Part shown: in pieces, positions 1 through 64,000 of the stretch
Numbering within the stretch: position 1 is the stretch's first letter
Layout: each line of letters opens with the position of its first letter
Origin: Acidovorax sp. DW039
GTDB taxonomy: Bacteria > Pseudomonadota > Gammaproteobacteria > Burkholderiales > Burkholderiaceae_C
Direction: 5' to 3'
Length of the DNA stretch: 64,000 bases
NCBI RefSeq assembly: GCF_037101375.1
Contig: NZ_AP029019.1
Coordinates: forward strand, 4,703,001-4,767,000
The notes under the pieces: model-generated
Told to the model about the DNA's origin: nothing
Database searches by the model: none
What the model saw: the letters and a program-made list of their open reading frames with translations, nothing else
Position numbers and translations under genes: made by a program

Positions 1-1800
<1,800 letters not shown>

Positions 1801-1810
1801 AAATGGCTTC

Positions 1811-1847
1811 TAGCGCCCGATCCATAAGCGCAAGCAGCTATCAAAAA
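1811..1847 (+). repeat. Dispersed stem-loop repeat, copy 1
   Basis: Copy of a roughly 40-bp interspersed repeat with the core AAGCGCAAGCAGCTATCAAA preceded by a short hairpin. It lies 10 bp downstream of the uvrA stop, between uvrA and the convergent esterase gene. The hairpin loop here reads in the ATCCAT orientation. Confidence 0.85.
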
Positions 1848-1866
1848 TGCAGCAATTGCACTTGAA

Positions 1867-2838
1867 TCACTGCAGGCGGCGGGCCACCTCGGCGTCCAGC
1901 GATCCCATGAAGGATTCCACAGCGCGGGTGTAGTCACTGTCCAGGCCCAGCTGGGCGTTGATTTCGCCGTGGCTCAGGTCCTGCGGCAATATCTCGGCGC
2001 GGCCGCCCTGGTTGCGCACGTGGCGGGCCATGGCGTCGGCCTGGGTGCAGGGCTGGTCTGCCCGCTCAGTGGAGCACACCATCTGCATGGGTGGCGCACC
2101 CACCGTCCATTGGTGGAAGGGCGACAGCGCCACCCAGTAAGCCGGGTCGCTGCCAAAGGCGTCGTCGTACAGCGGCATGTGCGGCGCACGCATGTAGGCG
2201 GGCACGTTCATCACGGCGCTGTCGAGCGACACAGTGCCCAGCCAGGGCCAGGCGCCTTCGCGCAGGGCCTGCGGTGCGCGGGCGTTGAGCAACGCCACCA
2301 GGTGGGCACCCGCCGAGTGGCCCATGAGGATGAAACGGTTCGGGTCACCCCCCCAGGTGCCAGCGCGCTGCTGCGCGGTCATGAGGGCGGCCTGGACATC
2401 GCGCTCCTGCACGGCCACGGGGGTGTCGGGCAGCATGCGGTAATTGATGGAGATGAGGATGAAGCCCTTGGGCACCCAGCGGTTCACCTTCTCTTGCACC
2501 ACGCGGCCCATGGCCTTGTCACCATGCCGCCAGCCACCGCCATGCACCATGAAGATGACCGGTGCGCGCACCGCGCTGGCCACCAGGCTGTTGCTGCCCG
2601 TAGAGGGGCTGGTGGGCACATACACATCCATGCGCTGCGCCGGGTCCACGCCGTAGGGCACGTCGGCAATGCGCTGCACGCCCGCAGGCAGGGCAGCCTC
2701 GGTGGCCGCAGCCTGCTTTTGGGCGATCAGGGCGCGCAGGCGGCCGCCGTTTTGTGGGGTGGTCTGGGCGTGCGCGCTGGCGGTGGCCAGCGTGAGCGCG
2801 GCGAGGGCAGTCACTGTGAAAAGTTGGCGCAGGGACAT
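1867..2838 (-). CDS. Secreted alpha/beta hydrolase (esterase/lipase family)
   Basis: Predicted exported carboxylesterase-like enzyme of 323 residues. The start at 2838 is chosen because AGGAG stands 8 bases upstream and the resulting N-terminus is a typical Sec signal (MSLRQLF, hydrophobic core, ASAHA cleavage site). An in-frame Met 19 codons further upstream is less likely. The oxyanion-hole motif HGGGW is at residues 99-103 and the nucleophile elbow GHSAG has Ser175. A late LSHGEI segment supplies the probable catalytic His. This fits the hormone-sensitive-lipase or BD-FAE-like group of alpha/beta hydrolases; the substrate cannot be deduced. It lies 53 bp downstream of the Ser/Gly-rich gene on the same strand, so the two may be co-transcribed. 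Confidence 0.85.
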   Translation of the reverse strand: MSLRQLFTVTALAALTLATASAHAQTTPQNGGRLRALIAQKQAAATEAALPAGVQRIADVPYGVDPAQRMDVYVPTSPSTGSNSLVASAVRAPVIFMVHGGGWRHGDKAMGRVVQEKVNRWVPKGFILISINYRMLPDTPVAVQERDVQAALMTAQQRAGTWGGDPNRFILMGHSAGAHLVALLNARAPQALREGAWPWLGTVSLDSAVMNVPAYMRAPHMPLYDDAFGSDPAYWVALSPFHQWTVGAPPMQMVCSTERADQPCTQADAMARHVRNQGGRAEILPQDLSHGEINAQLGLDSDYTRAVESFMGSLDAEVARRLQ

Positions 2839-2891
2839 GGCAAAGCTCCTGGGATGGGGACGGTAGGGATCGGTGGGGAAATGCGGTGACG

Positions 2892-3488
2892 TCAAGGCCG
2901 CGCAGGGCAGGCCATGGCCGTGCCGCTGGCGTCGTAACAGGTGGCGCTGCGGCTCAGGCCGCTGTCTTTGCTGTAGCTGCTTTGCGTCTGCACGCTGTTG
3001 CCGGTGGCTGCGCTGGTGGCGGTGGACGTGCGGGCCTGCGTCACAGTGCCGTCGGCATTGCGGGTAGCCCCGCCGCTGCTTTGCAGGCTGCCCTGGGCGT
3101 TCTGGGCCGACACGGTGCCGCTGTGGCTGGCACTGCCATCTGCGCTGCGCGTGGTGCTGCCCTGGCGCACGGCTACGCCCCCTTGCGCGCCCACGGCGGC
3201 ACCCCGGCTGCTCACACTCGCGTTGCCTTGCCCATCGGCCGTGGCGGTGCGGCCGCGCAGCACCGCGCCGTTGGGGCCACTGCGGGCCACGCCGGTGTGG
3301 GCCGTCGTGCTGCCATCGGCGTTGTGGTCCACGCTGTGGCGGGTGCGGGCCTGCACTTCGGCGGGGGCGGCCAGTGTCAACACGGCGCTCAGGCCCAGTG
3401 CGGCAAGCGCTGAGAACACAAACACACCGGCGGCGAGCACAGGGCGTTGGAGCAGGTCAGGGTCCGCGGGGCGGGGCAGCAAAGGCAT
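2892..3488 (-). CDS. Hypothetical Ser/Gly/Thr/Ala-rich protein with one N-terminal membrane segment
   Basis: I do not recognise a named family. The start at 3488 is chosen from AGGAG about 9 bases upstream; the open frame continues further 5' without a good site. The 198-residue product has a short cytoplasmic N-terminus, one hydrophobic segment (about residues 17-43), then a low-complexity region with imperfect motifs such as NADGS-T, RSADGSASHSG and RNADGTVTQ. Spacing of roughly 20-30 residues and the small polar composition suggest a secreted or surface beta-repeat domain. Two Cys (CYDASGTAMAC) near the C-terminus could form a disulphide. It is divergent from the OmpR-type regulator, with about 209 bp between them. 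Confidence 0.6.
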   Translation of the reverse strand: MPLLPRPADPDLLQRPVLAAGVFVFSALAALGLSAVLTLAAPAEVQARTRHSVDHNADGSTTAHTGVARSGPNGAVLRGRTATADGQGNASVSSRGAAVGAQGGVAVRQGSTTRSADGSASHSGTVSAQNAQGSLQSSGGATRNADGTVTQARTSTATSAATGNSVQTQSSYSKDSGLSRSATCYDASGTAMACPARP

Positions 3489-3697
3489 GGCAGTCAACTC
3501 CTTGAGGTATGCATCGGAATGCGGCATGGCTGTACTGTGCCCCCCAGGTGTGAGCCATTGATGGCAGAAAACGGCCGATGTATGACAAACCATGACAAAC
3601 GCCAGTGCCCCCGTCATGCCTTGTCATGGCTGCCGAGGCGCAAGCCGCGCCAACGCCTACCATTGCCACAATTCACCTTCCAACGCTGCCCCAGCCC

Positions 3698-4441
3698 ATG
3701 ACCGACACCCTGGCCAAAATCCTGGTCGCCGATGACGAGCCCGACCTGCGCGCCCTGCTGCAGCGCTACCTGAGCGACCAGGGCTACACCGTGCGCACGG
3801 TGGAGGGTGCCGGGCCGCTCGATGTGCTGCTGGCGCGTGAGCGCTTTGACGTGCTGGTGCTCGACGTGATGATGCCGGGCGAAGACGGGCTTTCGATCTG
3901 CCGGCGCCTGCGGGCGCAGGGCGAGACCATTCCCATCCTGATGCTCACTGCCCGCGGCGACCCGGTGGACCGCATCGTGGGCCTGGAGATGGGCGCGGAC
4001 GACTACCTGCCCAAGCCCTTCAACCCGCGTGAGCTGCTGGCCCGCATCCAGGCCATGGTGCGCCGCCAGCGCATGCTGGGCGCGCACACCGGGCCGCAGG
4101 GTGTGCACGAGCGAATCGCGTTTGGCGACTTTGTGCTGCTGCCCACCGAGCGGCGGCTGGAGAAGGCGGGGGCGGACATTCCCCTCACCACGGGTGAATT
4201 CGCACTGCTGCTGGCGCTGGCGCAAAACCCGCAGCGCCCGCTGGGCCGCGACCGGCTCATGGCCCTGGCCTATGGCCCCGACCACACCGCCACCGACCGC
4301 AGCATTGACGTGCAGATCATGCGACTGCGCAAGCTCATCGAGGCCGACCCGGCCCAGCCGCGCCACATCCGCACCGTGTGGGGTGTGGGCTATGTGTTTG
4401 TGCCTGACGGCGCGGCGCCCGCCAGCGAGGGCAAGCCATGA
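3698..4441 (+). CDS. OmpR/PhoB-family response regulator
   Basis: DNA-binding response regulator of 247 residues, partner of the kinase directly downstream (ATGA overlap, 4438-4441). The receiver domain has the acidic pair in VADDEPD, phospho-acceptor Asp56 in VLDVMMPG and the conserved Lys in LPKPF. The C-terminal winged helix shows the usual end motif, with VWGVGYVF near residue 230. ATG 3698 is chosen because it places the receiver domain at the N-terminus, although the frame is open further upstream and no strong ribosome site is visible. The closest type is OmpR (a RisA-like regulator in Burkholderiales); the exact target regulon cannot be read from sequence. Confidence 0.93.
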   Translation: MTDTLAKILVADDEPDLRALLQRYLSDQGYTVRTVEGAGPLDVLLARERFDVLVLDVMMPGEDGLSICRRLRAQGETIPILMLTARGDPVDRIVGLEMGADDYLPKPFNPRELLARIQAMVRRQRMLGAHTGPQGVHERIAFGDFVLLPTERRLEKAGADIPLTTGEFALLLALAQNPQRPLGRDRLMALAYGPDHTATDRSIDVQIMRLRKLIEADPAQPRHIRTVWGVGYVFVPDGAAPASEGKP

Positions 4442-5826
4442 ACGCCTCCACTCCCGCACTCGCACCCGCACCCCATTCCATTGCGCATGCTCCGCGTGGG
4501 CTGTGGCCCCGCAGCCTGCTGGGCCGCAACCTGCTGCTCATGGCCGTGCTCATCGTGCTGGGCCAGCTGGTGGCAGCGGTGCTGGTGCGGCAGATGATCT
4601 TCCAGCCCCGCGTGGTGCAGGTGGCCGATGGCGTAGCACGCAATGTGGCCGCCATCCGCGCCGGGCTGCAAGTGCTGCCACCGGCGCAGCGGCAGGCGTT
4701 TGTGCAGGCCTTCAACGACCAGGCCGCGCAGACACAGGCCCACGCACGGGCCGCCGCACCGGGCACCTGGCGTGCCGTGCTCTCGCCCATGGAGCGGCAG
4801 TTTGTGCGCGCCGTAACGCAGCGGCTGGATGAGGCACAAGGCACGCGCCCCGCCCCGTCGGCAGAGCCTGTCTGGCGGCGCGACAGCAGCGGCGTGCTGT
4901 CGCTGCGCGTGGTGCATGAAGGCACGGAATACTGGCTCAACCTGCCCAGCGTGTTCCCCACACGCGAATTCACTGGCGCCTGGCTCATGGCCACGCTGGC
5001 CAGCATGGTGCTGGCGTTGGTGGGCGCGTGGTGGCTGCAGCGCCACCTCAACCAGCCGCTGCAGCGCGTGGTGCAGGCCGCGCAGCGCCTGGCCCGGGGC
5101 CAGCCGCCCGAGCCCCTGCCCGAGGACGGCCCTACCGAGATCGCCACCGTGGCCCGCAGCTTCAACCACATGGCCCACAGCCTGGCCCAGGCCGACCAGG
5201 AGCGGGCGCTGATGCTCGCTGGCGTATCGCACGACCTGCGCACGCCCCTGACCAAGCTGCGCCTCGCGGTGGAAATTGCCGGGCCGCAGATCGAGCCAGA
5301 CCTGTCCACACGCATGGTGCGCAGCATGGACGAGATGGACGCCATCCTCGGCCAGTTCTTGCACTTTGCCCGCATGCAAGAGGCCGAGCCCCCGCAGCCC
5401 GCCGCGCTGGACGACCTGGCCCACGCAATAGCCCAAGCGCAGGCCGACCATGGCCGCAGCGTGGCGCTGGAGCTGGGCGCGCCGCCCTCCACACCCGTGC
5501 AGGCCCAAGCCCTGCGCCGCGCGGTGGACAACTTGGTAGAGAACGCTTGGCGCCACGGTGCGGCACCCGTGGTGCTGCGCACGGGCCAAGGGGCAGATGG
5601 GGTGTGGATCGAAGTGCAAGACCACGGCCCCGGCGTGCCCGCCACCGAGCTGGAACGCATACGCCAGCCCTTTGCCCGCGGCGAGGCCGCCCGCAGTGGC
5701 CGCCCCGGCGCGGGGTTGGGCCTGGCGATCGCCGACCGCGTGGCGCGTGCCCACGGGGGACGCCTGGAGCTGCACAGCGCACCGGGCCAGGGCCTGCGGG
5801 CCAAGCTGGTGCTGCCTGCACATTGA
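4438..5826 (+). CDS. EnvZ-like sensor histidine kinase
   Basis: Inner-membrane sensor kinase of 462 residues pairing with the preceding OmpR-type regulator. Order of parts: cytoplasmic N-terminus, TM1 (about 29-52), a periplasmic region of about 130 residues, TM2 (about 182-200), HAMP-like linker, dimerisation/phosphotransfer helix with His265 in SHDLRTPLTKLRLA (the EnvZ-type H-box), and an ATPase domain with NLVENA (N box), DHGPGVP (G1) and GAGLGLAIA (G2). The start overlaps the regulator stop as ATGA, so translation is coupled. Stimulus unknown; EnvZ family members respond to osmotic or acid stress. Confidence 0.92.
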   Translation: MNASTPALAPAPHSIAHAPRGLWPRSLLGRNLLLMAVLIVLGQLVAAVLVRQMIFQPRVVQVADGVARNVAAIRAGLQVLPPAQRQAFVQAFNDQAAQTQAHARAAAPGTWRAVLSPMERQFVRAVTQRLDEAQGTRPAPSAEPVWRRDSSGVLSLRVVHEGTEYWLNLPSVFPTREFTGAWLMATLASMVLALVGAWWLQRHLNQPLQRVVQAAQRLARGQPPEPLPEDGPTEIATVARSFNHMAHSLAQADQERALMLAGVSHDLRTPLTKLRLAVEIAGPQIEPDLSTRMVRSMDEMDAILGQFLHFARMQEAEPPQPAALDDLAHAIAQAQADHGRSVALELGAPPSTPVQAQALRRAVDNLVENAWRHGAAPVVLRTGQGADGVWIEVQDHGPGVPATELERIRQPFARGEAARSGRPGAGLGLAIADRVARAHGGRLELHSAPGQGLRAKLVLPAH

Positions 5827-5850
5827 AAAGTTTGAGCCCAATTAGCCTGC

Positions 5851-5892
5851 AGCGCTCATCCATCAAGCGCAAGCAGCTATCGTATTGGTAGC
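5851..5892 (+). repeat. Dispersed stem-loop repeat, copy 2
   Basis: Same interspersed repeat (CATCAAGCGCAAGCAGCTAT) 24 bp after the kinase stop and just before the stop of the convergent acoR-like gene. The loop is in the ATCCATC orientation. Confidence 0.85.
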
Positions 5893-5896
5893 AAAT

Positions 5897-7972
5897 TCAG
5901 GCTTTTTGAGCCGCCAGCTTGCGGTACAGCGTTTGCCGGCTGATGCCCAGCGTGCGGGCGGCCTGCGACAGGTTGCCGCCTGCGGCCTGCACTGCCTGGT
6001 CGATGGCGGCGCGGGAGAGTTGCTGCAGGTTGAGGGGGACCATTGCCCCGGCACCAGCCACGGAACCCGAGACCGCTGCAGCAGCGCGGCGGGTAGGCGC
6101 GTCCGCCCGCTCAGCGCCCATGTCCACCTCTGGCGGCATGGCAGATCCGACCTGTGCGGCCTGCAGCGCCTGTAGCGCGTGTTGCAAGTCGTCTGGCAGG
6201 TGGCTCCAGGTGATGGTGTCCTCGCCCTCGGCCAGCAGGGCGCAGGCGGTGCGCAGGGCGCTGGCGTACTGGCGCAGGTTGCCGGGCCAGGCGTAGGCGG
6301 CGAGCGGGGCAATCAGTTCGGGGGCCAGTTGCGCGGGCTGGGGCAGGGCCTGCTCGGCGGCCAGGTCGGCCAGCAGGCGCTCGGTCAGGGGCAGAAAGTC
6401 GCTGCGCTCGCGCAGGGCGGGCAGGTGCACCGTCAGGCCGTTCAAGCGGTAGTACAGGTCTTGCCGAAACCGGCCCTGCTCTGCCGCCTGCATGAGCTGG
6501 CAGTGCGTGGCGCTGACCAGGGCAAAGTCCACCGGCACGGCCTGGCTGCCGCCCACGGGGGTCACGCTGCGCTCTTGCAGCACCCGCAGCAGGCGGGTTT
6601 GCAGGGCCAGGGGCATGTCGCCAATTTCGTCCAGAAACAGCGTGCCGCCATGCGCCTCGCGCAGGCGGCCGGGGCTGCCCTGTTTGCGTGCGCCGGTGAA
6701 GGCCCCGGGCACATAGCCAAACAGCTCGGCCTCGATCAGGTTCTCAGGGATGGCGGCGCAGTTGATGGCCACAAAAGGCCCAGCGTGTCGGGGGCCGCTG
6801 GCGTGCAAGGCCCGCGCAAACACTTCCTTGCCCACGCCTGATTCGCCCTGGATGAGCACCGCAATGGGCTTGCCCGCCACGCGCCGGGCCTTGTCGGCAG
6901 CGGCGCGCCAGCGGGCGTCGCCCGTGTCCAGCCGCGCCAGGGCGTCGGCAAGGGATGGTGTTGCATCGGCCACCGGCTGGGCCTGCAAACGCGCAGGGCC
7001 TGCCGGGCTGGTACCCGGCCACAGCGCAGCATCCACCTGCACCAGAGCAAACAGCAGGCTGCCGCCGCGCTCGCGCAAAGGCAGGGGCTGCTGGGGGCGG
7101 CGGCGGTGGTGTGAGAGCAGGTCGTCCAGCCGCGCATCCAGCACTTGGGCCAGCGGTGTGGCCCCCACATCGGCACTGCGCAGGCCCAGCTGGGCCAGGG
7201 CGGCGCGGTTGGCCCCCACGATCCAGCCATCGGGCGAGACGGCCAGCACGCCTTCGGCCACGCTGCCGATGCCTTCGGGGTCGCGGTGCAGGTGCAGCCG
7301 GATGTGGCGCTTGCAGGTGGCCACCAGCAGGCGGTTTTCGATCATGCGGGCGGCGGTGCTGACCAGGCCCAGCGTGTGGGCGTGTCCCGCGCGGCAGTCG
7401 CCCGAGATGTCGAGAATGCCCAGCAGCTCGCCTGTGGCCGACAGGATGGGCGAGGCGGCGCAGGTGAGAAAGCTGTTGCGTTCCAGAAAATGCTCGCCGC
7501 CGTGCACCTCGATGGCCATGCCTTCGGCCAGCGCGGTGCCGATGGCGTTGGTGCCGCGGTGGGCTTCGTGCCACGACGCGCCCCGGGTCAGCGCCACGCG
7601 CTCGGCCTTGCTCACAAACTGCGGGTCGCCCAGCGTGTGCATGAGCATGCCGTGCCGGTCGGCCAGCACCACCACGCTCTGGCTGTGGCGCACCTGCTCA
7701 AAAAGGTATTCCATGACCGGGCGGGAGTGGGCCAGCAGCTCAGGGTTGCTGGCCAGCACCTGCCGCAGGGTGCCGCTGCTGGGGTGCTCTACCGGCTGCG
7801 CCCGCCCCGTAGGGGCCAGGCCAGCGGCCATGCTGCGAGCCCAGGAGCGGGCCAGGCGCTCATCCACCAGGCCGCTGGGGCACTGGCCGGATTCGATCAG
7901 GTGCTGGCGGGCCTGTCGCAGGGCCACCGTCGGATGGGTAGGTCGCACGCGCTTGTCTCCGTGCAGGGTCAT
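5897..7972 (-). CDS. acoR: AcoR-type sigma-54-dependent transcriptional activator
   Basis: Enhancer-binding activator of 691 residues, predicted to drive the divergent aldehyde/alcohol dehydrogenase genes. Visible parts: an N-terminal GAF domain (about 70-210), a PAS-like segment (about 220-300), an AAA+ domain with Walker A GESGVGKE (near 375), the sigma-54 contact loop GAFTGA (near 422) and Walker B LFLDEIGD, then a Fis-type helix-turn-helix at the C-terminus (LSQAARTLGISRQTLYRK). ATG 7972 is chosen because the protein then begins as expected for the family; the frame is open to 8161 but without support. AcoR family members sense acetoin, aldehydes or alcohols. The intact GAFTGA and the sigma-54-like promoter at 8191 agree with this role. 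Confidence 0.85.
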   Translation of the reverse strand: MTLHGDKRVRPTHPTVALRQARQHLIESGQCPSGLVDERLARSWARSMAAGLAPTGRAQPVEHPSSGTLRQVLASNPELLAHSRPVMEYLFEQVRHSQSVVVLADRHGMLMHTLGDPQFVSKAERVALTRGASWHEAHRGTNAIGTALAEGMAIEVHGGEHFLERNSFLTCAASPILSATGELLGILDISGDCRAGHAHTLGLVSTAARMIENRLLVATCKRHIRLHLHRDPEGIGSVAEGVLAVSPDGWIVGANRAALAQLGLRSADVGATPLAQVLDARLDDLLSHHRRRPQQPLPLRERGGSLLFALVQVDAALWPGTSPAGPARLQAQPVADATPSLADALARLDTGDARWRAAADKARRVAGKPIAVLIQGESGVGKEVFARALHASGPRHAGPFVAINCAAIPENLIEAELFGYVPGAFTGARKQGSPGRLREAHGGTLFLDEIGDMPLALQTRLLRVLQERSVTPVGGSQAVPVDFALVSATHCQLMQAAEQGRFRQDLYYRLNGLTVHLPALRERSDFLPLTERLLADLAAEQALPQPAQLAPELIAPLAAYAWPGNLRQYASALRTACALLAEGEDTITWSHLPDDLQHALQALQAAQVGSAMPPEVDMGAERADAPTRRAAAAVSGSVAGAGAMVPLNLQQLSRAAIDQAVQAAGGNLSQAARTLGISRQTLYRKLAAQKA

Positions 7973-8278
7973 GGTGCCCCGCTTGGCGACCAGTATGAGG
8001 GGCCGAAGGCCCCGCCGCAAGGGCGTTGGCGCAAACCCCGTGAAACCGTGCGCAGGTGTTCCATTGTGTGACAGGTGTCGCTGTACAGAACACACGGGCA
8101 GATGCCAGGCGTGACAGCGGACAGGAGATGCGCCACCCCACAACCCAATGAAATCAAGCACTTACCCATCGCAGTGGGCTGCCGCTGCGCTGGCACGGCT
8201 CTTGATTAGGGGCTGCCATCGGGTCCGCACGCTACGGCGGCGCAGGCCCGGTGCCCACAACAACGTTCGGAGACAAAC
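7973..8278. promoter_or_regulatory. Divergent control region between acoR-like gene and aldehyde dehydrogenase gene
   Basis: 306 bp without a gene. It holds the sigma-54-like promoter at 8191-8206 and, about 100-135 bp further upstream, an inverted GTGTTC (8056-8061) / GAACAC (8088-8093) pair enclosing GACA-GG-TGTC (8070-8079). This spacing suits an upstream activator site for the enhancer-binding protein. Site identity is inferred, not known. Confidence 0.5.
8191..8206 (+). promoter_or_regulatory. Sigma-54 (-24/-12) promoter candidate
   Basis: TGGCACG-N4-TTGAT closely matches the RpoN consensus TGGCACG-N4-TTGCA/T; the only departure is A for C in the -12 element. It lies 73 bp upstream of the aldehyde dehydrogenase start and faces it, opposite an AcoR-type activator carrying GAFTGA. 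Confidence 0.7.
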
Positions 8279-9802
<1,524 letters not shown>

Positions 9803-9929
9803 CGGGCATCAAGGGTTGAGGCGGCCTGGCCGCTTCACCGCGTCCTGACGGGCGTACGATTTTTGGCGAAGCGGCCCGCTGCAGGCCCTGCAGCCCAGGC
9901 CGTCGTTTGATCCATCAAGGAGGTTCACG

Positions 9930-11084
9930 ATGAGCAGTACGTTTTTCATGCCCAGTGTCAACATCATGGGTGCAGGCTGCCTGCAGGAGGCCATGGCAGC
10001 GCTGAAGGGCCACGGGTTTCGCAAGGCCCTGATCGTGACGGATGCGGTGCTTAGCAAGCTGGGCGTGGCAGCGCGCATCCAGGCCCAGTTGGCCGAGCAG
10101 CAGATTGCATCGGTGGTGTTTGATGGCACCCAGCCCAACCCCACCGTAGGCAATGTGCGCGCCGGGCTGGCGCAGCTCAAGGCCGAGCAGTGCGACTTTG
10201 TGATCTCGCTGGGTGGCGGGTCGCCCCACGACTGCGCCAAGGGCATTGCCCTGTGCGCCACCAACGGCGGCGAGATTGCCGACTACGAGGGGGTGGACCG
10301 CTCGGCCAAGCCGCAGCTGCCCCTGGTGGCCATCAACACCACCGCAGGCACGGCCAGCGAGATGACGCGTTTTTGCATCATCACCGACGAAACGCGCCAC
10401 ATCAAGATGGCCATCGTGGACCGCAACGTCACGCCCATCCTGTCCGTCAACGACCCCGAACTGATGCTGGCCAAGCCCAAGGGCCTGACCGCCGCCACCG
10501 GCATGGATGCGCTGACACACGCGGTGGAGGCGTATGTGTCCACCGCCGCCACCCCCATTACCGATGCCTGCGCGCTGAAGGCGGTGGAGCTGATTGCCCG
10601 CCACCTGCGCACCGCCGTGAACCATGGCGACGACCTGAACGCCCGCGAGCAGATGGCGTATGCGCAGTTCCTCGCAGGCATGGCGTTCAACAACGCATCG
10701 CTGGGCTACGTGCATGCCATGGCGCACCAGCTGGGCGGCTTTTATGACCTGCCCCATGGCGTGTGCAATGCGCTGCTGCTGCCGCATGTGGAGGCGTTCA
10801 ACGTGCCCACATCCGCCGCACGCCTGCGCGATGTGGCCCATGCGATGGGTGTGAACGTGGCGGGGCTGGACGCCGAGGCCGGTGCACAGGCGTGCCTGGC
10901 CGCCATCCGCCAGCTGGCGCTGGACATTGGCATTCCCAAGTGCCTGAGCGATCTGGGCGTAAAGGAATCCGACATTCCGCTGCTGGCCACCAATGCACTC
11001 AAGGATGCCTGCGGCCTGACCAACCCGCGCCGCGCCACGCAGGCCGACATTGAAGGCATCTTCCGCGGGGCCATGACGGCCTGA
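9930..11084 (+). CDS. yiaY: Iron-containing alcohol dehydrogenase, YiaY-like
   Basis: Group III metal-dependent alcohol dehydrogenase of 384 residues. It resembles E. coli YiaY along its whole length as I recall that sequence. The NAD-binding [11 protein letters not shown] is near residue 95. The metal ligands are in [10 protein letters not shown] (Asp, His) and in the two His of [21 protein letters not shown] strong AAGGAGG precedes the ATG. Following an acetaldehyde dehydrogenase, it probably interconverts an alcohol and the aldehyde handled by that enzyme. YiaY is often labelled L-threonine dehydrogenase; that activity is not supported by this context. Confidence 0.92.
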
Positions 11085-11096
11085 CGCCCGAAGGCC

Positions 11097-11531
11097 ATGG
11101 ACACCGCCGTGCTCCCCCAGGGCTCCGCGCCCTTGCCACCCCCACGGGTGGTGGCTACACCTGCGGCGCTGGAGCTGGTGGCCGTGCTGAAGGCCAAGCA
11201 TGGCCCAGAGCTGATGTTTCACCAAAGCGGTGGCTGCTGCGACAACAGCGCCGCCAACTGCTACCTGCCCGGCGAGATCACCATGGGTGCGGGCGATGTG
11301 TACCTGGGCGATATCGGGGGCTGCCGTTTCTACATCGGCAAAGCCCAGTACGAAACCTGGAAGCACACGCAGCTCATCATCGATGTGATAGACGGGCACG
11401 GCGGCGGCACGTTCTCGCTGGAGGGGCCGGAGGGCAAAGCCTTCCACACGCGGTCCCGGGTATTCACTGCGACCGAGCTGGCTGCGCTGGAGCAGGCCCC
11501 CCCGCCCACAGGGGCTACTGCGCCGCCATGA
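11097..11531 (+). CDS. DUF779 family protein
   Basis: Protein of 144 residues, 12 bp after the alcohol dehydrogenase stop. DUF779 proteins are small, of unknown function, and repeatedly found beside aldehyde/alcohol dehydrogenase genes. The core has a conserved-looking cysteine cluster (HQSGGCCDNSAANC), a glycine-rich middle and a WKHTQLIIDV segment. A short proline-rich tail (APPPTGATAPP) ends the protein. The Cys cluster suggests a metal-binding or redox role, which is inference. It is probably the last gene of the sigma-54-driven set; a dispersed repeat follows 18 bp after the stop. Confidence 0.88.
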   Translation: MDTAVLPQGSAPLPPPRVVATPAALELVAVLKAKHGPELMFHQSGGCCDNSAANCYLPGEITMGAGDVYLGDIGGCRFYIGKAQYETWKHTQLIIDVIDGHGGGTFSLEGPEGKAFHTRSRVFTATELAALEQAPPPTGATAPP

Positions 11532-11549
11532 ATGACACAAATCAGCTCT

Positions 11550-11592
11550 AGCGCTTTATGGATAAGCGCAAACAGCTACTAAAAACATAGCA
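11550..11592 (+). repeat. Dispersed stem-loop repeat, copy 3
   Basis: Copy with a perfect hairpin GCGCTT-TATGGAT-AAGCGC followed by the usual AAACAGCTACTAAAAACATAGCA tail (split here: core 11550-11575, tail to 11592). It stands 18 bp after the DUF779 stop. Loop in the ATGGAT orientation. Confidence 0.85.
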
Positions 11593-11747
11593 AATGATGC
11601 CTTGCGGTGCACAGCACCGGGAAAGCGATCACTACAAAAGGTCACATTCAGGACTGCAACGGTGACACGGGGGCTGCGGCTCTCATGAATAATGGGACGA
11701 AAAATCTTTTCCAGATCTTTTCCCTTCGCTCCTGCCGGCGGCTGCCC

Positions 11748-12194
11748 ATGACCACGACTTCGACCGTTTTGCGTTTTCTGGCCGATACCTCCACGGACAA
11801 CCCCGCGGGCCGCATTGCTGCGGGCACCGTCATGAAGTGGATTGATGAGGCCGCCAGCGTGGTGGCCAGCCAGTGGGCCAAATCGCCCTGCGTGGCGGCC
11901 AGCTTTGGCAAGATGCGCTTCATGCATGGCATCAACCCCGGTGCCATGGTGGAGGTGGAAGCCCGCCTTGCCTACACCGGCACGTCGAGCATGAACATCT
12001 TCATTGAAGTGCGCAGCGGCCCCCAGCCGGGCGAGGCATTTCAGGAAGTGACGCACTGCGTGGCCGTGTTCGTCTCGCCCGACGAGACTGGCACCCCCCG
12101 CCCCGTGGACCGCTGGAGCCCCGAAACGCCGGGCGATGTGGCCCTGGCCCAGCTGGTGCGCGGGCAGGTCGAGGCAGCCCGGCTTTCGCACTGA
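11748..12194 (+). CDS. Acyl-CoA thioesterase, hotdog fold (YciA/BACH-like)
   Basis: Cytoplasmic hotdog-fold thioesterase of 148 residues that would hydrolyse acyl-CoA to the free acid. Recognised from the early segment FLADTSTDNPAGRIAAG with the following MKWIDEAA helix, typical of the YciA/acyl-CoA thioester hydrolase group. Also visible are FGKMRFMHGINPGAMVEVE and TGTSSMNIFIEV in the order of this fold. ATG 11748 is chosen because the upstream open frame overlaps the repeat region and lacks family similarity; no strong ribosome site is visible. It stands alone between the repeat and a convergent gene. Confidence 0.88.
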   Translation: MTTTSTVLRFLADTSTDNPAGRIAAGTVMKWIDEAASVVASQWAKSPCVAASFGKMRFMHGINPGAMVEVEARLAYTGTSSMNIFIEVRSGPQPGEAFQEVTHCVAVFVSPDETGTPRPVDRWSPETPGDVALAQLVRGQVEAARLSH

Positions 12195-12220
12195 GCGCTT
12201 GCCGCCCGGGCCTCCTCCAG

Positions 12221-13213
12221 CTACAGCAATGTGCGGCGGGCAAAGCGCACCACCGTCACCCCTTGTTGGGCCTGACGGGTCGATGGCATCACGAGGACGC
12301 AGTCATCGTAGGGAGTGAGCACAGGCTCACCATCGTTGTCCCCGATGACGGTGCCTTGGCGGGCAATGCATTCCAGCCCCGTGAACGGCTCGGTAAAGCG
12401 GAACCCGCTGCTCTTGGCAACCACAGGTTCGGTCACCTCCAGCGCCCACTGGCGCGGTGCATCGGCCATGCGCCAGCCGTGCAATTGGCGCTCCAGGCAG
12501 AGCGCACCCACCACGCCAGACTGCTCCAGAAAGCGCACGCACTGGTCACGCGCTACCTCCAGGCTGGCCGGGTCGCCGTGGAATCCGCATTCGATCAACA
12601 GTGACCGGGTATCTCCGCCCTGTGCGTCGGGCAACCCCCACCGGCCGTAGTCGCGCATGCGCACACCATCCTTGTGGCCCGCATCCACCACGATGTACTC
12701 TGGCGAGCGCATGGCACGCGCCAGTTGCAGGTTGCGCGGTTGCATTCCTGTCAGCAGCAAAGGGGCGGAGGGCTCGTGCATGGAGTGGATGTCCAGCAGC
12801 CAGTCGGCCTGCGCGACAAAAGGACGCAGGGCCGCAGCGCGACGGCGGTCACTGCCATCGCCCGCGTCCATGCGTTCATCCACCCACTGGCGGTTCATGT
12901 CGTGGTCCACGAAGCGAGAGGCATCGTGCCGCTGTGGATCAAAGCGGTCGAACGCCTCCAGGTTGCAGAACGCCAGCGTGAGCGTCCCCCGCTCGGGCCG
13001 CACGCCCGCCTCCAGCAGCCCTTTCAGGGCCCATGCGCCGCACAGCTCGTTGCCATGCACCAGCGCGCTCACCATCACGTTGCGGCCTGGCGTGCCGCTT
13101 TCAAACCGCCACACCCCCTCCACGCCGGTATTGCCGGCACGCCATGCCCCGATGTCTGGAACGCCCAGTAAAAAGGCAGGGGATGGGGTCACGTTGTTCT
13201 GGGTCATGTTCAT
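12221..13213 (-). CDS. Succinylglutamate desuccinylase/aspartoacylase family zinc deacylase
   Basis: Predicted zinc-dependent amidohydrolase of 330 residues in the M14-like AstE/AspA family. HGNELCGAW supplies the first His and Glu zinc ligands and DIHSMHEPSAPLLL the third His; DHDMNRQW resembles the family's Asn-Arg substrate-binding pair. The C-terminal half forms the beta-sandwich extension typical of these enzymes. The start overlaps the stop of the upstream Bug gene (ATGA at 13210-13213), so the two are translationally coupled. Together they suggest capture and deacylation of an N-acyl amino acid or a related carboxylate, but the substrate is inference only. Confidence 0.85.
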   Translation of the reverse strand: MNMTQNNVTPSPAFLLGVPDIGAWRAGNTGVEGVWRFESGTPGRNVMVSALVHGNELCGAWALKGLLEAGVRPERGTLTLAFCNLEAFDRFDPQRHDASRFVDHDMNRQWVDERMDAGDGSDRRRAAALRPFVAQADWLLDIHSMHEPSAPLLLTGMQPRNLQLARAMRSPEYIVVDAGHKDGVRMRDYGRWGLPDAQGGDTRSLLIECGFHGDPASLEVARDQCVRFLEQSGVVGALCLERQLHGWRMADAPRQWALEVTEPVVAKSSGFRFTEPFTGLECIARQGTVIGDNDGEPVLTPYDDCVLVMPSTRQAQQGVTVVRFARRTLL

Positions 13214-14223
13214 TCTTCAATCTTCGCGAACTGCACGATCTTCTGGTACTTGGCGATCTCGCTGGCAATGTACTTGTCGGTGTCCACGGCGGGGGAAGCC
13301 ACGACGGAACCGGTGGCTTCCATCTTCTTGCGGAATTCGGCGGACTGCAGGGTGTCTACCAGGGCCTTGCGCAGCTTGTCGTAGACAGGCTTGGGCAGCT
13401 GGGCCGGGGCCATCAGCGCAAACCACACGCCAATGTCCACGTTCTTGAACTGGGGCAGCTCTGCCAGGGCCGGAATATCGGGGGTGAGTGGCGAACGCTT
13501 GGCCTCTGTGGTGCCCAGCGCAATCACTTTGCCACTCTTGATATGCGGCAGACCGCTGGAGAGCACAAACACGCCGTACTCAAGGTTGTTGCCCACCAGG
13601 TCATTGGTGAGGGGGGCTACGCCGCGGTAGGGGATGTGCGTCATGAACAGCTTGCCCTGGTCCTTGAGCATCTCGCCCGCCAGGTGCAGCGAGGTGCCTA
13701 CGCCCGAGCTGCCGTAGCTGTACTTGCCCGGGCTTTTGGCCACCCGCTGCACGAAGTCCGCCGCGTTCTTGACGCCGGATGCGGGCGACGCCACCAGCAC
13801 CAGCGGCTGGGAGGCGATCAGCCCGATGGCGGTGAAGTCCTTGATGTCGTACCTGACCTTTTTGGTGACCAGCTTGTTGATGGCCAGTTCATTGCTGGCA
13901 CCGACGAGCAGCGTGTAGCCATCAGGCTGGGCAACGGCCACTTTGGCCGCGCCGATGGCACCACCCGCACCGCCAATGTTCTCAATGACCACTGGCTGGC
14001 CCAGTCGGCTGGACAGCTCGGTGCCCAGCATGCGCCCCATCAGGTCCGTGCTGCCACCGGGTGGGTAGGCCACCACAATGGTGATGGGTTTGGACGGATA
14101 GGTGGCTTCTGCCGCTGCGGGCGCGGTTGCCAGGCAGGCAAGGGCAGCCAAGGCCAGGCCCGCCAGGGCATAACGACGGGCTGGGGCCCGTGAAGGGACA
14201 AGGGAAGGAGCAGGAGTGCGCAT
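13210..14223 (-). CDS. Bug (TctC-type) tripartite tricarboxylate transporter substrate-binding protein
   Basis: Periplasmic solute-binding protein of 337 residues. Start ATG 14223 is chosen because GAGGAAAAACC precedes it and the product then begins with a signal peptide (MRTPAPSLV, hydrophobic core, ATAPAAAEA). YPSKPITIVVAYPPGG directly after cleavage is the Bug-family hallmark; GGAGGAIGA and PYRGVAPLTNDL follow in the usual places. No TctA/TctB membrane genes are adjacent, so it is an orphan binding protein as is common in Burkholderiales. It overlaps a downstream zinc deacylase gene and lies 205 bp downstream of a LysR gene on the same strand, the likely regulator. Confidence 0.92.
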   Translation of the reverse strand: MRTPAPSLVPSRAPARRYALAGLALAALACLATAPAAAEATYPSKPITIVVAYPPGGSTDLMGRMLGTELSSRLGQPVVIENIGGAGGAIGAAKVAVAQPDGYTLLVGASNELAINKLVTKKVRYDIKDFTAIGLIASQPLVLVASPASGVKNAADFVQRVAKSPGKYSYGSSGVGTSLHLAGEMLKDQGKLFMTHIPYRGVAPLTNDLVGNNLEYGVFVLSSGLPHIKSGKVIALGTTEAKRSPLTPDIPALAELPQFKNVDIGVWFALMAPAQLPKPVYDKLRKALVDTLQSAEFRKKMEATGSVVASPAVDTDKYIASEIAKYQKIVQFAKIEE

Positions 14224-14285
14224 GGTTTTTCCTCGGTGGGGCTGTGCGTTCATTGTGCGAAGCGCCACCACGGCCTGTGGTGCCG

Positions 14286-14309
14286 AAATGGCACAAGGCG
14301 GTGCCATTT
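14286..14309. promoter_or_regulatory. Inverted repeat AAATGGCAC-N6-GTGCCATTT upstream of the Bug gene
   Basis: A perfect 9-bp inverted repeat 63 bp upstream of the Bug start, in the only non-coding space between the LysR gene and the Bug/deacylase pair. Its symmetry and position suit a regulator-binding site, most simply for the adjacent LysR protein; the assignment is inference. Confidence 0.5.
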
Positions 14310-14428
14310 GCATCCTCCGGCATGGTCTTTCTCAACGAGGACACGCGGGGATTTCTGGCCCGTGGCCGATCTTTTCGCAGCGCCTTTGGCAGGCACTACC
14401 TGCCTTGCCCGGCAAACTGGCGGCGTAT

Positions 14429-15325
14429 TCAAGAATGGGTGATGTGCGCCCAGAGCGATTCGGCAAAGGCACTCAACCGCCGTTTGGGGCGGTACAGCCG
14501 TACATCGAACTTCACTTCCAGCCCCTTGCCTGCCGCCAGCGCCAGCACACCCGCCTTGCAATCGGCATGCACCATGGACCACGGTAGCCACGACACGCCC
14601 AGCCCCTTGCGCACGTATTCGTAGTTGGCATCGGGCGAGTCGCATTCCACCAGTTTCTGCAGGCGGGCAGCTTGCGGGTGGTGGGCCAGCAGATCCTCCA
14701 CCAGCCGCCCCAGCGCCAGCGTGCGACCAAACGCGATGTAGGGCACAGGGGCGCGCCCTGCCCCCAGGCTGTAACGCGGAGCCCCCTGGGCATCAGCTCT
14801 GGCGACAGGCACCAGCCGGTCGGTGGCAAGAGCCAGGTGGGTGAACTGCCGCCCGTCCAGCGGCACAACCAGGGAAGGGTGGTGATAGAGGATGGAAAAG
14901 TCCGCCACGCCCTGCTGCAGATCGAGCACAGCATCGGCCAGCGAACGCGTCAGGATACGAAGCTCTCCGTCCGCTAGATGGGGGCGCAAGCGCACCAGCC
15001 AGTCAGCCACCACGGTACGGGCCAGCGTACGGCCAGTGGAGAGGGTGACGGTGCGGGCTTGCCGCCCCGCAATGGCCATCAGCTCATCATGCGACTGGGC
15101 CAGATTGCGCGCCATCTGCTCGGCGGTATCCAGAAAGGCCTGCCCGGCGGCCGTGAGGCGCACCGGGCCTGCGCCCCGCTCTACCAGCGGGGTGCCAGCC
15201 CAGGTCTCCAGCGCGCGGATGCGGCGGCCAAATGCGGGATGGGTGACATGGCGCACCTCGGCAGCGCGGGTAAAACTGCGCTCATGCGCCAGGGCAATGA
15301 AGTCTTCAAGCCATTTGAGCTGCAT
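14429..15325 (-). CDS. LysR-family transcriptional regulator
   Basis: DNA-binding regulator of 298 residues, full length for the family. The N-terminal winged helix is clear (LEDFIALAHERSFTRAAEV, then RRIRALETWAG and PLVERG, with LTAAGQAFLDTAEQM). The remainder is a periplasmic-binding-protein-like effector domain (about 90-290). One difference from typical LysR: the recognition helix reads HVTHPAFGRRI rather than the common SQPALSRQI. It lies upstream of the Bug and deacylase genes on the same strand, with an inverted repeat between, so it probably controls them. Confidence 0.92.
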   Translation of the reverse strand: MQLKWLEDFIALAHERSFTRAAEVRHVTHPAFGRRIRALETWAGTPLVERGAGPVRLTAAGQAFLDTAEQMARNLAQSHDELMAIAGRQARTVTLSTGRTLARTVVADWLVRLRPHLADGELRILTRSLADAVLDLQQGVADFSILYHHPSLVVPLDGRQFTHLALATDRLVPVARADAQGAPRYSLGAGRAPVPYIAFGRTLALGRLVEDLLAHHPQAARLQKLVECDSPDANYEYVRKGLGVSWLPWSMVHADCKAGVLALAAGKGLEVKFDVRLYRPKRRLSAFAESLWAHITHS

Positions 15326-15370
15326 GGTGGGGCGGGCCTGCTCAACAGCTCATGCGCCTTTCATCAGCGC

Positions 15371-16201
15371 TCAGGCGCTGCGCGCAGCCTCCAGCACGGC
15401 GCGGGTGCGCAGCGCCTCAGTGCGGGCTGCGGCGCCAAAGTCTTCCCCTTGTGATGCATACAGCACCGCACGCGAAGAATTCACGATGATGGGCCCATCA
15501 CTGCGCAGCCCCGCACGCACGGTGGCCACCGCATCACCGCCCTGCGCACCCACACCGGGAATCAGCAGCGGCAGCGTGGGCGCAATGCTGCGCACGCGCT
15601 CGATCTCTTGCGGATAAGTGGCACCCACCACCAGCCCAAGCTGGCCGTTCAGGTTCCAGGGGCCTTGGGCCAGTCTGGCAATGTGTTCGTACATCAGGGG
15701 CTGGCCTTCAATGCTGGCCAGGCGCTGGTTTTGCAGGTCGTCGCCACCGGGGTTGGAGGTGCGGCAGAGCAAGAAAGCCCCCTTGCTGGGGTAAGCGGCC
15801 AGGTAGGGCTCGATGGAGTCAAAACCCATGAAGGGCGAGAGCGTGACCGCATCTGCGCCGTAACGCTCAAACGCCTCTTTGGCGTATTGCTGGGCGGTGG
15901 AGCCGATGTCGCCACGCTTGGCGTCCAGGATGACAGGCACCTGCGGGGCCGTGCGCCGCATGTGCTCCATCAGGCGTTCGAGCTGGTCTTCGGCCCGGTA
16001 GGCGGCAAAGTAGGCAATCTGCGGCTTGAAGGAGCACACCAGATCGGCCGTGGCATCGACGATGGCTGCGCAAAAGTCGTAGATCTTGCTGGCATCACCC
16101 TTCATATGGGCGGGAAAGCGGGAGGGCTCAGGGTCCAGGCCCACGCACAGCATGGATTGGTTTTGCGTGGTGGCAGCGCGCAGTGTGTCGATGAAGGTCA
16201 T
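15371..16201 (-). CDS. pyrF: Orotidine 5'-phosphate decarboxylase
   Basis: Last step of UMP synthesis: decarboxylates OMP to UMP in the cytoplasm. With ATG 16201 the product is 276 residues, right for the larger group of bacterial PyrF; the upstream open frame (to 16318) only reads through intergenic sequence. Visible motifs: [13 protein letters not shown] near the N-terminus, [12 protein letters not shown], the catalytic [11 protein letters not shown] with its Lys-Asp pair, and [11 protein letters not shown] near the C-terminus (phosphate loop). It is monocistronic in appearance: a terminator of the upstream pgk lies 57 bp before its start. Confidence 0.96.
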
Positions 16202-16257
16202 GAGGGGTGATTTTAGGTGGGTGCTGCAGAAACAGGCCGCGGATGAAGCCGCCCATG

Positions 16258-16283
16258 AAAAAGGCCACCCCGCGGGCGGCCTT
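16258..16283 (-). terminator. Rho-independent terminator after pgk (minus strand)
   Basis: On the minus strand AAGGCCGCC-CGCG-GGTGGCCTT forms a stable hairpin followed by a U run (A run 16258-16262 on the plus strand). It ends transcripts coming from pgk through the structured element at 16305-16419. Confidence 0.8.
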
Positions 16284-16304
16284 GAGCGAGCACAGAAGGC
16301 GCTT

Positions 16305-16419
16305 AGAGCGGCTAACACGACCCAGCGAAGCGGCCCTGGCTAGGCGTTCCGTCGCAGGCAGTACGAGTGGTACGACAAGACGGGACAACGACGCCAGGGG
16401 GGGTTGTGTTGGCCGCTCT
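16305..16419 (-). repeat. Structured interspersed element, copy 1 (flush with pgk stop)
   Basis: About 115 bp bounded by an 18-bp inverted repeat (16305-16322 with 16402-16419; G-T pairs count as matches in RNA). The interior holds further paired segments, including GTTCCGTC with GACGGGAC and a GTAC-N5-GTAC tip. It begins at the last base of the pgk stop codon. A second copy at 30033-30142 is nearly identical across the interior but differs in the tip loop. Function unknown; an RNA structure at the mRNA 3' end is plausible. Confidence 0.75.
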
Positions 16420-17615
16420 TAGTTTCCGGCTGCGCGCTTTTCCAGAATCTCGAACGCGGGCAGGGTCTTGCCCTCCAGCACTTCCAGGAAAGCGCCGCCC
16501 CCAGTGGAGATATAGCCCACCTGCTTTTCGATGCCGTACTTGGCAATGGCCGCCAGCGTATCGCCACCGCCCGCAATGCTGAAAGCCGAAGACTCAGCGA
16601 TGGCTTTGGCAAGCTGTTTTGTGCCGTTTTCAAAGGCCGCAAACTCGAACACGCCCACGGGGCCGTTCCAGACGATGGTACCTGCCGACTTGAGCTGGGC
16701 TGCCAGACGGGCTGCCGTCTCGGGGCCAATGTCCAAAATCATGTCGTCGGCGGTCACGTCGGTGGCAGCCTTCACGGTGGCGGGGGCATCGGCTGCAAAG
16801 GTCTTGGCAACCACCACATCGGTGGGGATGGGCACTTCGGCACCACGGGCCTTCATCGCGGCCATCACGGCCTTGGCGGCGTCCAGCAGGTCGGGCTCGG
16901 CCAGGCTCTTGCCGATGGGCAGGCCCGCCGCCAGCATGAAGGTGTTGGCAATGCCGCCCCCCACGATGAGCTGGTCCACCTTGCTGGACAGGCTTTGCAG
17001 GATAGTGAGCTTGGTGGACACCTTGGAGCCCGCCACGATGGCGGCCAGGGGGCGCTGGGGCTGGGCCAGGGCCTTGGTCAGGGCGTCAATCTCGGCTGAC
17101 AGCAGCGGGCCTGCGCAGGCTATGGGGGCGAACTGCGCGATGCCATAGGTGGTGCCTTCGGCGCGATGGGCGGTGCCAAACGCGTCGTTCACAAAGATGT
17201 CGCAGAGCTGGGCCATCTTGCGGGCCAGCTCTTCCTTGTTCTTCTTTTCGCCCACGTTGAGGCGGCAGTTTTCCAGCAGCACGATCTGGCCGGGCGCGAC
17301 CTGCACGCCATCCACCCAGTTGGCCACCAGAGGCACCTCACGGCCCAGCAGCTCGGCCAGGCGCTTGGCCACGGGGGCAAGAGAGTCTTCAGGCTTGAAT
17401 TCGCCTTCGGTCGGGCGGCCCAGGTGGCTGGTCACCATGACGGCGGCACCGGCGTCCAGTGCCATGCGGATGGCGGGGATGGAGGCGCGGATGCGGGTGT
17501 CTTCGGTGATGTTGCCTGCGTCGTCTTGCGGCACGTTCAGGTCGGCACGGATGAAGACGCGCTGGTTGCGGGCCTTGCCCTGGGCGCACAGATCGGAAAA
17601 GCGAAGGATGTTCAT
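16419..17615 (-). CDS. pgk: Phosphoglycerate kinase
   Basis: Glycolytic/gluconeogenic enzyme transferring phosphate between 1,3-bisphosphoglycerate and ADP. With ATG 17615 it is 398 residues, the normal length; the open frame continues 13 codons upstream without support. Recognised from [13 protein letters not shown] (N-terminal substrate site), [26 protein letters not shown] and [12 protein letters not shown]. The C-terminal nucleotide domain has [21 protein letters not shown] and [11 protein letters not shown]. The structured repeat element starts directly at its stop codon, with a rho-independent terminator about 135 bp downstream. Confidence 0.97.
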
Positions 17616-17712
17616 GGCGAGAGGGTGGAGTGAATCGGTCTTGTCGCCCGCCATTTTATGGATTCGGCAGCCATCGACTTGAAGCCGCTCACCTGGGCCG
17701 AAGCGCCGCGCG

Positions 17713-17739
17713 AGGCTTCGAGAGGCTCAGCCCGAGCGG
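17713..17739. repeat. REP-like 27-mer, copy 1
   Basis: GGCTTCGAGAGGCTCAGCCC followed by GAGCGG; resembles the short extragenic motif (TTCGACAGGCTCAGCxCGAACGG type) scattered through many proteobacterial genomes. It lies in the 223-bp gap between pgk and azlD. A second copy is at 37336-37361. Confidence 0.6.
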
Positions 17740-17838
17740 TGGTTTCAATTTCCATGAGGCCCACTCCCTGGTGAGCGAGGTCTGTGCGACTGGCTTCGCT
17801 GGAGGGGGGAAGTGCCAAGGGCAACTCTGGTGTCCGCT

Positions 17839-18174
17839 CTACCACCCCAGGCCAATGTGCAGCGGCAGGTACACACACATGCCCACCACGATCGTGCCCA
17901 GAATGCCGCGCTTCCAGAAGTAGTAGCTGCTGGCCAGAAGCACTGCGGGCAGTCGTGCGTCCTTGAGGGTGTGGATCAGCTCGCCCTGGGTCATGAGGAT
18001 TTCGGGGGCGATGACTGCGGTCAACGCGGCTAGGGGTGCGTACTTCAGCCCGCGCTTGAGCCAGTCGGGCATGGACATTTCGCGCTCAGGGATCATGAAG
18101 AACGAGCGGGAGATGACGGTGATGACCGCCAGCCCCAGGATGGCAATGACGGGCTCAACCCAGGACCAGTTCAT
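17839..18174 (-). CDS. azlD: AzlD family branched-chain amino acid export subunit
   Basis: Small integral membrane protein of 111 residues with three or four hydrophobic segments (about 8-26, 44-62, 72-88, 92-108). AzlD works with AzlC as an exporter of branched-chain or related amino acids in the inner membrane. Recognised by size, topology, the RSFFMIPEREMSMPDWLKRGLKYAP segment (split: charged loop then PAP-like motif) and its 4-bp ATGA overlap with azlC. It is the last gene of the def-to-azlD run. Confidence 0.9.
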   Translation of the reverse strand: MNWSWVEPVIAILGLAVITVISRSFFMIPEREMSMPDWLKRGLKYAPLAALTAVIAPEILMTQGELIHTLKDARLPAVLLASSYYFWKRGILGTIVVGMCVYLPLHIGLGW

Positions 18175-18998
18175 GGATGGCGCTCCTCGCGTACCGGCAC
18201 CACATCGCCGTCGCGCACATGCTGTTTCTCGTCGGCCGGGAGCTGTTCGTCGGCGGGCACCAGCAGCAGCTCAGGGGGGTTGCGGTGGTGCTCTACCGCC
18301 TCGATCAGCAAGCCCACCGCCACCGCCGCCGCAATGGCGACCAGGATGTTGAGCTTGAGCGGCAACGCAAAAGCCGCGATGGCTGCCGTGGCGGCCACGC
18401 CTGTGGCCAGCCAGGTAGCGCGGTCAAACAGCAGGGACAGCAACACCCCCAAAAGCGCCAGTACACCCGCAAAGCCCAGGCCCCACGACAGTGGCACCAC
18501 GTTGGCCAGCGCAATGCCCAGCAGCGAGGGCACCTGCCACGACAGCCAATTGGTGCAGGCTGCGCCCCAGAAGTACGGCACCTGCTCAGGCTCGGGCGTC
18601 TGCTGCGGAAACCGCTTCATGAACGCGACAAAGATCACATCGCCACTGAAGTAGCCCGTGGCCAGTCGCCAGCGCAAGGGTAGATGGGCAAAGTAGTTGC
18701 GCCACATGCTGCTGAAGATGACAAAACGCAGGTTGACGCAGGCCGCCGTGAGCCAGATCACCCACAGGGGTGCGCCCACCGTGAGCAGCGGGATGACGGC
18801 CAGCTGGGCGCTGCCTGCATACACTACAAGCGACATGAACACGGCCATGGGCAGGGACATGCCGCTCTTGATCATGGCCACGCCGGTCACCAGGCCCCAG
18901 GCCCCAATGCCCAGAGAGGTGCCTAGCATGTCTTTGCCAGCCATGCGAAAGTGCGGGTGGCGGACGATGGCCCGCAAGGGCGATTGGCTGTCGCTCAC
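18171..18998 (-). CDS. azlC: AzlC family branched-chain amino acid permease
   Basis: Large subunit of the AzlCD exporter, 275 residues and about six to eight membrane segments. Family features: [17 protein letters not shown] after a short N-terminus, [29 protein letters not shown] and a W-rich [13 protein letters not shown] segment. A charged, probably cytoplasmic C-terminal tail of about 35 residues ([10 protein letters not shown] onwards) is a little longer than usual. It overlaps both fmt upstream (18995-18998) and azlD downstream (18171-18174) by 4 bp, indicating translational coupling across unrelated functions. Confidence 0.9.
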
Positions 18999-20062
18999 GA
19001 AGCCACCGCGCCAGCGCCCAGCACCTGGCCCACCGGCAAAGGAAAGCCCCGCACAAAATCTGCCACAGGCAAACGCTTGCCACCAGCGCGCTGCAAGGTG
19101 GTGAGCCGCAGGGCCGTGCCTGCGCCACAGGCCACCGTCACCCCCTCGGGGCCTGATGCCAAAATCTGGCCATAGCGCTCATTGGATAAGCGTGAGCAGC
19201 TATCAATTTCATAGCACCAGACTTTGATGGCCTCACCCTGCAGATGGGTGCTGGCACCCGGGAAGGGGTCAAACGCGCGGATGCGCTGGCCGATCACGGC
19301 TGCAGGCAAAGACCAGTCGATCTCGCTCTCAGCTTTCTCGATCTTGTGCGCGTAGGTGACACCTTCCGCAGGCTGGGGCACAGGCCGCAGCCCGCCGCAG
19401 GCCGCCAGCTCCAGCGCCTCCACGATCATGCGCCCGCCCAGCTCGGCCAGACGGTCGTGCAGGCTGGCGGTGGTGTCGGTGGGCTGGATGGGGGTCTTTT
19501 CCATTAACAGCATGTCGCCGGTGTCCAGGCCCGCATCCATCTGCATGATGGTGACGCCGGTGTCGGCATCGCCCGCCTCAATCGCGCGGTGGATGGGCGC
19601 AGCGCCACGCCAGCGGGGCAACAGGCTGGCGTGGATGTTGAGGCAACCCCACCTATGGGCCCCCACGCTCCCCGCTGCGCGTGGTTCGCTGCCCCCCAAG
19701 GGGGCCTTCGCGCCTTCGGGCGGCCGTGCGGCGCTCATCTCATCCAGCACCCACTGGGGCAGGATGAGCCCGTAGGCGGCCACCACCATCACATCGGCCT
19801 GCGCGGCCAGCAGGGCATCGCGCGCGGCAGCGGCGTCTTCCGGGTACTTGCCGTCCAGCCTGAGGCTGCGCGGCTGCGCAACGGCAATGCCATGCTCCAG
19901 AGCGCATTGCTTGACGGGGGACGCCTGCAGCTTCATGCCCCGGCCTGCGGGGCGGTCGGGCTGGGTCAGCACCAGCGGCACCGTGAACCCCGCCTGCAGC
20001 AAGCGGGCCAGGGCCACGCGGGCGAATTCGGGGGTTCCGGCAAAAATGACTCTCATCGGCAA
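18995..20062 (-). CDS. fmt: Methionyl-tRNA formyltransferase, enlarged by two repeat-derived segments
   Basis: Formylates initiator Met-tRNA using 10-formyl-THF. The 355 residues exceed the usual 310-320. Recognised from [65 protein letters not shown] (formyl-THF site and catalytic Asn-His) and the C-terminal [11 protein letters not shown]. Two stretches do not belong to the normal protein. Between VLDEM and GCLNIH a 29-residue insert (19649-19735) is encoded by a GC-rich interspersed repeat with a CCCCCC/GGGGGG hairpin. Between IKVWCYEI and GPEGV a segment (19173-19216) is encoded antisense by the dispersed stem-loop repeat. The frame and active-site segments stay intact, so the enzyme is probably functional. 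It follows the lipoprotein gene by 57 bp and overlaps azlC. Confidence 0.95.
19173..19216 (+). repeat. Dispersed stem-loop repeat, copy 4, inside fmt
   Basis: The interspersed repeat (TAGCGCTCATTGGATAAGCG, then TGAGCAGCTATCAATTTCATAGCA from 19193) lies within fmt on the opposite strand and encodes about SCSRLSNER in the variable part of the C-terminal domain. It is the only one of the nine copies inside a gene. Confidence 0.85.
19649..19735 (-). repeat. 87-bp in-frame repeat insertion within fmt
   Basis: Exactly 29 codons separate the conserved VLDEM and GCLNIH parts of fmt, which are adjacent or nearly so in other formyltransferases. The DNA contains GCCCCCC-AA-GGGGGGC-type pairing (19691-19706) and Arg/Pro/Gly/Ala-rich coding, like an intergenic GC-rich repeat I know from Comamonadaceae. 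Insertion is inferred by comparison with remembered Fmt sequences. Confidence 0.65.
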
Positions 20063-20119
20063 TCTCTTGAAAGCAGAACGCCCGGCGCGCCTGGCGTTGC
20101 ACAGCAGTGCCCAGGCGGC

Positions 20120-20674
20120 TCAGGGGCGGTCGTCCTGGGTGTTGGGAATATCGTCGGCGAAGAGAACCTTGCGCACCACGCCTGCCGTGTCGATATGGAT
20201 GTAGGCCAGCCGAGGATCTGACATCTGCAGGAAGCGATAAGTCCACACTTCTCCATCAAACAGGGCTACGCGCTCCACACGCTGTGGCGCACCGAGCCAG
20301 TAGCGCACGTCGTACACCGTCCAGCGGTCAACGGGAATCTGCTCCAGCCATTGAGGCGTCAGGGCCGGAGCGTTAGCCACCAGACGCCCCGAAGCGTCGA
20401 AATCGAGGTTGTATACCTGCACCCCGGCAGGTAGCTCGGAATACTGCCAGCGCTCGCCGCCCTCAGCACGAGGGTAGACCGAGGTGGGCTTGCCCAGGCG
20501 GTGCGCAATGTCCTGGCTGGAAGCGCCCAGAGGTGCGCGCCCCGGCATGGCGCATCCCGCCATCGCCAGCGCAACGAGACCCGTGGCCACAAGCAGAACG
20601 GGGCGGGCAAGGAAGCCCAGCAACCCAGAGACCCTGAACAGCCCCCCGGAGAGAGAACCAGACCGGGAGAACAT
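20120..20674 (-). CDS. Lipoprotein of unknown function (SmpA/OmlA-like pattern)
   Basis: Outer-membrane or periplasmic lipoprotein of 184 residues. A hydrophobic segment ends in lipobox LAMAGC with Cys41. The mature part starts with APLGASSQDIAHRLGKPTSVYPRAEG, a BamE/SmpA-like arrangement in which a helix precedes a G-xP turn. A second similar unit follows (VDRWTVYDVRYWLGAP with a later AYIHIDTAGVVRKV), suggesting two related halves. The ATG at 20674 overlaps the def stop as TGATG. A GTG one codon upstream is less likely. Conserved position between def and fmt suggests co-regulation with translation genes; function not established. Confidence 0.75.
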   Translation of the reverse strand: MFSRSGSLSGGLFRVSGLLGFLARPVLLVATGLVALAMAGCAMPGRAPLGASSQDIAHRLGKPTSVYPRAEGGERWQYSELPAGVQVYNLDFDASGRLVANAPALTPQWLEQIPVDRWTVYDVRYWLGAPQRVERVALFDGEVWTYRFLQMSDPRLAYIHIDTAGVVRKVLFADDIPNTQDDRP

Positions 20675-21183
20675 CACTCCCGATTTCCCCGCTGCTGCTT
20701 GACCATTTTGGTTTTGATGCGGTTGCGTTTGAGTGGGGAAAGATATTCGACAAACACCTTGCCCAGCAGGTGGTCCATCTCATGCTGAATGCAGACCGCC
20801 AGCAAACCTTCGGCTTCGATCGTATATGTCTCGCCTTTTTCATTCAGGGCTTTGACATGCACGGAAGTAGAACGCTGAACACCGTCGTAAATACCCGGCA
20901 CAGAAAGACATCCCTCGTCTCCCACCTGCTTTTCCGGGCTGGCCCAGGTAATTTCCGGATTGATCAACACCATGGGCTGATCGCGCTCTTCCGAAACATC
21001 GATCACCACCACTCGCTCGTGCACATCGATCTGGGTGGCGGCAAGGCCGATGCCATGGGCGTCATACATGGTGGCCAGCATGTCAGCCACCAGGGTACGG
21101 ATGCGCTCATCCACAGCCGCCACCGGTTTTGCCACCTTGTGAAGCCGTGGGTCGGGATAACAGAGAATAGGAAGGATTGCCAT
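20674..21183 (-). CDS. def: Peptide deformylase
   Basis: Metalloenzyme removing the N-formyl group from nascent proteins, the counterpart of fmt. All three family motifs are present in 169 residues: GIGLAATQ (motif 1), EGCLSVP with the metal-binding Cys (motif 2) and QHEMDHL with the two His and catalytic Glu (motif 3). It is the first gene of the run def, lipoprotein, fmt, azlC, azlD, whose start/stop codons overlap or nearly touch. The promoter must lie in the 198-bp gap shared with the divergent LysM gene. Confidence 0.97.
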
Positions 21184-21381
21184 GTAACCAGATATTAAGT
21201 GTCGCTATTTTCGCCACTTTTGGGCAAACGCGTCGCCCCTCAAGCCAATATTCATTGCCGAATCAAGGGCTTGAGCAGAGAATCTGAGATGGTTTGTAAT
21301 GTACTTGTCGGTTTGTGCATGGATTCAATGCGGCCGACGTCAGTGAGGGGGCGTTTCTCAATGCATCAAAAAAGGAAAAAC

Positions 21382-22593
21382 ATGATGGCCATTACCAGCG
21401 TGCAGCGCACCGCCGTGGGCGCGCTGACAATTGTGGCCGCCGCTTTGGCATGCACGCCCGCCATGGCGCAGAAATATCCCATTACCGATGCACAGCGCAG
21501 CACTGCCCAGCAAGTTTCTGAAAAGGGTATTCCTGTCTCTGAACTGGCTCCCAATGCGCCCGACACATACGTCGTCAAGCGCGGCGACACACTGTGGGAC
21601 ATCTCCAAGATGTACCTCAAGAGCCCATGGCGCTGGCCCGAGTTGTGGGGCATGAACCTGAAGGCGCTGCCCAACCCGCACCTGATCTTCCCCGGACAGA
21701 CCCTTTATCTCGACAAGACGGATGGCTACGCGAAGCTCCGCACCACGTCCACGGCTGGTGGATCGGACACCGTACGCCTGTCGCCCCGCACCCGCAACGA
21801 CTCTGTGGCCAGTCTGGCACTGCCCACTCTGAAAACGCATCTGATTGCGCCGTTCCTGGTGGAGCCCCTGGTGGTAGATGCCGCCACCATCGAAAAAGCG
21901 CCCCGCTTGGTGGCCACGCCAGACCAACGGGTGCTGATGGCCACCGGCGACCGGGTATACGCCCGCAGCACCGAAGGCGGGCCCAAGCTGAGCACCCAGG
22001 CGGGCCAGCCCCGCAGTTACCGCATCTTCCGTGATGCCATCGCGCTCAAGGACCCCGTGACGGGCGAAGTGCTGGGCTACGAAGCCCGTTACCTGGGCAA
22101 CGCCGAGCTGGCACGCAGCGAGACCACGGAAGAAACCAGCGATGGCAAGGGCAACTTCAAGCAGGAGCCCGTGCCCGCCACGGTTGACATCACGGCCAAC
22201 AAGGAAGAAATCCGTGCTGGCGACCGCATGCTGCCCGAGCCTGCTCGCGGCTTCAAGAATTACATTCCGCACGAACCTCAGACCAACGTCAATGCGCGTG
22301 TCGTCTCCATCTACGGTTCATCGCCCATTGCCATGGCCGGCCAGCACCAGGTGGTTGCCATCAACATGGGTAGCGCACAGGGTATGGAGCCAGGCCACGT
22401 GCTGACTTTGCTGACCCAGGGTGACCGCGTCAAGGACGCCACTGCGGATGGCAATCGTGACACGATCAAGCTGCCCAGCGAACACAATGGCCTGGCCATG
22501 GTGTTTCTGACGTTTGAACGCGTGTCGTACGCGCTTCTGCTGGAAGTGCGCACCGGCGTGCGTGTGGGCGATCGCCTCGTCAACCCGCAATAA
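21382..22593 (+). CDS. LysM domain-containing exported protein
   Basis: Exported peptidoglycan-associated protein of 403 residues. Start ATG 21382 is preceded by AAGGAAAAAC; the longer open frame to 21199 has no signal peptide at its N-terminus. The chosen start gives one (MMAITSVQRTAVG, hydrophobic core, ACTPAMAQ). A single LysM domain is near residues 60-115 (YVVKRGDTLWDISKMYLKSP, then HLIFPGQTLYL), followed by about 280 residues of beta-rich sequence found in conserved Burkholderiales LysM proteins upstream of dprA. Role probably cell-envelope maintenance. A clear terminator follows at 22630. Confidence 0.88.
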   Translation: MMAITSVQRTAVGALTIVAAALACTPAMAQKYPITDAQRSTAQQVSEKGIPVSELAPNAPDTYVVKRGDTLWDISKMYLKSPWRWPELWGMNLKALPNPHLIFPGQTLYLDKTDGYAKLRTTSTAGGSDTVRLSPRTRNDSVASLALPTLKTHLIAPFLVEPLVVDAATIEKAPRLVATPDQRVLMATGDRVYARSTEGGPKLSTQAGQPRSYRIFRDAIALKDPVTGEVLGYEARYLGNAELARSETTEETSDGKGNFKQEPVPATVDITANKEEIRAGDRMLPEPARGFKNYIPHEPQTNVNARVVSIYGSSPIAMAGQHQVVAINMGSAQGMEPGHVLTLLTQGDRVKDATADGNRDTIKLPSEHNGLAMVFLTFERVSYALLLEVRTGVRVGDRLVNPQ

Positions 22594-22629
22594 GTACGCC
22601 GCGAAGGCGCTTGGCGACCACTGCGCAAC

Positions 22630-22653
22630 GGGGCCCCAGAGGCCCCTTTTTTT
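22630..22653 (+). terminator. Rho-independent terminator after the LysM gene
   Basis: GGGGCC-CCAGA-GGCCCC followed by seven T residues, 36 bp downstream of the stop codon and 29 bp before dprA. dprA should therefore have its own start site or depend on read-through. Confidence 0.85.
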
Positions 22654-22682
22654 CAGATCTTTTCATTTTGTGATCGATTCCC

Positions 22683-23897
22683 ATGGACCGGGACGAACTG
22701 GGCTCTTGGTTGCGACTGGCCACCACGCCAGGGGTGGGTAACCTGGCCGCGCGCAAACTGCTGGCAGCTTTCGAATGGCCCTCTGCCATCTTCACGCAGA
22801 GCGAAGCCAGTCTGACACGCTGCATCACACCCAAGCAGGCACAGGCACTGCTCACACCCCCGCCGCAGTGGCAGACCCTGCTGGAAACCACCTGGCAATG
22901 GCTGCATGCCGCGGACACCCCGGCAGGCACTGCGCGCGATATCGTGACCTTGGGCGACCCTCGCTATCCCAGGCTGCTGCTGGATACTGAAGACCCTCCG
23001 CTGATGCTGTATGTGGTGGGCTCCCCTGAACGAGTGCATGGCAAACCTTTCTGTGAAGGGCGTTGTCTGGCCATCGTCGGCAGCCGCAACCCCACGGCCC
23101 AAGGAGCAGACCACGCCTATGAGTTTTCTAAGGCCCTTCAAACTGCCGGTCTGACCATCGTGTCTGGGCTGGCACTGGGAGTGGACGGCGCAGCCCACGA
23201 AGGAGCATTGGCAGCCTGCGGTCCAGAAGCTGCTGCTGAGCAACCCGCAGCCACCATTGCCGTGGTGGGCACGGGGCTTGACCGGGTGTATCCCGGCAAA
23301 CATCTGGCATTGGCCCACAGGATTGCGCGACATGGTCTGCTCGTGAGTGAATACCCGCTGGGGACACCCCCTTTGGCCGCCAATTTTCCCAAGCGCAACC
23401 GCATCATCTCGGGGCTATCGCAAGGCACACTGGTAGTAGAAGCAGCCTTGGCGTCAGGCTCACTGATCACGGCGCGGATGGCGGTGGAACAGGGCCGCGA
23501 GGTATTTGCCATCCCAGGCTCCATTCATGCACCTCAGTCCCGCGGATGTCACGCGCTCATCAAGCAGGGGGCCAAGCTTGTCGAGTCGGCTCAGGACGTG
23601 CTGGAAGAATGCTGCTGGGCCATCGGCCCTGACTCTGCTGATAAGTCTGTGCTCACAAATGTCCTCAATGGGCCCGTAGTCCAGACCATAGACACTCCAG
23701 CCGACACCACATCCGGAGCCCCTTCAGACCATCCCCTGTTGAAGGCCCTGGGTTACGACCCCGTGGGTCTCGACACCTTGGTAGAGCGTACCGGCATGGA
23801 CACAGCCAGCCTGCAGGTTCAGCTTCTGGAATTGGAGCTGGACGGCGCTATCGCCCGGCTGCCAGGCAGCTTGTTCCAGCGCATGGGGCGTAGCTGA
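22683..23897 (+). CDS. dprA: DNA-processing protein DprA
   Basis: Loads RecA on incoming single-stranded DNA during natural transformation. The 404 residues contain an N-terminal SAM/HhH-like region (TPGVGNLAARKLL), the Rossmann-like DprA core (about 110-310) with VGSRNPTAQG, VSGLALGVDGAAHEGAL, AVVGTGLDRVYP, FPKRNRIISGLS and VEAALASGSLITARMA, and a C-terminal winged-helix domain (LLKALGYDPVGLDTLVERTG). Many betaproteobacteria carry smg and topA next; here a convergent DUF1631 gene follows instead. Confidence 0.96.
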   Translation: MDRDELGSWLRLATTPGVGNLAARKLLAAFEWPSAIFTQSEASLTRCITPKQAQALLTPPPQWQTLLETTWQWLHAADTPAGTARDIVTLGDPRYPRLLLDTEDPPLMLYVVGSPERVHGKPFCEGRCLAIVGSRNPTAQGADHAYEFSKALQTAGLTIVSGLALGVDGAAHEGALAACGPEAAAEQPAATIAVVGTGLDRVYPGKHLALAHRIARHGLLVSEYPLGTPPLAANFPKRNRIISGLSQGTLVVEAALASGSLITARMAVEQGREVFAIPGSIHAPQSRGCHALIKQGAKLVESAQDVLEECCWAIGPDSADKSVLTNVLNGPVVQTIDTPADTTSGAPSDHPLLKALGYDPVGLDTLVERTGMDTASLQVQLLELELDGAIARLPGSLFQRMGRS

Positions 23898-24030
23898 TGG
23901 CATGCGGGCTGATGCGCACAGCCTTCATTGAAAAACCACCCTTTGAGGACTGATTGAACTTTCCGAAGAAAGCAATGCCGATGCGATGAAAAGGGGAACA
24001 ACGTAGCCAAGAGAGTGATGTGAAGTGCTC

Positions 24031-26409
24031 TCAATCGAGCAAGCGCTCAGGGTTGGCATCCAGCTTGGCCAAGGCATCCCGGGTGGCGCGCATGGTGAGA
24101 CCCTCTTCGTCCTGGGCCACCAGCAAGCCCGTCTGCAGGTAGGCCGCGAGGCGATGGAGCTGGATCAGGTAGCTGCTGCCATCCGTGGCGGCAAACAGAT
24201 GCAACTGCTTGCGCTTGCTCTGCCACACATACTGGACTTGCGCAGAGGACCCATTGTGGTCAAGCGTGTACCAGGTGCCCGGCTTGAGCTCCTGGGCCCA
24301 GACCACCATATCGTCCTGCACGGGTGCCCCGTTGTCGGCAATCACGTGGATGGACGACGCATCAATACCGAGCATCATCTCAATGCTCTCGGAGTTGAGC
24401 GGCATATCGCCCAGCGTGGCATCGTTGATGAAGTCTTCCAGATTCGCCAGGCGCCTGGACATCGCATCGATGTGGGCCTGCGGGATGCTGGCGGTCTTGG
24501 AAAGGAATGCCTCGGCCAGCGTATCTGTCAGCACCTTGATGCGAGCATCCTGCTCAGTGTCCGTGACCCCGATCAGCGTCAGACCCTGACGGAGGCGCTG
24601 CAATAGGCCCGGCAGTTGCTGGATCACCAGCGCGCGGTCGGTGCGATTAGGCTTGGCACTGGCCGCCCACACCAGATCCGCAGCCGTCTGCTTGAACATG
24701 GCCGTGTCTGCATGCTGCGCACCATCGCGCACGGCAGACAAGGCCAACACCTCAGCCCAGGTCTTGAAAAGGAACTCGCGGATCTCGTCGCGCACTGGCA
24801 TATCACGCAGCATGGTGCGCAACTCGATGGTGTACTGAATGGCGAGGGTTTCGCGTTGCTCCACCTGCTGGGCCACGCTCACCAGACGCGAAGTGGCCTG
24901 CTTCTCGGTCAGGAACTTGGAGAGGAAGCGCTCAAACTCCTCGTACACCAATTGGAAAACACGCCGACCCGTCTCGGGATATTGCTCAATCACCTGCACG
25001 ACCCGGCGGATTTCTGCCTCCAGGGCACTGCCATTGATGGCCGTGGAGTCAAACCCCATGACGCACGCCCCCATGCGGTCGATCAGCTGGCGCGCAGGAT
25101 GGTCCAGATTGCTGAAGAACTCGGGCTCTGCCAAAGCGACCCGCAGCACAGGCACCTGAAGACGCGCAAACCATACCCGCACTGCCGAAGGAATCCGATC
25201 CTCCGCCAGAATGCTCTGAAACATCAGGGCCACCACTTCAATGATGGCTTTCTCACCTGGCGTTGCAGCCTTTTTCTTGAGCTCTGCCGAGCGATCCCGC
25301 ACCGCACCGGCCACCTGCACCACAGCGGCAGGACTGTAATCTTCCATGAGGGTTGCCACACCGCTGTAAAAAGTATCTGCCTGTACCCGGTGCGCGGACA
25401 GGGCGTGGGCCAACGCAGCCGAAGCAGGGGGCGCCTTCACCATATCGAAACCAGTTGCGGGTTGCGTGAGCAGGCGACGCAGCTGGCCCATCACCCCTTG
25501 TGCACGCTGGCGCGCGCGCAGCAACGGCGTCATGGCGGTCGCCGCACCGTAACCTCCAGCCGCCATGGCAGGACGGGGGCCCGCCATGTAGCCTGCCGAT
25601 GGCATCGGTGCACCACGCCCCGATGGAGGGCCAGATCCACCCCATCGGCCTTGCGCAGCTGCAGCAGCCACCGCGTCCCGGGACTGTGCCAGAGCCTGGG
25701 ACGCCAACCCTGCAGCACCCGATTCAGCCCCAGATGCTGAGGCGCCCACGCCCCCTGAAGCCGTGCGACGTACCCGCCCTCGCAAGTCTGTAGGAGCGGA
25801 CACACCCTGCTCCACATAGAACACGTTCACGGCCTGATAGTGCTTCTGGACCTGCTTGGCCAACTCACGCTGCAGTGGGTCGACCACCGTCAAAAGGTCC
25901 GTGCGGGGCAACCCCGACTCCACCCACTGCTCCACCAGCTTCAGGCACACCGTCTCCACCCGCAGGATGTCGGTGCTGTCCATATCCTGGCCTTCGAGCA
26001 CCTGCGTGCGCTGGCGCACAGAGTCGAATTGGGGGCCGACCTGCTCGGCCACTGTCAGTGCCATGCGGGAAGCAACAATCTTGTTTTCGACGACATCGTC
26101 GCTCAGCAGCTCCAGGCTGCCCCCCAGTACAGGCTGGGTCTGGCTGGTGCTCGAATGAGCGGCGAGAGCGTCACGCCAGACCTTGGCCGTGCGCTCCAGC
26201 CAGGCCGTGTGGTGGTTCTGATAAGTAAGCCAGGCGTCGCGCCGGGACTGCATTTCGCGCTGGGTGCCCACCTGGGCCAGCAGCGCGGAGAGAAACTCGG
26301 TGACCGTCTTGTCCAGGTCCGGCAGACTTGAGCACAGGCCCTCAACGAAGTTCTGGCGTGCCTGGCGCGCCAGACGACGTTGCGCTACAAGCGGGGCGTT
26401 GGTCTGCAT
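24031..26409 (-). CDS. DUF1631 family protein
   Basis: Large, mostly alpha-helical cytoplasmic protein of 792 residues, recognised as DUF1631 from overall pattern; no catalytic motif is visible. An Ala/Gly/Pro-rich low-complexity linker sits near residues 215-300. The last 100 residues (KPGTWYTLDHN, VQYVWQSKRKQLHLFAATDG) read like a PilZ-type beta-barrel. In gammaproteobacteria and Burkholderiales DUF1631 proteins have been discussed in connection with cyclic-di-GMP or surface behaviour; I treat that as unproven here. It follows secF by 55 bp on the same strand but is probably a separate unit. Confidence 0.82.
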   Translation of the reverse strand: MQTNAPLVAQRRLARQARQNFVEGLCSSLPDLDKTVTEFLSALLAQVGTQREMQSRRDAWLTYQNHHTAWLERTAKVWRDALAAHSSTSQTQPVLGGSLELLSDDVVENKIVASRMALTVAEQVGPQFDSVRQRTQVLEGQDMDSTDILRVETVCLKLVEQWVESGLPRTDLLTVVDPLQRELAKQVQKHYQAVNVFYVEQGVSAPTDLRGRVRRTASGGVGASASGAESGAAGLASQALAQSRDAVAAAAAQGRWGGSGPPSGRGAPMPSAGYMAGPRPAMAAGGYGAATAMTPLLRARQRAQGVMGQLRRLLTQPATGFDMVKAPPASAALAHALSAHRVQADTFYSGVATLMEDYSPAAVVQVAGAVRDRSAELKKKAATPGEKAIIEVVALMFQSILAEDRIPSAVRVWFARLQVPVLRVALAEPEFFSNLDHPARQLIDRMGACVMGFDSTAINGSALEAEIRRVVQVIEQYPETGRRVFQLVYEEFERFLSKFLTEKQATSRLVSVAQQVEQRETLAIQYTIELRTMLRDMPVRDEIREFLFKTWAEVLALSAVRDGAQHADTAMFKQTAADLVWAASAKPNRTDRALVIQQLPGLLQRLRQGLTLIGVTDTEQDARIKVLTDTLAEAFLSKTASIPQAHIDAMSRRLANLEDFINDATLGDMPLNSESIEMMLGIDASSIHVIADNGAPVQDDMVVWAQELKPGTWYTLDHNGSSAQVQYVWQSKRKQLHLFAATDGSSYLIQLHRLAAYLQTGLLVAQDEEGLTMRATRDALAKLDANPERLLD

Positions 26410-26464
26410 GCGTAGATATTACCGGGTATTACCGGATCGGATGGTCCCGTTCACACAGCGGAGA

Positions 26465-27418
26465 TCAGACAGCGGCCCCGGCGTTGGGGTCGTTCGGATC
26501 ACCGGCATCCTTGCGCGGAGCAGACACCAGATCCTCGCGCTTCACCCCCAGCCACATGGCGATGGCGGCAGCCACGAACACCGAGGAGTAGATACCGAAC
26601 AGAATGCCGATGGTCAGCGCCATGGCAAAGTAGTGCAGGCTGGGGCCGCCAAAGAACAGCATCGACAGCACCATCGCCTCGGTCGAGGCGTGGGTGATGA
26701 TGGTACGGCTCATCGTGCTGGTAATGGCGTGGTCAATCACCTCCACCGTGGTCATCTTGCGGTACTTGCGGAAAGCCTCGCGAATCCGGTCAAAGATCAC
26801 GACCGATTCGTTGACCGAGTAACCCAGCACCGCCAGCACCGCCGCCAGCACCGACAGCGAAAACTCCCACTGGAAGAAGGCGAAAAAGCCCAGGATGATC
26901 ACCACGTCGTGCAGGTTGGCGATGATGGCAGCCACACCGAACTTCCACTCAAAGCGGAAGGCTAGGTAGATGACGATGCCCAGCACTACAAAGGCCAGCG
27001 CCATCAGGCCACCATGCACCAGCTCATCACCCACCTGCGGGCCCACAAACTCGGTGCGGCGCAGGGTGACACTCGCATCCGAGGACTTCAGGGCCTGTAG
27101 TACCTGTTCGCTTTGCTGGGCCGATGTCACCCCTTTTTGTACGGGCAGGCGAATCAGCACATCGCGGGGCGTACCAAAGCTCTGCACCTGCACATCGGCA
27201 TAACCCAGGCCCGCCACCGTCTCACGCACTTTGGCAAGTTCTGCGGGCTGGCTGTAAGCCACTTCCATGACCGTGCCACCCGTGAACTCTACCGACAGGT
27301 GCAGGCCCCGCGTCAACAGGAAGAAGACAGCCAGCGCAAAGGTGATGAAGGAGATCGCGTTGAAAACCAACGCGTGCTTCATGAAGGGAACGTCTTTTTT
27401 GATGCGGAAGAACTCCAT
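26465..27418 (-). CDS. secF: Protein translocase subunit SecF
   Basis: Inner-membrane subunit that with SecD uses proton motive force to pull proteins through SecYEG. The 317 residues have six membrane segments; the first periplasmic domain begins LSVEFTGGTVMEV. Conserved C-terminal helices include LGYSVNESVVIFDRIRE and TSTMSRTIITHASTEAMVLSMLFFGGPSLHYFA (here in two parts). AAGGAGGAAGAC directly precedes the start, 11 bp after the secD stop. A charged tail (KREDLVSAPRKDAGD) ends the protein. Operon order is yajC-secD-secF. Confidence 0.97.
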   Translation of the reverse strand: MEFFRIKKDVPFMKHALVFNAISFITFALAVFFLLTRGLHLSVEFTGGTVMEVAYSQPAELAKVRETVAGLGYADVQVQSFGTPRDVLIRLPVQKGVTSAQQSEQVLQALKSSDASVTLRRTEFVGPQVGDELVHGGLMALAFVVLGIVIYLAFRFEWKFGVAAIIANLHDVVIILGFFAFFQWEFSLSVLAAVLAVLGYSVNESVVIFDRIREAFRKYRKMTTVEVIDHAITSTMSRTIITHASTEAMVLSMLFFGGPSLHYFAMALTIGILFGIYSSVFVAAAIAMWLGVKREDLVSAPRKDAGDPNDPNAGAAV

Positions 27419-27429
27419 GTCTTCCTCCT

Positions 27430-29316
27430 TTATTGCGACTTGGCCACGGCAGTGGCGTCTGACTCAGGCTTCCAGACCTGACCGATGGAAACGCTCTTGA
27501 GCTTCTTCTGGCGGCCGTACCAGAGGTTCACCAAGCCGCGCGAGAAGAACACGGCCGAGAACATGCTGGTCAGAATGCCGATGCAGTGCACCACAGCAAA
27601 ACCGCGCACGGGGCCCGAACCAAAGGCCAGCAGCGCCAGACCGGCAATCAACGTGGTCACGTTGGAGTCCAGAATAGTGGCCCAGGCACGGTCATAACCC
27701 GTGTGGATGGCCGCCTGGGGCGAGACTCCGGCACGCAGTTCTTCGCGCACACGCTCGTTGATCAGCACGTTGGAGTCAATGGCCACACCGATGGCCAGCG
27801 CCATGGCGGCAATGCCCGGCAGCGTGAGCGTGGCCTGCAACATGGACAGAATCGCCACCAGCAGCATCACGTTCACCGCCAGCGCGATGCTGGAGATCAC
27901 GCCGAACAGCAGGTAGTACACGCACATGAATGCCGCAATGGCAGCCAGGCCCCACACCACGCTGTGGATACCGCGCTCAATGTTGTCTGCACCCAGGCTG
28001 GGGCCAATGGTGTATTCCTCGATGATTTCCATGGGAGCTGCCAGCGAGCCGGCGCGCAGCAGCAGCGCAGTGTTGTTGGCCTCTGCCGTGGTCATGCGGC
28101 CCGAAATCTGCACACGGCCACCGCCAATCTCAGAGCGGATCACAGGCGCAGTCACCACTTCGCCCTTGCCCTTTTCAAACAGCACGATGGCCATGCGCTT
28201 GCCGATGTTCTCGCGGGTGATGTCACGGAAGATGCGCGAGCCCTTGGCGTCCAGCGTCAGGTTCACCGTGGGCTCCTGCGTCTGGCTGTCAAAGCCGGGC
28301 TGCGCGTCTGTCAGGTTTTCACCGGTCAGGATGACCTGCTTTTTCACGATCACGGACTGGCCGCTGCGCTCGGGATAGCGCTCGGTACCAAACGGCACGG
28401 GGCCCCGGCCCTGCTCGGCAGCACGGGCTTCGGTGCTTTCGTCCACCATGCGCACTTCCAGCGTCGCCGTGCGGCCCAGGATGTCCTTGGCCTGGGCGGT
28501 GTCCTGCACGCCTGCCAACTGCACCACGATACGGTCCAGGCCCTGCTGCTGGATCACGGGCTCCGTCACGCCCAGTTCGTTGATCCGGTTGTGCAGCGTC
28601 ACGATGTTCTGCTTGACGGCCTGCTCCTGCACCTTGCGGGCCGCCTCGGGCTTGACACTGGCGCGCAGGCGCAAGCCATCGCCATCGGGCTGGCTCACCA
28701 CCTGCAGGTCAGCAAACTGGTCGCTGATGATGTTGCGCACCGTGGTCTGCGTGGCCTCGTCAGCCACCTTGATGTCAATCATCTGGCCGTCGCGCGAGAT
28801 GCCGTTGTGGCGCACATTCTTCTCACGCAGTGCGGTGCGGATGTCACCGGCATAGGCCTCGGCCTTCTTGGTGAGAGCCGCCTGCATGTCCACCTGCAGC
28901 ATGAAGTGCACGCCACCGCGCAAGTCCAGCCCCAGGAACATGGGGCGGGCATGGATGGCGCTGAGCCAGGCCGGTGTGCGCGAGATCTGGTTGAGCGCCA
29001 CCACGTAATTCGGGTCGCTTGCGTCGGGCACCAGGGCCTTCTGGATCACGTCCTTGGCCTTGAGCTGGGTTTCCAGCGATTCAAAGCGCGCGCGCACCGA
29101 AGTGCCCTCCACCGCGACCTTTTCGGCGGTCAGGCTGGCGGCCTGCAAGGCCTGCTCCACCTTCTGCACCACGTCGGCGTCGATCTTGACGCTGCTCTTG
29201 ACGGCGGAGACCTGCACCGCAGGCGTTTCACCAAAGAAATTGGGCAGGCTGTACAAGGCACCCACCAGCAGCACGACCACCAGGATCGCCCACTTCCAGA
29301 CCGGATATCGGTTCAT
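27430..29316 (-). CDS. secD: Protein translocase subunit SecD
   Basis: Larger partner of SecF, 628 residues with six membrane segments. TM1 is at residues 7-25 and a periplasmic region of about 400 residues follows, starting with the P1 head. Conserved elements: LGLDLRGGVHFML, VQLAGVQDTAQAKDILGRTATLEVR (two parts), and in the membrane block LRAGSLAAPMEIIEE, AIGVAIDSNVLINERVREEL and DSNVTTLIAGLALLAFGSGPVRGFA (two parts). It lies between yajC and secF on the minus strand; 104 bp separate it from yajC. Confidence 0.97.
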   Translation of the reverse strand: MNRYPVWKWAILVVVLLVGALYSLPNFFGETPAVQVSAVKSSVKIDADVVQKVEQALQAASLTAEKVAVEGTSVRARFESLETQLKAKDVIQKALVPDASDPNYVVALNQISRTPAWLSAIHARPMFLGLDLRGGVHFMLQVDMQAALTKKAEAYAGDIRTALREKNVRHNGISRDGQMIDIKVADEATQTTVRNIISDQFADLQVVSQPDGDGLRLRASVKPEAARKVQEQAVKQNIVTLHNRINELGVTEPVIQQQGLDRIVVQLAGVQDTAQAKDILGRTATLEVRMVDESTEARAAEQGRGPVPFGTERYPERSGQSVIVKKQVILTGENLTDAQPGFDSQTQEPTVNLTLDAKGSRIFRDITRENIGKRMAIVLFEKGKGEVVTAPVIRSEIGGGRVQISGRMTTAEANNTALLLRAGSLAAPMEIIEEYTIGPSLGADNIERGIHSVVWGLAAIAAFMCVYYLLFGVISSIALAVNVMLLVAILSMLQATLTLPGIAAMALAIGVAIDSNVLINERVREELRAGVSPQAAIHTGYDRAWATILDSNVTTLIAGLALLAFGSGPVRGFAVVHCIGILTSMFSAVFFSRGLVNLWYGRQKKLKSVSIGQVWKPESDATAVAKSQ

Positions 29317-29420
29317 GATCGCGCTCTTACCTCACGGAAAGCTTGCGGGACCGGCCCCCTACCCCACAACGGCAGGCAAGCGGCAGCAGCCCCAACAACG
29401 GCCCAGGGCCGGTTTTTGAC

Positions 29421-29753
29421 TTACTTGATCGTGCCCTTGGGGAGCACTTGCACCACAGCGCTGCGCTGGATCTGCACTTCCACGTTGTTGGCCACTTCGA
29501 TGTGCAGGAAGCCTTCAGACAGGCGGGTCACTTTGCCGATGATGCCGCCGGCCGTGGCCACTTCATCACCCTTGGCGATGGCGTCGATCATGGCGCGGTG
29601 CTCTTTCTGGCGCTTCATCTGGGGGCGGATCATGACGAAGTACAGCACCACAAACATCAGCACCAGAGGCAGCATGCCGGTCAGCGAAGACATCAGGTCG
29701 CCACCACCTGCAGCGGCAGGAGCGGTCTGGGCAAAAGCAGAAGAAATAAACAC
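29421..29753 (-). CDS. yajC: Preprotein translocase subunit YajC
   Basis: Small single-pass inner-membrane accessory subunit of the SecDF complex, 110 residues. One membrane segment (about 26-46, PLVLMFVVLYFVMIRPQ) is followed by the conserved QMKRQKEHRAMIDAI and GDEVATAGGIIGKV cytoplasmic region. First gene of yajC-secD-secF. In many relatives queA and tgt precede yajC; here the upstream 389 bp hold two repeats and then the indolepyruvate oxidoreductase gene. Confidence 0.97.
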   Translation of the reverse strand: MFISSAFAQTAPAAAGGGDLMSSLTGMLPLVLMFVVLYFVMIRPQMKRQKEHRAMIDAIAKGDEVATAGGIIGKVTRLSEGFLHIEVANNVEVQIQRSAVVQVLPKGTIK

Positions 29754-29936
29754 GGCAGGGACTCCACAAGCGGATGGTCAAAACAGTCGAAATCCACACG
29801 GCCAGCGGCAAGCGCCCGCCGTGGGGTAACCGGGCATTGTATGCGGCACCCCTGCCCAGCCCCAAGACCTGATGTGCATGGGGGAGTTGGAACCCCTGCG
29901 AACGGAAAAGAGCGCGACTTGGATACCCCAAGAAAA

Positions 29937-29980
29937 TAGCCTCTTACGCCCATCCTATAAGCGCAAGAAGCTATCAAATG
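29937..29980 (+). repeat. Dispersed stem-loop repeat, copy 5
   Basis: CATCCTATAAGCGCAAGAAG followed by CTATCAAATG; same family as the other copies. Intergenic, upstream of yajC. Confidence 0.8.
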
Positions 29981-30032
29981 AAGAGCGAACCCCGCCTACC
30001 CATTAAGCAGCAGGTGGGGATAACAGGCTTTT

Positions 30033-30142
30033 AGAGCCCTAACACGACCCAGCGAAGCGGCCCTGGCCGGGCGTTCCGTCGCAGGCAGTACATCAGGTAC
30101 GACAAGACGGGACAACGACGCCGGGGGCTGTGTCAGCCGCTT
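30033..30142 (-). repeat. Structured interspersed element, copy 2 (flush with oxidoreductase stop)
   Basis: Second copy of the element at 16305-16419. The interior from the AGCGAAGCGG segment to ACAACGACGCC is almost identical; the tip loop differs (ATCAG instead of GAGTG between the two GTAC arms), and a change in one outer arm is matched by a change opposite (CCAGG to CCGGG). It ends exactly at the stop codon of the indolepyruvate oxidoreductase gene. Confidence 0.75.
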
Positions 30143-33100
30143 TTACGCCGCCCGCCGCTGCACCTGTCCGGGCGCACCGGGGGTGCGCCACTGGGCCATC
30201 AGGCCACTCCATTGGGTGCGAGCAGTCTTCAGATGGCGTTCCTTGACGTGGCCGTAACCACGGATGCCCTCAGGGATGCGCGCGATCTCCACCGCCAGAG
30301 CCAAATTGCTCGCGTTCAGCGTAGCCAGCAGTTCTTCGATGCAGGCGCGGTATTCCACGATCAGGGCGCGTTCGGTGCGGCGCTCTTCGGTGCGTCCAAA
30401 GATGTCCAACGCGGTGCCGCGCAGGCCCTTCATGCGCGCCAGCAGGCCAAACGCCTTGCGCATCCAGGGGCCGTAGCTTTGCTTGACCAGTTCGCCCTTG
30501 GCGTTCTTCCTGGCCATCATGGGCGGGGCCAGGTGGTGCACCAGCTTGTAGTCCCCTTCGAACTGGGCAGCAATCTTGTCGGTGAAGGCCTTGTCGGTGT
30601 GCAGACGCGCCACTTCGTACTCGTCCTTGTAGGCCATGAGCTTGAACAGATAGCGGGCCACGGCCTCAGTCAGACGGGTGGTGGAGCCCACCCGCGCCTC
30701 GGCCGCCTGCACCTTCTGCACAAAGGCCTGGTAGTCCGCGGCATAGGCCGCGTTCTGGTACCCGGTCAGGAACTCGACGCGCTTGGCCACCATCTCGGCC
30801 AGCGATGGCTTCTTGACGAACTGAATCACCTGCGCAGCCTGGAACAGCGCCTGCACGGCCGCCAGATCGTGCGCGCAGCGGCGGCCCCATTCAAACGCGG
30901 CCTTGTTGTTCTCCACCTGCACGCCGTTCAATTCCATGGCGCGCATCAGCGATGCATGGCTGAGCGGCACGCGCCCTTTTTGCCAGGCGTAGCCCAGCAA
31001 GAGCGGGTTGGTGTAGATGCTGTCGCCCAGCAACTGGGTAGCCACCTGTTCGGCGTCAAAGCTGCCCACACCCGCAGCCCCTGCAGCAGCGGCGATGGCG
31101 GCGTTGCAACTGCCGCCTGGAAACTGCCAGTCCGGGTTGTTCACAAACGTGGCCGTGGGCGTGCTGTGCGTGTTCAGCGCCACAAAGGTGCGGCCCGGCT
31201 GCATGACACCCAGGGTGTACTTGTGCGCGGCCACGATGGCGTCGCAGCCAATCACCAGGTCGGCCTTGGCGGTGTCGACCTTGGTGGTGTAGATGGCGTC
31301 GGGCCGGTTGGCAATCTGGATGTGGCTCCAGGTGGCGCCGCCCTTCTGGGCCAGGCCCCCTGCGTCCTGCGTGATGACGCCCTTGCCCTCCAGATGCGCG
31401 GCCATGCCCAGCAGCGAACCGATGGTGATGACCCCGGTGCCGCCCACACCGCCCACCACAATGCCCCAGGCGCTCTCGGCCACGGGCAGCACGGGTTCAG
31501 GAATGTTCGGCAGCGCCGACAGGTCGCCCTTCTTTTCCTTCTTGGGCTTCTTGAGCTGGCCGCCTTCCACCGTCACAAAGCTGGGGCAGAAGCCGTTGAC
31601 GCAGGAATAGTCCTTGTTGCAGGTGCTCTGGTTGATGCGGCGCTTGCGGCCAAACTCGGTTTCCACCGGCTCCACGCTCAGGCAGTTCGACTTGGTGGAG
31701 CAATCGCCGCAACCCTCGCACACCAGGTCGTTGATGACCACGGTCTTGTCGGGCGTGGCCAGCTTGCCGCGCTTGCGGCGGCGGCGCTTTTCCGTCGCAC
31801 AGGTCTGGTCGTAGATGATGGCCGTGCAGCCCTTGATCTCGCGGAACTGGCGCTGGATATCGTCCAGCGCGTCGCGGTGGTGCACGGTCACGCCATTGGC
31901 AAGGGCCACGCCGTCGTACTTGTGCGGCTCGTCCGTCACGATCACCAGCTTGGCCACGCCTTCGGCCTTCAGGCTGTTCATGATCTGCAGCACGCTGTGC
32001 CCCTCGGGCCGCTCACCCACCGTCTGCCCGCCGGTCATGGCCACGGCGTCGTTGTAGAGCACCTTGTAGGTAATGCTCACCCCCGCCGCAATGCTCTGGC
32101 GAATGGCCAGCAGGCCGCTGTGGAAGTAGGTGCCATCGCCCAGGTTGGCAAAGATGTGCGCGTCGGTCGTGAAGGGCTGCTGGCCCACCCAGGTCACGCC
32201 CTCGCCCCCCATCTGCGTGAAGGTGCTGGTGCGGCGGTCGGGCATCCAGTTGACCATGTAGTGGCAGCCAATGCCCGCCACAGCGCGCGAGCCTTCGGGC
32301 ACGCGGGTGCTGGTGTTGTGCGGACAGCCGCTGCAGAACCAGGGGGTGCGGTCGCCGGTCTCTACCTTCAGCTCGGCCATGCCGCGTTCTGCGGCCTCGA
32401 TGACGGCCAGGCGCGCATCCATGCGGGCCACCACATCATCCGGCACGCCCAGCTTCTTCAGGCGCTTGGCAATGGCCTTGGCAATGAGGGCGGGCGTGAG
32501 GTCCGCCTTGGCGCGCAACAGCCAGTTCTGGCTGGGGTTGGGCATGCTCCATTCGCCGCCCGTGGCATCGCCCTCGGGCTCGTCGAACTTGCCCAGCACG
32601 TTGGGGCGCACATCGGGGCGCCAGTTGTACAGCTCTTCCTTGAGCTGGTATTCGATGACCTGGCGCTTTTCCTCCACCACCAGAATCTCTTGCAGGCCTT
32701 CGGCAAAGTCGCGGGTGATGGTGGCTTCCAGCGGCCACACCACGTTGACCTTGTGCACCCGGATGCCAAGCTGGCGGCACACGTCGTCGGTCAGGCCCAG
32801 GTCCACCAGCGCCTGGCGCATGTCGTTGTAGGCCTTGCCGCTGGCAATCAGGCCAAAGCGGTCTTGCGGGCCCTGCACCACGTTGTAGTTGAGCTTGTTG
32901 GCGCGGATATACGCAAGGGCCGCATACCACTTGTAGTCCATCAGGCGCGCTTCCTGCTCCAGCGGCGGGTCAGGCCAGCGGATGTGCAGGCCGCCCGGCG
33001 GCATGGCGAAGTCTTCCGGCAGGATGATCTTCACGCGGTCAGGGTCCACGCTGATGCTGCTGGACGACTCCACCACCTCCTGAATGGTCTTCATGCCCGA

Positions 33101-33721
33101 CCACACGCCCGAGAAACGGCTCATGGCGAAGGCGTGCAGGCCCATGTCCAGAATCTCCTGCACGCTGCTGGGGAAGAACACCGGCGTGCCGCAGGCCTTG
33201 AAGATGTGATCGCTCTGGTGCGCGGCCGTGCTGCTCTTGCTGATGTGATCGTCGCCCGCAATCGCGATCACGCCGCCGTGTTTTGCGGTGCCGGCCATGT
33301 TGGCGTGTTTGAACACGTCCGAGCAGCGGTCCACACCTGGGCCCTTGCCGTACCAGATGCCGAACACGCCGTCGTACTTCTTGCTCTGCGGGTACAGGTC
33401 GAGCTGCTGCGTACCCCACACTGCCGTGGCACCCAGCTCTTCGTTAACACCGGGCTGAAAGACGATGTGGTTTTCAGCCAGATGCTTCTTGGCAGCCCAC
33501 AGGGCCTGGTCGTAGGTGCCCAGGGGCGATCCGCGGTAGCCGCTGATGAAGCCCGCGGTGTTCAGCCCCGCTGCCGCATCGCGCTGGCGCTGCAGCATGG
33601 GCAGGCGCACCAGGGCTTGCACACCGCTCATGAAAGCGCGGCCACTGTCTAAAGAGTATTTGTCGTCGAGCGTGACGGTTTCCAGCGCTTTGCGGATCGA
33701 TTCGGGCAAGGGGGCGTTCAT
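30143..33721 (-). CDS. Fused indolepyruvate ferredoxin oxidoreductase (alpha-beta-gamma)
   Basis: Cytoplasmic TPP and iron-sulphur enzyme that oxidatively decarboxylates aryl-2-oxoacids (indolepyruvate, phenylpyruvate) to acyl-CoA with ferredoxin. The single chain of 1192 residues carries all parts. The N-terminal pyrimidine-binding domain starts near DKYSLDSGRAFMSG. The TPP domain (GDGTYFHSGLLAIRQS, YNDAVAMTGGQTV) is near 530-600. A ferredoxin-like Cys cluster (CEGCGDCSTKSNC, later CNKDYSC and FCPSF) is near 670-725. The gamma domain (GGVGGTGVITIGSLLG, DAGGLAQKGGATWSHI) begins near 760. Start ATG 33721 has GGAGA upstream; the frame continues 11 codons without support. It is divergent from an Lrp-type regulator, which suggests control by amino acids. 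Confidence 0.94.
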   Translation of the reverse strand: MNAPLPESIRKALETVTLDDKYSLDSGRAFMSGVQALVRLPMLQRQRDAAAGLNTAGFISGYRGSPLGTYDQALWAAKKHLAENHIVFQPGVNEELGATAVWGTQQLDLYPQSKKYDGVFGIWYGKGPGVDRCSDVFKHANMAGTAKHGGVIAIAGDDHISKSSTAAHQSDHIFKACGTPVFFPSSVQEILDMGLHAFAMSRFSGVWSGMKTIQEVVESSSSISVDPDRVKIILPEDFAMPPGGLHIRWPDPPLEQEARLMDYKWYAALAYIRANKLNYNVVQGPQDRFGLIASGKAYNDMRQALVDLGLTDDVCRQLGIRVHKVNVVWPLEATITRDFAEGLQEILVVEEKRQVIEYQLKEELYNWRPDVRPNVLGKFDEPEGDATGGEWSMPNPSQNWLLRAKADLTPALIAKAIAKRLKKLGVPDDVVARMDARLAVIEAAERGMAELKVETGDRTPWFCSGCPHNTSTRVPEGSRAVAGIGCHYMVNWMPDRRTSTFTQMGGEGVTWVGQQPFTTDAHIFANLGDGTYFHSGLLAIRQSIAAGVSITYKVLYNDAVAMTGGQTVGERPEGHSVLQIMNSLKAEGVAKLVIVTDEPHKYDGVALANGVTVHHRDALDDIQRQFREIKGCTAIIYDQTCATEKRRRRKRGKLATPDKTVVINDLVCEGCGDCSTKSNCLSVEPVETEFGRKRRINQSTCNKDYSCVNGFCPSFVTVEGGQLKKPKKEKKGDLSALPNIPEPVLPVAESAWGIVVGGVGGTGVITIGSLLGMAAHLEGKGVITQDAGGLAQKGGATWSHIQIANRPDAIYTTKVDTAKADLVIGCDAIVAAHKYTLGVMQPGRTFVALNTHSTPTATFVNNPDWQFPGGSCNAAIAAAAGAAGVGSFDAEQVATQLLGDSIYTNPLLLGYAWQKGRVPLSHASLMRAMELNGVQVENNKAAFEWGRRCAHDLAAVQALFQAAQVIQFVKKPSLAEMVAKRVEFLTGYQNAAYAADYQAFVQKVQAAEARVGSTTRLTEAVARYLFKLMAYKDEYEVARLHTDKAFTDKIAAQFEGDYKLVHHLAPPMMARKNAKGELVKQSYGPWMRKAFGLLARMKGLRGTALDIFGRTEERRTERALIVEYRACIEELLATLNASNLALAVEIARIPEGIRGYGHVKERHLKTARTQWSGLMAQWRTPGAPGQVQRRAA

Positions 33722-33793
33722 GGCTGTCTCCGTGGGGAATGGCGGCCCTGCCACCGCCTTGTGGGCAGCAGCGGGCGTCGAAATGGATGTTTT

Positions 33794-33957
33794 GGGATGT
33801 CCTGCATCACTCCCTGCGGTCTGTGATAGCGCGGCCTCGGGCCATCCGCTGCGTTGCTTTTCTTGCCAATAGCCCCGCTATTGGCTGCAAAAAGACGCCT
33901 TGCGGCCTGTCCCGATCCGCACTACCACCGACTCGCGAGGGTGATGCAGGACATCCC
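33794..33957. repeat. 164-bp element bounded by 17-bp perfect inverted repeats
   Basis: GGGATGTCCTGCATCAC (33794-33810) is exactly inverted at 33941-33957. A nested inner hairpin reads CCAATAGC-CCC-GCTATTGG with further imperfect pairing outward (GCGT-TG...AAAAAGACGC). No coding sequence and no obvious target-site duplication. It looks like a small non-autonomous or extragenic palindromic element. One copy only in this window. Confidence 0.7.
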
Positions 33958-34025
33958 TTGCAGGCAGTTTAGGCACGCGCGCCGGATATGTGCTTTCGTT
34001 GTTATGCCGTGTTTACCCTTGTTTT

Positions 34026-34040
34026 AGAAAGGATCTTTCT
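34026..34040. promoter_or_regulatory. Palindrome AGAAAG-GAT-CTTTCT before the Lrp-type gene
   Basis: Perfect 6+3+6 palindrome 16 bp upstream of the regulator start, overlapping the probable promoter. Lrp/AsnC proteins usually bind such AT-rich symmetric 15-mers and autoregulate, so this is a candidate operator. Confidence 0.5.
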
Positions 34041-34055
34041 TAAAATGACCGAAAA

Positions 34056-34544
34056 ATGAACAATCTTGATAAATACGACGTCGCGATCCTGCAAGAATTG
34101 CAGGCCGATGCGCGTCTGACCAATGCCGAACTGGCCCAGCGCGTGGGCCTGTCGGCCGCGCCCTGCTGGCGGCGCGTGCGGGCGCTGGAAGAAGCCGGTT
34201 TCATCAAGGGCTACCGCGCTGAAATCGACCGCCACAAGATCGGCCTGGGCGTGCTGGCCTTTGTGCGGCTGGATGCCGACCGCAGCACCGGCAACCTCAC
34301 CCGCGCCATGGAAGAAGCCATCCGCCAGATTCCCGAAGTGGTGGCCTGCCACTACATCAGCGGCACCGGCACGTTCGAGCTGCAGGTGGTGGCACGCGAC
34401 CTGGACAGCTTTTCGCAGTTTGCGCGCGATGTGCTGCTGAACCTGCCCAACGTGAAAGACATGCACACCAGCTTCTCGCTGGGCGAGGTCAAGGCCAGCG
34501 GGGCGCTGCCGCTGGCGCACCTGTCGCCGCTCAAGCCGCGCTGA
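34056..34544 (+). CDS. Lrp/AsnC family transcriptional regulator
   Basis: Feast/famine-type regulator of 162 residues. An N-terminal helix-turn-helix (LDKYDVAILQELQADARLTN, then ELAQRVGLSAAPCWRRVRALE) is followed by a RAM effector-binding domain (about 70-150). It binds an amino acid and controls the divergently transcribed gene in typical family arrangements; the neighbour is the indolepyruvate oxidoreductase gene, so aromatic amino acids are the likely effector (inference). The dispersed repeat follows 22 bp after the stop. Confidence 0.93.
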   Translation: MNNLDKYDVAILQELQADARLTNAELAQRVGLSAAPCWRRVRALEEAGFIKGYRAEIDRHKIGLGVLAFVRLDADRSTGNLTRAMEEAIRQIPEVVACHYISGTGTFELQVVARDLDSFSQFARDVLLNLPNVKDMHTSFSLGEVKASGALPLAHLSPLKPR

Positions 34545-34566
34545 GCGATCTTTTTGCTCCTATTTT

Positions 34567-34598
34567 TATAGCTTCTTGCGCTGGATGGACGGACGCTA
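34567..34598 (-). repeat. Dispersed stem-loop repeat, copy 6 (reverse)
   Basis: Reverse-oriented copy: TATAGCTTCTTGCGCTGGAT then GGACGGACGCTA on the plus strand. It lies 22 bp after the Lrp-type stop. Confidence 0.8.
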
Positions 34599-34664
34599 GC
34601 GACGGTTTTCAACCCAACCAGAGCCCATGGTGCAAACCGGGTTGCGCTATGCGGGCCGGGCACA

Positions 34665-36473
34665 ATGAGGTCAGACATCGCACAATCAGCGCACATGCCA
34701 CCCCAGCCCCACCACGACAGCCCCCACAGCATCACGCCTGCGGATACGGCAGGCACCGAGCCCCCCGCACATCCTGCAAGCGCCGCCCCACCTCCCACCC
34801 CAAGCCCCAGCGCCGCCGAGCGCGCAGCGCTGGCGCAGGGCACCGAAGAAGCCGCACAGCACAGCCTGGACCAAAGCGCCGAAGCTGCCCACGCAGCGCA
34901 AACGGCCCATTCGCTCTCGCCCTTCGCCCCGCTGTCGGTGCCCGTGTTTCGCATGCTGTGGCTGACCTGGGTGGCGGCCAACACCTGCATGTGGATGAAT
35001 GACGTGGCCGCCGCCTGGCTGATGACCACGCTCACCACCTCACCCGTGCTGGTGGCGCTGGTGCAATCGGCCTCGACCCTGCCCGTGTTCTTGCTGGGCC
35101 TGCCCAGCGGCGCGCTGGCCGACATCCTGGACCGGCGCCGCTACTTCATGGCCACGCAGTTCTGGGTGGCTGCGGTGGCCGTGGTGCTATCCATCGCCAT
35201 CGTTTCGGGCGGCATGTCGGCCCCGCTGCTGCTGGCGCTTACCTTTGCCAACGGCATCGGGCTGGCCATGCGCTGGCCGGTGTTTGCCGCCATCGTGCCG
35301 GAGCTGGTCAGCCGCCCGCAACTGCCTGCGGCCCTGGCCCTGAACGGCGTGGCCATGAACGCCTCGCGCATCATGGGCCCGCTGCTGGCGGGCGCCATCA
35401 TCGCCAGCGCGGGCAGCGCCTGGGTGTTTGTGCTCAACGCCGTGCTGTCGGTGCTTTCGGGCTTGGTCATCATGCGCTGGAAGCGCGAGCATGTGCCCAG
35501 CCCGCTCGGGCGCGAGCGCCTGCCCAGCGCCATGCGCGTCGGCGTGCAGTTTGTGCGCCAGTCGCCGCGCATGCGGGCTGTGCTGTGGCGCATTGCCGTG
35601 TTCTTCCTGCACGCCACGGCCCTCATGGCGCTGCTGCCGCTGGTGGCCAAGGGGCTGGAGGGCGGCGGCGCGGGCACCTTCACGCTGCTGCTGGCCAGCA
35701 TGGGCGCAGGCGCCATCGTGGCAGCCATGTTTTTGCCCCGGCTGCGCCAGGCTATGCCGCGCGATGTGCTGGTGCTGCGCGGCACGCTGCTGCAGGCCGC
35801 TGCCACCGGCGTCATCGCCTGGGCGCCCAATGTGTATGTGGCCGTGCCCGCCATGGTGCTGGGCGGCATGGCGTGGATCACCACGGCCAACACGCTCAGC
35901 GTGTCGGCCCAGCTGGCGCTGCCCAACTGGGTGCGGGCACGCGGCATGTCCATCTACCAGATGAGCATCATGGGTGCCACGGCGGCCGGGGCCGCGCTGT
36001 GGGGGCAGGTGGCGTCACTCACCAATGTGCATGCCAGCCTGGCCATGGCCGCCGTGAGCGGTGGCGTGGTGATGGCCGTGGTGCAGCATCTGGTGGCCGA
36101 CCGCGCCATCGAGGAGGACCTGAGCCCCTCCAGCGCCTTCAAGCGGCCCGTGGCCCACACACCGCCCGAGGCCGGGCATGTGGTCGTCACCATCGAGTAC
36201 TTCATCCACCCCACCCGCGCCACCGAGTTCCGCGCCGTGATGCAGGAAAGCCGCCGCAGCCGCCTGCGCCAGGGCGCGCTGGACTGGCAGCTGCTGCACG
36301 ACATCAGCAACCCCACGCGCTATGTGGAACGCATTGAAGACGAATCGTGGACCGAACACCTGCGCCGCTTTGATCGCGTCACGGCATCGGACGTGGCCCT
36401 GCGCGAGCGCAAGCTGGCCTTCCACACCGGGGACGCGCCACCCAAGGTGACGCGGTGGACGGTGGAGCGGTGA
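34665..36473 (+). CDS. MFS exporter (EntS/MFS_3 type) with C-terminal alpha/beta domain
   Basis: Inner-membrane major-facilitator exporter of 602 residues. Residues 1-80 are disordered, rich in Pro, Ala and His. The 12-helix transporter of the MFS_3 (enterobactin-exporter-like) group spans about 85-490, with VFRMLWLTWVAANTCMWMND, GALADILDRRRYFM (the MFS A-motif) and MNASRIMGPLLAGAI. The last 110 residues (VVTIEYFIHPTRATEFRAVM to VTRWTVER) form a separate soluble domain resembling a dimeric alpha/beta-barrel (antibiotic monooxygenase-like). ATG 34665 is the first start; a Met ten codons later is also possible. Substrate unknown. Confidence 0.85.
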   Translation: MRSDIAQSAHMPPQPHHDSPHSITPADTAGTEPPAHPASAAPPPTPSPSAAERAALAQGTEEAAQHSLDQSAEAAHAAQTAHSLSPFAPLSVPVFRMLWLTWVAANTCMWMNDVAAAWLMTTLTTSPVLVALVQSASTLPVFLLGLPSGALADILDRRRYFMATQFWVAAVAVVLSIAIVSGGMSAPLLLALTFANGIGLAMRWPVFAAIVPELVSRPQLPAALALNGVAMNASRIMGPLLAGAIIASAGSAWVFVLNAVLSVLSGLVIMRWKREHVPSPLGRERLPSAMRVGVQFVRQSPRMRAVLWRIAVFFLHATALMALLPLVAKGLEGGGAGTFTLLLASMGAGAIVAAMFLPRLRQAMPRDVLVLRGTLLQAAATGVIAWAPNVYVAVPAMVLGGMAWITTANTLSVSAQLALPNWVRARGMSIYQMSIMGATAAGAALWGQVASLTNVHASLAMAAVSGGVVMAVVQHLVADRAIEEDLSPSSAFKRPVAHTPPEAGHVVVTIEYFIHPTRATEFRAVMQESRRSRLRQGALDWQLLHDISNPTRYVERIEDESWTEHLRRFDRVTASDVALRERKLAFHTGDAPPKVTRWTVER

Positions 36474-36496
36474 AGGGACTCAAGGTTTTTCGGCTC

Positions 36497-36540
36497 TAGT
36501 GCTTATCCAGCAAGCGCAAGCAGCTATGGATTGCATAGCA
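36497..36540 (+). repeat. Dispersed stem-loop repeat, copy 7
   Basis: TGCTTATCCAGCAAGCGCAA followed by GCAGCTATGGATTGCATAGCA, 23 bp after the MFS stop. Loop in the ATCCA orientation; the tail pairs well with TATAGCA-type ends of other copies. Confidence 0.85.
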
Positions 36541-36597
36541 AAGTATCTGCCTCGTCGGATGGATTGAGCACCGACACCCCGTTGAAAATCACGGCCC

Positions 36598-37043
36598 ATG
36601 AACCGCCTCGCATACACACCCTGGCTCATCAGCCTTTTGTGCACCGCATCCTGGGCGCACGCCGCAGCCCCAGACCCGCATTGCTTGGCTGCTGGCGCGC
36701 CGACACCATCGTGCTGCATACGGCAGACGGTGCCAAACTGGAAGACCGATCGGGCCGCTGTACCCTGCAGTTCAAAGAGGAGCAGCTCGAATCGACCTGC
36801 AGAACCACCCAGGGCCTGGCAACCACCACGTACCGCTACCAGGTCGTACGCCCACAGGTGTACGCCACCACCTTGGCTGCCAGCACGGTCAGGACGGAGA
36901 TGGCCAGCGCAACGCGCGAGTACGCCTACCGCATCGAAGGCGAGCAGCTGCACACCGAAACCGCGCCCCCGACGGTGGCACCGGCAGCATCAGCAGCCAC
37001 CGCACGCACAGAAGCCGACGCCACCAAGGTAGCTTGTCCCTGA
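36598..37043 (+). pseudogene. Secreted protein gene interrupted by a one-base frameshift
   Basis: A signal peptide (MNRLAYTPWLISLLCTASWA, then HAAAPDPH) is encoded in one frame from 36598, and the natural continuation LLGCWRADTIVLHTADGAKL lies in the frame one base back from about 36681. The later part (DRSGRCTLQFKEEQLEST, TYRYQVVRPQVYATTLAAS) has coherent protein-like composition up to TGA at 37041. The first frame instead becomes Arg/Pro-rich nonsense after about residue 28. Restoring one base near 36678-36690 would give a secreted protein of about 148 residues with two close Cys. Either a real null mutation or an assembly/sequencing error. No family recognised. Confidence 0.6.
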
Positions 37044-37335
37044 GCACCGGTGTAGCCTGCCCCCCGCCAGGCCGAGCCCAGCGATGGCCCGAATGGCTGT
37101 TCGGCTGTCCGGCTGTCCCCTCCCCTCTGTATGCGCCGAGGAGCGCAGCGGCCAGCGGATCAGGGCTCGCGACTGTCTGAGCGCAGCGAGTTTGAGCGAG
37201 ACCCCGCTGGACGCGAGCACCGCAGGTTGCCCCGTAGCGAAGCGCAGGGGACGCAGACAGTGGGGTCGCCCTTTCTTTGGTGACTTTCTTTCGGCGACGC
37301 GAAAGAAAGTTACTGCGCCGCCGGGCGCACTCCCC

Positions 37336-37361
37336 GGCTTCGGCAGGTTCAGCCCGAACGG
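37336..37361. repeat. REP-like 27-mer, copy 2
   Basis: GGCTTCGGCAGGTTCAGCCC followed by GAACGG; matches copy 1 at 17713 in about 22 of 27 positions. Confidence 0.6.
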
Positions 37362-37398
37362 ATTGGAGGTGGCCGAGGCAGAAAAACCACGCAATCAC

Positions 37399-37438
37399 TA
37401 TCAATTTCATAGCTGCTTACGCTTATTTCATAAGCACC
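37399..37438 (-). repeat. Dispersed stem-loop repeat, copy 8 (reverse)
   Basis: Reverse copy: TATCAATTTCATAGCTGCTT then ACGCTTATTTCATAAGCAC. The stem reads GCTTA/TAAGC. Confidence 0.8.
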
Positions 37439-37566
37439 ACAGCCACAAACACTGAAAAACCATCACACCTGCACAGGCAAGCAGCCCTCAAGACGCCAAC
37501 AGCGCAGGGGCCAGCCACCCCACCTGCAGGCCCAGGGAGCCCAAGCCCCCCGGCGCGTGAGATCCC

Positions 37567-39525
37567 TCAGTTGCTCAACACCAGCTGCACGCTGTCGCCG
37601 TTGTACACAGCGGTCGCCTTGAAGCCCGCCACGGTGATGGTGCTGAACGTGCCCTGCACGCGCTTGGCGCGCAGCAGCGTCAGCGTGTCGCCCGCCTTGG
37701 GCGTGTAACCGGCGCGGAAAGTGACGGACAGAGGGCCTGCCAAAGTGGCCACGCCTGCGGTGCTGATCGTACCTGCATCGCCTGCGCCCAGTTGCAGGGC
37801 CAAGGTGCCAGTGGCGGTTTGGGTCAGGCCACCGGGCAGTTCCACAGGGGCGGTGGTGTTGGTCAGCAGCGTGCCACCGGCCACATACACCGCACCCGTG
37901 CCCAGGGCCTTGGCGGCGTCGGCGCGCACGGTGCCGCCGGCAATTTCAGTACCGCCGCTGTAGGTGCTGGTGCCCGCCAGGGCCAGCGTGCCCGTGCCGC
38001 GCTTGGTCAGCTTGCCCGCACCGGCAATGTTGTTGCGCCACACGTCCAGGACATGAAAGCCGCCCAAGGCTGCGTCCATGGTCACGTCCACATCCCCGTT
38101 GAAAGCCCCGTAACCGCTGCCCGCAGCAAACAGGTTGAGGCGGCCAAAACCCTCGGCATCGTCCATGGCGGGGTAGCCGGATGACAGGGCGGTGGTTTTG
38201 AGCACCACGCGGCGCTGCGCGTCGCTCAGGTAGGGCAGGCGCGTTTCCAGCAGCACCTCGGCCCCCTTGGGCACCACGGCGGGCAGGGTGGTGCTGCCGA
38301 TGGGGGTGAAGCCGAAGACCAGGCGGCGCTGGTAGTTGAGCTGGTTGGTGGCGTAGTCGGCAAATCGGTCCTTGTCCGCACCCTGGCTACGCGCAAAGGC
38401 CGCGAACTGGGCGGGGGTGCTGGCCCCCACGGCGGCCATCAGGGTCTGGTGGGCCTGGTCATAGGTGGCCTGGCGGGTTTCCTTGCTGGCTGCGGCAATG
38501 TTGCCCAGCGCCGAGGCCTGGCCCAGGATGCGGCCGCTGATCACGTCCAGCGGCGAGTGCATGCCCGCCATGATGCGGTTTTCGCCCAGCTCCAGGCCAC
38601 GGGAGAGCATTTCGTGGAAGCGCTCGGGCACCAGGTAGGCCATGGCCACAGCATTGCGCACGGCTTCGGCGCTGTGGCCGCTGGGGTAGCCACCGTCGGT
38701 GGCGGGGGTGGTGCTGCGCGCGGGCAGCAGCGTGGGTTCCACCTTCACGTCGCTGCTCCAGCGCCAGGGGCGCGCGTATTTGTAGAAGCGCTTGGCGGGC
38801 TCGGTGGATGCGTTGGCGCCCATGCTCTCCACAAAGGCAATCACGCGGCCAAACTCGGGGTTGGCATCGCCGGACACACCCGTGTTGTTGCCCCCGTCGT
38901 TGTAGAGCGTGGTGGAGGCATCTGCGGGCACGGTGGTGATGGTGGTGGTCTGGCGGGCGGCCTTGCGCCAGGCATCGGTGAGCGGGCCCATGCCATCGGT
39001 CACGCTGTAGTTCTTGCCGCGGCGGTCGTCAAAGTAGGCGGCCTGCGATTGGGCTGCAGTGCGGGCGGTAGTGGTGCGCACCACAAAGTCGATGTTTTCC
39101 TTGTGCACAGCGGCGTTCTTGACCTTGCCATCGGTGGCGTCGCCGGGGATGCCTGTCCAGGTAGAGGCCACAACCGCTGGAAAGCCATTGGCTGCGGACG
39201 CTGTCTGCCCGGCATCCACCAGACGGGTGCTGGGCTCCCAGATGTCCAGAAAGCCCGAGAGCACGCGCACACCGGCGTTGGTGTCCACGGTGGCATAGCG
39301 GGCATCGCCACGCTGGTTGGTGGCGGCGGTGTCTACGAAGGCGGTGGCAGAGGGCACAGGGGCCGTGTCCACCGTGCCCAGCGCCTGGGGCATGGCGGGG
39401 GTGGCAGGCTCGTCTCCTCCCCCACCGCCGCCGCAGGCAGCCAGGGCAACCAGAACGGCCAGCGAGGTATAGCGCAAGCGGCCACCGGCAGGTGTCTGGG
39501 CGGGAGCAAAACGAGCGAGCAACAT
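37567..39525 (-). CDS. Lipoprotein PAP2-type phosphatase with autotransporter-like beta repeats
   Basis: Predicted exported phosphatase of 652 residues. Start ATG 39525 gives a lipobox LAAC with Cys31 followed by a run of Gly; the frame is open to 39618 but lacks a signal there. The PAP2/haloperoxidase-type catalytic motifs appear in order: KYARPWRW (about 250), YPSGHSAEA (about 278) and SRGLELGENRIMAGMHSPLD (about 305-324). From about 510 the sequence changes to LTKRGTGTLALAGTSTYSGG, a passenger-associated beta-strand repeat typical of autotransporters, then more beta-rich sequence ending LVLSN. No beta-barrel follows, so surface display would depend on the lipid anchor. The substrate is unknown. 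Confidence 0.85.
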   Translation of the reverse strand: MLLARFAPAQTPAGGRLRYTSLAVLVALAACGGGGGGDEPATPAMPQALGTVDTAPVPSATAFVDTAATNQRGDARYATVDTNAGVRVLSGFLDIWEPSTRLVDAGQTASAANGFPAVVASTWTGIPGDATDGKVKNAAVHKENIDFVVRTTTARTAAQSQAAYFDDRRGKNYSVTDGMGPLTDAWRKAARQTTTITTVPADASTTLYNDGGNNTGVSGDANPEFGRVIAFVESMGANASTEPAKRFYKYARPWRWSSDVKVEPTLLPARSTTPATDGGYPSGHSAEAVRNAVAMAYLVPERFHEMLSRGLELGENRIMAGMHSPLDVISGRILGQASALGNIAAASKETRQATYDQAHQTLMAAVGASTPAQFAAFARSQGADKDRFADYATNQLNYQRRLVFGFTPIGSTTLPAVVPKGAEVLLETRLPYLSDAQRRVVLKTTALSSGYPAMDDAEGFGRLNLFAAGSGYGAFNGDVDVTMDAALGGFHVLDVWRNNIAGAGKLTKRGTGTLALAGTSTYSGGTEIAGGTVRADAAKALGTGAVYVAGGTLLTNTTAPVELPGGLTQTATGTLALQLGAGDAGTISTAGVATLAGPLSVTFRAGYTPKAGDTLTLLRAKRVQGTFSTITVAGFKATAVYNGDSVQLVLSN

Positions 39526-39646
39526 GGAGGGCAACCTGTCAGAGAGTAAAGCGCAGGATGCTAGAAAGCCGTTGTGAAAACTGCGTGACAGACCGCAGAG
39601 AGCGGTCAGGGCCGCCACGCCGCAGCGTGGCGTTGCAGAGGGAGAA

Positions 39647-40489
39647 TCAGACCACTGGCTCGCCGCCAGGCACGCTCACCTGCACGCGTGTGCCGCCGCC
39701 GGGTTGGGGCGACAGCACCAACTGCCCCCCCACCAGCCGGGCGCGCTGGTGCATGCCCGCAATGCCCATGCCCGTGGAGGTGGTGAGTTGCTGCGGGTCT
39801 ACCCCGCGGCCGTTGTCGCACACCTCTGCCTGCCAGATGTCGGTGGCAGGCAGGTAGCGCATACTGATGCCCACCTGTGTGGCCCCGGAATGCTGCAGCA
39901 CGTTGCTCAGCGCCTCCTGCACCACGGCCACCAGTTGCTGGGCGTTATGGGGATTGGGCTCGGGTGGGTGCTCGGGCAGGGTCATTTCCCACGCAAGGTG
40001 GATGCCTCGGCGCTCCAGCACGGGCTGCACCCGGTGGCGCAGGCGCGCGAGGCGGGCAGTCACCGGCTCGTCCTGCGCGTCCATCGAATCAACGATGAGC
40101 CGCAAGTCCAGCATGCATTGCTCCAGGGCGGACAAGGCCTCACGGTCTGGCTGCGGGCGGGCATGCAGCAGCACCAGCACATTCACGAGTTGGGAGCCGA
40201 GCTTGTCATGCAAATCGCGGGCAATGCGTTTGCGCTCCATGCGCAGCTCAGAACTGGCCCGGGGGGCCCGCCGCGGCTGCCAGCGCAAGGCACGGGGCAA
40301 CTGCACCAGCAGCAGTACCCCCAGTACCAGCGTCACCCCCGCCAGGGCGGCCCCGCACCAGCCCAGCTCCATCCCGCTGAGCGCCAGTGGCCCCCACCAG
40401 CCTGCCACCATCACCCCCAGCAAAGTCATCTGCAGCAGCCACAGCCCGGTGCAGGCCGTGGCAAACAAGGCCGGGCGGGTTACGAACAT
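39647..40489 (-). CDS. NarX-like sensor histidine kinase (HisKA_3)
   Basis: Membrane sensor kinase of 280 residues with two N-terminal hydrophobic segments (about 6-30 and 38-62) and almost no periplasmic domain. The HisKA_3 dimerisation motif is ERKRIARDLHDKLGSQLVNV with phospho-accepting His94. The ATPase domain has QEALSNVLQHSGAT (N box), CDNGRGVD and TGMGIAGMHQRARLVGG. It follows its probable partner regulator gene by 62 bp on the same strand. Lack of an external sensor domain suggests it detects a membrane or intracellular cue. Divergent neighbours encode the repetitive-secretion locus. Confidence 0.9.
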   Translation of the reverse strand: MFVTRPALFATACTGLWLLQMTLLGVMVAGWWGPLALSGMELGWCGAALAGVTLVLGVLLLVQLPRALRWQPRRAPRASSELRMERKRIARDLHDKLGSQLVNVLVLLHARPQPDREALSALEQCMLDLRLIVDSMDAQDEPVTARLARLRHRVQPVLERRGIHLAWEMTLPEHPPEPNPHNAQQLVAVVQEALSNVLQHSGATQVGISMRYLPATDIWQAEVCDNGRGVDPQQLTTSTGMGIAGMHQRARLVGGQLVLSPQPGGGTRVQVSVPGGEPVV

Positions 40490-40551
40490 GCGAAGCGCTT
40501 CATTTCAGAACCACAGCCATCCCATCATGGAATGGCCACCACAGCGACGGC

Positions 40552-41331
40552 TCAAAAGAGGCCTCGCAGCGAAGCAAAGCGCACCGCCTGGGCGCGGGTG
40601 CGCACCTGCAGCTTGCGGTAGATGTTGCGCAGGTGGGTGTTCACCGTCATGGCACTGATGAACAGGCGGGCGCCAATCTCGGTGCTGGTGTAGCCACTGG
40701 CCACCATGCGCAGGATTTCCTTCTCGCGGGCAGAGAGCTTGTCGGCGTCGTCGGGCGTGCGGCGCTTGGATTGCGGAGCGTTGGAGCGGTCAAACCGCTG
40801 CAGCAGCCGTCGCGCAATATGGGGCGTGATGGAAGCCCCGCCGTTGGCCACCTGCAGCACCGTCTGCGCATAGTTGCCAAACCACGAGTTCTTGCCCACA
40901 AAGCCTGCGGCTCCCAGTTCAAAGGCGCGCAGCACCTGCTCGTCGTTCTCCATCACCGAGATCACCACGGCCTGCGCGGTGGGGCGGTAGGACTTGAAGA
41001 ACTCCAGCACTTCAAACGCCTCGCCATCCCCCAGATTCAGGTCCACCAGCAGCACATCGAACTCATGCTGCCGAATGGCGCGCCGCCCCTCACGCACGCT
41101 GCAGGCTTGTGCCACCAGCAAGGTGCGGGGGTCGGCCATCAGTTCCTGCGCAATCACGCGGCGGATGTGCGGATCGTCATCAATCAGCAGCACGCGCACC
41201 GGGCTGGCCTCCTGGCCCATCAGGAAGGCAGGCCATACGGAAGGTGGGTTTTCATAGGTTGAGAACTGCCCGGGCAGGCCGGGCTGCAAGGGGGTTGCTT
41301 GAGAAAGATCAAGTGGTTCGAGGTTGCTCAC
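40552..41331 (-). CDS. NarL/FixJ-family response regulator
   Basis: Response regulator partner of the kinase downstream. The receiver domain has IDDDPHIRR and phospho-acceptor Asp in LLVDLNLGDGE; the C-terminal LuxR-type helix-turn-helix reads LSAREKEILRMVASGYTSTE and later MTVNTHLRNIYRKL. Two starts are possible. GTG 41331 has AGGAG 9 bases upstream and gives 259 residues with a 42-residue extension (Asp97). ATG 41220 gives a canonical length (Asp60) but lacks a ribosome site. I keep GTG with moderate confidence. It is transcribed away from the secreted repeat protein and CsgG-like genes and is a reasonable regulator for them, much as CsgD is for curli. Confidence 0.88.
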   Translation of the reverse strand: MSNLEPLDLSQATPLQPGLPGQFSTYENPPSVWPAFLMGQEASPVRVLLIDDDPHIRRVIAQELMADPRTLLVAQACSVREGRRAIRQHEFDVLLVDLNLGDGEAFEVLEFFKSYRPTAQAVVISVMENDEQVLRAFELGAAGFVGKNSWFGNYAQTVLQVANGGASITPHIARRLLQRFDRSNAPQSKRRTPDDADKLSAREKEILRMVASGYTSTEIGARLFISAMTVNTHLRNIYRKLQVRTRAQAVRFASLRGLF

Positions 41332-41746
41332 GATTACAAACTCCTGCGATGCCCCATCTTTGCGGGGGCGTGTGTCCGCTCTCCGGGCCTGACGATGCAA
41401 CAAAACGTGTGTTTCACATTCAGCATCGCACAAAATTTGCAAATCTCACAATTAGTTACTACCAAGCTCTTTTTGGGGCGCCATCAGCACAATGCGGCGC
41501 AACGCCAGTCCTGGTGCGGGCTGGCACAGACATCGGTAACAAACATCTCCACTTTCTCAGGTAGCGCACGCGATGTATTCGTGACTTGGCGCACCGCACA
41601 GACACTGCAGTCAGACACCACGCAGCGGTGATCGGAAAGCGGCCCGCGGGGCCTGATCCACCCGCTGTGTGATGTCCCTCCACTGCCTTGCAGAACATCA
41701 TTTCTGCAAGGCGGACCTGTAGACCCACATACCTGAAGGATCTGTC
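41332..41746. promoter_or_regulatory. Divergent control region of the CsgG-like locus
   Basis: 415 bp without a gene. An AT-rich stretch around 41405-41470 (CACAAAATTTGCAAATCTCA and neighbours) contrasts with the surrounding GC-rich DNA and likely contains the promoters. Close to the secreted-protein gene is a perfect inverted repeat, CCTTGCAGAA-CATCAT-TTCTGCAAGG (41686-41711), 35 bp before the start codon and so probably in the 5' leader. A good ribosome site (GAAGGAT) precedes the ATG at 41747. Confidence 0.55.
41686..41711 (+). promoter_or_regulatory. Hairpin/operator CCTTGCAGAA-N6-TTCTGCAAGG
   Basis: Perfect 10-bp inverted repeat upstream of the repetitive secreted-protein gene. It could be a 5' leader hairpin stabilising an abundant mRNA or a binding site for the divergent response regulator; sequence alone does not decide. 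Confidence 0.5.
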
Positions 41747-42220
41747 ATGAAAACCCTTGCTTTCATCGCCCTGAGCATCGTCGCCTCCGCTGCCATGGCC
41801 ACCGGCCCTGTGTCCTCCACGCCAGACATCACGATCTCTGGCAAGTCTCTGCAGTCCGCATCGCTGACTTCCACAGCAGCCACCAACCACTCGACTGGCT
41901 CCAAGAGCGAGGCCTTCCAGAACCTGGCCACCAACACGGGCAACGTCACCATCCGCGGTGATTCGGCACAGGTCGTGACCAGCTTTGGCAGCAACATCAA
42001 CAACACTGCCAGCGGCAGCGATGCCTACGCCAGCCAGAACCTGTCCACCAACGTGGGCGAAGTCACCGTGACTGGCCTGTCGCTGCAAAACACTACGCTG
42101 GCCGGCGCATTCGTCGCCAACGTCTCCGCTGGCAGCAACAGCAAGGCCGTTCAGAACGTGGCGACCAACAACGCCTGCTTCACCTGCCAGCCCACCAAGA
42201 CCAGCGGCTGGCCTCACTGA
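41747..42220 (+). CDS. Secreted protein with three 39-residue repeats (candidate amyloid-like subunit)
   Basis: Exported protein of 157 residues. Signal peptide MKTLAFIALSIVASAAMA, cleaved after residue 18. Residues 28-66, 67-105 and 106-144 align as three 39-residue repeats without gaps: each starts (I/V)T(I/V)-x-G-x-S-x-Q, has a Asn near position 20, G-S at 24-25, and QN-x-x-TN near positions 31-36. Gln and Asn at regular positions with Ser, Gly and Thr elsewhere is the style of functional amyloid subunits such as curlin or of holdfast-anchor proteins. The C-terminus has CFTC and no membrane anchor. No match to a known family by recall. A strong hairpin follows the stop, and a CsgG/HfaB-like pore gene lies downstream. 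Confidence 0.75.
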   Translation: MKTLAFIALSIVASAAMATGPVSSTPDITISGKSLQSASLTSTAATNHSTGSKSEAFQNLATNTGNVTIRGDSAQVVTSFGSNINNTASGSDAYASQNLSTNVGEVTVTGLSLQNTTLAGAFVANVSAGSNSKAVQNVATNNACFTCQPTKTSGWPH

Positions 42221-42266
42221 GCTCTTCTTGCCCGGGCTGGCCACCAGCCAGCCCCGCAAGGTCTTT

Positions 42267-42310
42267 GAGAGCCTGTCCACGATCTCACAGGGGATCGTGA
42301 ACAGGCTCTC
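42267..42310 (+). promoter_or_regulatory. Strong hairpin between the repeat-protein gene and the next gene
   Basis: GAGAGCCTGTCCACGATC and its inverse (42293-42310, one mismatch) form an 18-bp stem with an 8-base loop, 46 bp after the stop and 83 bp before the next start. No U run follows, so complete termination is unlikely; mRNA processing or 3'-end protection that favours the first gene over downstream genes is plausible. Confidence 0.65.
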
Positions 42311-42392
42311 ACACAGGAGTCCACCTGACGGGCCACGCACGGCGCCCGATCAGGCTCGCTCCATAGTTTTTGATTCCCCAGGAGGCGTCTCC

Positions 42393-42833
42393 ATGAACCC
42401 ACACAACGCTCTGCGTGGCCTTGCCGCCATGGCAGCCCTTGCGGCGGGCCTGGCACACGGGCCCCTGGCACAAGCCCAGGCACCCGGCGAAGACCCCGTG
42501 GTGCTGACCAAACACCTCACCGTGCAGATGCAGCCCACCGGCACGGCAGCCACCTCAGGCCAGCTCGAGGGCAATGGCTCCATGCCTTCGTGGCTGCGCG
42601 CACGCATCGCCCGCTACGAAGCCAAAGCCTTTTCCACCGACGGCTCCTCCGGTGTCCTGAGCGACAACGATGTGGTGACCACCGCCAGCGCCCAAGGCAT
42701 GCAAAAGACATGCGTGCAGGAAGTGGGCAGCAACACGGTGGCAGGGGCAGGCTCCGGCACATCCAAATACGGTCCCAACCAGACCGCCCAGGTGGTGGTG
42801 TTGCGCGGAGATCTGGTCAATATCTGCAGATAG
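42393..42833 (+). CDS. Small secreted protein of the CsgG-like locus
   Basis: Exported protein of 146 residues; ATG 42393 is preceded by AGGAGG and starts a signal peptide (MNPHNALRGLAAMAALAAGL, AQAQA). No family recognised. The mature part has two Cys (TCVQEVGSNTVAG and NICR at the very end), suggesting a disulphide, and a C-terminal beta-like stretch TAQVVVLRGDLVNICR. Its position between the repeat protein and the CsgG-like pore is that of CsgE/CsgF- or HfaA-type accessory proteins, but no sequence similarity to those is claimed. Confidence 0.7.
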   Translation: MNPHNALRGLAAMAALAAGLAHGPLAQAQAPGEDPVVLTKHLTVQMQPTGTAATSGQLEGNGSMPSWLRARIARYEAKAFSTDGSSGVLSDNDVVTTASAQGMQKTCVQEVGSNTVAGAGSGTSKYGPNQTAQVVVLRGDLVNICR

Positions 42834-43040
42834 GCATCACCCCGAAAGGTGCACCCCGTGCGGCACCCGAGGGCATCGTTCCTGGCACCCATGGCATTTC
42901 TGGCTTCCCACCCCACAGCGCGTGCCCTGCGCGCATGGCGCACTGCGCTGCTTGCGCTGGCTTCACTGTTTCCGTTCACTGGCCCTGTCATTCGCCCCGT
43001 CATTCGCCCTGTCATCGGCACCCGCCGCAGGAGAGATTCC

Positions 43041-44807
43041 ATGCCTTGCCCTCCCTCGCACCGCGCGGCCCGACCACACCGCCTGCGCATGACAGTTTCG
43101 CTGCTCGTGCTCGGCGCGCTTGCACTCAGCGGTTGCAGCACGCCCATGGACCCACGGCGCGACAGGGCTTTTGCAGAGCAGGCTTCCGTGACCGACCGGC
43201 CTACGGTGCGCCCCACCCGGTCGTTCTCCAGCTTCTCCGACTCGCTCATGTGCATGGACCACATGCTGCGCGCCGCCCAGGTGCCCACCACGCTGATCAC
43301 CAGCAAGCAGATTCCCGACTATTCGGGCCGCGTGGCAGTGGGCAGCAAGGACATGGTCATCACCGCGCTGTCGCAGATGTCCCGCCTGAGCAATGCCTTC
43401 CGCTATGTGGACTACGAAGTGGACATTGCCCGCCAGGACACGGTGCAAAACCTCACCACCATCCTGCTGAACAACAACCAGATCCAGCTGCAGCGGCCCG
43501 CGCTGTACATCTCCGGAGCCATCTCGTTTGTGGACCAGAACGTCACCAGCAACCGGTTTGACAGTGGCATCTCTGGCCCCCGCGTGGACCTGGGCTACAG
43601 CCAAAGCCGCAATGCCACCATCATCGGGCTGGAAATGCATCTGGGCGACTTCCGCACCCGCACGCTGATCCCTGGGCTGGACTCGGCCAATGAAGTCATT
43701 GTCAGCACGGGCGGGCAGGGGCTGGACCTGGCCGGGCGTATCGGCACCTACGGCGTGCAGTTCAACGTGGGGCGCGACTACACCCAGGGCTCTGGCAGCG
43801 CGGTGCGCACGCTGGTCGATCTGGCCACCATCGAACTCGTGGGCAAATGGGCGCGCATTCCCTATTGGCAATGCCTCACGCTGGAGCAGAACCACCCCGA
43901 CTTCCAGCGCCAGCTGCGGGACTGGTTCAACGAGGGATCGCCGGCAGTACGCCTGCAGCTGGTCACACGCTCGCTCATCAGCCAGGGCTACCTGCCCGCC
44001 GGTGCCATGGCGGGCGTGGGCGCCGGGGCAGAACCCGCGGCCACACACAGCGCAGCCTTGCGCACCGCGCTCTCGCGCTTTCAGGCCGACCATGGCATGG
44101 TGGTGACGGGGGTGGTGGACTTTCCCACCTACGAGCGCGCGCTGCGCAACTTTGTCGGCCTCTCGCCGGATGGCACCCTGGCGCGCATCGGATGGGATTC
44201 CACCCACGCTGCTCCCACCGCATCGGTGCCCCCTGCAGAGGCTGTGCTGCCGCCCGTGTCCACCAGCAGCCTGATGTACGGGGCTGCACCGGTTGAGCGC
44301 AGCATTGACCTGCAGATTGAAAACGTGCTGCTGGACCGCACGGCCTTTGAAGTGGGCGAGCAGATATTCCTGTCGGCCACCGTGTCACGGGCCTCTTACC
44401 TGCAGTGCTTCCTGGCAGATGCCACGGGCACGGTGTTGCGCCTTTTGCCCAACCAGACCAACACCACCGGATGGGTCTCGGCCAACCAGGCACTGCGCAT
44501 TCCAGACTGGATGAGCCCCAACCCCGGATTTGTGATGGACGCCGCCAGCCCCGGTCGCGAAGGAGTGGCCTGCTTTGCGACCGATGAAGACAGCGTCTCC
44601 AGGCTGCCGGAAGACCTGCGCGGCCCGCCGCTCAAGCCCATCGAGAAGTACCGGACCCTGGAGAAGATCAACGAAGCCTTCGCGGCAAGCCTGGGAGCGA
44701 ACGGCTATACCGGCAACGCCATTTACTGGAACGTGGTGCCCCGGCGCGCCAGTGCGGCGGCCCAGCCAGCACCAGGCAAGTCTGGCCCTCCTGCCGCACG
44801 CCCATGA
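43041..44807 (+). CDS. CsgG/HfaB-like outer-membrane lipoprotein with peptidoglycan-binding and DUF4384 domains
   Basis: Lipoprotein of 588 residues. ATG 43041 is chosen because AGGAGAGATTCC precedes it and a lipoprotein signal (LALSGC, Cys32) follows; the open frame extends to a weak GTG at 42849. Residues about 100-276 read as a CsgG/HfaB-type pore domain (SKDMVITALSQMSRLSNAF, YISGAISFVDQNVTSN, TLVDLATIELVGKWARI). Residues about 335-375 are a peptidoglycan-binding-type helical unit (TALSRFQADHGMVVTGVVD). Residues about 420-516 are DUF4384-like (SIDLQIENVLLD, EVGEQIFLSATVSRASYLQC). CsgG forms the curli secretion channel; the added domains suggest a cell-wall-anchored variant. Function as exporter of the 41747 product is inference. 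The stop overlaps the next start (ATGA). Confidence 0.78.
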   Translation: MPCPPSHRAARPHRLRMTVSLLVLGALALSGCSTPMDPRRDRAFAEQASVTDRPTVRPTRSFSSFSDSLMCMDHMLRAAQVPTTLITSKQIPDYSGRVAVGSKDMVITALSQMSRLSNAFRYVDYEVDIARQDTVQNLTTILLNNNQIQLQRPALYISGAISFVDQNVTSNRFDSGISGPRVDLGYSQSRNATIIGLEMHLGDFRTRTLIPGLDSANEVIVSTGGQGLDLAGRIGTYGVQFNVGRDYTQGSGSAVRTLVDLATIELVGKWARIPYWQCLTLEQNHPDFQRQLRDWFNEGSPAVRLQLVTRSLISQGYLPAGAMAGVGAGAEPAATHSAALRTALSRFQADHGMVVTGVVDFPTYERALRNFVGLSPDGTLARIGWDSTHAAPTASVPPAEAVLPPVSTSSLMYGAAPVERSIDLQIENVLLDRTAFEVGEQIFLSATVSRASYLQCFLADATGTVLRLLPNQTNTTGWVSANQALRIPDWMSPNPGFVMDAASPGREGVACFATDEDSVSRLPEDLRGPPLKPIEKYRTLEKINEAFAASLGANGYTGNAIYWNVVPRRASAAAQPAPGKSGPPAARP

Positions 44808-46066
44808 ACACGCTGGCAGTGCCTGCCTTTGACCCCAGCGCCCGGGTTGTGCAGGCAGCGATACTCGCGGTGAGCTTGTGGGCCTTTTCTGGCGCGGATG
44901 CCCATGCGGGAGCCGCGGCCGTCGCGGAGCCCTCGCACACCGCCATAGAGCCATCCGAGGCTCGGGTCCACTCGCCGCAGTGGACACCTGCCGACGAGGG
45001 CGACCTGGCCCAGGCGCTGCGGATATTGCGAGCCACAGCGCAGTCAGAGGCTCCTCAGCGCCCGCCAACTCCTTCATTCTCTTCTTCATCGGCGGCAGCA
45101 CCGCCCTCTGCTGCAGCAACGGCGGCGTGGCGGCTGGGTTTGCTGGCATTGCACGGCATCGGCATGGGCCCGGACACCAGCCAGGCACAGCACTGGTTTG
45201 AGCGTGCACAGGCGCTGGGGCACCCCATGGCTCCGGCTGGGCTGGCGTGGTGCGACATCAGCGGTTGCGTCACCGCCCCGAACCCTGCGGCTGCCGGGCG
45301 ATGGACTGCTCTGCTGGCGCGCACGGCCCCTGGTCTGGCCAAGTACCTGGACTGGCACGTTGCCCGCGCCCTGGCGCCGCTGAGCGTTGGCACCACAGCC
45401 ACCACAGGCAGCACCCCCAATCCTCGCAATGTGCAGGGCAACCCTGCAGGGGCTGCGCGCACCGCCGCCGAACCGCATCCGCTGCTCAGGTCCGCGGCGC
45501 AAGCGGGCAACGCACAGGCCATGAACGCGCTGGGCCTGGAATACCTGGCCAGCGGGCAGACCGAGAAGGCGCTGGAGCAGTTTCGCGCTGCGGCCAAGCA
45601 ATCCAGCGCTGCAGCTGCCAATGCCCAGATGCTGGCCGACCAGATGCAGCAGCGCCGCGGGCCACTGCCGACCACGGGACAACCACCCGCACCGAATGCA
45701 TCCGAAAAAGAGCTTGGGACGGAAGCCCGGGCCTCTTCCGGGGCAGACCTCTACACCCAGGCCCAGCGCTATCACCGGGGCGACGGGGTGCCGTCGAATT
45801 ACACCGAGGCCGTGCGGCTGTACCAGGCTGCAGCAAGCCGCGGGGATGCCCGTGCGCGCAAGATGCTGGAGCTGATCTTCTCCCGCCCCGCCCCCGGAGG
45901 CGGCCTGGACCCGGCGTGGATGCAGCAGCTCGCCAGTCTGCCCATGCAGGCGCAGGGACTCACACGCACGGCTCCGCTACCACTGAGCCCGCAGGGCTGG
46001 CAGCAAGACCCCACGCCGCTATACCACCTGATTCCCCCGCAGTGGCAACGGATGGCAGACCGATGA
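44804..46066 (+). CDS. Sel1-like repeat protein of the CsgG-like locus
   Basis: Exported or periplasmic protein of 420 residues with Sel1/TPR-type helical repeats. Clear units: ALHGIGMGPDTSQAQHWFER-AQALGHP, LLRSAAQAGNAQAMNALGLE (with a TEKALEQF helix), and YHRGDGVPSNYTEAVRLYQA-AASRGDARA. A weak signal-like hydrophobic segment is at residues 16-32; regions between repeats are Ala/Pro/Thr-rich. Sel1 proteins assemble complexes. Coupling through ATGA to the CsgG-like gene marks it as part of the same machinery. A 7-bp stem AGCGCAG-GACG-CTGCGCT follows the stop (46068-46085). Confidence 0.78.
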   Translation: MNTLAVPAFDPSARVVQAAILAVSLWAFSGADAHAGAAAVAEPSHTAIEPSEARVHSPQWTPADEGDLAQALRILRATAQSEAPQRPPTPSFSSSSAAAPPSAAATAAWRLGLLALHGIGMGPDTSQAQHWFERAQALGHPMAPAGLAWCDISGCVTAPNPAAAGRWTALLARTAPGLAKYLDWHVARALAPLSVGTTATTGSTPNPRNVQGNPAGAARTAAEPHPLLRSAAQAGNAQAMNALGLEYLASGQTEKALEQFRAAAKQSSAAAANAQMLADQMQQRRGPLPTTGQPPAPNASEKELGTEARASSGADLYTQAQRYHRGDGVPSNYTEAVRLYQAAASRGDARARKMLELIFSRPAPGGGLDPAWMQQLASLPMQAQGLTRTAPLPLSPQGWQQDPTPLYHLIPPQWQRMADR

Positions 46067-46115
46067 CAGCGCAGGACGCTGCGCTACACGGCAAAGAAGA
46101 ACCGCGGTCGGGCGC

Positions 46116-47273
46116 TCAACGCGGCCACAGCACCCACAGACGCAGGTTTTGCTTGAGCCGCCCGGCAATATCACCAGCCTCAGGCCCCCAGCCGGTGAAG
46201 TAGTCTGCGCGCACCGCGCCCAGAATGGCGCTGCCCGTGTCCTGGGCCAGAACAAGGCGATTGAGTTGCAGCTGCGGGCCGCTGGAGGCCAGCCATACCG
46301 GCGTGCCGTAGGGAATGCTCTGCCGGTCCACGGCGATCGAACGACCGGGCGTGAGGGCCACACCCTGCGCGCCACGCGGGCCAAAGGCCGCGTCCATGCC
46401 CACCAGCGGTTCCTCTTTGAAGAACACATAGCGCGGGTTGGTCCACATCAACTCATTGGTGCGCTGCGGGTTGGCAGCCAGCCAGGCGCGAATGCCGGGC
46501 CAGGTGGCGTCGCGGGTGTAGCCCTGGTCCAGCAGCCAGCGGCCAATGCTGCCGTAGGGCTGGTCGTTGGTGCCCGCATAGGCCACCCGCACCAGGCTGG
46601 TGGAACCGTCCGCCTCGGTGATGCGCAGGCGGCCCGATCCCTGGATGTGCAGCACCATGGACTCCACCGGGTCTCGCAGCCACGCAATGGCACGGCCTTG
46701 CAGCGCGGCCTGGGCTTCGGGCAGGGTCTCGATCTGCTGGCGGGTGTACCAGGGCTTGCGGGCGCCAAAGCCTGCGGGCAGGCGGTAGATGGGCACGGTG
46801 AAGCCATTGCCCGGCACCCGGGAGGCCTCCATCATGGGCTCGTAGTAAGCGGTCAGCAGGCCATCCGGGTTGCCATCGACGGCCTCCACGCGGTAGGGCT
46901 GCAGGCGCGCCACCATCCAGGCACGCTGCTCGTCGGCCGTGGCAATGCTGAGCTGGCGCACCTCGCTGCACAGCGCAGTGAACGGAGCCACGGGGCGCTC
47001 GCAGCTCTTGATCCAGGCATTCCAGGCCTCATGCAAGGCATCGTCGCCAAAGCCTGGCAGTTCGGCCCAGCGCACAGGAGTCCACCGGCTCTTGGGTTGG
47101 GCCAAAGGAGGTGGCAGTGGCCCCGTGTCACCGGGCACTGCGTAAGGCGTGGTGGGCAAAGGTGCAGGCAAGCCCCCAGGGTACGAAGGGGATGGCGCAG
47201 GAGGGGTGGAGCACGCAACAAGCGTTCCTACAATCAGCGCCGTTGCAACCAGGCGCAGGAGTGTCAATTTCAT
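46116..47273 (-). CDS. mltA: Membrane-bound lytic murein transglycosylase A
   Basis: Outer-membrane lipoprotein of 385 residues that cleaves peptidoglycan glycan strands. Signal peptide with lipobox LVAC (Cys21). The MltA domain appears as GLLTAYYEPMMEASR, then DPVESMVLHIQGSGRL and YGSIGRWLLDQG. The 3D domain follows with IAVDRQSIPYGTPVWL and the catalytic region AQDTGSAILGAVRADYFTG. The start at 47273 forms a CATG with the start of a small plus-strand gene. It has no clear ribosome site of its own, and its promoter would have to lie within that gene. Confidence 0.95.
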   Translation of the reverse strand: MKLTLLRLVATALIVGTLVACSTPPAPSPSYPGGLPAPLPTTPYAVPGDTGPLPPPLAQPKSRWTPVRWAELPGFGDDALHEAWNAWIKSCERPVAPFTALCSEVRQLSIATADEQRAWMVARLQPYRVEAVDGNPDGLLTAYYEPMMEASRVPGNGFTVPIYRLPAGFGARKPWYTRQQIETLPEAQAALQGRAIAWLRDPVESMVLHIQGSGRLRITEADGSTSLVRVAYAGTNDQPYGSIGRWLLDQGYTRDATWPGIRAWLAANPQRTNELMWTNPRYVFFKEEPLVGMDAAFGPRGAQGVALTPGRSIAVDRQSIPYGTPVWLASSGPQLQLNRLVLAQDTGSAILGAVRADYFTGWGPEAGDIAGRLKQNLRLWVLWPR

Positions 47274-47427
47274 GGGGCTGATTTTGCTTGAAGCGCTGCT
47301 GGCGCTGGTGGTGCTGATTGCGATTGTGTGGTGGACGATGTTTTCCGGCCGCAAGGGGGGAGAGCTGGACCTGCCACCGCAGGACCACCCCGACGATAAA
47401 CGCCCTCCCTCATCGCCCTCATCCTGA
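47272..47427 (+). CDS. Small single-pass membrane protein, start overlapping mltA head to head
   Basis: 51 residues: one membrane segment at 3-22 (ILLEALLALVVLIAIVWWTM) followed by FSGRKGGELDLP and a Pro/Ser/Asp-rich tail. AGGAG at 47257-47261 lies 10 bases upstream of ATG 47272. That ATG shares two bases with the mltA ATG (CATG, 47271-47274). I know similar tiny proteins in Comamonadaceae, function unknown. Third-position composition looks coding. Alternative reading: chance ORF in the mltA promoter; I favour a real gene. Confidence 0.6.
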   Translation: MGLILLEALLALVVLIAIVWWTMFSGRKGGELDLPPQDHPDDKRPPSSPSS

Positions 47428-47574
47428 GACCTTGCTTTTCGGCTTCCGTCCTACAGCAGCGGAGCGTGAAGGCCGATAGCGCGATGGACCGGCGTGGCTC
47501 ACGATGCAGCCATCACGGTGTGTGCAGGCTTTGCACCACCGGCATGACGAAACGCAAGAGCGCAAGGAGCACAC

Positions 47575-48240
47575 ATGCCACACAGGTCTTTCCACATCCG
47601 CAAACACCTTCTTCTGGGCGCGACAGCCGCCGTGATACTGGCCACAGGCTGCGCAAGCATGGACGATACCCAGAGGCGCACCGCCACTGGGGCGGGTATT
47701 GGCGCCGTAGCTGGCGCCGTTCTTGGCTCAGCCACGGGTGGCAGCGCAGGCACAGGAGCGGTCGTGGGTGCGGGCGTTGGCGCCTTGGGCACCTACATCT
47801 GGTCGCAGAACATGGAACGCCAAAAGCGCGAGATGGAGCAGGCCACGCGCGGCACAGGCATCGCAGTCACGCAGACGCCCGACAACCAGCTCATGCTCAA
47901 CATCCCCAGCGACATCTCTTTCGCGGTGGGCCGCTCGGACATTCAATCCAACTTTGCCCCGGTGCTGGACCAGTTCGCTGCCGGCCTGCGCAACAACCCG
48001 AACACCGACGTGCGCATCGTCGGGCATACCGACAGCACTGGCAGCGACGCGGTGAACAACCCCTTGTCGGTGGACCGCGCCGCCAGCACCCGCAGCTATC
48101 TGGTAGCGCGGGGTGTAGATGGACGGCGCATTGCCATTGACGGCGTGGGCTCGCGCTATCCCATCGCCAGCAACGACACGGCCGATGGGCGCGCCCGCAA
48201 CCGGCGGGTGGAGATCTTTATGGGAGAGCGGGCGCGCTAA
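47575..48240 (+). CDS. OmpA-family lipoprotein with glycine zipper
   Basis: Outer-membrane lipoprotein of 221 residues that should bind peptidoglycan. AAGGAG precedes ATG 47575. Lipobox ATGC with Cys26; a glycine-zipper membrane segment at about 38-75 (GAGIGAVAGAVLGSATGG and following) and an OmpA C-terminal domain at about 110-218 with VGHTDSTGSDAVNNPLS and NRRVEIF. Similar to YiaD/Pal-like proteins. The gene is convergent with the response regulator at 48268; only 27 bp separate the stops. Confidence 0.92.
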   Translation: MPHRSFHIRKHLLLGATAAVILATGCASMDDTQRRTATGAGIGAVAGAVLGSATGGSAGTGAVVGAGVGALGTYIWSQNMERQKREMEQATRGTGIAVTQTPDNQLMLNIPSDISFAVGRSDIQSNFAPVLDQFAAGLRNNPNTDVRIVGHTDSTGSDAVNNPLSVDRAASTRSYLVARGVDGRRIAIDGVGSRYPIASNDTADGRARNRRVEIFMGERAR

Positions 48241-48267
48241 CCCTTGGCAACACCAAGCGACCTGCGC

Positions 48268-48897
48268 TCACTGCGCGGACCGCAGCAGGTTGGCCAGCTC
48301 TACCGCGGACTTGACATGCATCTTGTCGAACACGCGGGAGCGGTGCACTTCTACCGTGCGCACGCTGATGTCGAGCTGGTCGGCAATGAGCTTGTTGGGC
48401 AGGCCTGCCACCACCAGGTCCATGACGTCGCGCTCACGGTCGGTCAGCTCCCGCAGGCGTTCTTGCAGGCCGCTGCGCTCACGCAATTGGGCCAGCCGTT
48501 CCTCTGACTGCGCCAGCGCCTGCTCGATACGGTCTACCAGTGCATTGTCCGAAAACGGCTTTTCGCAAAAGTCAAAGGCACCGCGTTTGACGGCGTCCAC
48601 CGCGGTGGGTACATCCGCATGGCCGGTAAGAAAGATCACAGGCATGGTCTGCAGGGCACCCCGGGCAGCCAGCAGATCAAACAGGGCCAGGCCGCTCATG
48701 CCAGGCATGCGGACATCCAGCAGCAGGCAGCAGGGCTGGCGCTGCGCGGTGCGGGTCTGCAGCATCGCATCAAATGCTTCAGCGCTCTCGAACGACTCGC
48801 TGGGCAGCCTGCGTGAGCGCAACAACCAGGCCAGTGCTTCACGCACCCCTGCGTCGTCGTCCACGATGTACACGGTGGCGTTGGATACGGGTTCCAT
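48268..48897 (-). CDS. FixJ/DctR-like response regulator
   Basis: Response regulator of 209 residues, start 5 bp after the kinase stop. Receiver domain: TVYIVDDDAGVREAL, phospho-acceptor in LLLDVRMPGMSG, Lys in FCEKPFSDNALV. LuxR-type helix-turn-helix: LTDRERDVMDLVVAGLPNK, then ISVRTVEVHRSRVFDKM. ATG 48897 is used; the longer frame to 49131 lies within the kinase gene. By its neighbour kinase it resembles the DctR partner of DctS in C4-dicarboxylate sensing, though no dct transporter genes are visible here. Confidence 0.88.
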   Translation of the reverse strand: MEPVSNATVYIVDDDAGVREALAWLLRSRRLPSESFESAEAFDAMLQTRTAQRQPCCLLLDVRMPGMSGLALFDLLAARGALQTMPVIFLTGHADVPTAVDAVKRGAFDFCEKPFSDNALVDRIEQALAQSEERLAQLRERSGLQERLRELTDRERDVMDLVVAGLPNKLIADQLDISVRTVEVHRSRVFDKMHVKSAVELANLLRSAQ

Positions 48898-48902
48898 CTG
48901 AA

Positions 48903-50942
48903 TCAGTGTTTGGCAGGTTGGTAAGCGGGCAGGGTGAAAGTGAATACCGTACCACGCGGCTCGTGGGGCGCAAAGCCAAGGTATCCACCGTGTTGTTCCA
49001 CCACGGTGCGGCACAGACTCAGGCCCAGGCCCATGCCTTCGCTGCGGGTGGTAAAGAACGGTGTGAACAGCTTTTCTCCGACCTCCGGGGGAATGCCCGC
49101 GCCGCCGTCGGTCACAGAAAACTCCAGCCACCCGTTGTGCCGATTGGAGGCTGCACGCCGGACGCGAATGTCCAGCAGCCGCGTGTGGATGGAAGGATCA
49201 TCCATCGCCTGCATGGCGTTGCGGGCCAGGTTCAGCAACACTTGTTCCACCATGGTGCGGTCGCAATAGACCGATGGCAGGCCGGGCTCCACCAGGGTGT
49301 GCACACGCACCCCCAGCTTGCGGGCCTGAAGGTTGACCAGAGGCAGGATGGCATCGATGAGCTGCTGGGCTGGTACGGCCTCACGCGCCTGGTCGCGCCG
49401 ACGCACGAAGTCATGCACGCTCTTGATCACACGGCCTGCGCGCTCGGCCTGGCGCGCAATCTGGCGCATGGCCATGCGCACATCTTCCAGGTCTTGCGGG
49501 CTGGGAGGTGTCTGCCCCCCCGCAGAAGGGTCCAGCAGATTGAGCGAACCGGTGGCGTAGCTGGAGATGGCGGCCAGAGGCTGGTTCAGCTCATGGCTCA
49601 GGAGCGAGGCCATCTCTCCCACCGTGGCCAGGCGCGCCGTGGCCTGCAGCCGTTCTTGCGAGGCGCGCGAGAGTTCTTCCACCCGCCGCTGCTCGCTGAT
49701 GTCCAGAAACGCGCTCATCCAGCCCGTGTGCAGGCCCTGCGCGTTGATGAGTGGAGCCTCGATGATGAGCACCGGAAAGCGGGTGCCGTCCTTGCGCATG
49801 AACTCTGATTCAAAGCCTTCCCGCGGCGGCATGTTGCCCGCAAAGCGGATGGCCTGGCGCTGGCGGTATTCCTCCACACGCTCCGGTGGCCAGTAGGGCG
49901 CCGACACGCTGTGCCCCAGCAACTCCTGCGGGGTAAAGCCCACCATCTCGCAGAACGCCGGATTGACGTAGGTGATGCGGCCCTGCAGGTCGCGCGCCCG
50001 CAGGCCGGTGACCAGGGAATCCTCCATCGCCTTGCGAAAAGCCAGCGCATCGCCCAGGTCCCGCTCCGCCCGCAGGCGGCGGCGGTTGTCGCGCACCAGC
50101 ACCACCATCACGGTCACCAGGGCAATCGACATGGCCGTCACGAGGGCGGTGAGCACGTTGGGAAACACGCTGGGCGCGGTGTGCCAGCTGTCCATGCGCA
50201 ACACCAGGGTCGTGCCCGGCAAATCGAGCAACTGCTGCGCCGTGAACATGCGCGTGCCGCGGCGCGATGCCCCCAGCACCGCCAGTCGAGTGCCATCGGG
50301 TTCCGTAAAAGAGGCCTCCTGGCTGCGCGTGAGGCTGGCACCCACCATGTCTGCCAGCACTGACTGCAGGGCATAGGTGGCCACCAGATAACCCGAGGTG
50401 CGGCCACTGTTGCTCAGCGGCAGGCACAGCTCCATCAGCTCCGACCCCAGTCCGTCCACATGCGGCTGGTAATAGCTGGCCGAGTAGGCCGGGCTGCTCA
50501 GGCGTTTGGCCGTCGCGCAGGCCTGGCTGGCTTCCGAATTGTTGTTGTCACGCAGGCCCCGGTCCCACAGCACCGACCGGTAGGGCGACTGCACATGGGT
50601 GCGCAGGCGCATCGCGCTGTCGCGCCACTCAATGCGCACCAGTTCGCGCTGGTTGCGCAGCACGTCAGAAGCCTCCACTTCCCAGGCCAGCAGGCCGGGT
50701 TCTCCGGCGTTGAGCGCCTGCAGGCTCTGCAGGTTGCGGCTCAGCGCCGCGCGGATGTCCGACACCGCATCAGCGGCGTCCCGCTCCAGCCGGGCCTGCA
50801 CCTGGCTTGCCTCGTAGCGCCCCGCCAGCCACACCATGGTGACCAGCATGGACACCACCAGTGCAATCAGCGCCGTCCACAGCGACCAGCGCCGCCACGC
50901 ACTGCGCCAGCGGCGCCACAGGGCTCGGGATGTGGCGCTCAC
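48903..50942 (-). CDS. PAS-domain sensor histidine kinase (DctS-like)
   Basis: Inner-membrane kinase of 679 residues. TM1 at about 20-42 and TM2 at about 275-298 enclose a periplasmic sensor domain of about 230 residues. Then a PAS domain (about 325-435, ITYVNPAFCEMVGFTPQELL) and the kinase core with ATVGEMASLLSHELNQPLAA (H box, DctB/FixL type) and GNARNAMQAM-like N box at LLNLARNAMQAM, followed by DGGAGIPPE and GMGLGLSLCR. It matches the DctS type seen in Comamonadaceae by the LNQPLAAISSYATGSLNLL segment. The start overlaps the amidase stop by 4 bp (50939-50942). Confidence 0.88.
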   Translation of the reverse strand: MSATSRALWRRWRSAWRRWSLWTALIALVVSMLVTMVWLAGRYEASQVQARLERDAADAVSDIRAALSRNLQSLQALNAGEPGLLAWEVEASDVLRNQRELVRIEWRDSAMRLRTHVQSPYRSVLWDRGLRDNNNSEASQACATAKRLSSPAYSASYYQPHVDGLGSELMELCLPLSNSGRTSGYLVATYALQSVLADMVGASLTRSQEASFTEPDGTRLAVLGASRRGTRMFTAQQLLDLPGTTLVLRMDSWHTAPSVFPNVLTALVTAMSIALVTVMVVLVRDNRRRLRAERDLGDALAFRKAMEDSLVTGLRARDLQGRITYVNPAFCEMVGFTPQELLGHSVSAPYWPPERVEEYRQRQAIRFAGNMPPREGFESEFMRKDGTRFPVLIIEAPLINAQGLHTGWMSAFLDISEQRRVEELSRASQERLQATARLATVGEMASLLSHELNQPLAAISSYATGSLNLLDPSAGGQTPPSPQDLEDVRMAMRQIARQAERAGRVIKSVHDFVRRRDQAREAVPAQQLIDAILPLVNLQARKLGVRVHTLVEPGLPSVYCDRTMVEQVLLNLARNAMQAMDDPSIHTRLLDIRVRRAASNRHNGWLEFSVTDGGAGIPPEVGEKLFTPFFTTRSEGMGLGLSLCRTVVEQHGGYLGFAPHEPRGTVFTFTLPAYQPAKH

Positions 50943-51760
50943 AGGATGCGGTGCGAAAGAGCAGGCAACTGCTGGCGCACGCTGCGCACACGCTCAGGCT
51001 CCAGATCGGCCAGCACTACGCCCGGCTCCTGGGCCTGTTGCGCCAGCACCAGCCCCCACGGGTCAGCCACCAGACTCTGTCCCCAGGTGTGGCGGCCGTT
51101 CTCATGCACACCGCCCTGCGCAGGAGCCACCACATAGGCCAGGTTTTCGATGGCCCTGGCGCGCAGCAGCACCTCCCAGTGGGCCTGGCCTGTGGTGTGC
51201 GTGAAGGCGCTGGGCACCAGCAGCAGATCCGCTCCGGCCTTGGCATGGGCACGAAACAGTTCCGGAAAACGCAGGTCGTAGCAGACCGAAAGCCCCACAC
51301 GCCAGCAATGCCCATCACGCGCGGGCAAGTCAAACTGCACCGGGGCGTTGTCGCCGGGCTCGATGACACGGCCTTCGTGGAACTGGTCTTTTCCGTTGTC
51401 AAACCAGAAGAGGTGGATCTTGTCGTAGCGGGCCACGCAGCGCCCATCCGGCGCAAACACCAGGGTGGTGTTGCGCACCCGCTGCGGATCATGGGTGCGC
51501 AGGGGCAGCGTTCCGCCCACAATCCACAGGCCCAGTTCACGGGCGCTGCGGGCCAGAAAGTCCTGAATGGGGCCGCTGCCGAAGTCTTCCTGGTGCGCCA
51601 GCTTGTCTGTGTCGCGCAGGCCCATGATGCAGAAGTATTCAGGCAGAACCGCCAGCTCAGCCCCCGCCTGCGCAGCCTGTGAGAGCAGTTGGTATGCAAG
51701 CGCCAGGTTATCCAGGGGCCGGGGGCAGGACACCATCTGAATGGCAGCGACTTTCATCAT
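50939..51760 (-). CDS. Carbon-nitrogen hydrolase, Nit1-like (probable deaminated glutathione amidase)
   Basis: Nitrilase-superfamily amidase of 273 residues. The catalytic triad is visible: Glu41 in VLPEYF, Lys in YDKIHLFWFD and Cys in SVCYDLRFPE. Nit1 members repair deaminated glutathione; this sequence fits by IHLFDV-like spacing and length, but omega-amidase is the main alternative. Overlaps yhdP upstream (ATGA, 51757-51760) and the kinase gene downstream, so yhdP-amidase-kinase-regulator form one coupled run. In Burkholderiales the yhdP-nitrilase order beside glnE is common. Confidence 0.9.
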   Translation of the reverse strand: MMKVAAIQMVSCPRPLDNLALAYQLLSQAAQAGAELAVLPEYFCIMGLRDTDKLAHQEDFGSGPIQDFLARSARELGLWIVGGTLPLRTHDPQRVRNTTLVFAPDGRCVARYDKIHLFWFDNGKDQFHEGRVIEPGDNAPVQFDLPARDGHCWRVGLSVCYDLRFPELFRAHAKAGADLLLVPSAFTHTTGQAHWEVLLRARAIENLAYVVAPAQGGVHENGRHTWGQSLVADPWGLVLAQQAQEPGVVLADLEPERVRSVRQQLPALSHRIL

Positions 51761-54700
51761 GAGGGGTCTCCAGATCGGGTGGGCTCAGACCGGGTATTTT
51801 GCGGCTCTGGCACTGCGGCACCGGGACCGCCGGGGCTCTGCCCGGCAGGCGGGGCATCGCGCCCCCGGCGCGGAACGCGCACCACGCGCGGATCAGCCCA
51901 GCCTCCGTCAATATGAAACTCTTGCGTAGCCGCTTCGATGAGAGGCCCGCGCAAAAACACTTGCGCCAGGAAGCTGCCCAACCCCACCACCGGGTTGATG
52001 GCCGTGGCCACCAGCGAGGCCGTCATGGCGTTGATCTCTGGCACCACCACCACGCGCAGGTTCTGTGTTTCCTTGTCGATGTCCGCGCTGCCTTCCATCA
52101 GCACAGCCGCGTTCACCCCCTTCATCTGCAGGTTATTGGTCGAGGCCACTCCCTGCTCGATGTGCATGTCACCCCGAATGAAATCAAAGGCGAAGCCCTC
52201 GCTGAACACGTCCCGGAAGTCCAGCGTTAACCGCCGCGGCAGCGACTGCAGGCTGAGCACGCTGAGCAGCTTGGCCAGCCCTGGGTCGGCCTTGAGGAAC
52301 TGCCCTGCCTCGATGTTCACGTTGACCTGGCCTGCCATGGAGCGGTAGTCGGGGCTGAAGGGTGCGCCAATCCAGCCCACCTGGCCTTCCATGCGGCCCT
52401 TGCCGCGGCGCACCACATTCACCATGCCAAAGCGGCCCAGCAGGTCGCCCGAGTCGCGGATGTCCAGCTTGAAGTTGAGTACCGTGCGGCGTTCCTGCGC
52501 ACGCGGCATTCCCGCACCGCCGCGGCTCTGGTTGAGCAAGGCCCAGTTGCCAGTGGCCGTCATGCTGGCTTCTGGGGTGGTGATGTTGAACTTGTTCAGA
52601 CGCCATTCGCGCTGCGCACCTTCGGCATTGCGGTTCTGTGCCTCGATTTCAATGCGACCCAGCTTGCGCCCCCGCAGCTCAAAATCATCGACCACCACAT
52701 CCACTGCGGGCAAGGCGCCGGGCTGCTCTGTCAGCAATGCCTCCACCTGGGTCGCTTCGCTTTGAGGCATGGACAGACGCGACAGGCGCGCGAACAAACG
52801 CCCACTGCCTGCATCGCTGGCGGCGGGGGGGCGGTACTCCACGTAGCCACTCAATTCCGCCGCATCCAGGTTGGCGCGCCACAGACTGCCTTCACGCAAA
52901 CCGCCTGCCACCAGGTTGCGCAGCGTGCGTCCCTGGGCCGTCAACTCGGCTGCACGCAAGGCCACCGTGCTGGGCAGGTACTCCATGGCGGGATGCGAAG
53001 CGGGGCCCGGGCCCAGCACAGGTTTGGGCGCTGCAGATGCTGCGGGCGCTGCAGGCCCCGCAATGGCCAAGCCACGGGTCGATGTGTCCAGCAACCGCTC
53101 CCAGGCATCTACATCGACCTTGCCCAGCCGCAGATTGGCTGCCACGCCTTCCGCGGGCAAGGCAGCCGCCTCACCCGCCCCCAGGCCCACGGCGATGGAG
53201 CCCCGCAGCACCCGGGGCTGGGTGCCCGAAATGTCACGCAGGTACATGGCATTGCCCACCCCCGCCACATCCACCGTGATCTGGTCACGCAGTGGCAGCG
53301 CTGATGGGCCCGCCCCGCCATTGACCAGGGACTCGCGCGCCACCATCTGCTCGTAGCGCAGCGGTTGTGCGGACTCGGCCGACTTGCCCAGCGGGGCCGG
53401 CAGGTCCAATGCCATGCCTTGCAGGCTGGTGGTGAGCTGCAGCTCCGGAACGCCACGACGGAACGTGAGGGCCAGCGTGTAAGGCGCGCTGCCGGTGGCA
53501 CTGCGCGCCAGCTGCGCCACAAAACCCAGGCTGGGGGTCTGCTGCAGGCCCTGAGCCGTGGCGACACCCTGCGCACGCACCTGGATGGCGGATTCGGTGG
53601 CGGGAGCCCCTGCAGGCAGGGAACGCATGCCGCCTTCCAGTTTCACATCCCCCCCCAGCGCGCGTGCCTGCACGCCGCTGAGCGCAAAGCCCGTTTCCGA
53701 AAACTGCACCACCCCGCGTGCGCGGCTCAGGGCAGGTGTGTCAGGCGTGATGCGCACATCGTTGCCCGACAGGGTGACACTGCCCTGCACCTTGGACTTG
53801 TCGATCTCGCTGATGGGAAGGGACAGCCGCAATTGCAAGTCTGCATTGCCGCTACCACTGGCCTGGGCCAGGGCATTGCCTGTCATGCGGGCCAGGGGCG
53901 ACGTCGCCATGAGGCCAAGCATTTCCGGCAGGGGACCACGCGCTTCGGCATGCACACCCACCACGGTGTGAGCGAGGTTGGGAATCTGGGCCTCCACCTT
54001 GGTCAGGCGGGTTTGCGGCAGGCCCATGAAGGTGCCGCTGGCTCCCCGCACCTGCATGGAAGAACGCTCAAAAATCAGTTCGCCGTTCAGCTTGGTCAGC
54101 GCAGGCCAGCGCAGGGCTTCGTTGGGCAGCAAGCCAGGCGGCACATAGGCATAGGTCACATCCTTGACCTTGGCCGCAATGCGGAAGTCGCCCTGCTTCG
54201 GATCGTTGAAGGGCATGTCGTGCAGGTCCCCCCGCACCTTGAAGTCCACGTGGCTGGCCACGCCTGCCACCACCGATTGCTGCACATAGCTGCGAGACTC
54301 GGCGGGAACGCTCAAGGGCAGGTAACGGTAGACCCGCGTGCCATCGGCTCGGGTCAGCACACCGGACAAATCCAGCACGCCCGGAAACCGGGAGGCATGG
54401 GGAACCCGCGCCGGATCGCTGGTGTGCCACGAAAGGCGGGCATGGCCCTGCGCGTCCGCGTTGGCAAAGCGGATGTCGTTGGCCTGCACGGCAATCCGGT
54501 CGCCCTCGATCTGCCAGCGCACGCTGGCGTTGAACTCATCCAGCGGCAGCACAGGGTCTTCAAACACCCGTGGCAATACCAGCGCGCCTGAGGCCATGGA
54601 CACACTGGCCTTGCCGCCTGTCTGGGTCAGGTCAAAGTCCACGTCTGCACCGCGCAGGCCAGGCGTGCGGGTACTTTCGGTGGGGGTGGCACCTGCCAGA

Positions 54701-55974
54701 GTCAGGCCCTGCACACGTCCCCGCACCTGGTATTGCTGCAGGGCTTCCAGCGGGCCTTTCCAGCTGGCCTGAATCTCCTGCACCATGCCTTTGGGAGCAA
54801 ATTGGGTAATGGCTTCATGGGCTGTGCTGCCCAAGGGCAGGCGGCTCGCAATCTGGGCCAGGGCTGCCAGATCCAGCTTGTCGGCCCGGAAATCGCCCTG
54901 CGCAGGCGTCTTGCCTGCACCTTCGGTGTATTGCAGCTTGAGGTTCCCCCCCGGCCAGTGCAGCCCATCGTCGGCCACAAACTGCAGCGCCTGGGTGGAA
55001 AACTCAAACCCGCCCTGCAGACGACGCCCGCCCAAGCGACCTTGAACAGAGGGCAACTCCAGCGCCTGCAGGTCGGGGCCGAGCGTGGCCTGCACATCGG
55101 CCAGCGCCAGATCGGCCGTGCCGCCCACAATCTGGCCGCGCTGCACGTCCGCCCAGGCGCGCAGTGCCCCGTGGCCATGGGCTACATCAATGCCCACGTC
55201 AGCGTGGTGGCGCAAACGCGAAACGTCAACGCGGGAGAAGTTGGCGTACAGCTGGCCGTTCCAGTGCTGCCAGTTGCTGTCCCGAACCCGCAGCAAGGGG
55301 GCACGGAACATTCCCACCAGGGTGAAACGGTCGCCCCAGGCCTCGGGCGGGGTCGCATCAATGCGCAGGCTGTGGCGCCAGTTGCCGTTGCGCAGCACCA
55401 GATCCACCTTGCTCAGGGCCAGCTCCGGGGCGCCGCGCAGCTCATCGTTCCAGCGCAGGGTGCCGCCGCGGATCACGACCTCACCCTGCGAAAACAGCCA
55501 GTCGGTCGCGGCACTGCTGTCTCCGGATGCGCTCTGCGCCACCGGCAGGCCCGCCACGTACAAGCGGCTGTCGGCTCCGCGACGCACGTCCAAGTCGGGT
55601 GAATCAATGTAAAGCTGCTCAAACCCCCAATGCAGCAATGAACGGGGCGACAGGGACACCACCACCCGGGGCAGGCGCAATGCGGCGCGGCCCTCCGCAT
55701 CCAGCAGGGCGACTTCCAGCAGTTCGATGGAGGGGATCAGCCCTTCGGAGCGGGCCGTGATGTCGCCAATGCGGACCGCAACGCCCAGCGCTTTGCTGGC
55801 ACGGCTTTCTATCTGGGGGCGAAACTCGCCGATTCGCGGCACAATCCAGCCATGAAGGGCACCCCAGGCCAAGGCCAGCAACAACCAGAAGGCCAGCAAC
55901 AAACCCAACGACCAACGCGCAAACCCGGCAACGATCTTGAGCAAGCGGGAAGGGCGAGGAGTCGGTTCGGTCAT
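51757..55974 (-). CDS. yhdP: YhdP family AsmA-like protein
   Basis: Very large inner-membrane-anchored periplasmic protein of 1405 residues, the usual size for YhdP. One N-terminal membrane segment (about 17-40, WSLGLLLAFWLLLALAWGAL) is followed by a long beta-rich region. The AsmA-like/DUF3971 pattern runs throughout: VRIGDITARSEGLIPSIELL near the N-terminus and FKLDIRDSGDLLGRFGMVNV, LDFRDVFSEGFAFDFIRGDM and NLRVVVVPEINAMTASLVAT near the C-terminus. YhdP in E. coli takes part in phospholipid transport to the outer membrane; by family I assign the same role. The C-terminal tail is Pro/Arg-rich. Confidence 0.92.
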   Translation of the reverse strand: MTEPTPRPSRLLKIVAGFARWSLGLLLAFWLLLALAWGALHGWIVPRIGEFRPQIESRASKALGVAVRIGDITARSEGLIPSIELLEVALLDAEGRAALRLPRVVVSLSPRSLLHWGFEQLYIDSPDLDVRRGADSRLYVAGLPVAQSASGDSSAATDWLFSQGEVVIRGGTLRWNDELRGAPELALSKVDLVLRNGNWRHSLRIDATPPEAWGDRFTLVGMFRAPLLRVRDSNWQHWNGQLYANFSRVDVSRLRHHADVGIDVAHGHGALRAWADVQRGQIVGGTADLALADVQATLGPDLQALELPSVQGRLGGRRLQGGFEFSTQALQFVADDGLHWPGGNLKLQYTEGAGKTPAQGDFRADKLDLAALAQIASRLPLGSTAHEAITQFAPKGMVQEIQASWKGPLEALQQYQVRGRVQGLTLAGATPTESTRTPGLRGADVDFDLTQTGGKASVSMASGALVLPRVFEDPVLPLDEFNASVRWQIEGDRIAVQANDIRFANADAQGHARLSWHTSDPARVPHASRFPGVLDLSGVLTRADGTRVYRYLPLSVPAESRSYVQQSVVAGVASHVDFKVRGDLHDMPFNDPKQGDFRIAAKVKDVTYAYVPPGLLPNEALRWPALTKLNGELIFERSSMQVRGASGTFMGLPQTRLTKVEAQIPNLAHTVVGVHAEARGPLPEMLGLMATSPLARMTGNALAQASGSGNADLQLRLSLPISEIDKSKVQGSVTLSGNDVRITPDTPALSRARGVVQFSETGFALSGVQARALGGDVKLEGGMRSLPAGAPATESAIQVRAQGVATAQGLQQTPSLGFVAQLARSATGSAPYTLALTFRRGVPELQLTTSLQGMALDLPAPLGKSAESAQPLRYEQMVARESLVNGGAGPSALPLRDQITVDVAGVGNAMYLRDISGTQPRVLRGSIAVGLGAGEAAALPAEGVAANLRLGKVDVDAWERLLDTSTRGLAIAGPAAPAASAAPKPVLGPGPASHPAMEYLPSTVALRAAELTAQGRTLRNLVAGGLREGSLWRANLDAAELSGYVEYRPPAASDAGSGRLFARLSRLSMPQSEATQVEALLTEQPGALPAVDVVVDDFELRGRKLGRIEIEAQNRNAEGAQREWRLNKFNITTPEASMTATGNWALLNQSRGGAGMPRAQERRTVLNFKLDIRDSGDLLGRFGMVNVVRRGKGRMEGQVGWIGAPFSPDYRSMAGQVNVNIEAGQFLKADPGLAKLLSVLSLQSLPRRLTLDFRDVFSEGFAFDFIRGDMHIEQGVASTNNLQMKGVNAAVLMEGSADIDKETQNLRVVVVPEINAMTASLVATAINPVVGLGSFLAQVFLRGPLIEAATQEFHIDGGWADPRVVRVPRRGRDAPPAGQSPGGPGAAVPEPQNTRSEPTRSGDPS

Positions 55975-56233
55975 TTTTCGCGTGAAGATGGCCGGAATTA
56001 TGACCCGCCCTCCAGGGCGCGGTTCCGAGCTTTGCCGGGTTTTCCCAGGGTGTTATCACCTGTTACTCATACAAGATTACTGAACTGCGGTGCGCGGCAT
56101 GCCCCGCTGCCGCAACTCCCTTGGGCGTGCAGGGGCAAATGCCCCGCCTGCCTGCACTGAATGGCGCTTTGTATCCAATAGCCCGTAACGACCCCGCTCC
56201 GATCTCTCGCCTCTCCTGACTGCCCTGGCTGCC
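55975..56233. promoter_or_regulatory. Divergent region between yhdP and glnE
   Basis: 259 bp between opposite starts. AT content rises around 56040-56085 (TGTTATCACCTGTTACTCAT), a likely promoter area; no exact operator is recognisable. Confidence 0.35.
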
Positions 56234-58993
56234 ATGCAGAACCCCAGCACCGAATCTTCCCCCTGCCACACCATTGCACCCAGTGAGGGTCTGGCCGAAC
56301 ACTCCCGGTTTTTCCAGCGTCTGCACCGCCGCTACGAACAGGACTTGCCTTTGCTGCCGCCCGGCGCGCCAACCCGGGCCCTGATGGAAGAAGCACTGGC
56401 CGCCCTGCGCGCCCGGGGCACCGATGTGCCCAGTGCGCTGCGCATGGTGCGGCAGCTGGTCATGGAACGGCTGATACGGCTGGAATGCGAACAGCAGGCC
56501 AGCCTTGCAGAAGTGACCCGCGCCGTGACCGAGCTGGCCGAACTGGCGCTGGACCATGCCTGCCGCCACGCCCGCGAGGAGCTGGACAGCCGCCACGGCG
56601 CACCCCAGGGGCCACAGGGCCAGCCGGTGCAGTTGTGGATCATCGGCATGGGCAAGCTGGGGGCACGGGAGCTGAACGTTTCGAGCGACATCGACCTGAT
56701 CTACGTCTACGAGCACGACGGCGAGACGGCGGGCATCGAAGGGGGCCGCGGCCGCATTTCCAACCACGAATACTTTGCCCGGGCCGTGAAGGCCATCTAC
56801 AGCCTGGTGGGCGACACCACCGAGCATGGCTTTGTGTTCCGCGTGGACCTGGCCCTGCGCCCCAACGGCAACTCGGGCCCGGCCGCGATCTCGCTGGCTG
56901 CCCTGGAGGAATACCTGCAGGTGCAAGGGCGCGAGTGGGAGCGTTTTGCCTGGCTCAAGAGCCGGGTGGTGGCCCCCACGGAATGCATCGCCCGTCCTGA
57001 AGTGCAGGCGCTGCGCAACGTGGTGCTGCCGTTTGTGTTCCGCCGCTATCTGGACTACAGCGTGTTTGATGCGCTGCGGTCCCTGCACCGGCAGATCCGC
57101 GACCATGCGGCCAAGCGCAGCGCGGGCCACCCCGAGCGGGCCAACGACGTCAAGCTTTCGCGCGGCGGTATCCGGGAGATTGAATTCACCGTGCAGCTGC
57201 TGCAGGTGGTGCGCGGTGGGCAATTCCCCGAACTGCGCCGCCGCCCCACACTGGACGCCCTGCAGCGCCTGGCCCAGGCCGGGTTGATGCCCCAGGAAAC
57301 GGCCGACGCCATGGCCCGCGCCTACGTGTTCCTGCGCCGGGTGGAACACCGCATCCAGTACCTGGACGACCAGCAGACCCATGTGCTGCCCACGCGCGAT
57401 GACGACCTGGCCTGGATTGCCAGCACCATGGGTTACCCCGATTGCTGCGCCTTTCTGCACGAACTGGACGCCCACCGCGAACTGGTGGCACAAGAATTTG
57501 ACACCCTGCTGGGCGGCAACGAGAAAAAGCAATGCTCCGGCGGAGGTTGCGGCGGTCCCAAGGCTGCGCCCCCGCCGCCCCCCGAGCTGGAGAGCCTGCT
57601 GGAGCAGTTGCCCCCCGGCTTTCGCGAACGGGTGGCCGAGTGGCGCAACAACCCGCGCGTGGCCAATTTGCGTGACGAGGCGCGGGCGCGGCTGTTCCGC
57701 ATCGTGCTGCGCACGGCGCAGTGGCTGGGCGAGGGCCGCTGCACCCTGGAGGCCGCCGCGCGCCTGACCAACTGGCTCGAACCCCTGATGCGCCGCGAGA
57801 GCTACCTGGCATTGCTGCTCGAGCGCCCGCCCGTGCACCAGCAGCTGCTGGCCCTGCTGGGCGCGGCCAAGTGGCCTGCGCGCTACCTGTTGCAGCACCC
57901 CGGCGTGATCGACGAACTGGTAGGCGATGTGCTGATGGCCGAGCGCTTTGTGGCGGCCGACTTTGAACGCGAGCTGGCCCAGCGGCTCAAGTCCCTGCAA
58001 TCCACCGGCGAAGACGACGATGAAACCCTGCTGAACCTGCTGCGCCGCGCCCAGCACGCAGAAACCTTCCGCACCCTGGCGCGCGACGTGGGTGGGCGCA
58101 TCACCGTGGAGCAGGTGGCCGATGACCTGAGTGCGCTGGCCGACAGCGTGCTGCGCGTGACCACCCAGTGGTGCTGGAGCCGCCTGAAAAACCGCCACCG
58201 CGACGAGCCCCGCTTCGGCATCATTGGCTACGGCAAGCTGGGCGGCAAGGAGCTGGGCTACGGCAGCGACCTGGACATTGTCTTCGTGTTCGACGATGAC
58301 GACGAGCGCGCCCCCGAGGTCTACGCCGCCTTTGTGCGCAAGCTCATCAACTGGCTCACCGTGAAGACCGGCGAGGGCGATCTTTACGAGATCGACACCG
58401 CTTTGCGCCCCAACGGCAACTCCGGCCTGCTGGTGACCAGTTTTGAGGCCTACGCCAACTACCAGCAGCAGCGCGGCAGCAACACCGCCTGGACCTGGGA
58501 ACACCAGGCCATGACGCGCGCGCGCTTTGTGCTGGGCAGCCCTGAACTGCAAGCCCGCTTTGATGCCGTGCGCGAGGCCGTCATCACCTCGGCGCGCAAC
58601 GCCAGCGCGCTGCAGGAAGAGATTGTGACCATGCGCGAGCGGGTGCGCTCCGCGCATCCCGTGCCTGCGGGGCTGTTCGAGGTCAAGCACAGCACTGGTG
58701 GCATGGTCGATGCCGAATTTGCCGTGCAGTACCTGGTGCTGTCGCAATCCGCCGCCCACCCCGAGCTGCGCGCCAACGTGGGCAACATCGCCCTGCTGGA
58801 GCGGGCCGAGCAAGTCGGCCTGCTGCCCGCAGGCGTGGGCCATGCCGCAGCCAACGCCTACCGCGAGCTGCGCCGCGTGCAGCACCGCGCCCGGCTGGAC
58901 GAAGCCCCCACCCAGGTAGAGCCCCCTGCGCTGCAGGCCGAACGCGATGCAGTGCTGGCGCTGTGGCAGGCGGTGTTTGGGGCGGCGCGCTAA
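56234..58993 (+). CDS. glnE: Bifunctional glutamine synthetase adenylyltransferase/removase
   Basis: Regulates glutamine synthetase by adding or removing AMP according to nitrogen status and PII. The 919 residues match the family length (about 920-950). Two nucleotidyltransferase domains are evident: GKLGARELNVSSDIDLIY near residue 138 (deadenylylating half) and GKLGGKELGYGSDLDIVF near 664 (adenylylating half), each followed by a LRPNGNSG segment. The central linker includes GGNEKKQCSGGGCGG, an unusual Cys/Gly-rich loop near residue 430. Divergent from yhdP. A strong hairpin (59011-59030) lies 17 bp beyond the stop. Confidence 0.97.
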   Translation: MQNPSTESSPCHTIAPSEGLAEHSRFFQRLHRRYEQDLPLLPPGAPTRALMEEALAALRARGTDVPSALRMVRQLVMERLIRLECEQQASLAEVTRAVTELAELALDHACRHAREELDSRHGAPQGPQGQPVQLWIIGMGKLGARELNVSSDIDLIYVYEHDGETAGIEGGRGRISNHEYFARAVKAIYSLVGDTTEHGFVFRVDLALRPNGNSGPAAISLAALEEYLQVQGREWERFAWLKSRVVAPTECIARPEVQALRNVVLPFVFRRYLDYSVFDALRSLHRQIRDHAAKRSAGHPERANDVKLSRGGIREIEFTVQLLQVVRGGQFPELRRRPTLDALQRLAQAGLMPQETADAMARAYVFLRRVEHRIQYLDDQQTHVLPTRDDDLAWIASTMGYPDCCAFLHELDAHRELVAQEFDTLLGGNEKKQCSGGGCGGPKAAPPPPPELESLLEQLPPGFRERVAEWRNNPRVANLRDEARARLFRIVLRTAQWLGEGRCTLEAAARLTNWLEPLMRRESYLALLLERPPVHQQLLALLGAAKWPARYLLQHPGVIDELVGDVLMAERFVAADFERELAQRLKSLQSTGEDDDETLLNLLRRAQHAETFRTLARDVGGRITVEQVADDLSALADSVLRVTTQWCWSRLKNRHRDEPRFGIIGYGKLGGKELGYGSDLDIVFVFDDDDERAPEVYAAFVRKLINWLTVKTGEGDLYEIDTALRPNGNSGLLVTSFEAYANYQQQRGSNTAWTWEHQAMTRARFVLGSPELQARFDAVREAVITSARNASALQEEIVTMRERVRSAHPVPAGLFEVKHSTGGMVDAEFAVQYLVLSQSAAHPELRANVGNIALLERAEQVGLLPAGVGHAAANAYRELRRVQHRARLDEAPTQVEPPALQAERDAVLALWQAVFGAAR

Positions 58994-59010
58994 GAACCTG
59001 TTCTGCGACA

Positions 59011-59030
59011 CGGCACCGGCAGCGGTGCCG
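59011..59030 (+). terminator. Perfect GC hairpin after glnE (possible terminator)
   Basis: CGGCACCG-GCAG-CGGTGCCG, 8-bp stem with a 4-base loop, 17 bp after the glnE stop. No U run, so a rho-assisted or protective 3' hairpin is likelier than a classic intrinsic terminator. Confidence 0.45.
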
Positions 59031-59084
59031 GGCCGCGCAGGCTCCCTGCGCCGTCAATGCGAGGCTTGCAATGAAATCAATGCC

Positions 59085-59120
59085 TGGCGCTTGATGGATA
59101 AGCGCAGAAAGCTATCAAAT
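59085..59120 (+). repeat. Dispersed stem-loop repeat, copy 9
   Basis: Perfect GCGCTT-GATGGAT-AAGCGC stem followed by AGAAAGCTATCAAAT, between the convergent glnE and chemoreceptor genes. Loop in the GATGGAT orientation. Confidence 0.85.
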
Positions 59121-59180
59121 CAGGAGTAATACACCCCACTCCAGCCAGCACGCCGTCGCCACCGCGCCCCCTCCCAGCGC

Positions 59181-60980
59181 TCAGAAAGATTCCCAGTCCC
59201 CATCGTCGCCCCCCGCCTTGGCGGCAGGTGCAGAGGCCGTGGGCTTGGCAGGCGTGCGGCCCAGCGCGGGGGCAGCAGGCTTGGGGGGTGCCGACACAGC
59301 GACCTTGTCGATGGGTTTCGGCGCAAATTTGTTGGCAGGCTTGGGGCTTATGGCGGGCTGAGGTGCCGTCACCGCGCGAGGCCGGGGCGCAGGTCGGGGG
59401 GCTGCGGCGGGTTGGCTGCCCATGTCCACCTTGAACCTTGCCACCGCAGCGTTCAGGCGGCGGGCCTGTTCTTCCAGCGAAGAGGCAGCGGCAGAGGCTT
59501 GCTCCACCAGGGCCGCGTTCTGCTGGGTGGCCTGGTCCATCTGCGTGATGGCGAGGTTGACCTGATCGATGCCCGAAGACTGCTCCTGCGATGCTGCAGT
59601 GATCTCGCCCATGATGTCCGTGACGCGGCGCACCGAGGCCACGATGTCGGTCATCGCCGCGCCTGCGCGCTCCACCTGTTCCGAGCCCGCACCCACTTTG
59701 CCCACCGAGTCGGCGATCAGGCCCTTGATCTCCTTGGCAGCAGTGGCAGAACGCTGGGCCAGAGCACGCACCTCGGATGCCACCACCGCAAAGCCGCGGC
59801 CCTGCTCACCGGCGCGCGCTGCTTCCACGGCAGCGTTCAAGGCCAGGATGTTCGTCTGAAAGGCGATGCTGTCGATGACGTTGACGATGTCGGCAATCTT
59901 GTCGGAGCTTTCGGAAATCGCCTTCATGGTGACCACGACCTCGCCCACCACCGACCCGCCTCGCTCCGCCATCGACATGCTGCCACTGGCCAGCTGGTTG
60001 GCCTGGCGGGCGTTGTCGGCATTCTGTTTGACGGTGGATGACAGCTCCTCCATGCTGGCGGCGGTCTCCTCCAGAGACGCTGCCTGCTGCTCGGTGCGGC
60101 CACTCAGGTCCGCATTGCCTAGCGCAATCTCACGCGCACCGGTGTTGATCTCCTCCACGCCCTGCCGCACCTCGGTCACCATGCTCGCCAGGCCCGCCTG
60201 CATGGTGCTGACAGAGCGCAGCAGCCGGCCAATCTCGTTGTTGGATGATGTGTCAATGCGGGCCGTGAGGTCGCCCTGCGCCACCCGGTCCATCAACTCA
60301 CCCGCCTCACCCAGGGGTGCCACCACCCCGCGGTTGATGAAGGTCCAGCTGGCGGCAATCAGCACCACGGCCAGCCCCACCAGACCAAAGGCAAGGTAGA
60401 GCGACCGCTGCAGCAGACTGGCCGAGGCGTCGCGCAGCTCCGCGCTGCGGTCCTTGGCGGCTTTGAAGAGTTGCTGCATCAGCTCCTCCATCTCCGCCAG
60501 CAGCTTGTTGCGTTCGGCCACGATGTCCTTGCCGCTGTATTCGGCTTCATTGCCGCCCACCAGCCCAGCACCGCCGCGGTTGACCAGTACCGTGTAGGCG
60601 CGGAACTTGGTCAGCATGGAGTCGGCCAAAGCGCGTTGCTGGACGAGTTCGGGGGGCAGATTCTGGGTCACGGAGACCAGAATCTTCTCGGCATCGACCA
60701 TGGCCTTCTCGGCACGGTCCGTCTGCCCCTTCACGCTGGCGGGCGGGTCACCCCGCAGCAGGTTGCGGTGCCCCACGGCCAGGGCCACGCGGTTGTCCCA
60801 CATGCGGATTTCAGCCTGTTTGAGCGCAAGCATGGCATCGCCAAAGCGCTCCTGGCTCTCTGCAGCCAGTGCCCCCGTGCGGGTGCCCTGCCAACCGACG
60901 GCCACCGCCAGCAGCAAAGCCAGCGTGAAAACGCCCATGACGGCGAGCAAGCCCGCCTTGACCGAGAGATTGCGCAGCAT
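59181..60980 (-). CDS. Methyl-accepting chemotaxis protein with CheR-binding tail
   Basis: Transmembrane chemoreceptor of 599 residues. ATG 60980 has GGAGG upstream; the open frame reaches 62009 but only as an antisense reading of the TetR gene. TM1 about 9-29 and TM2 about 189-211 enclose a periplasmic four-helix-bundle-like domain; a HAMP domain follows ([20 protein letters not shown]), then the signalling hairpin with tip [20 protein letters not shown]. The last 100 residues form a Pro/Ala/Lys-rich linker ending in DWESF, matching the NWETF-type pentapeptide that tethers CheR/CheB. Ligand unknown. Confidence 0.95.
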
Positions 60981-61129
60981 AAGGTCCCCTCCAGCCCGCC
61001 CGGGCTTGTCCGTGTTGAAGCGAGCCAGTCTGCCAGAAAGCGACCCGGGCGAACGGTGTTGTACGACATCTGCAACACCCTCGCAACGCGTGCGAAACAC
61101 CAGCGACATCTTCCGATACAAAAAGTTAA

Positions 61130-61145
61130 TTAATCGGTTGATTAA
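61130..61145. promoter_or_regulatory. Operator candidate TTAATC-GGTT-GATTAA
   Basis: Perfect inverted repeat in an AT-rich stretch 22 bp before the TetR-type start and facing its promoter. TetR regulators commonly bind such sites and repress their own operon, here the efflux genes. Confidence 0.65.
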
Positions 61146-61166
61146 ATCGTGGTGTAATCCGCGCCT

Positions 61167-61826
61167 ATGGTTCCTGCCCCTCTTACCCCCGAAGCGGCCG
61201 ACTCGCGCGCGCGGCTGCTCAGTGCCGCGCTGCGGCTGTTTGCCGAAAACGGTTTCGCCAAGACGTCCATCCGCCAGATTGCCGAGGCGGCGGGCGCCAA
61301 CACGGCCCTGATCAGCTACTACTTTGGCGACAAGAAAGGTCTGTACAACGCGGCCTATGCCGAGCCCCTGGGCGGCCCCATGCAGGTGGACGCAGGGCCG
61401 GACGGCGACTCGCTGGACATCTTTCTGGAGCAGTTCCTTACCGCCTTCATGCGCCCGCTGGACATGGGCGACCAGGTGGAGCTGTGTATGCGCCTGCACT
61501 TTCGCGAGATGCTCGACCCGACCGGCCTGTGGCAGCAGGAGCTGGAGGAAGAGATCAAGCCCATGCATGCCACGCTGGCGCGGCTGCTGTGCCGGGCGGT
61601 GGGCGCGGCCAGCCCCGATGAGGATGTGCACCGCCTGGCGCTGGCCATATCGGCCCTGCCGCTGCAGTACTACGCCAACCGCGAACTCATCCAGCAGATG
61701 GCCCCGCAGCTGCTGGACGACCCTGAATGCCTGCAAGCCACCACCCGCAGGCTGATCGACTTTGCCCACCACCTGATTGCTGGCGAAGCCCGACGCCGCC
61801 AAGCCCTTGCAGGAGATGCCTCGTGA
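61167..61826 (+). CDS. TetR family regulator (CerR/DUF1956 type)
   Basis: Repressor of 219 residues. The N-terminal helix-turn-helix reads [20 protein letters not shown], then [20 protein letters not shown]; the C-terminal domain ([33 protein letters not shown]) fits the DUF1956 group. First gene of an operon with an outer-membrane factor and membrane-fusion protein: its stop overlaps the next GTG (61823-61826). Likely self-regulating through the inverted repeat at 61130. Confidence 0.92.
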
Positions 61827-63331
61827 TCCCACCCATGCCCCATACCGGTCTGTCTGATGCCTGCGCACCTGCGGCGCGACCCCGCCAGCCATCCCAACCC
61901 ATGCGCCGCACAGCCCGCGCGCTGCGCAGCCTGTGGCTGGTGCTGCCCCTGGCAGCTTGCACCACCCTGCGCCCCCCAGAGCAAGTGGCCGCGCCCACAC
62001 CCGCTGCATGGCAAGCCCCGCTGCCGCACGAGGGGCAACTGCAGTACCTCGCCGACTGGTGGAGCCGCACCCACGACCCGGTGCTGGTGGGGCTGATTGA
62101 ATCCGCCCAGCGCATCAGCCCCAGCCTTGCCCAGGCACGCAGCCGGGTGGAGCAGGCCCGCGCCACGCAGACCACCGCCCGCGCTGCCCTGCTGCCCACG
62201 CTGGATGCGCAGGCCAGCGCCAGCCGGGGCGTGACCGCCCCCGTGACCACGCCCGCCACTACCGCCCAGGCCGGGTTGCAGGCGGGGTGGGAGATTGACC
62301 TGTTCGGCGCCAACCAAGCCACGCGCGATGCTGCCACCGAGCGCCTGGCCGGTGCCCAGGCCCTGTGGCACGAGGCCCGCGTGAGCGTGGCCGCCGAGGT
62401 GGCGCTGCAGGTGAGCAGCCTGCGCACCTGCCTGCAGCAGCTGGATGTGGCCGAGCGCGATGCCCAGTCACGCGCGGCCACCGCACGCCTCACACAAGAC
62501 AGCCAGCGCGCAGGCTTCACCGCGCCCGCCACCGCCGCCCTGGCCAGCGCCAGCGCGGCCGAGGCCACGGCCCGCGCCGCCCAGCAGCGCATGCAGTGCG
62601 ATGTGGACTTCAAGACCCTGGTGGCGCTGACCGGCGAGCCCGAGCCCGCCTTGCGCAGCCAGATCACCGCCGCCCCCGCACCCCGGTATGACGAGGCACG
62701 CTTCACCATTGCCGCGCTGCCGGTGCAGGTGGTGTCACAGCGGCCCGATGTGTACAACGCCGAGCGCGAAGTGGCTGCCGCCAGTGCCGAAGTGGGCAAC
62801 GCCCAGGCCCAGCGCTGGCCGCGCCTGTCGCTCACCGGCACCGTGGGCACGGCCTGGAGCCGCGCTGCGGGCACCACCACCGACCTGACCACCTGGTCCT
62901 TTGGCCCGCTGGCGCTGAGCCTGCCGCTGCTGGACGGTGGCCGCCGCACGGCCCAGGTGGATGCCGCACGCGCCCGCTACGACGAAGCCGTGGCCGTGTA
63001 CCAGGGCCGCGTGCGCCAGGCCGTGAGCGAGGTGGAGCAGGCCCTGGTACGCCTGCAAAGCACGGCCGAGCGCGCCGACAGTGCCCGCGCCGCCGTGCAG
63101 GGCTACCAGACATCGTTTGACGCCACCGAGGCCCGCTGGCGCGGTGGCTTGGCCAGCCTGGTCGAGCTGGAAGACGCCCGCCGCACGCTGCTGGCCGCGC
63201 AGACCACGCTGGTGGCCCTGCAGCACGAGCGCCAGTCGGCCTGGGTGGCGCTGTACCGCGCAGCGGGGGGTGGTTTTGATGCCGCCCAGCCCACAGCCCA
63301 GACAACACCCGCCGCCGCCCCGGCACTTTGA
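61823..63331 (+). CDS. Efflux RND/ABC outer-membrane factor lipoprotein (NodT family)
   Basis: TolC-like outer-membrane channel of 502 residues. GTG 61823 is chosen: AGGAG stands 7 bases upstream and it overlaps the TetR stop as GTGA. A lipobox LAAC is at Cys46; ATG 61901 would give a shorter, more typical signal ([20 protein letters not shown]). Two OEP repeats are visible: [20 protein letters not shown] with [17 protein letters not shown], and [20 protein letters not shown] with [20 protein letters not shown]. It pairs with the adaptor gene downstream. Confidence 0.93.
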
Positions 63332-63378
63332 GCACACCAGCCCCAGCGCTTGAACACCCCTTTTTGAAGAAACGGACG

Positions 63379-64000
63379 ATGCACATGCCCGCATTCAAAC
63401 TCTCTCCCGTGGCCCTGGCCCTCACGGCCCTGTGCGTGCTGACCGGCGGTGCCGCGCTGCTGCACACCGATGCCTCGCGCGCTGCCGACAAGCCTGCCGC
63501 CGCGCAACCCCGCCCGGCCCTCACGGTGACCACCACCCAGCCCCAGCGCACCAGCGTGCCCCAGCGCCTGTCGGCCAACGGCAACGTGGCCGCCTGGCAA
63601 GAGGCCAGCGTGGGCGCTGAAAGCAACGGCCTGCGCCTGACGGCCGTGAACGTGAACGTAGGCGATGTGGTCAAGGCAGGCCAGGTGCTGGCTACCTTTG
63701 CCGCCGACACCGCGCAGGCCGACGTGGCCCAGGCCCGCGCCAGCGTGATGGAAGCCGAGGCCAACGCAGCCGAAGCCGCCGCCAACGCCGAGCGCGCACG
63801 CGGCCTGCAAGCCTCGGGCGCCTTGAGCCAGCAGCAGATCCAGCAATACACCACCGCCGAGCAGACCGCCAAGGCGCGCGTGGAGGCCGCCCGTGCACAG
63901 CTCAACGCACAGCAACTGCGGCTGAAGCACACCCAGGTGCTGGCGCCCGACAGCGGCGTCATCTCCGCCCGCACCGCCACCGTGGGTGCGGTGGTGGGCT
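63379..64000 (+). CDS. RND efflux periplasmic adaptor subunit (3' end outside window)
   Basis: AcrA/MexA-type membrane-fusion protein. About 207 residues are visible. The signal-anchor-like N-terminus (MHMPAFKLSPVALALTALCV) is followed by the first beta-barrel strand and a lipoyl-like hairpin (GLRLTAVNVNVGDVVKAGQV). A coiled coil follows (DVAQARASVMEAEANAAEAA and later LSQQQIQQYTTAEQTAKARV), then LKHTQVLAPDSGVISARTAT and the start of the second lipoyl half. ATG 63379 or 63385 could start it. The inner-membrane pump gene is expected just beyond the window. Confidence 0.92.
   Translation, partial: MHMPAFKLSPVALALTALCVLTGGAALLHTDASRAADKPAAAQPRPALTVTTTQPQRTSVPQRLSANGNVAAWQEASVGAESNGLRLTAVNVNVGDVVKAGQVLATFAADTAQADVAQARASVMEAEANAAEAAANAERARGLQASGALSQQQIQQYTTAEQTAKARVEAARAQLNAQQLRLKHTQVLAPDSGVISARTATVGAVVG

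Follow-up and report, generated by a model that had tools for sequence, protein, structure and literature searches.

Acidovorax and related bacteria share a conserved gene cluster that appears to send a small repeat protein out of the cell by way of an outer-membrane pore akin to that of curli. The cluster lies in the window analysed here, a stretch of 64,000 nucleotides (C1:4703001-4767000) of the complete 5.2-Mb genome of Acidovorax sp. DW039, which consists of two contigs. Among the amyloid export systems of Gram-negative bacteria, two are well studied, curli and Fap, each with its own subunit, pore and helpers. The present system has the pore class of curli and HfaABD and the subunit layout of Fap; it is not curli, it is not HfaB by family cut-off, and, by minimal repeat and by the predicted fold of its pore, it does not appear to be Fap. 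Our best reading is a Comamonadaceae system in which a Fap-like subunit is combined with a peptidoglycan-linked pore of the HfaB/CsgG class, and for which we infer export and amyloid formation. Computed support comes from gene linkage, a predicted CsgG fold, a lipobox, a repeat lattice and a predicted solenoid, and the function that we consider probable is the secretion, by a dedicated system, of a surface fibre that is built from repeats and belongs to the functional-amyloid type. Among the papers listed by searches of the accessible literature, none describes this cluster in its title or abstract.

The genes for the putative subunit (SubA), a second small secreted protein (Sec2), the pore candidate and a Sel1-repeat protein are co-directional, and those for a response regulator and a histidine kinase are divergent from them (Table 1). 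The stop of the pore gene and the start of the Sel1 gene overlap as ATGA, and by eye SubA, Sec2 and the Sel1 protein have signal-peptide-like N-termini. Every gene named in a first-pass annotation of this DNA was found at its place, the kinase gene lying just beyond the coordinates given there, and the domains that it had named are real: DUF4384 (E 7.9e-13), Sel1 (E 8.8e-12) and PG_binding_1 (E 8.2e-5), the last barely over its cut-off (23.2 bits vs 23).

Table 1. Genes and candidate regulatory element of the cluster, in positions of the window
Feature	Position	Strand	Description
Sensor histidine kinase	39647..40489	-	280 aa; HisKA_3 E 1.1e-6, HATPase_c E 1.7e-13
NarL/LuxR-type response regulator	40552..41442	-	longest ORF; Response_reg E 2.6e-14, GerE E 7.8e-21
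GTTACTACC box	41455..41463	+	candidate operator/promoter element, regulator-subunit intergenic region
SubA, secreted subunit candidate	41747..42220	+	157 aa, signal peptide, three 39-residue repeats, C-terminal CxxC
Sec2, small secreted partner	42393..42833	+	146 aa, signal peptide, Cys107 and Cys145, C-terminal QVVVLRGDLVNIC
Pore candidate lipoprotein	43041..44807	+	588 aa; CsgG-fold domain ~60-282, PG_binding_1 334-365, DUF4384 436-516
Sel1-repeat protein	44804..46066	+	420 aa; Sel1 E 8.8e-12

A CsgG fold in the product of the gene at 43041 had been set beforehand as a test, and the structure predicted for its single chain shows it. At the level of sequence the resemblance to CsgG and HfaB is weak. 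The pore profile reached probability 94.5 (E 7.7e-8) against a 5-row HfaB alignment and only 1.3 in a direct comparison with a 6-row CsgG alignment; the protein itself matched the NCBIfam HfaB model NF037935 over residues 27-268 at 19.6 bits (E 4.2e-4; cut-off 300) and gave no match to Pfam CsgG (PF03783) at E <= 1. Its lipobox, LSGC, ends at Cys32 and recurs in 60 of the 82 rows of the pore alignment, some of whose gene starts are uncertain. That alignment was built from 65 of 74 longer pore ORFs and 16 of the 120 proteins listed, and excludes L139 and L143, two loci in which the gene calls give the pore ORF in two pieces. Between the DxTG and AL motifs the pore has a loop of 11 residues, whereas the CsgG rows compared have one of 23-24; in CsgG this loop holds the constriction. 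The sole match of the pore sequence in the PDB, a vanadium haloperoxidase (E 0.028), was taken as chance. No second match to the pore was found in the window's own genome, whose sole Pfam CsgG match is a lone 274-residue lipoprotein outside the operon (C1:1431971-1432444), with aspartyl-tRNA synthetase-like and Nudix-like genes beside it (by eye).

SubA is predicted by AlphaFold2 to be a beta-solenoid of three 39-residue repeats, and the best solved structural matches of the model are the amyloid fibrils of FapC, the best of all, and CsgA, both weak. Three repeats were found in 136 of 203 SubA-like sequences and in the SubA of the window, 39 being the commonest spacing, and a CxxC motif lies within the last 34 residues of 141 of the 203. 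Q36/75/114, A56/95/134, Cys144 and Cys147 are invariant in an alignment of 51 rows made from 32 of 79 SubA-like ORFs and 18 of 23 proteins, which leans to three-repeat forms because the chosen ORFs are mostly of about 157 residues. When two sequences of at least 400 residues were left out, the pattern Q-X10-N-X10-Q was present in 168 of 201 sequences (9.7 in shuffled ones), and N-X3-G followed by QN in 177 of 201 (7.2 shuffled).

These features recall Fap. In the accessible text of PMC12392863, 94.2% of 1094 FapC genes have three repeats, mostly of 38-39 residues, and that of PMC6173800 describes a CxxC conserved in FapC and absent from CsgA, together with a Q/N-X10-Q/N spacing common to CsgA, FapB and FapC. 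SubA has three repeats of 39 residues, a C-terminal CxxC, and the N-X3-G then QN pattern in its repeat, and in repeat length, repeat number and C-terminal CxxC it is, as judged from the sequence, nearer to Pseudomonas FapC than to CsgA. Unlike those of Fap, its repeats follow each other without linkers, and the predicted fold of the candidate pore is that of CsgG, while FapF pores are trimeric, 12-stranded barrels (PMC6173800, accessible text). The minimal Fap repeat, given as G-X4-N-X3-G-X6-N in the accessible part of PMC3792158, does not occur in the SubA of the window and occurs in 10 of 201 of its relatives (4.1 shuffled); with Q permitted at the last place it occurs in 90 of 201 (6.6 shuffled). 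In a test of the Fap-like register, only 16 of 20000 column permutations reached the observed score, which is only suggestive, the test having been devised after both consensus sequences had been seen. SubA thus resembles Fap in architecture and register but departs from it at one of the defining positions. None of the four operon genes encodes a C39 peptidase, and no FapC-named protein is among the 120 listed of the 185 matches of the SubA profile. Against the PDB this profile found nothing amyloid, neither a FapC nor a CsgA sequence; proteins of a lectin-like fold (E 0.029) were taken as chance.

The likeness to curli consists in the CsgG fold of a lipidated pore candidate, in a gene for a LuxR-family regulator that is transcribed away from that of the subunit, and in a small secreted repeat protein with regularly spaced Gln and Asn. 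In contrast to curli, the pore carries PG_binding_1 and DUF4384 domains, scores below Pfam CsgG and has the shorter loop, and the regulator belongs to a full two-component pair and is not CsgD. The link to curli as such, which the first-pass annotation had drawn, did not hold: SubA fails all curlin sequence tests (no PF07012 match at E <= 1; probability 0.6 for its profile against the CsgA/B rows) and the regulator scores 59.5 bits against the CsgD model, whose cut-off is 250, over residues 196-290 only, its CsgD kinship being confined to the common LuxR-type DNA-binding domain. The lack of recognisable curli partners noted at that stage extends to the whole genome for CsgF and the curlin repeat, neither of which has a match there, and must be softened for CsgE, whose best match in the whole genome is one sub-threshold stretch off the locus (E 0.134; 14.7 bits vs a cut-off of 25). 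An ordinary curli operon was rejected on these grounds.

Sec2 has no Pfam or NCBIfam family at E <= 1. An alignment of 40 rows, for which 39 of 66 Sec2-like ORFs were used, has five invariant positions, two of them cysteines; the near-terminal cysteine pair is present in 40/40 rows, whose C-termini read QVVVLRGDLVNIC or a near form. More distant versions of the pore are accompanied by short Sec2-like proteins of identical ending.

We propose that expression of the divergent operon is activated by the NarL-type regulator together with its kinase, and that Sec takes SubA and Sec2, on which signal peptides are seen, across the inner membrane. The lipoprotein, given its predicted fold, may oligomerize and insert as an outer-membrane pore of the CsgG/HfaB class, which the PG_binding_1 domain would tether to the cell wall. 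SubA would cross this pore unfolded, fold outside into its predicted three-rung beta-solenoid, and stack end to end into a fibre. Sec2 probably nucleates or caps the fibre, or holds or escorts the subunit at the pore, like CsgB, CsgE and CsgF in curli, and the Sel1 protein is likely to serve the pore as an adaptor in the periplasm. If the operon works in this way, it is a mix of a FapC-like subunit, an HfaB/CsgG-like pore and new helpers. It would then provide a candidate matrix fibre for a widespread group of bacteria from soil, water and wastewater (Acidovorax, Comamonas, Delftia, Polaromonas, Hydrogenophaga, Limnohabitans and others). It could also show which helpers amyloid export cannot do without, and pore engineering would have one more CsgG-type pore, whose loop is shorter. 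A bolder reading, which we put forward tentatively and hold to be somewhat short of probable, is a third kind of outer-membrane amyloid export, composed of a Fap-like three-rung solenoid, related or convergent, and a CsgG/HfaB-class pore that has lost the constriction loop of CsgG and is fixed to peptidoglycan, with a cysteine-paired Sec2 replacing CsgB, CsgE and CsgF; if true, this would show that evolution freely recombines the types of amyloid subunit and of export pore.

The kinship with HfaB suggests another function, in which an HfaABD-like pore sets SubA and Sec2 outside the cell, with no fibre, as a surface anchor that holds exopolysaccharide or capsule. HfaB is the nearest profile relative of the pore domain, the pore gene adjoins genes of small secreted proteins as in HfaABD, and a peptidoglycan-binding domain fits anchoring. 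According to the accessible text of PMC6707917, HfaB puts HfaA and HfaD on the Caulobacter surface, where both anchor the holdfast polysaccharide, and is presumed to form the pore through which the amyloid-like HfaA is exported. However, the pore stays far under the HfaB cut-off (19.6 of 300 bits), that of the window is about 250 residues longer, and gene order and two-component system differ. No HfaA or HfaD was recognised. Sec2 has just 15-18% identity to HfaA rows, 17-18% in its alignment with three HfaA-position proteins, and no motif in common with them; by eye, SubA with its short regular repeats is unlike the HfaD-position genes of 402-432 residues in L072-L074. No polysaccharide genes were noticed beside the operon in a general reading of the window. 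A holdfast anchor proper was rejected on the HfaB cut-off and the unrecognisable HfaA; as a mechanism, anchoring is retained as a rival that we judge unlikely. Less likely again is an envelope-integrity or peptidoglycan-linked complex of a CsgG-fold lipoprotein, comparable to the relatives FlgT, PelC and LpoB, with which the core fold is in common, of which SubA and Sec2 would be periplasmic ligands and would not be exported.

For the secretion system that we favour, the linkage of the genes was examined in the best 80 of at least 129 confirmed loci from a scan of named genomes; 67 had at least 3.5 kb upstream and at least 3 kb downstream and were kept, and 13 were dropped for short flanks. 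Near the pore gene, SubA-like genes were found in 64 loci, Sec2-like genes in 63 and Sel1 genes, downstream of it, in 63, all three being present in 63/67, whereas the control neighbours MltA, OmpA and PAP2 were beside it in 2/67, 5/67 and 2/67. The association of SubA, Sec2, Sel1 and pore exceeds chance, and the co-occurrence of the four genes elsewhere, which had been named as a check on the initial description, is borne out. A chance neighbourhood of a functionally unrelated pore-like gene and repeat protein, which we regard as very improbable, is refuted as far as genome context allows by these 63 loci, which keep the three partners in order in many genera of Comamonadaceae and beyond. Some queries were taken from other loci, several of them from L065, so L146, which is the same contig, matches by construction. 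The best 80 loci come from Acidovorax, Simplicispira, Polaromonas, Delftia, Comamonas, Hydrogenophaga, Limnohabitans, Ottowia and others, with Lysobacter, Azospirillum and a Rhodospirillales MAG as outliers. At E <= 0.001 the pore profile matches 88 of 397 genomes of the family, a count that includes partial matches, a second system and the window's own genome; the SubA profile had no match at E <= 0.01 in any of 368 other genomes sampled across the class.

The four loci short of the full set are those of Azospirillum and Rhodospirillales (L153-L156), where pore relatives have no SubA, Sec2 or Sel1 in the usual places and adjoin OmpA-family genes; L154 and L156 have a second DUF4384-like gene. 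A second operon form, in L144-L152 (9 loci) and also in L140, has two SubA-like genes, both short, and besides Sec2, pore and Sel1 it encodes a pentapeptide-repeat protein (P188); no divergent regulator was found in L144-L152.

The two-component system that the first-pass annotation had assigned to the cluster travels with the operon, a divergent regulator being present in 46/67 loci and a same-side kinase match in 44/67; in six further Acidovorax-type loci with wide flanks, regulator and kinase are divergent from the operon in 6/6. Codon statistics indicate that the regulator probably starts at 41331 (259 aa) instead of at the longest-ORF start. By eye the kinase has two predicted membrane helices at its N-terminus; no separate sensor domain was found in it, and five longer kinases scanned for sensor domains gave kinase domains only. 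The GTTACTACC box, chosen post hoc from an alignment, recurs in 11 of the 46 intergenic regions between regulator and subunit genes (mean 0.05 and maximum 1 when shuffled), and the shorter ACTACC in 28 of 46 (5.0 shuffled); several of these loci are from close relatives. Because the divergent layout and the box are conserved, the operon may well be regulated by the two-component pair. A scan for sigma-70 promoters over 41300-46200 gave 0 sites, with 0.4 expected. Beyond the kinase, a recurrent gene of about 790 residues is Tex in both copies scanned, hence a housekeeping gene outside the system. The kinase gene of the window adjoins a gene for a PAP2/vanadium-haloperoxidase-like protein with a passenger-associated transport repeat (37567-39618, reverse strand), which does not travel with the operon (2/67 loci).

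Other CsgG/HfaB-like pores were met during the survey. Two Acidovorax loci (L058 and L068) have a third, paralogous system. Its genes encode a secreted protein of 119 residues, a repeat protein about 1170 residues long, another, small secreted protein, a lipoprotein that is CsgG/HfaB-like and has 376-379 residues, and a Sel1-type product; an OmpA-family gene comes next. HfaB-like pores of Burkholderiales, from the family and order of the window, stand beside small secreted proteins in L070 and L071, and in L070 also beside a repeat protein of 1781 residues. A more distant pore with a DUF4384-like tail (L067:4825-9992) lies beside curlin-like repeat proteins of 180 and 103 residues, and the same locus has two Sec2-like proteins ending in ICK or VCK and an OmpA-family gene.
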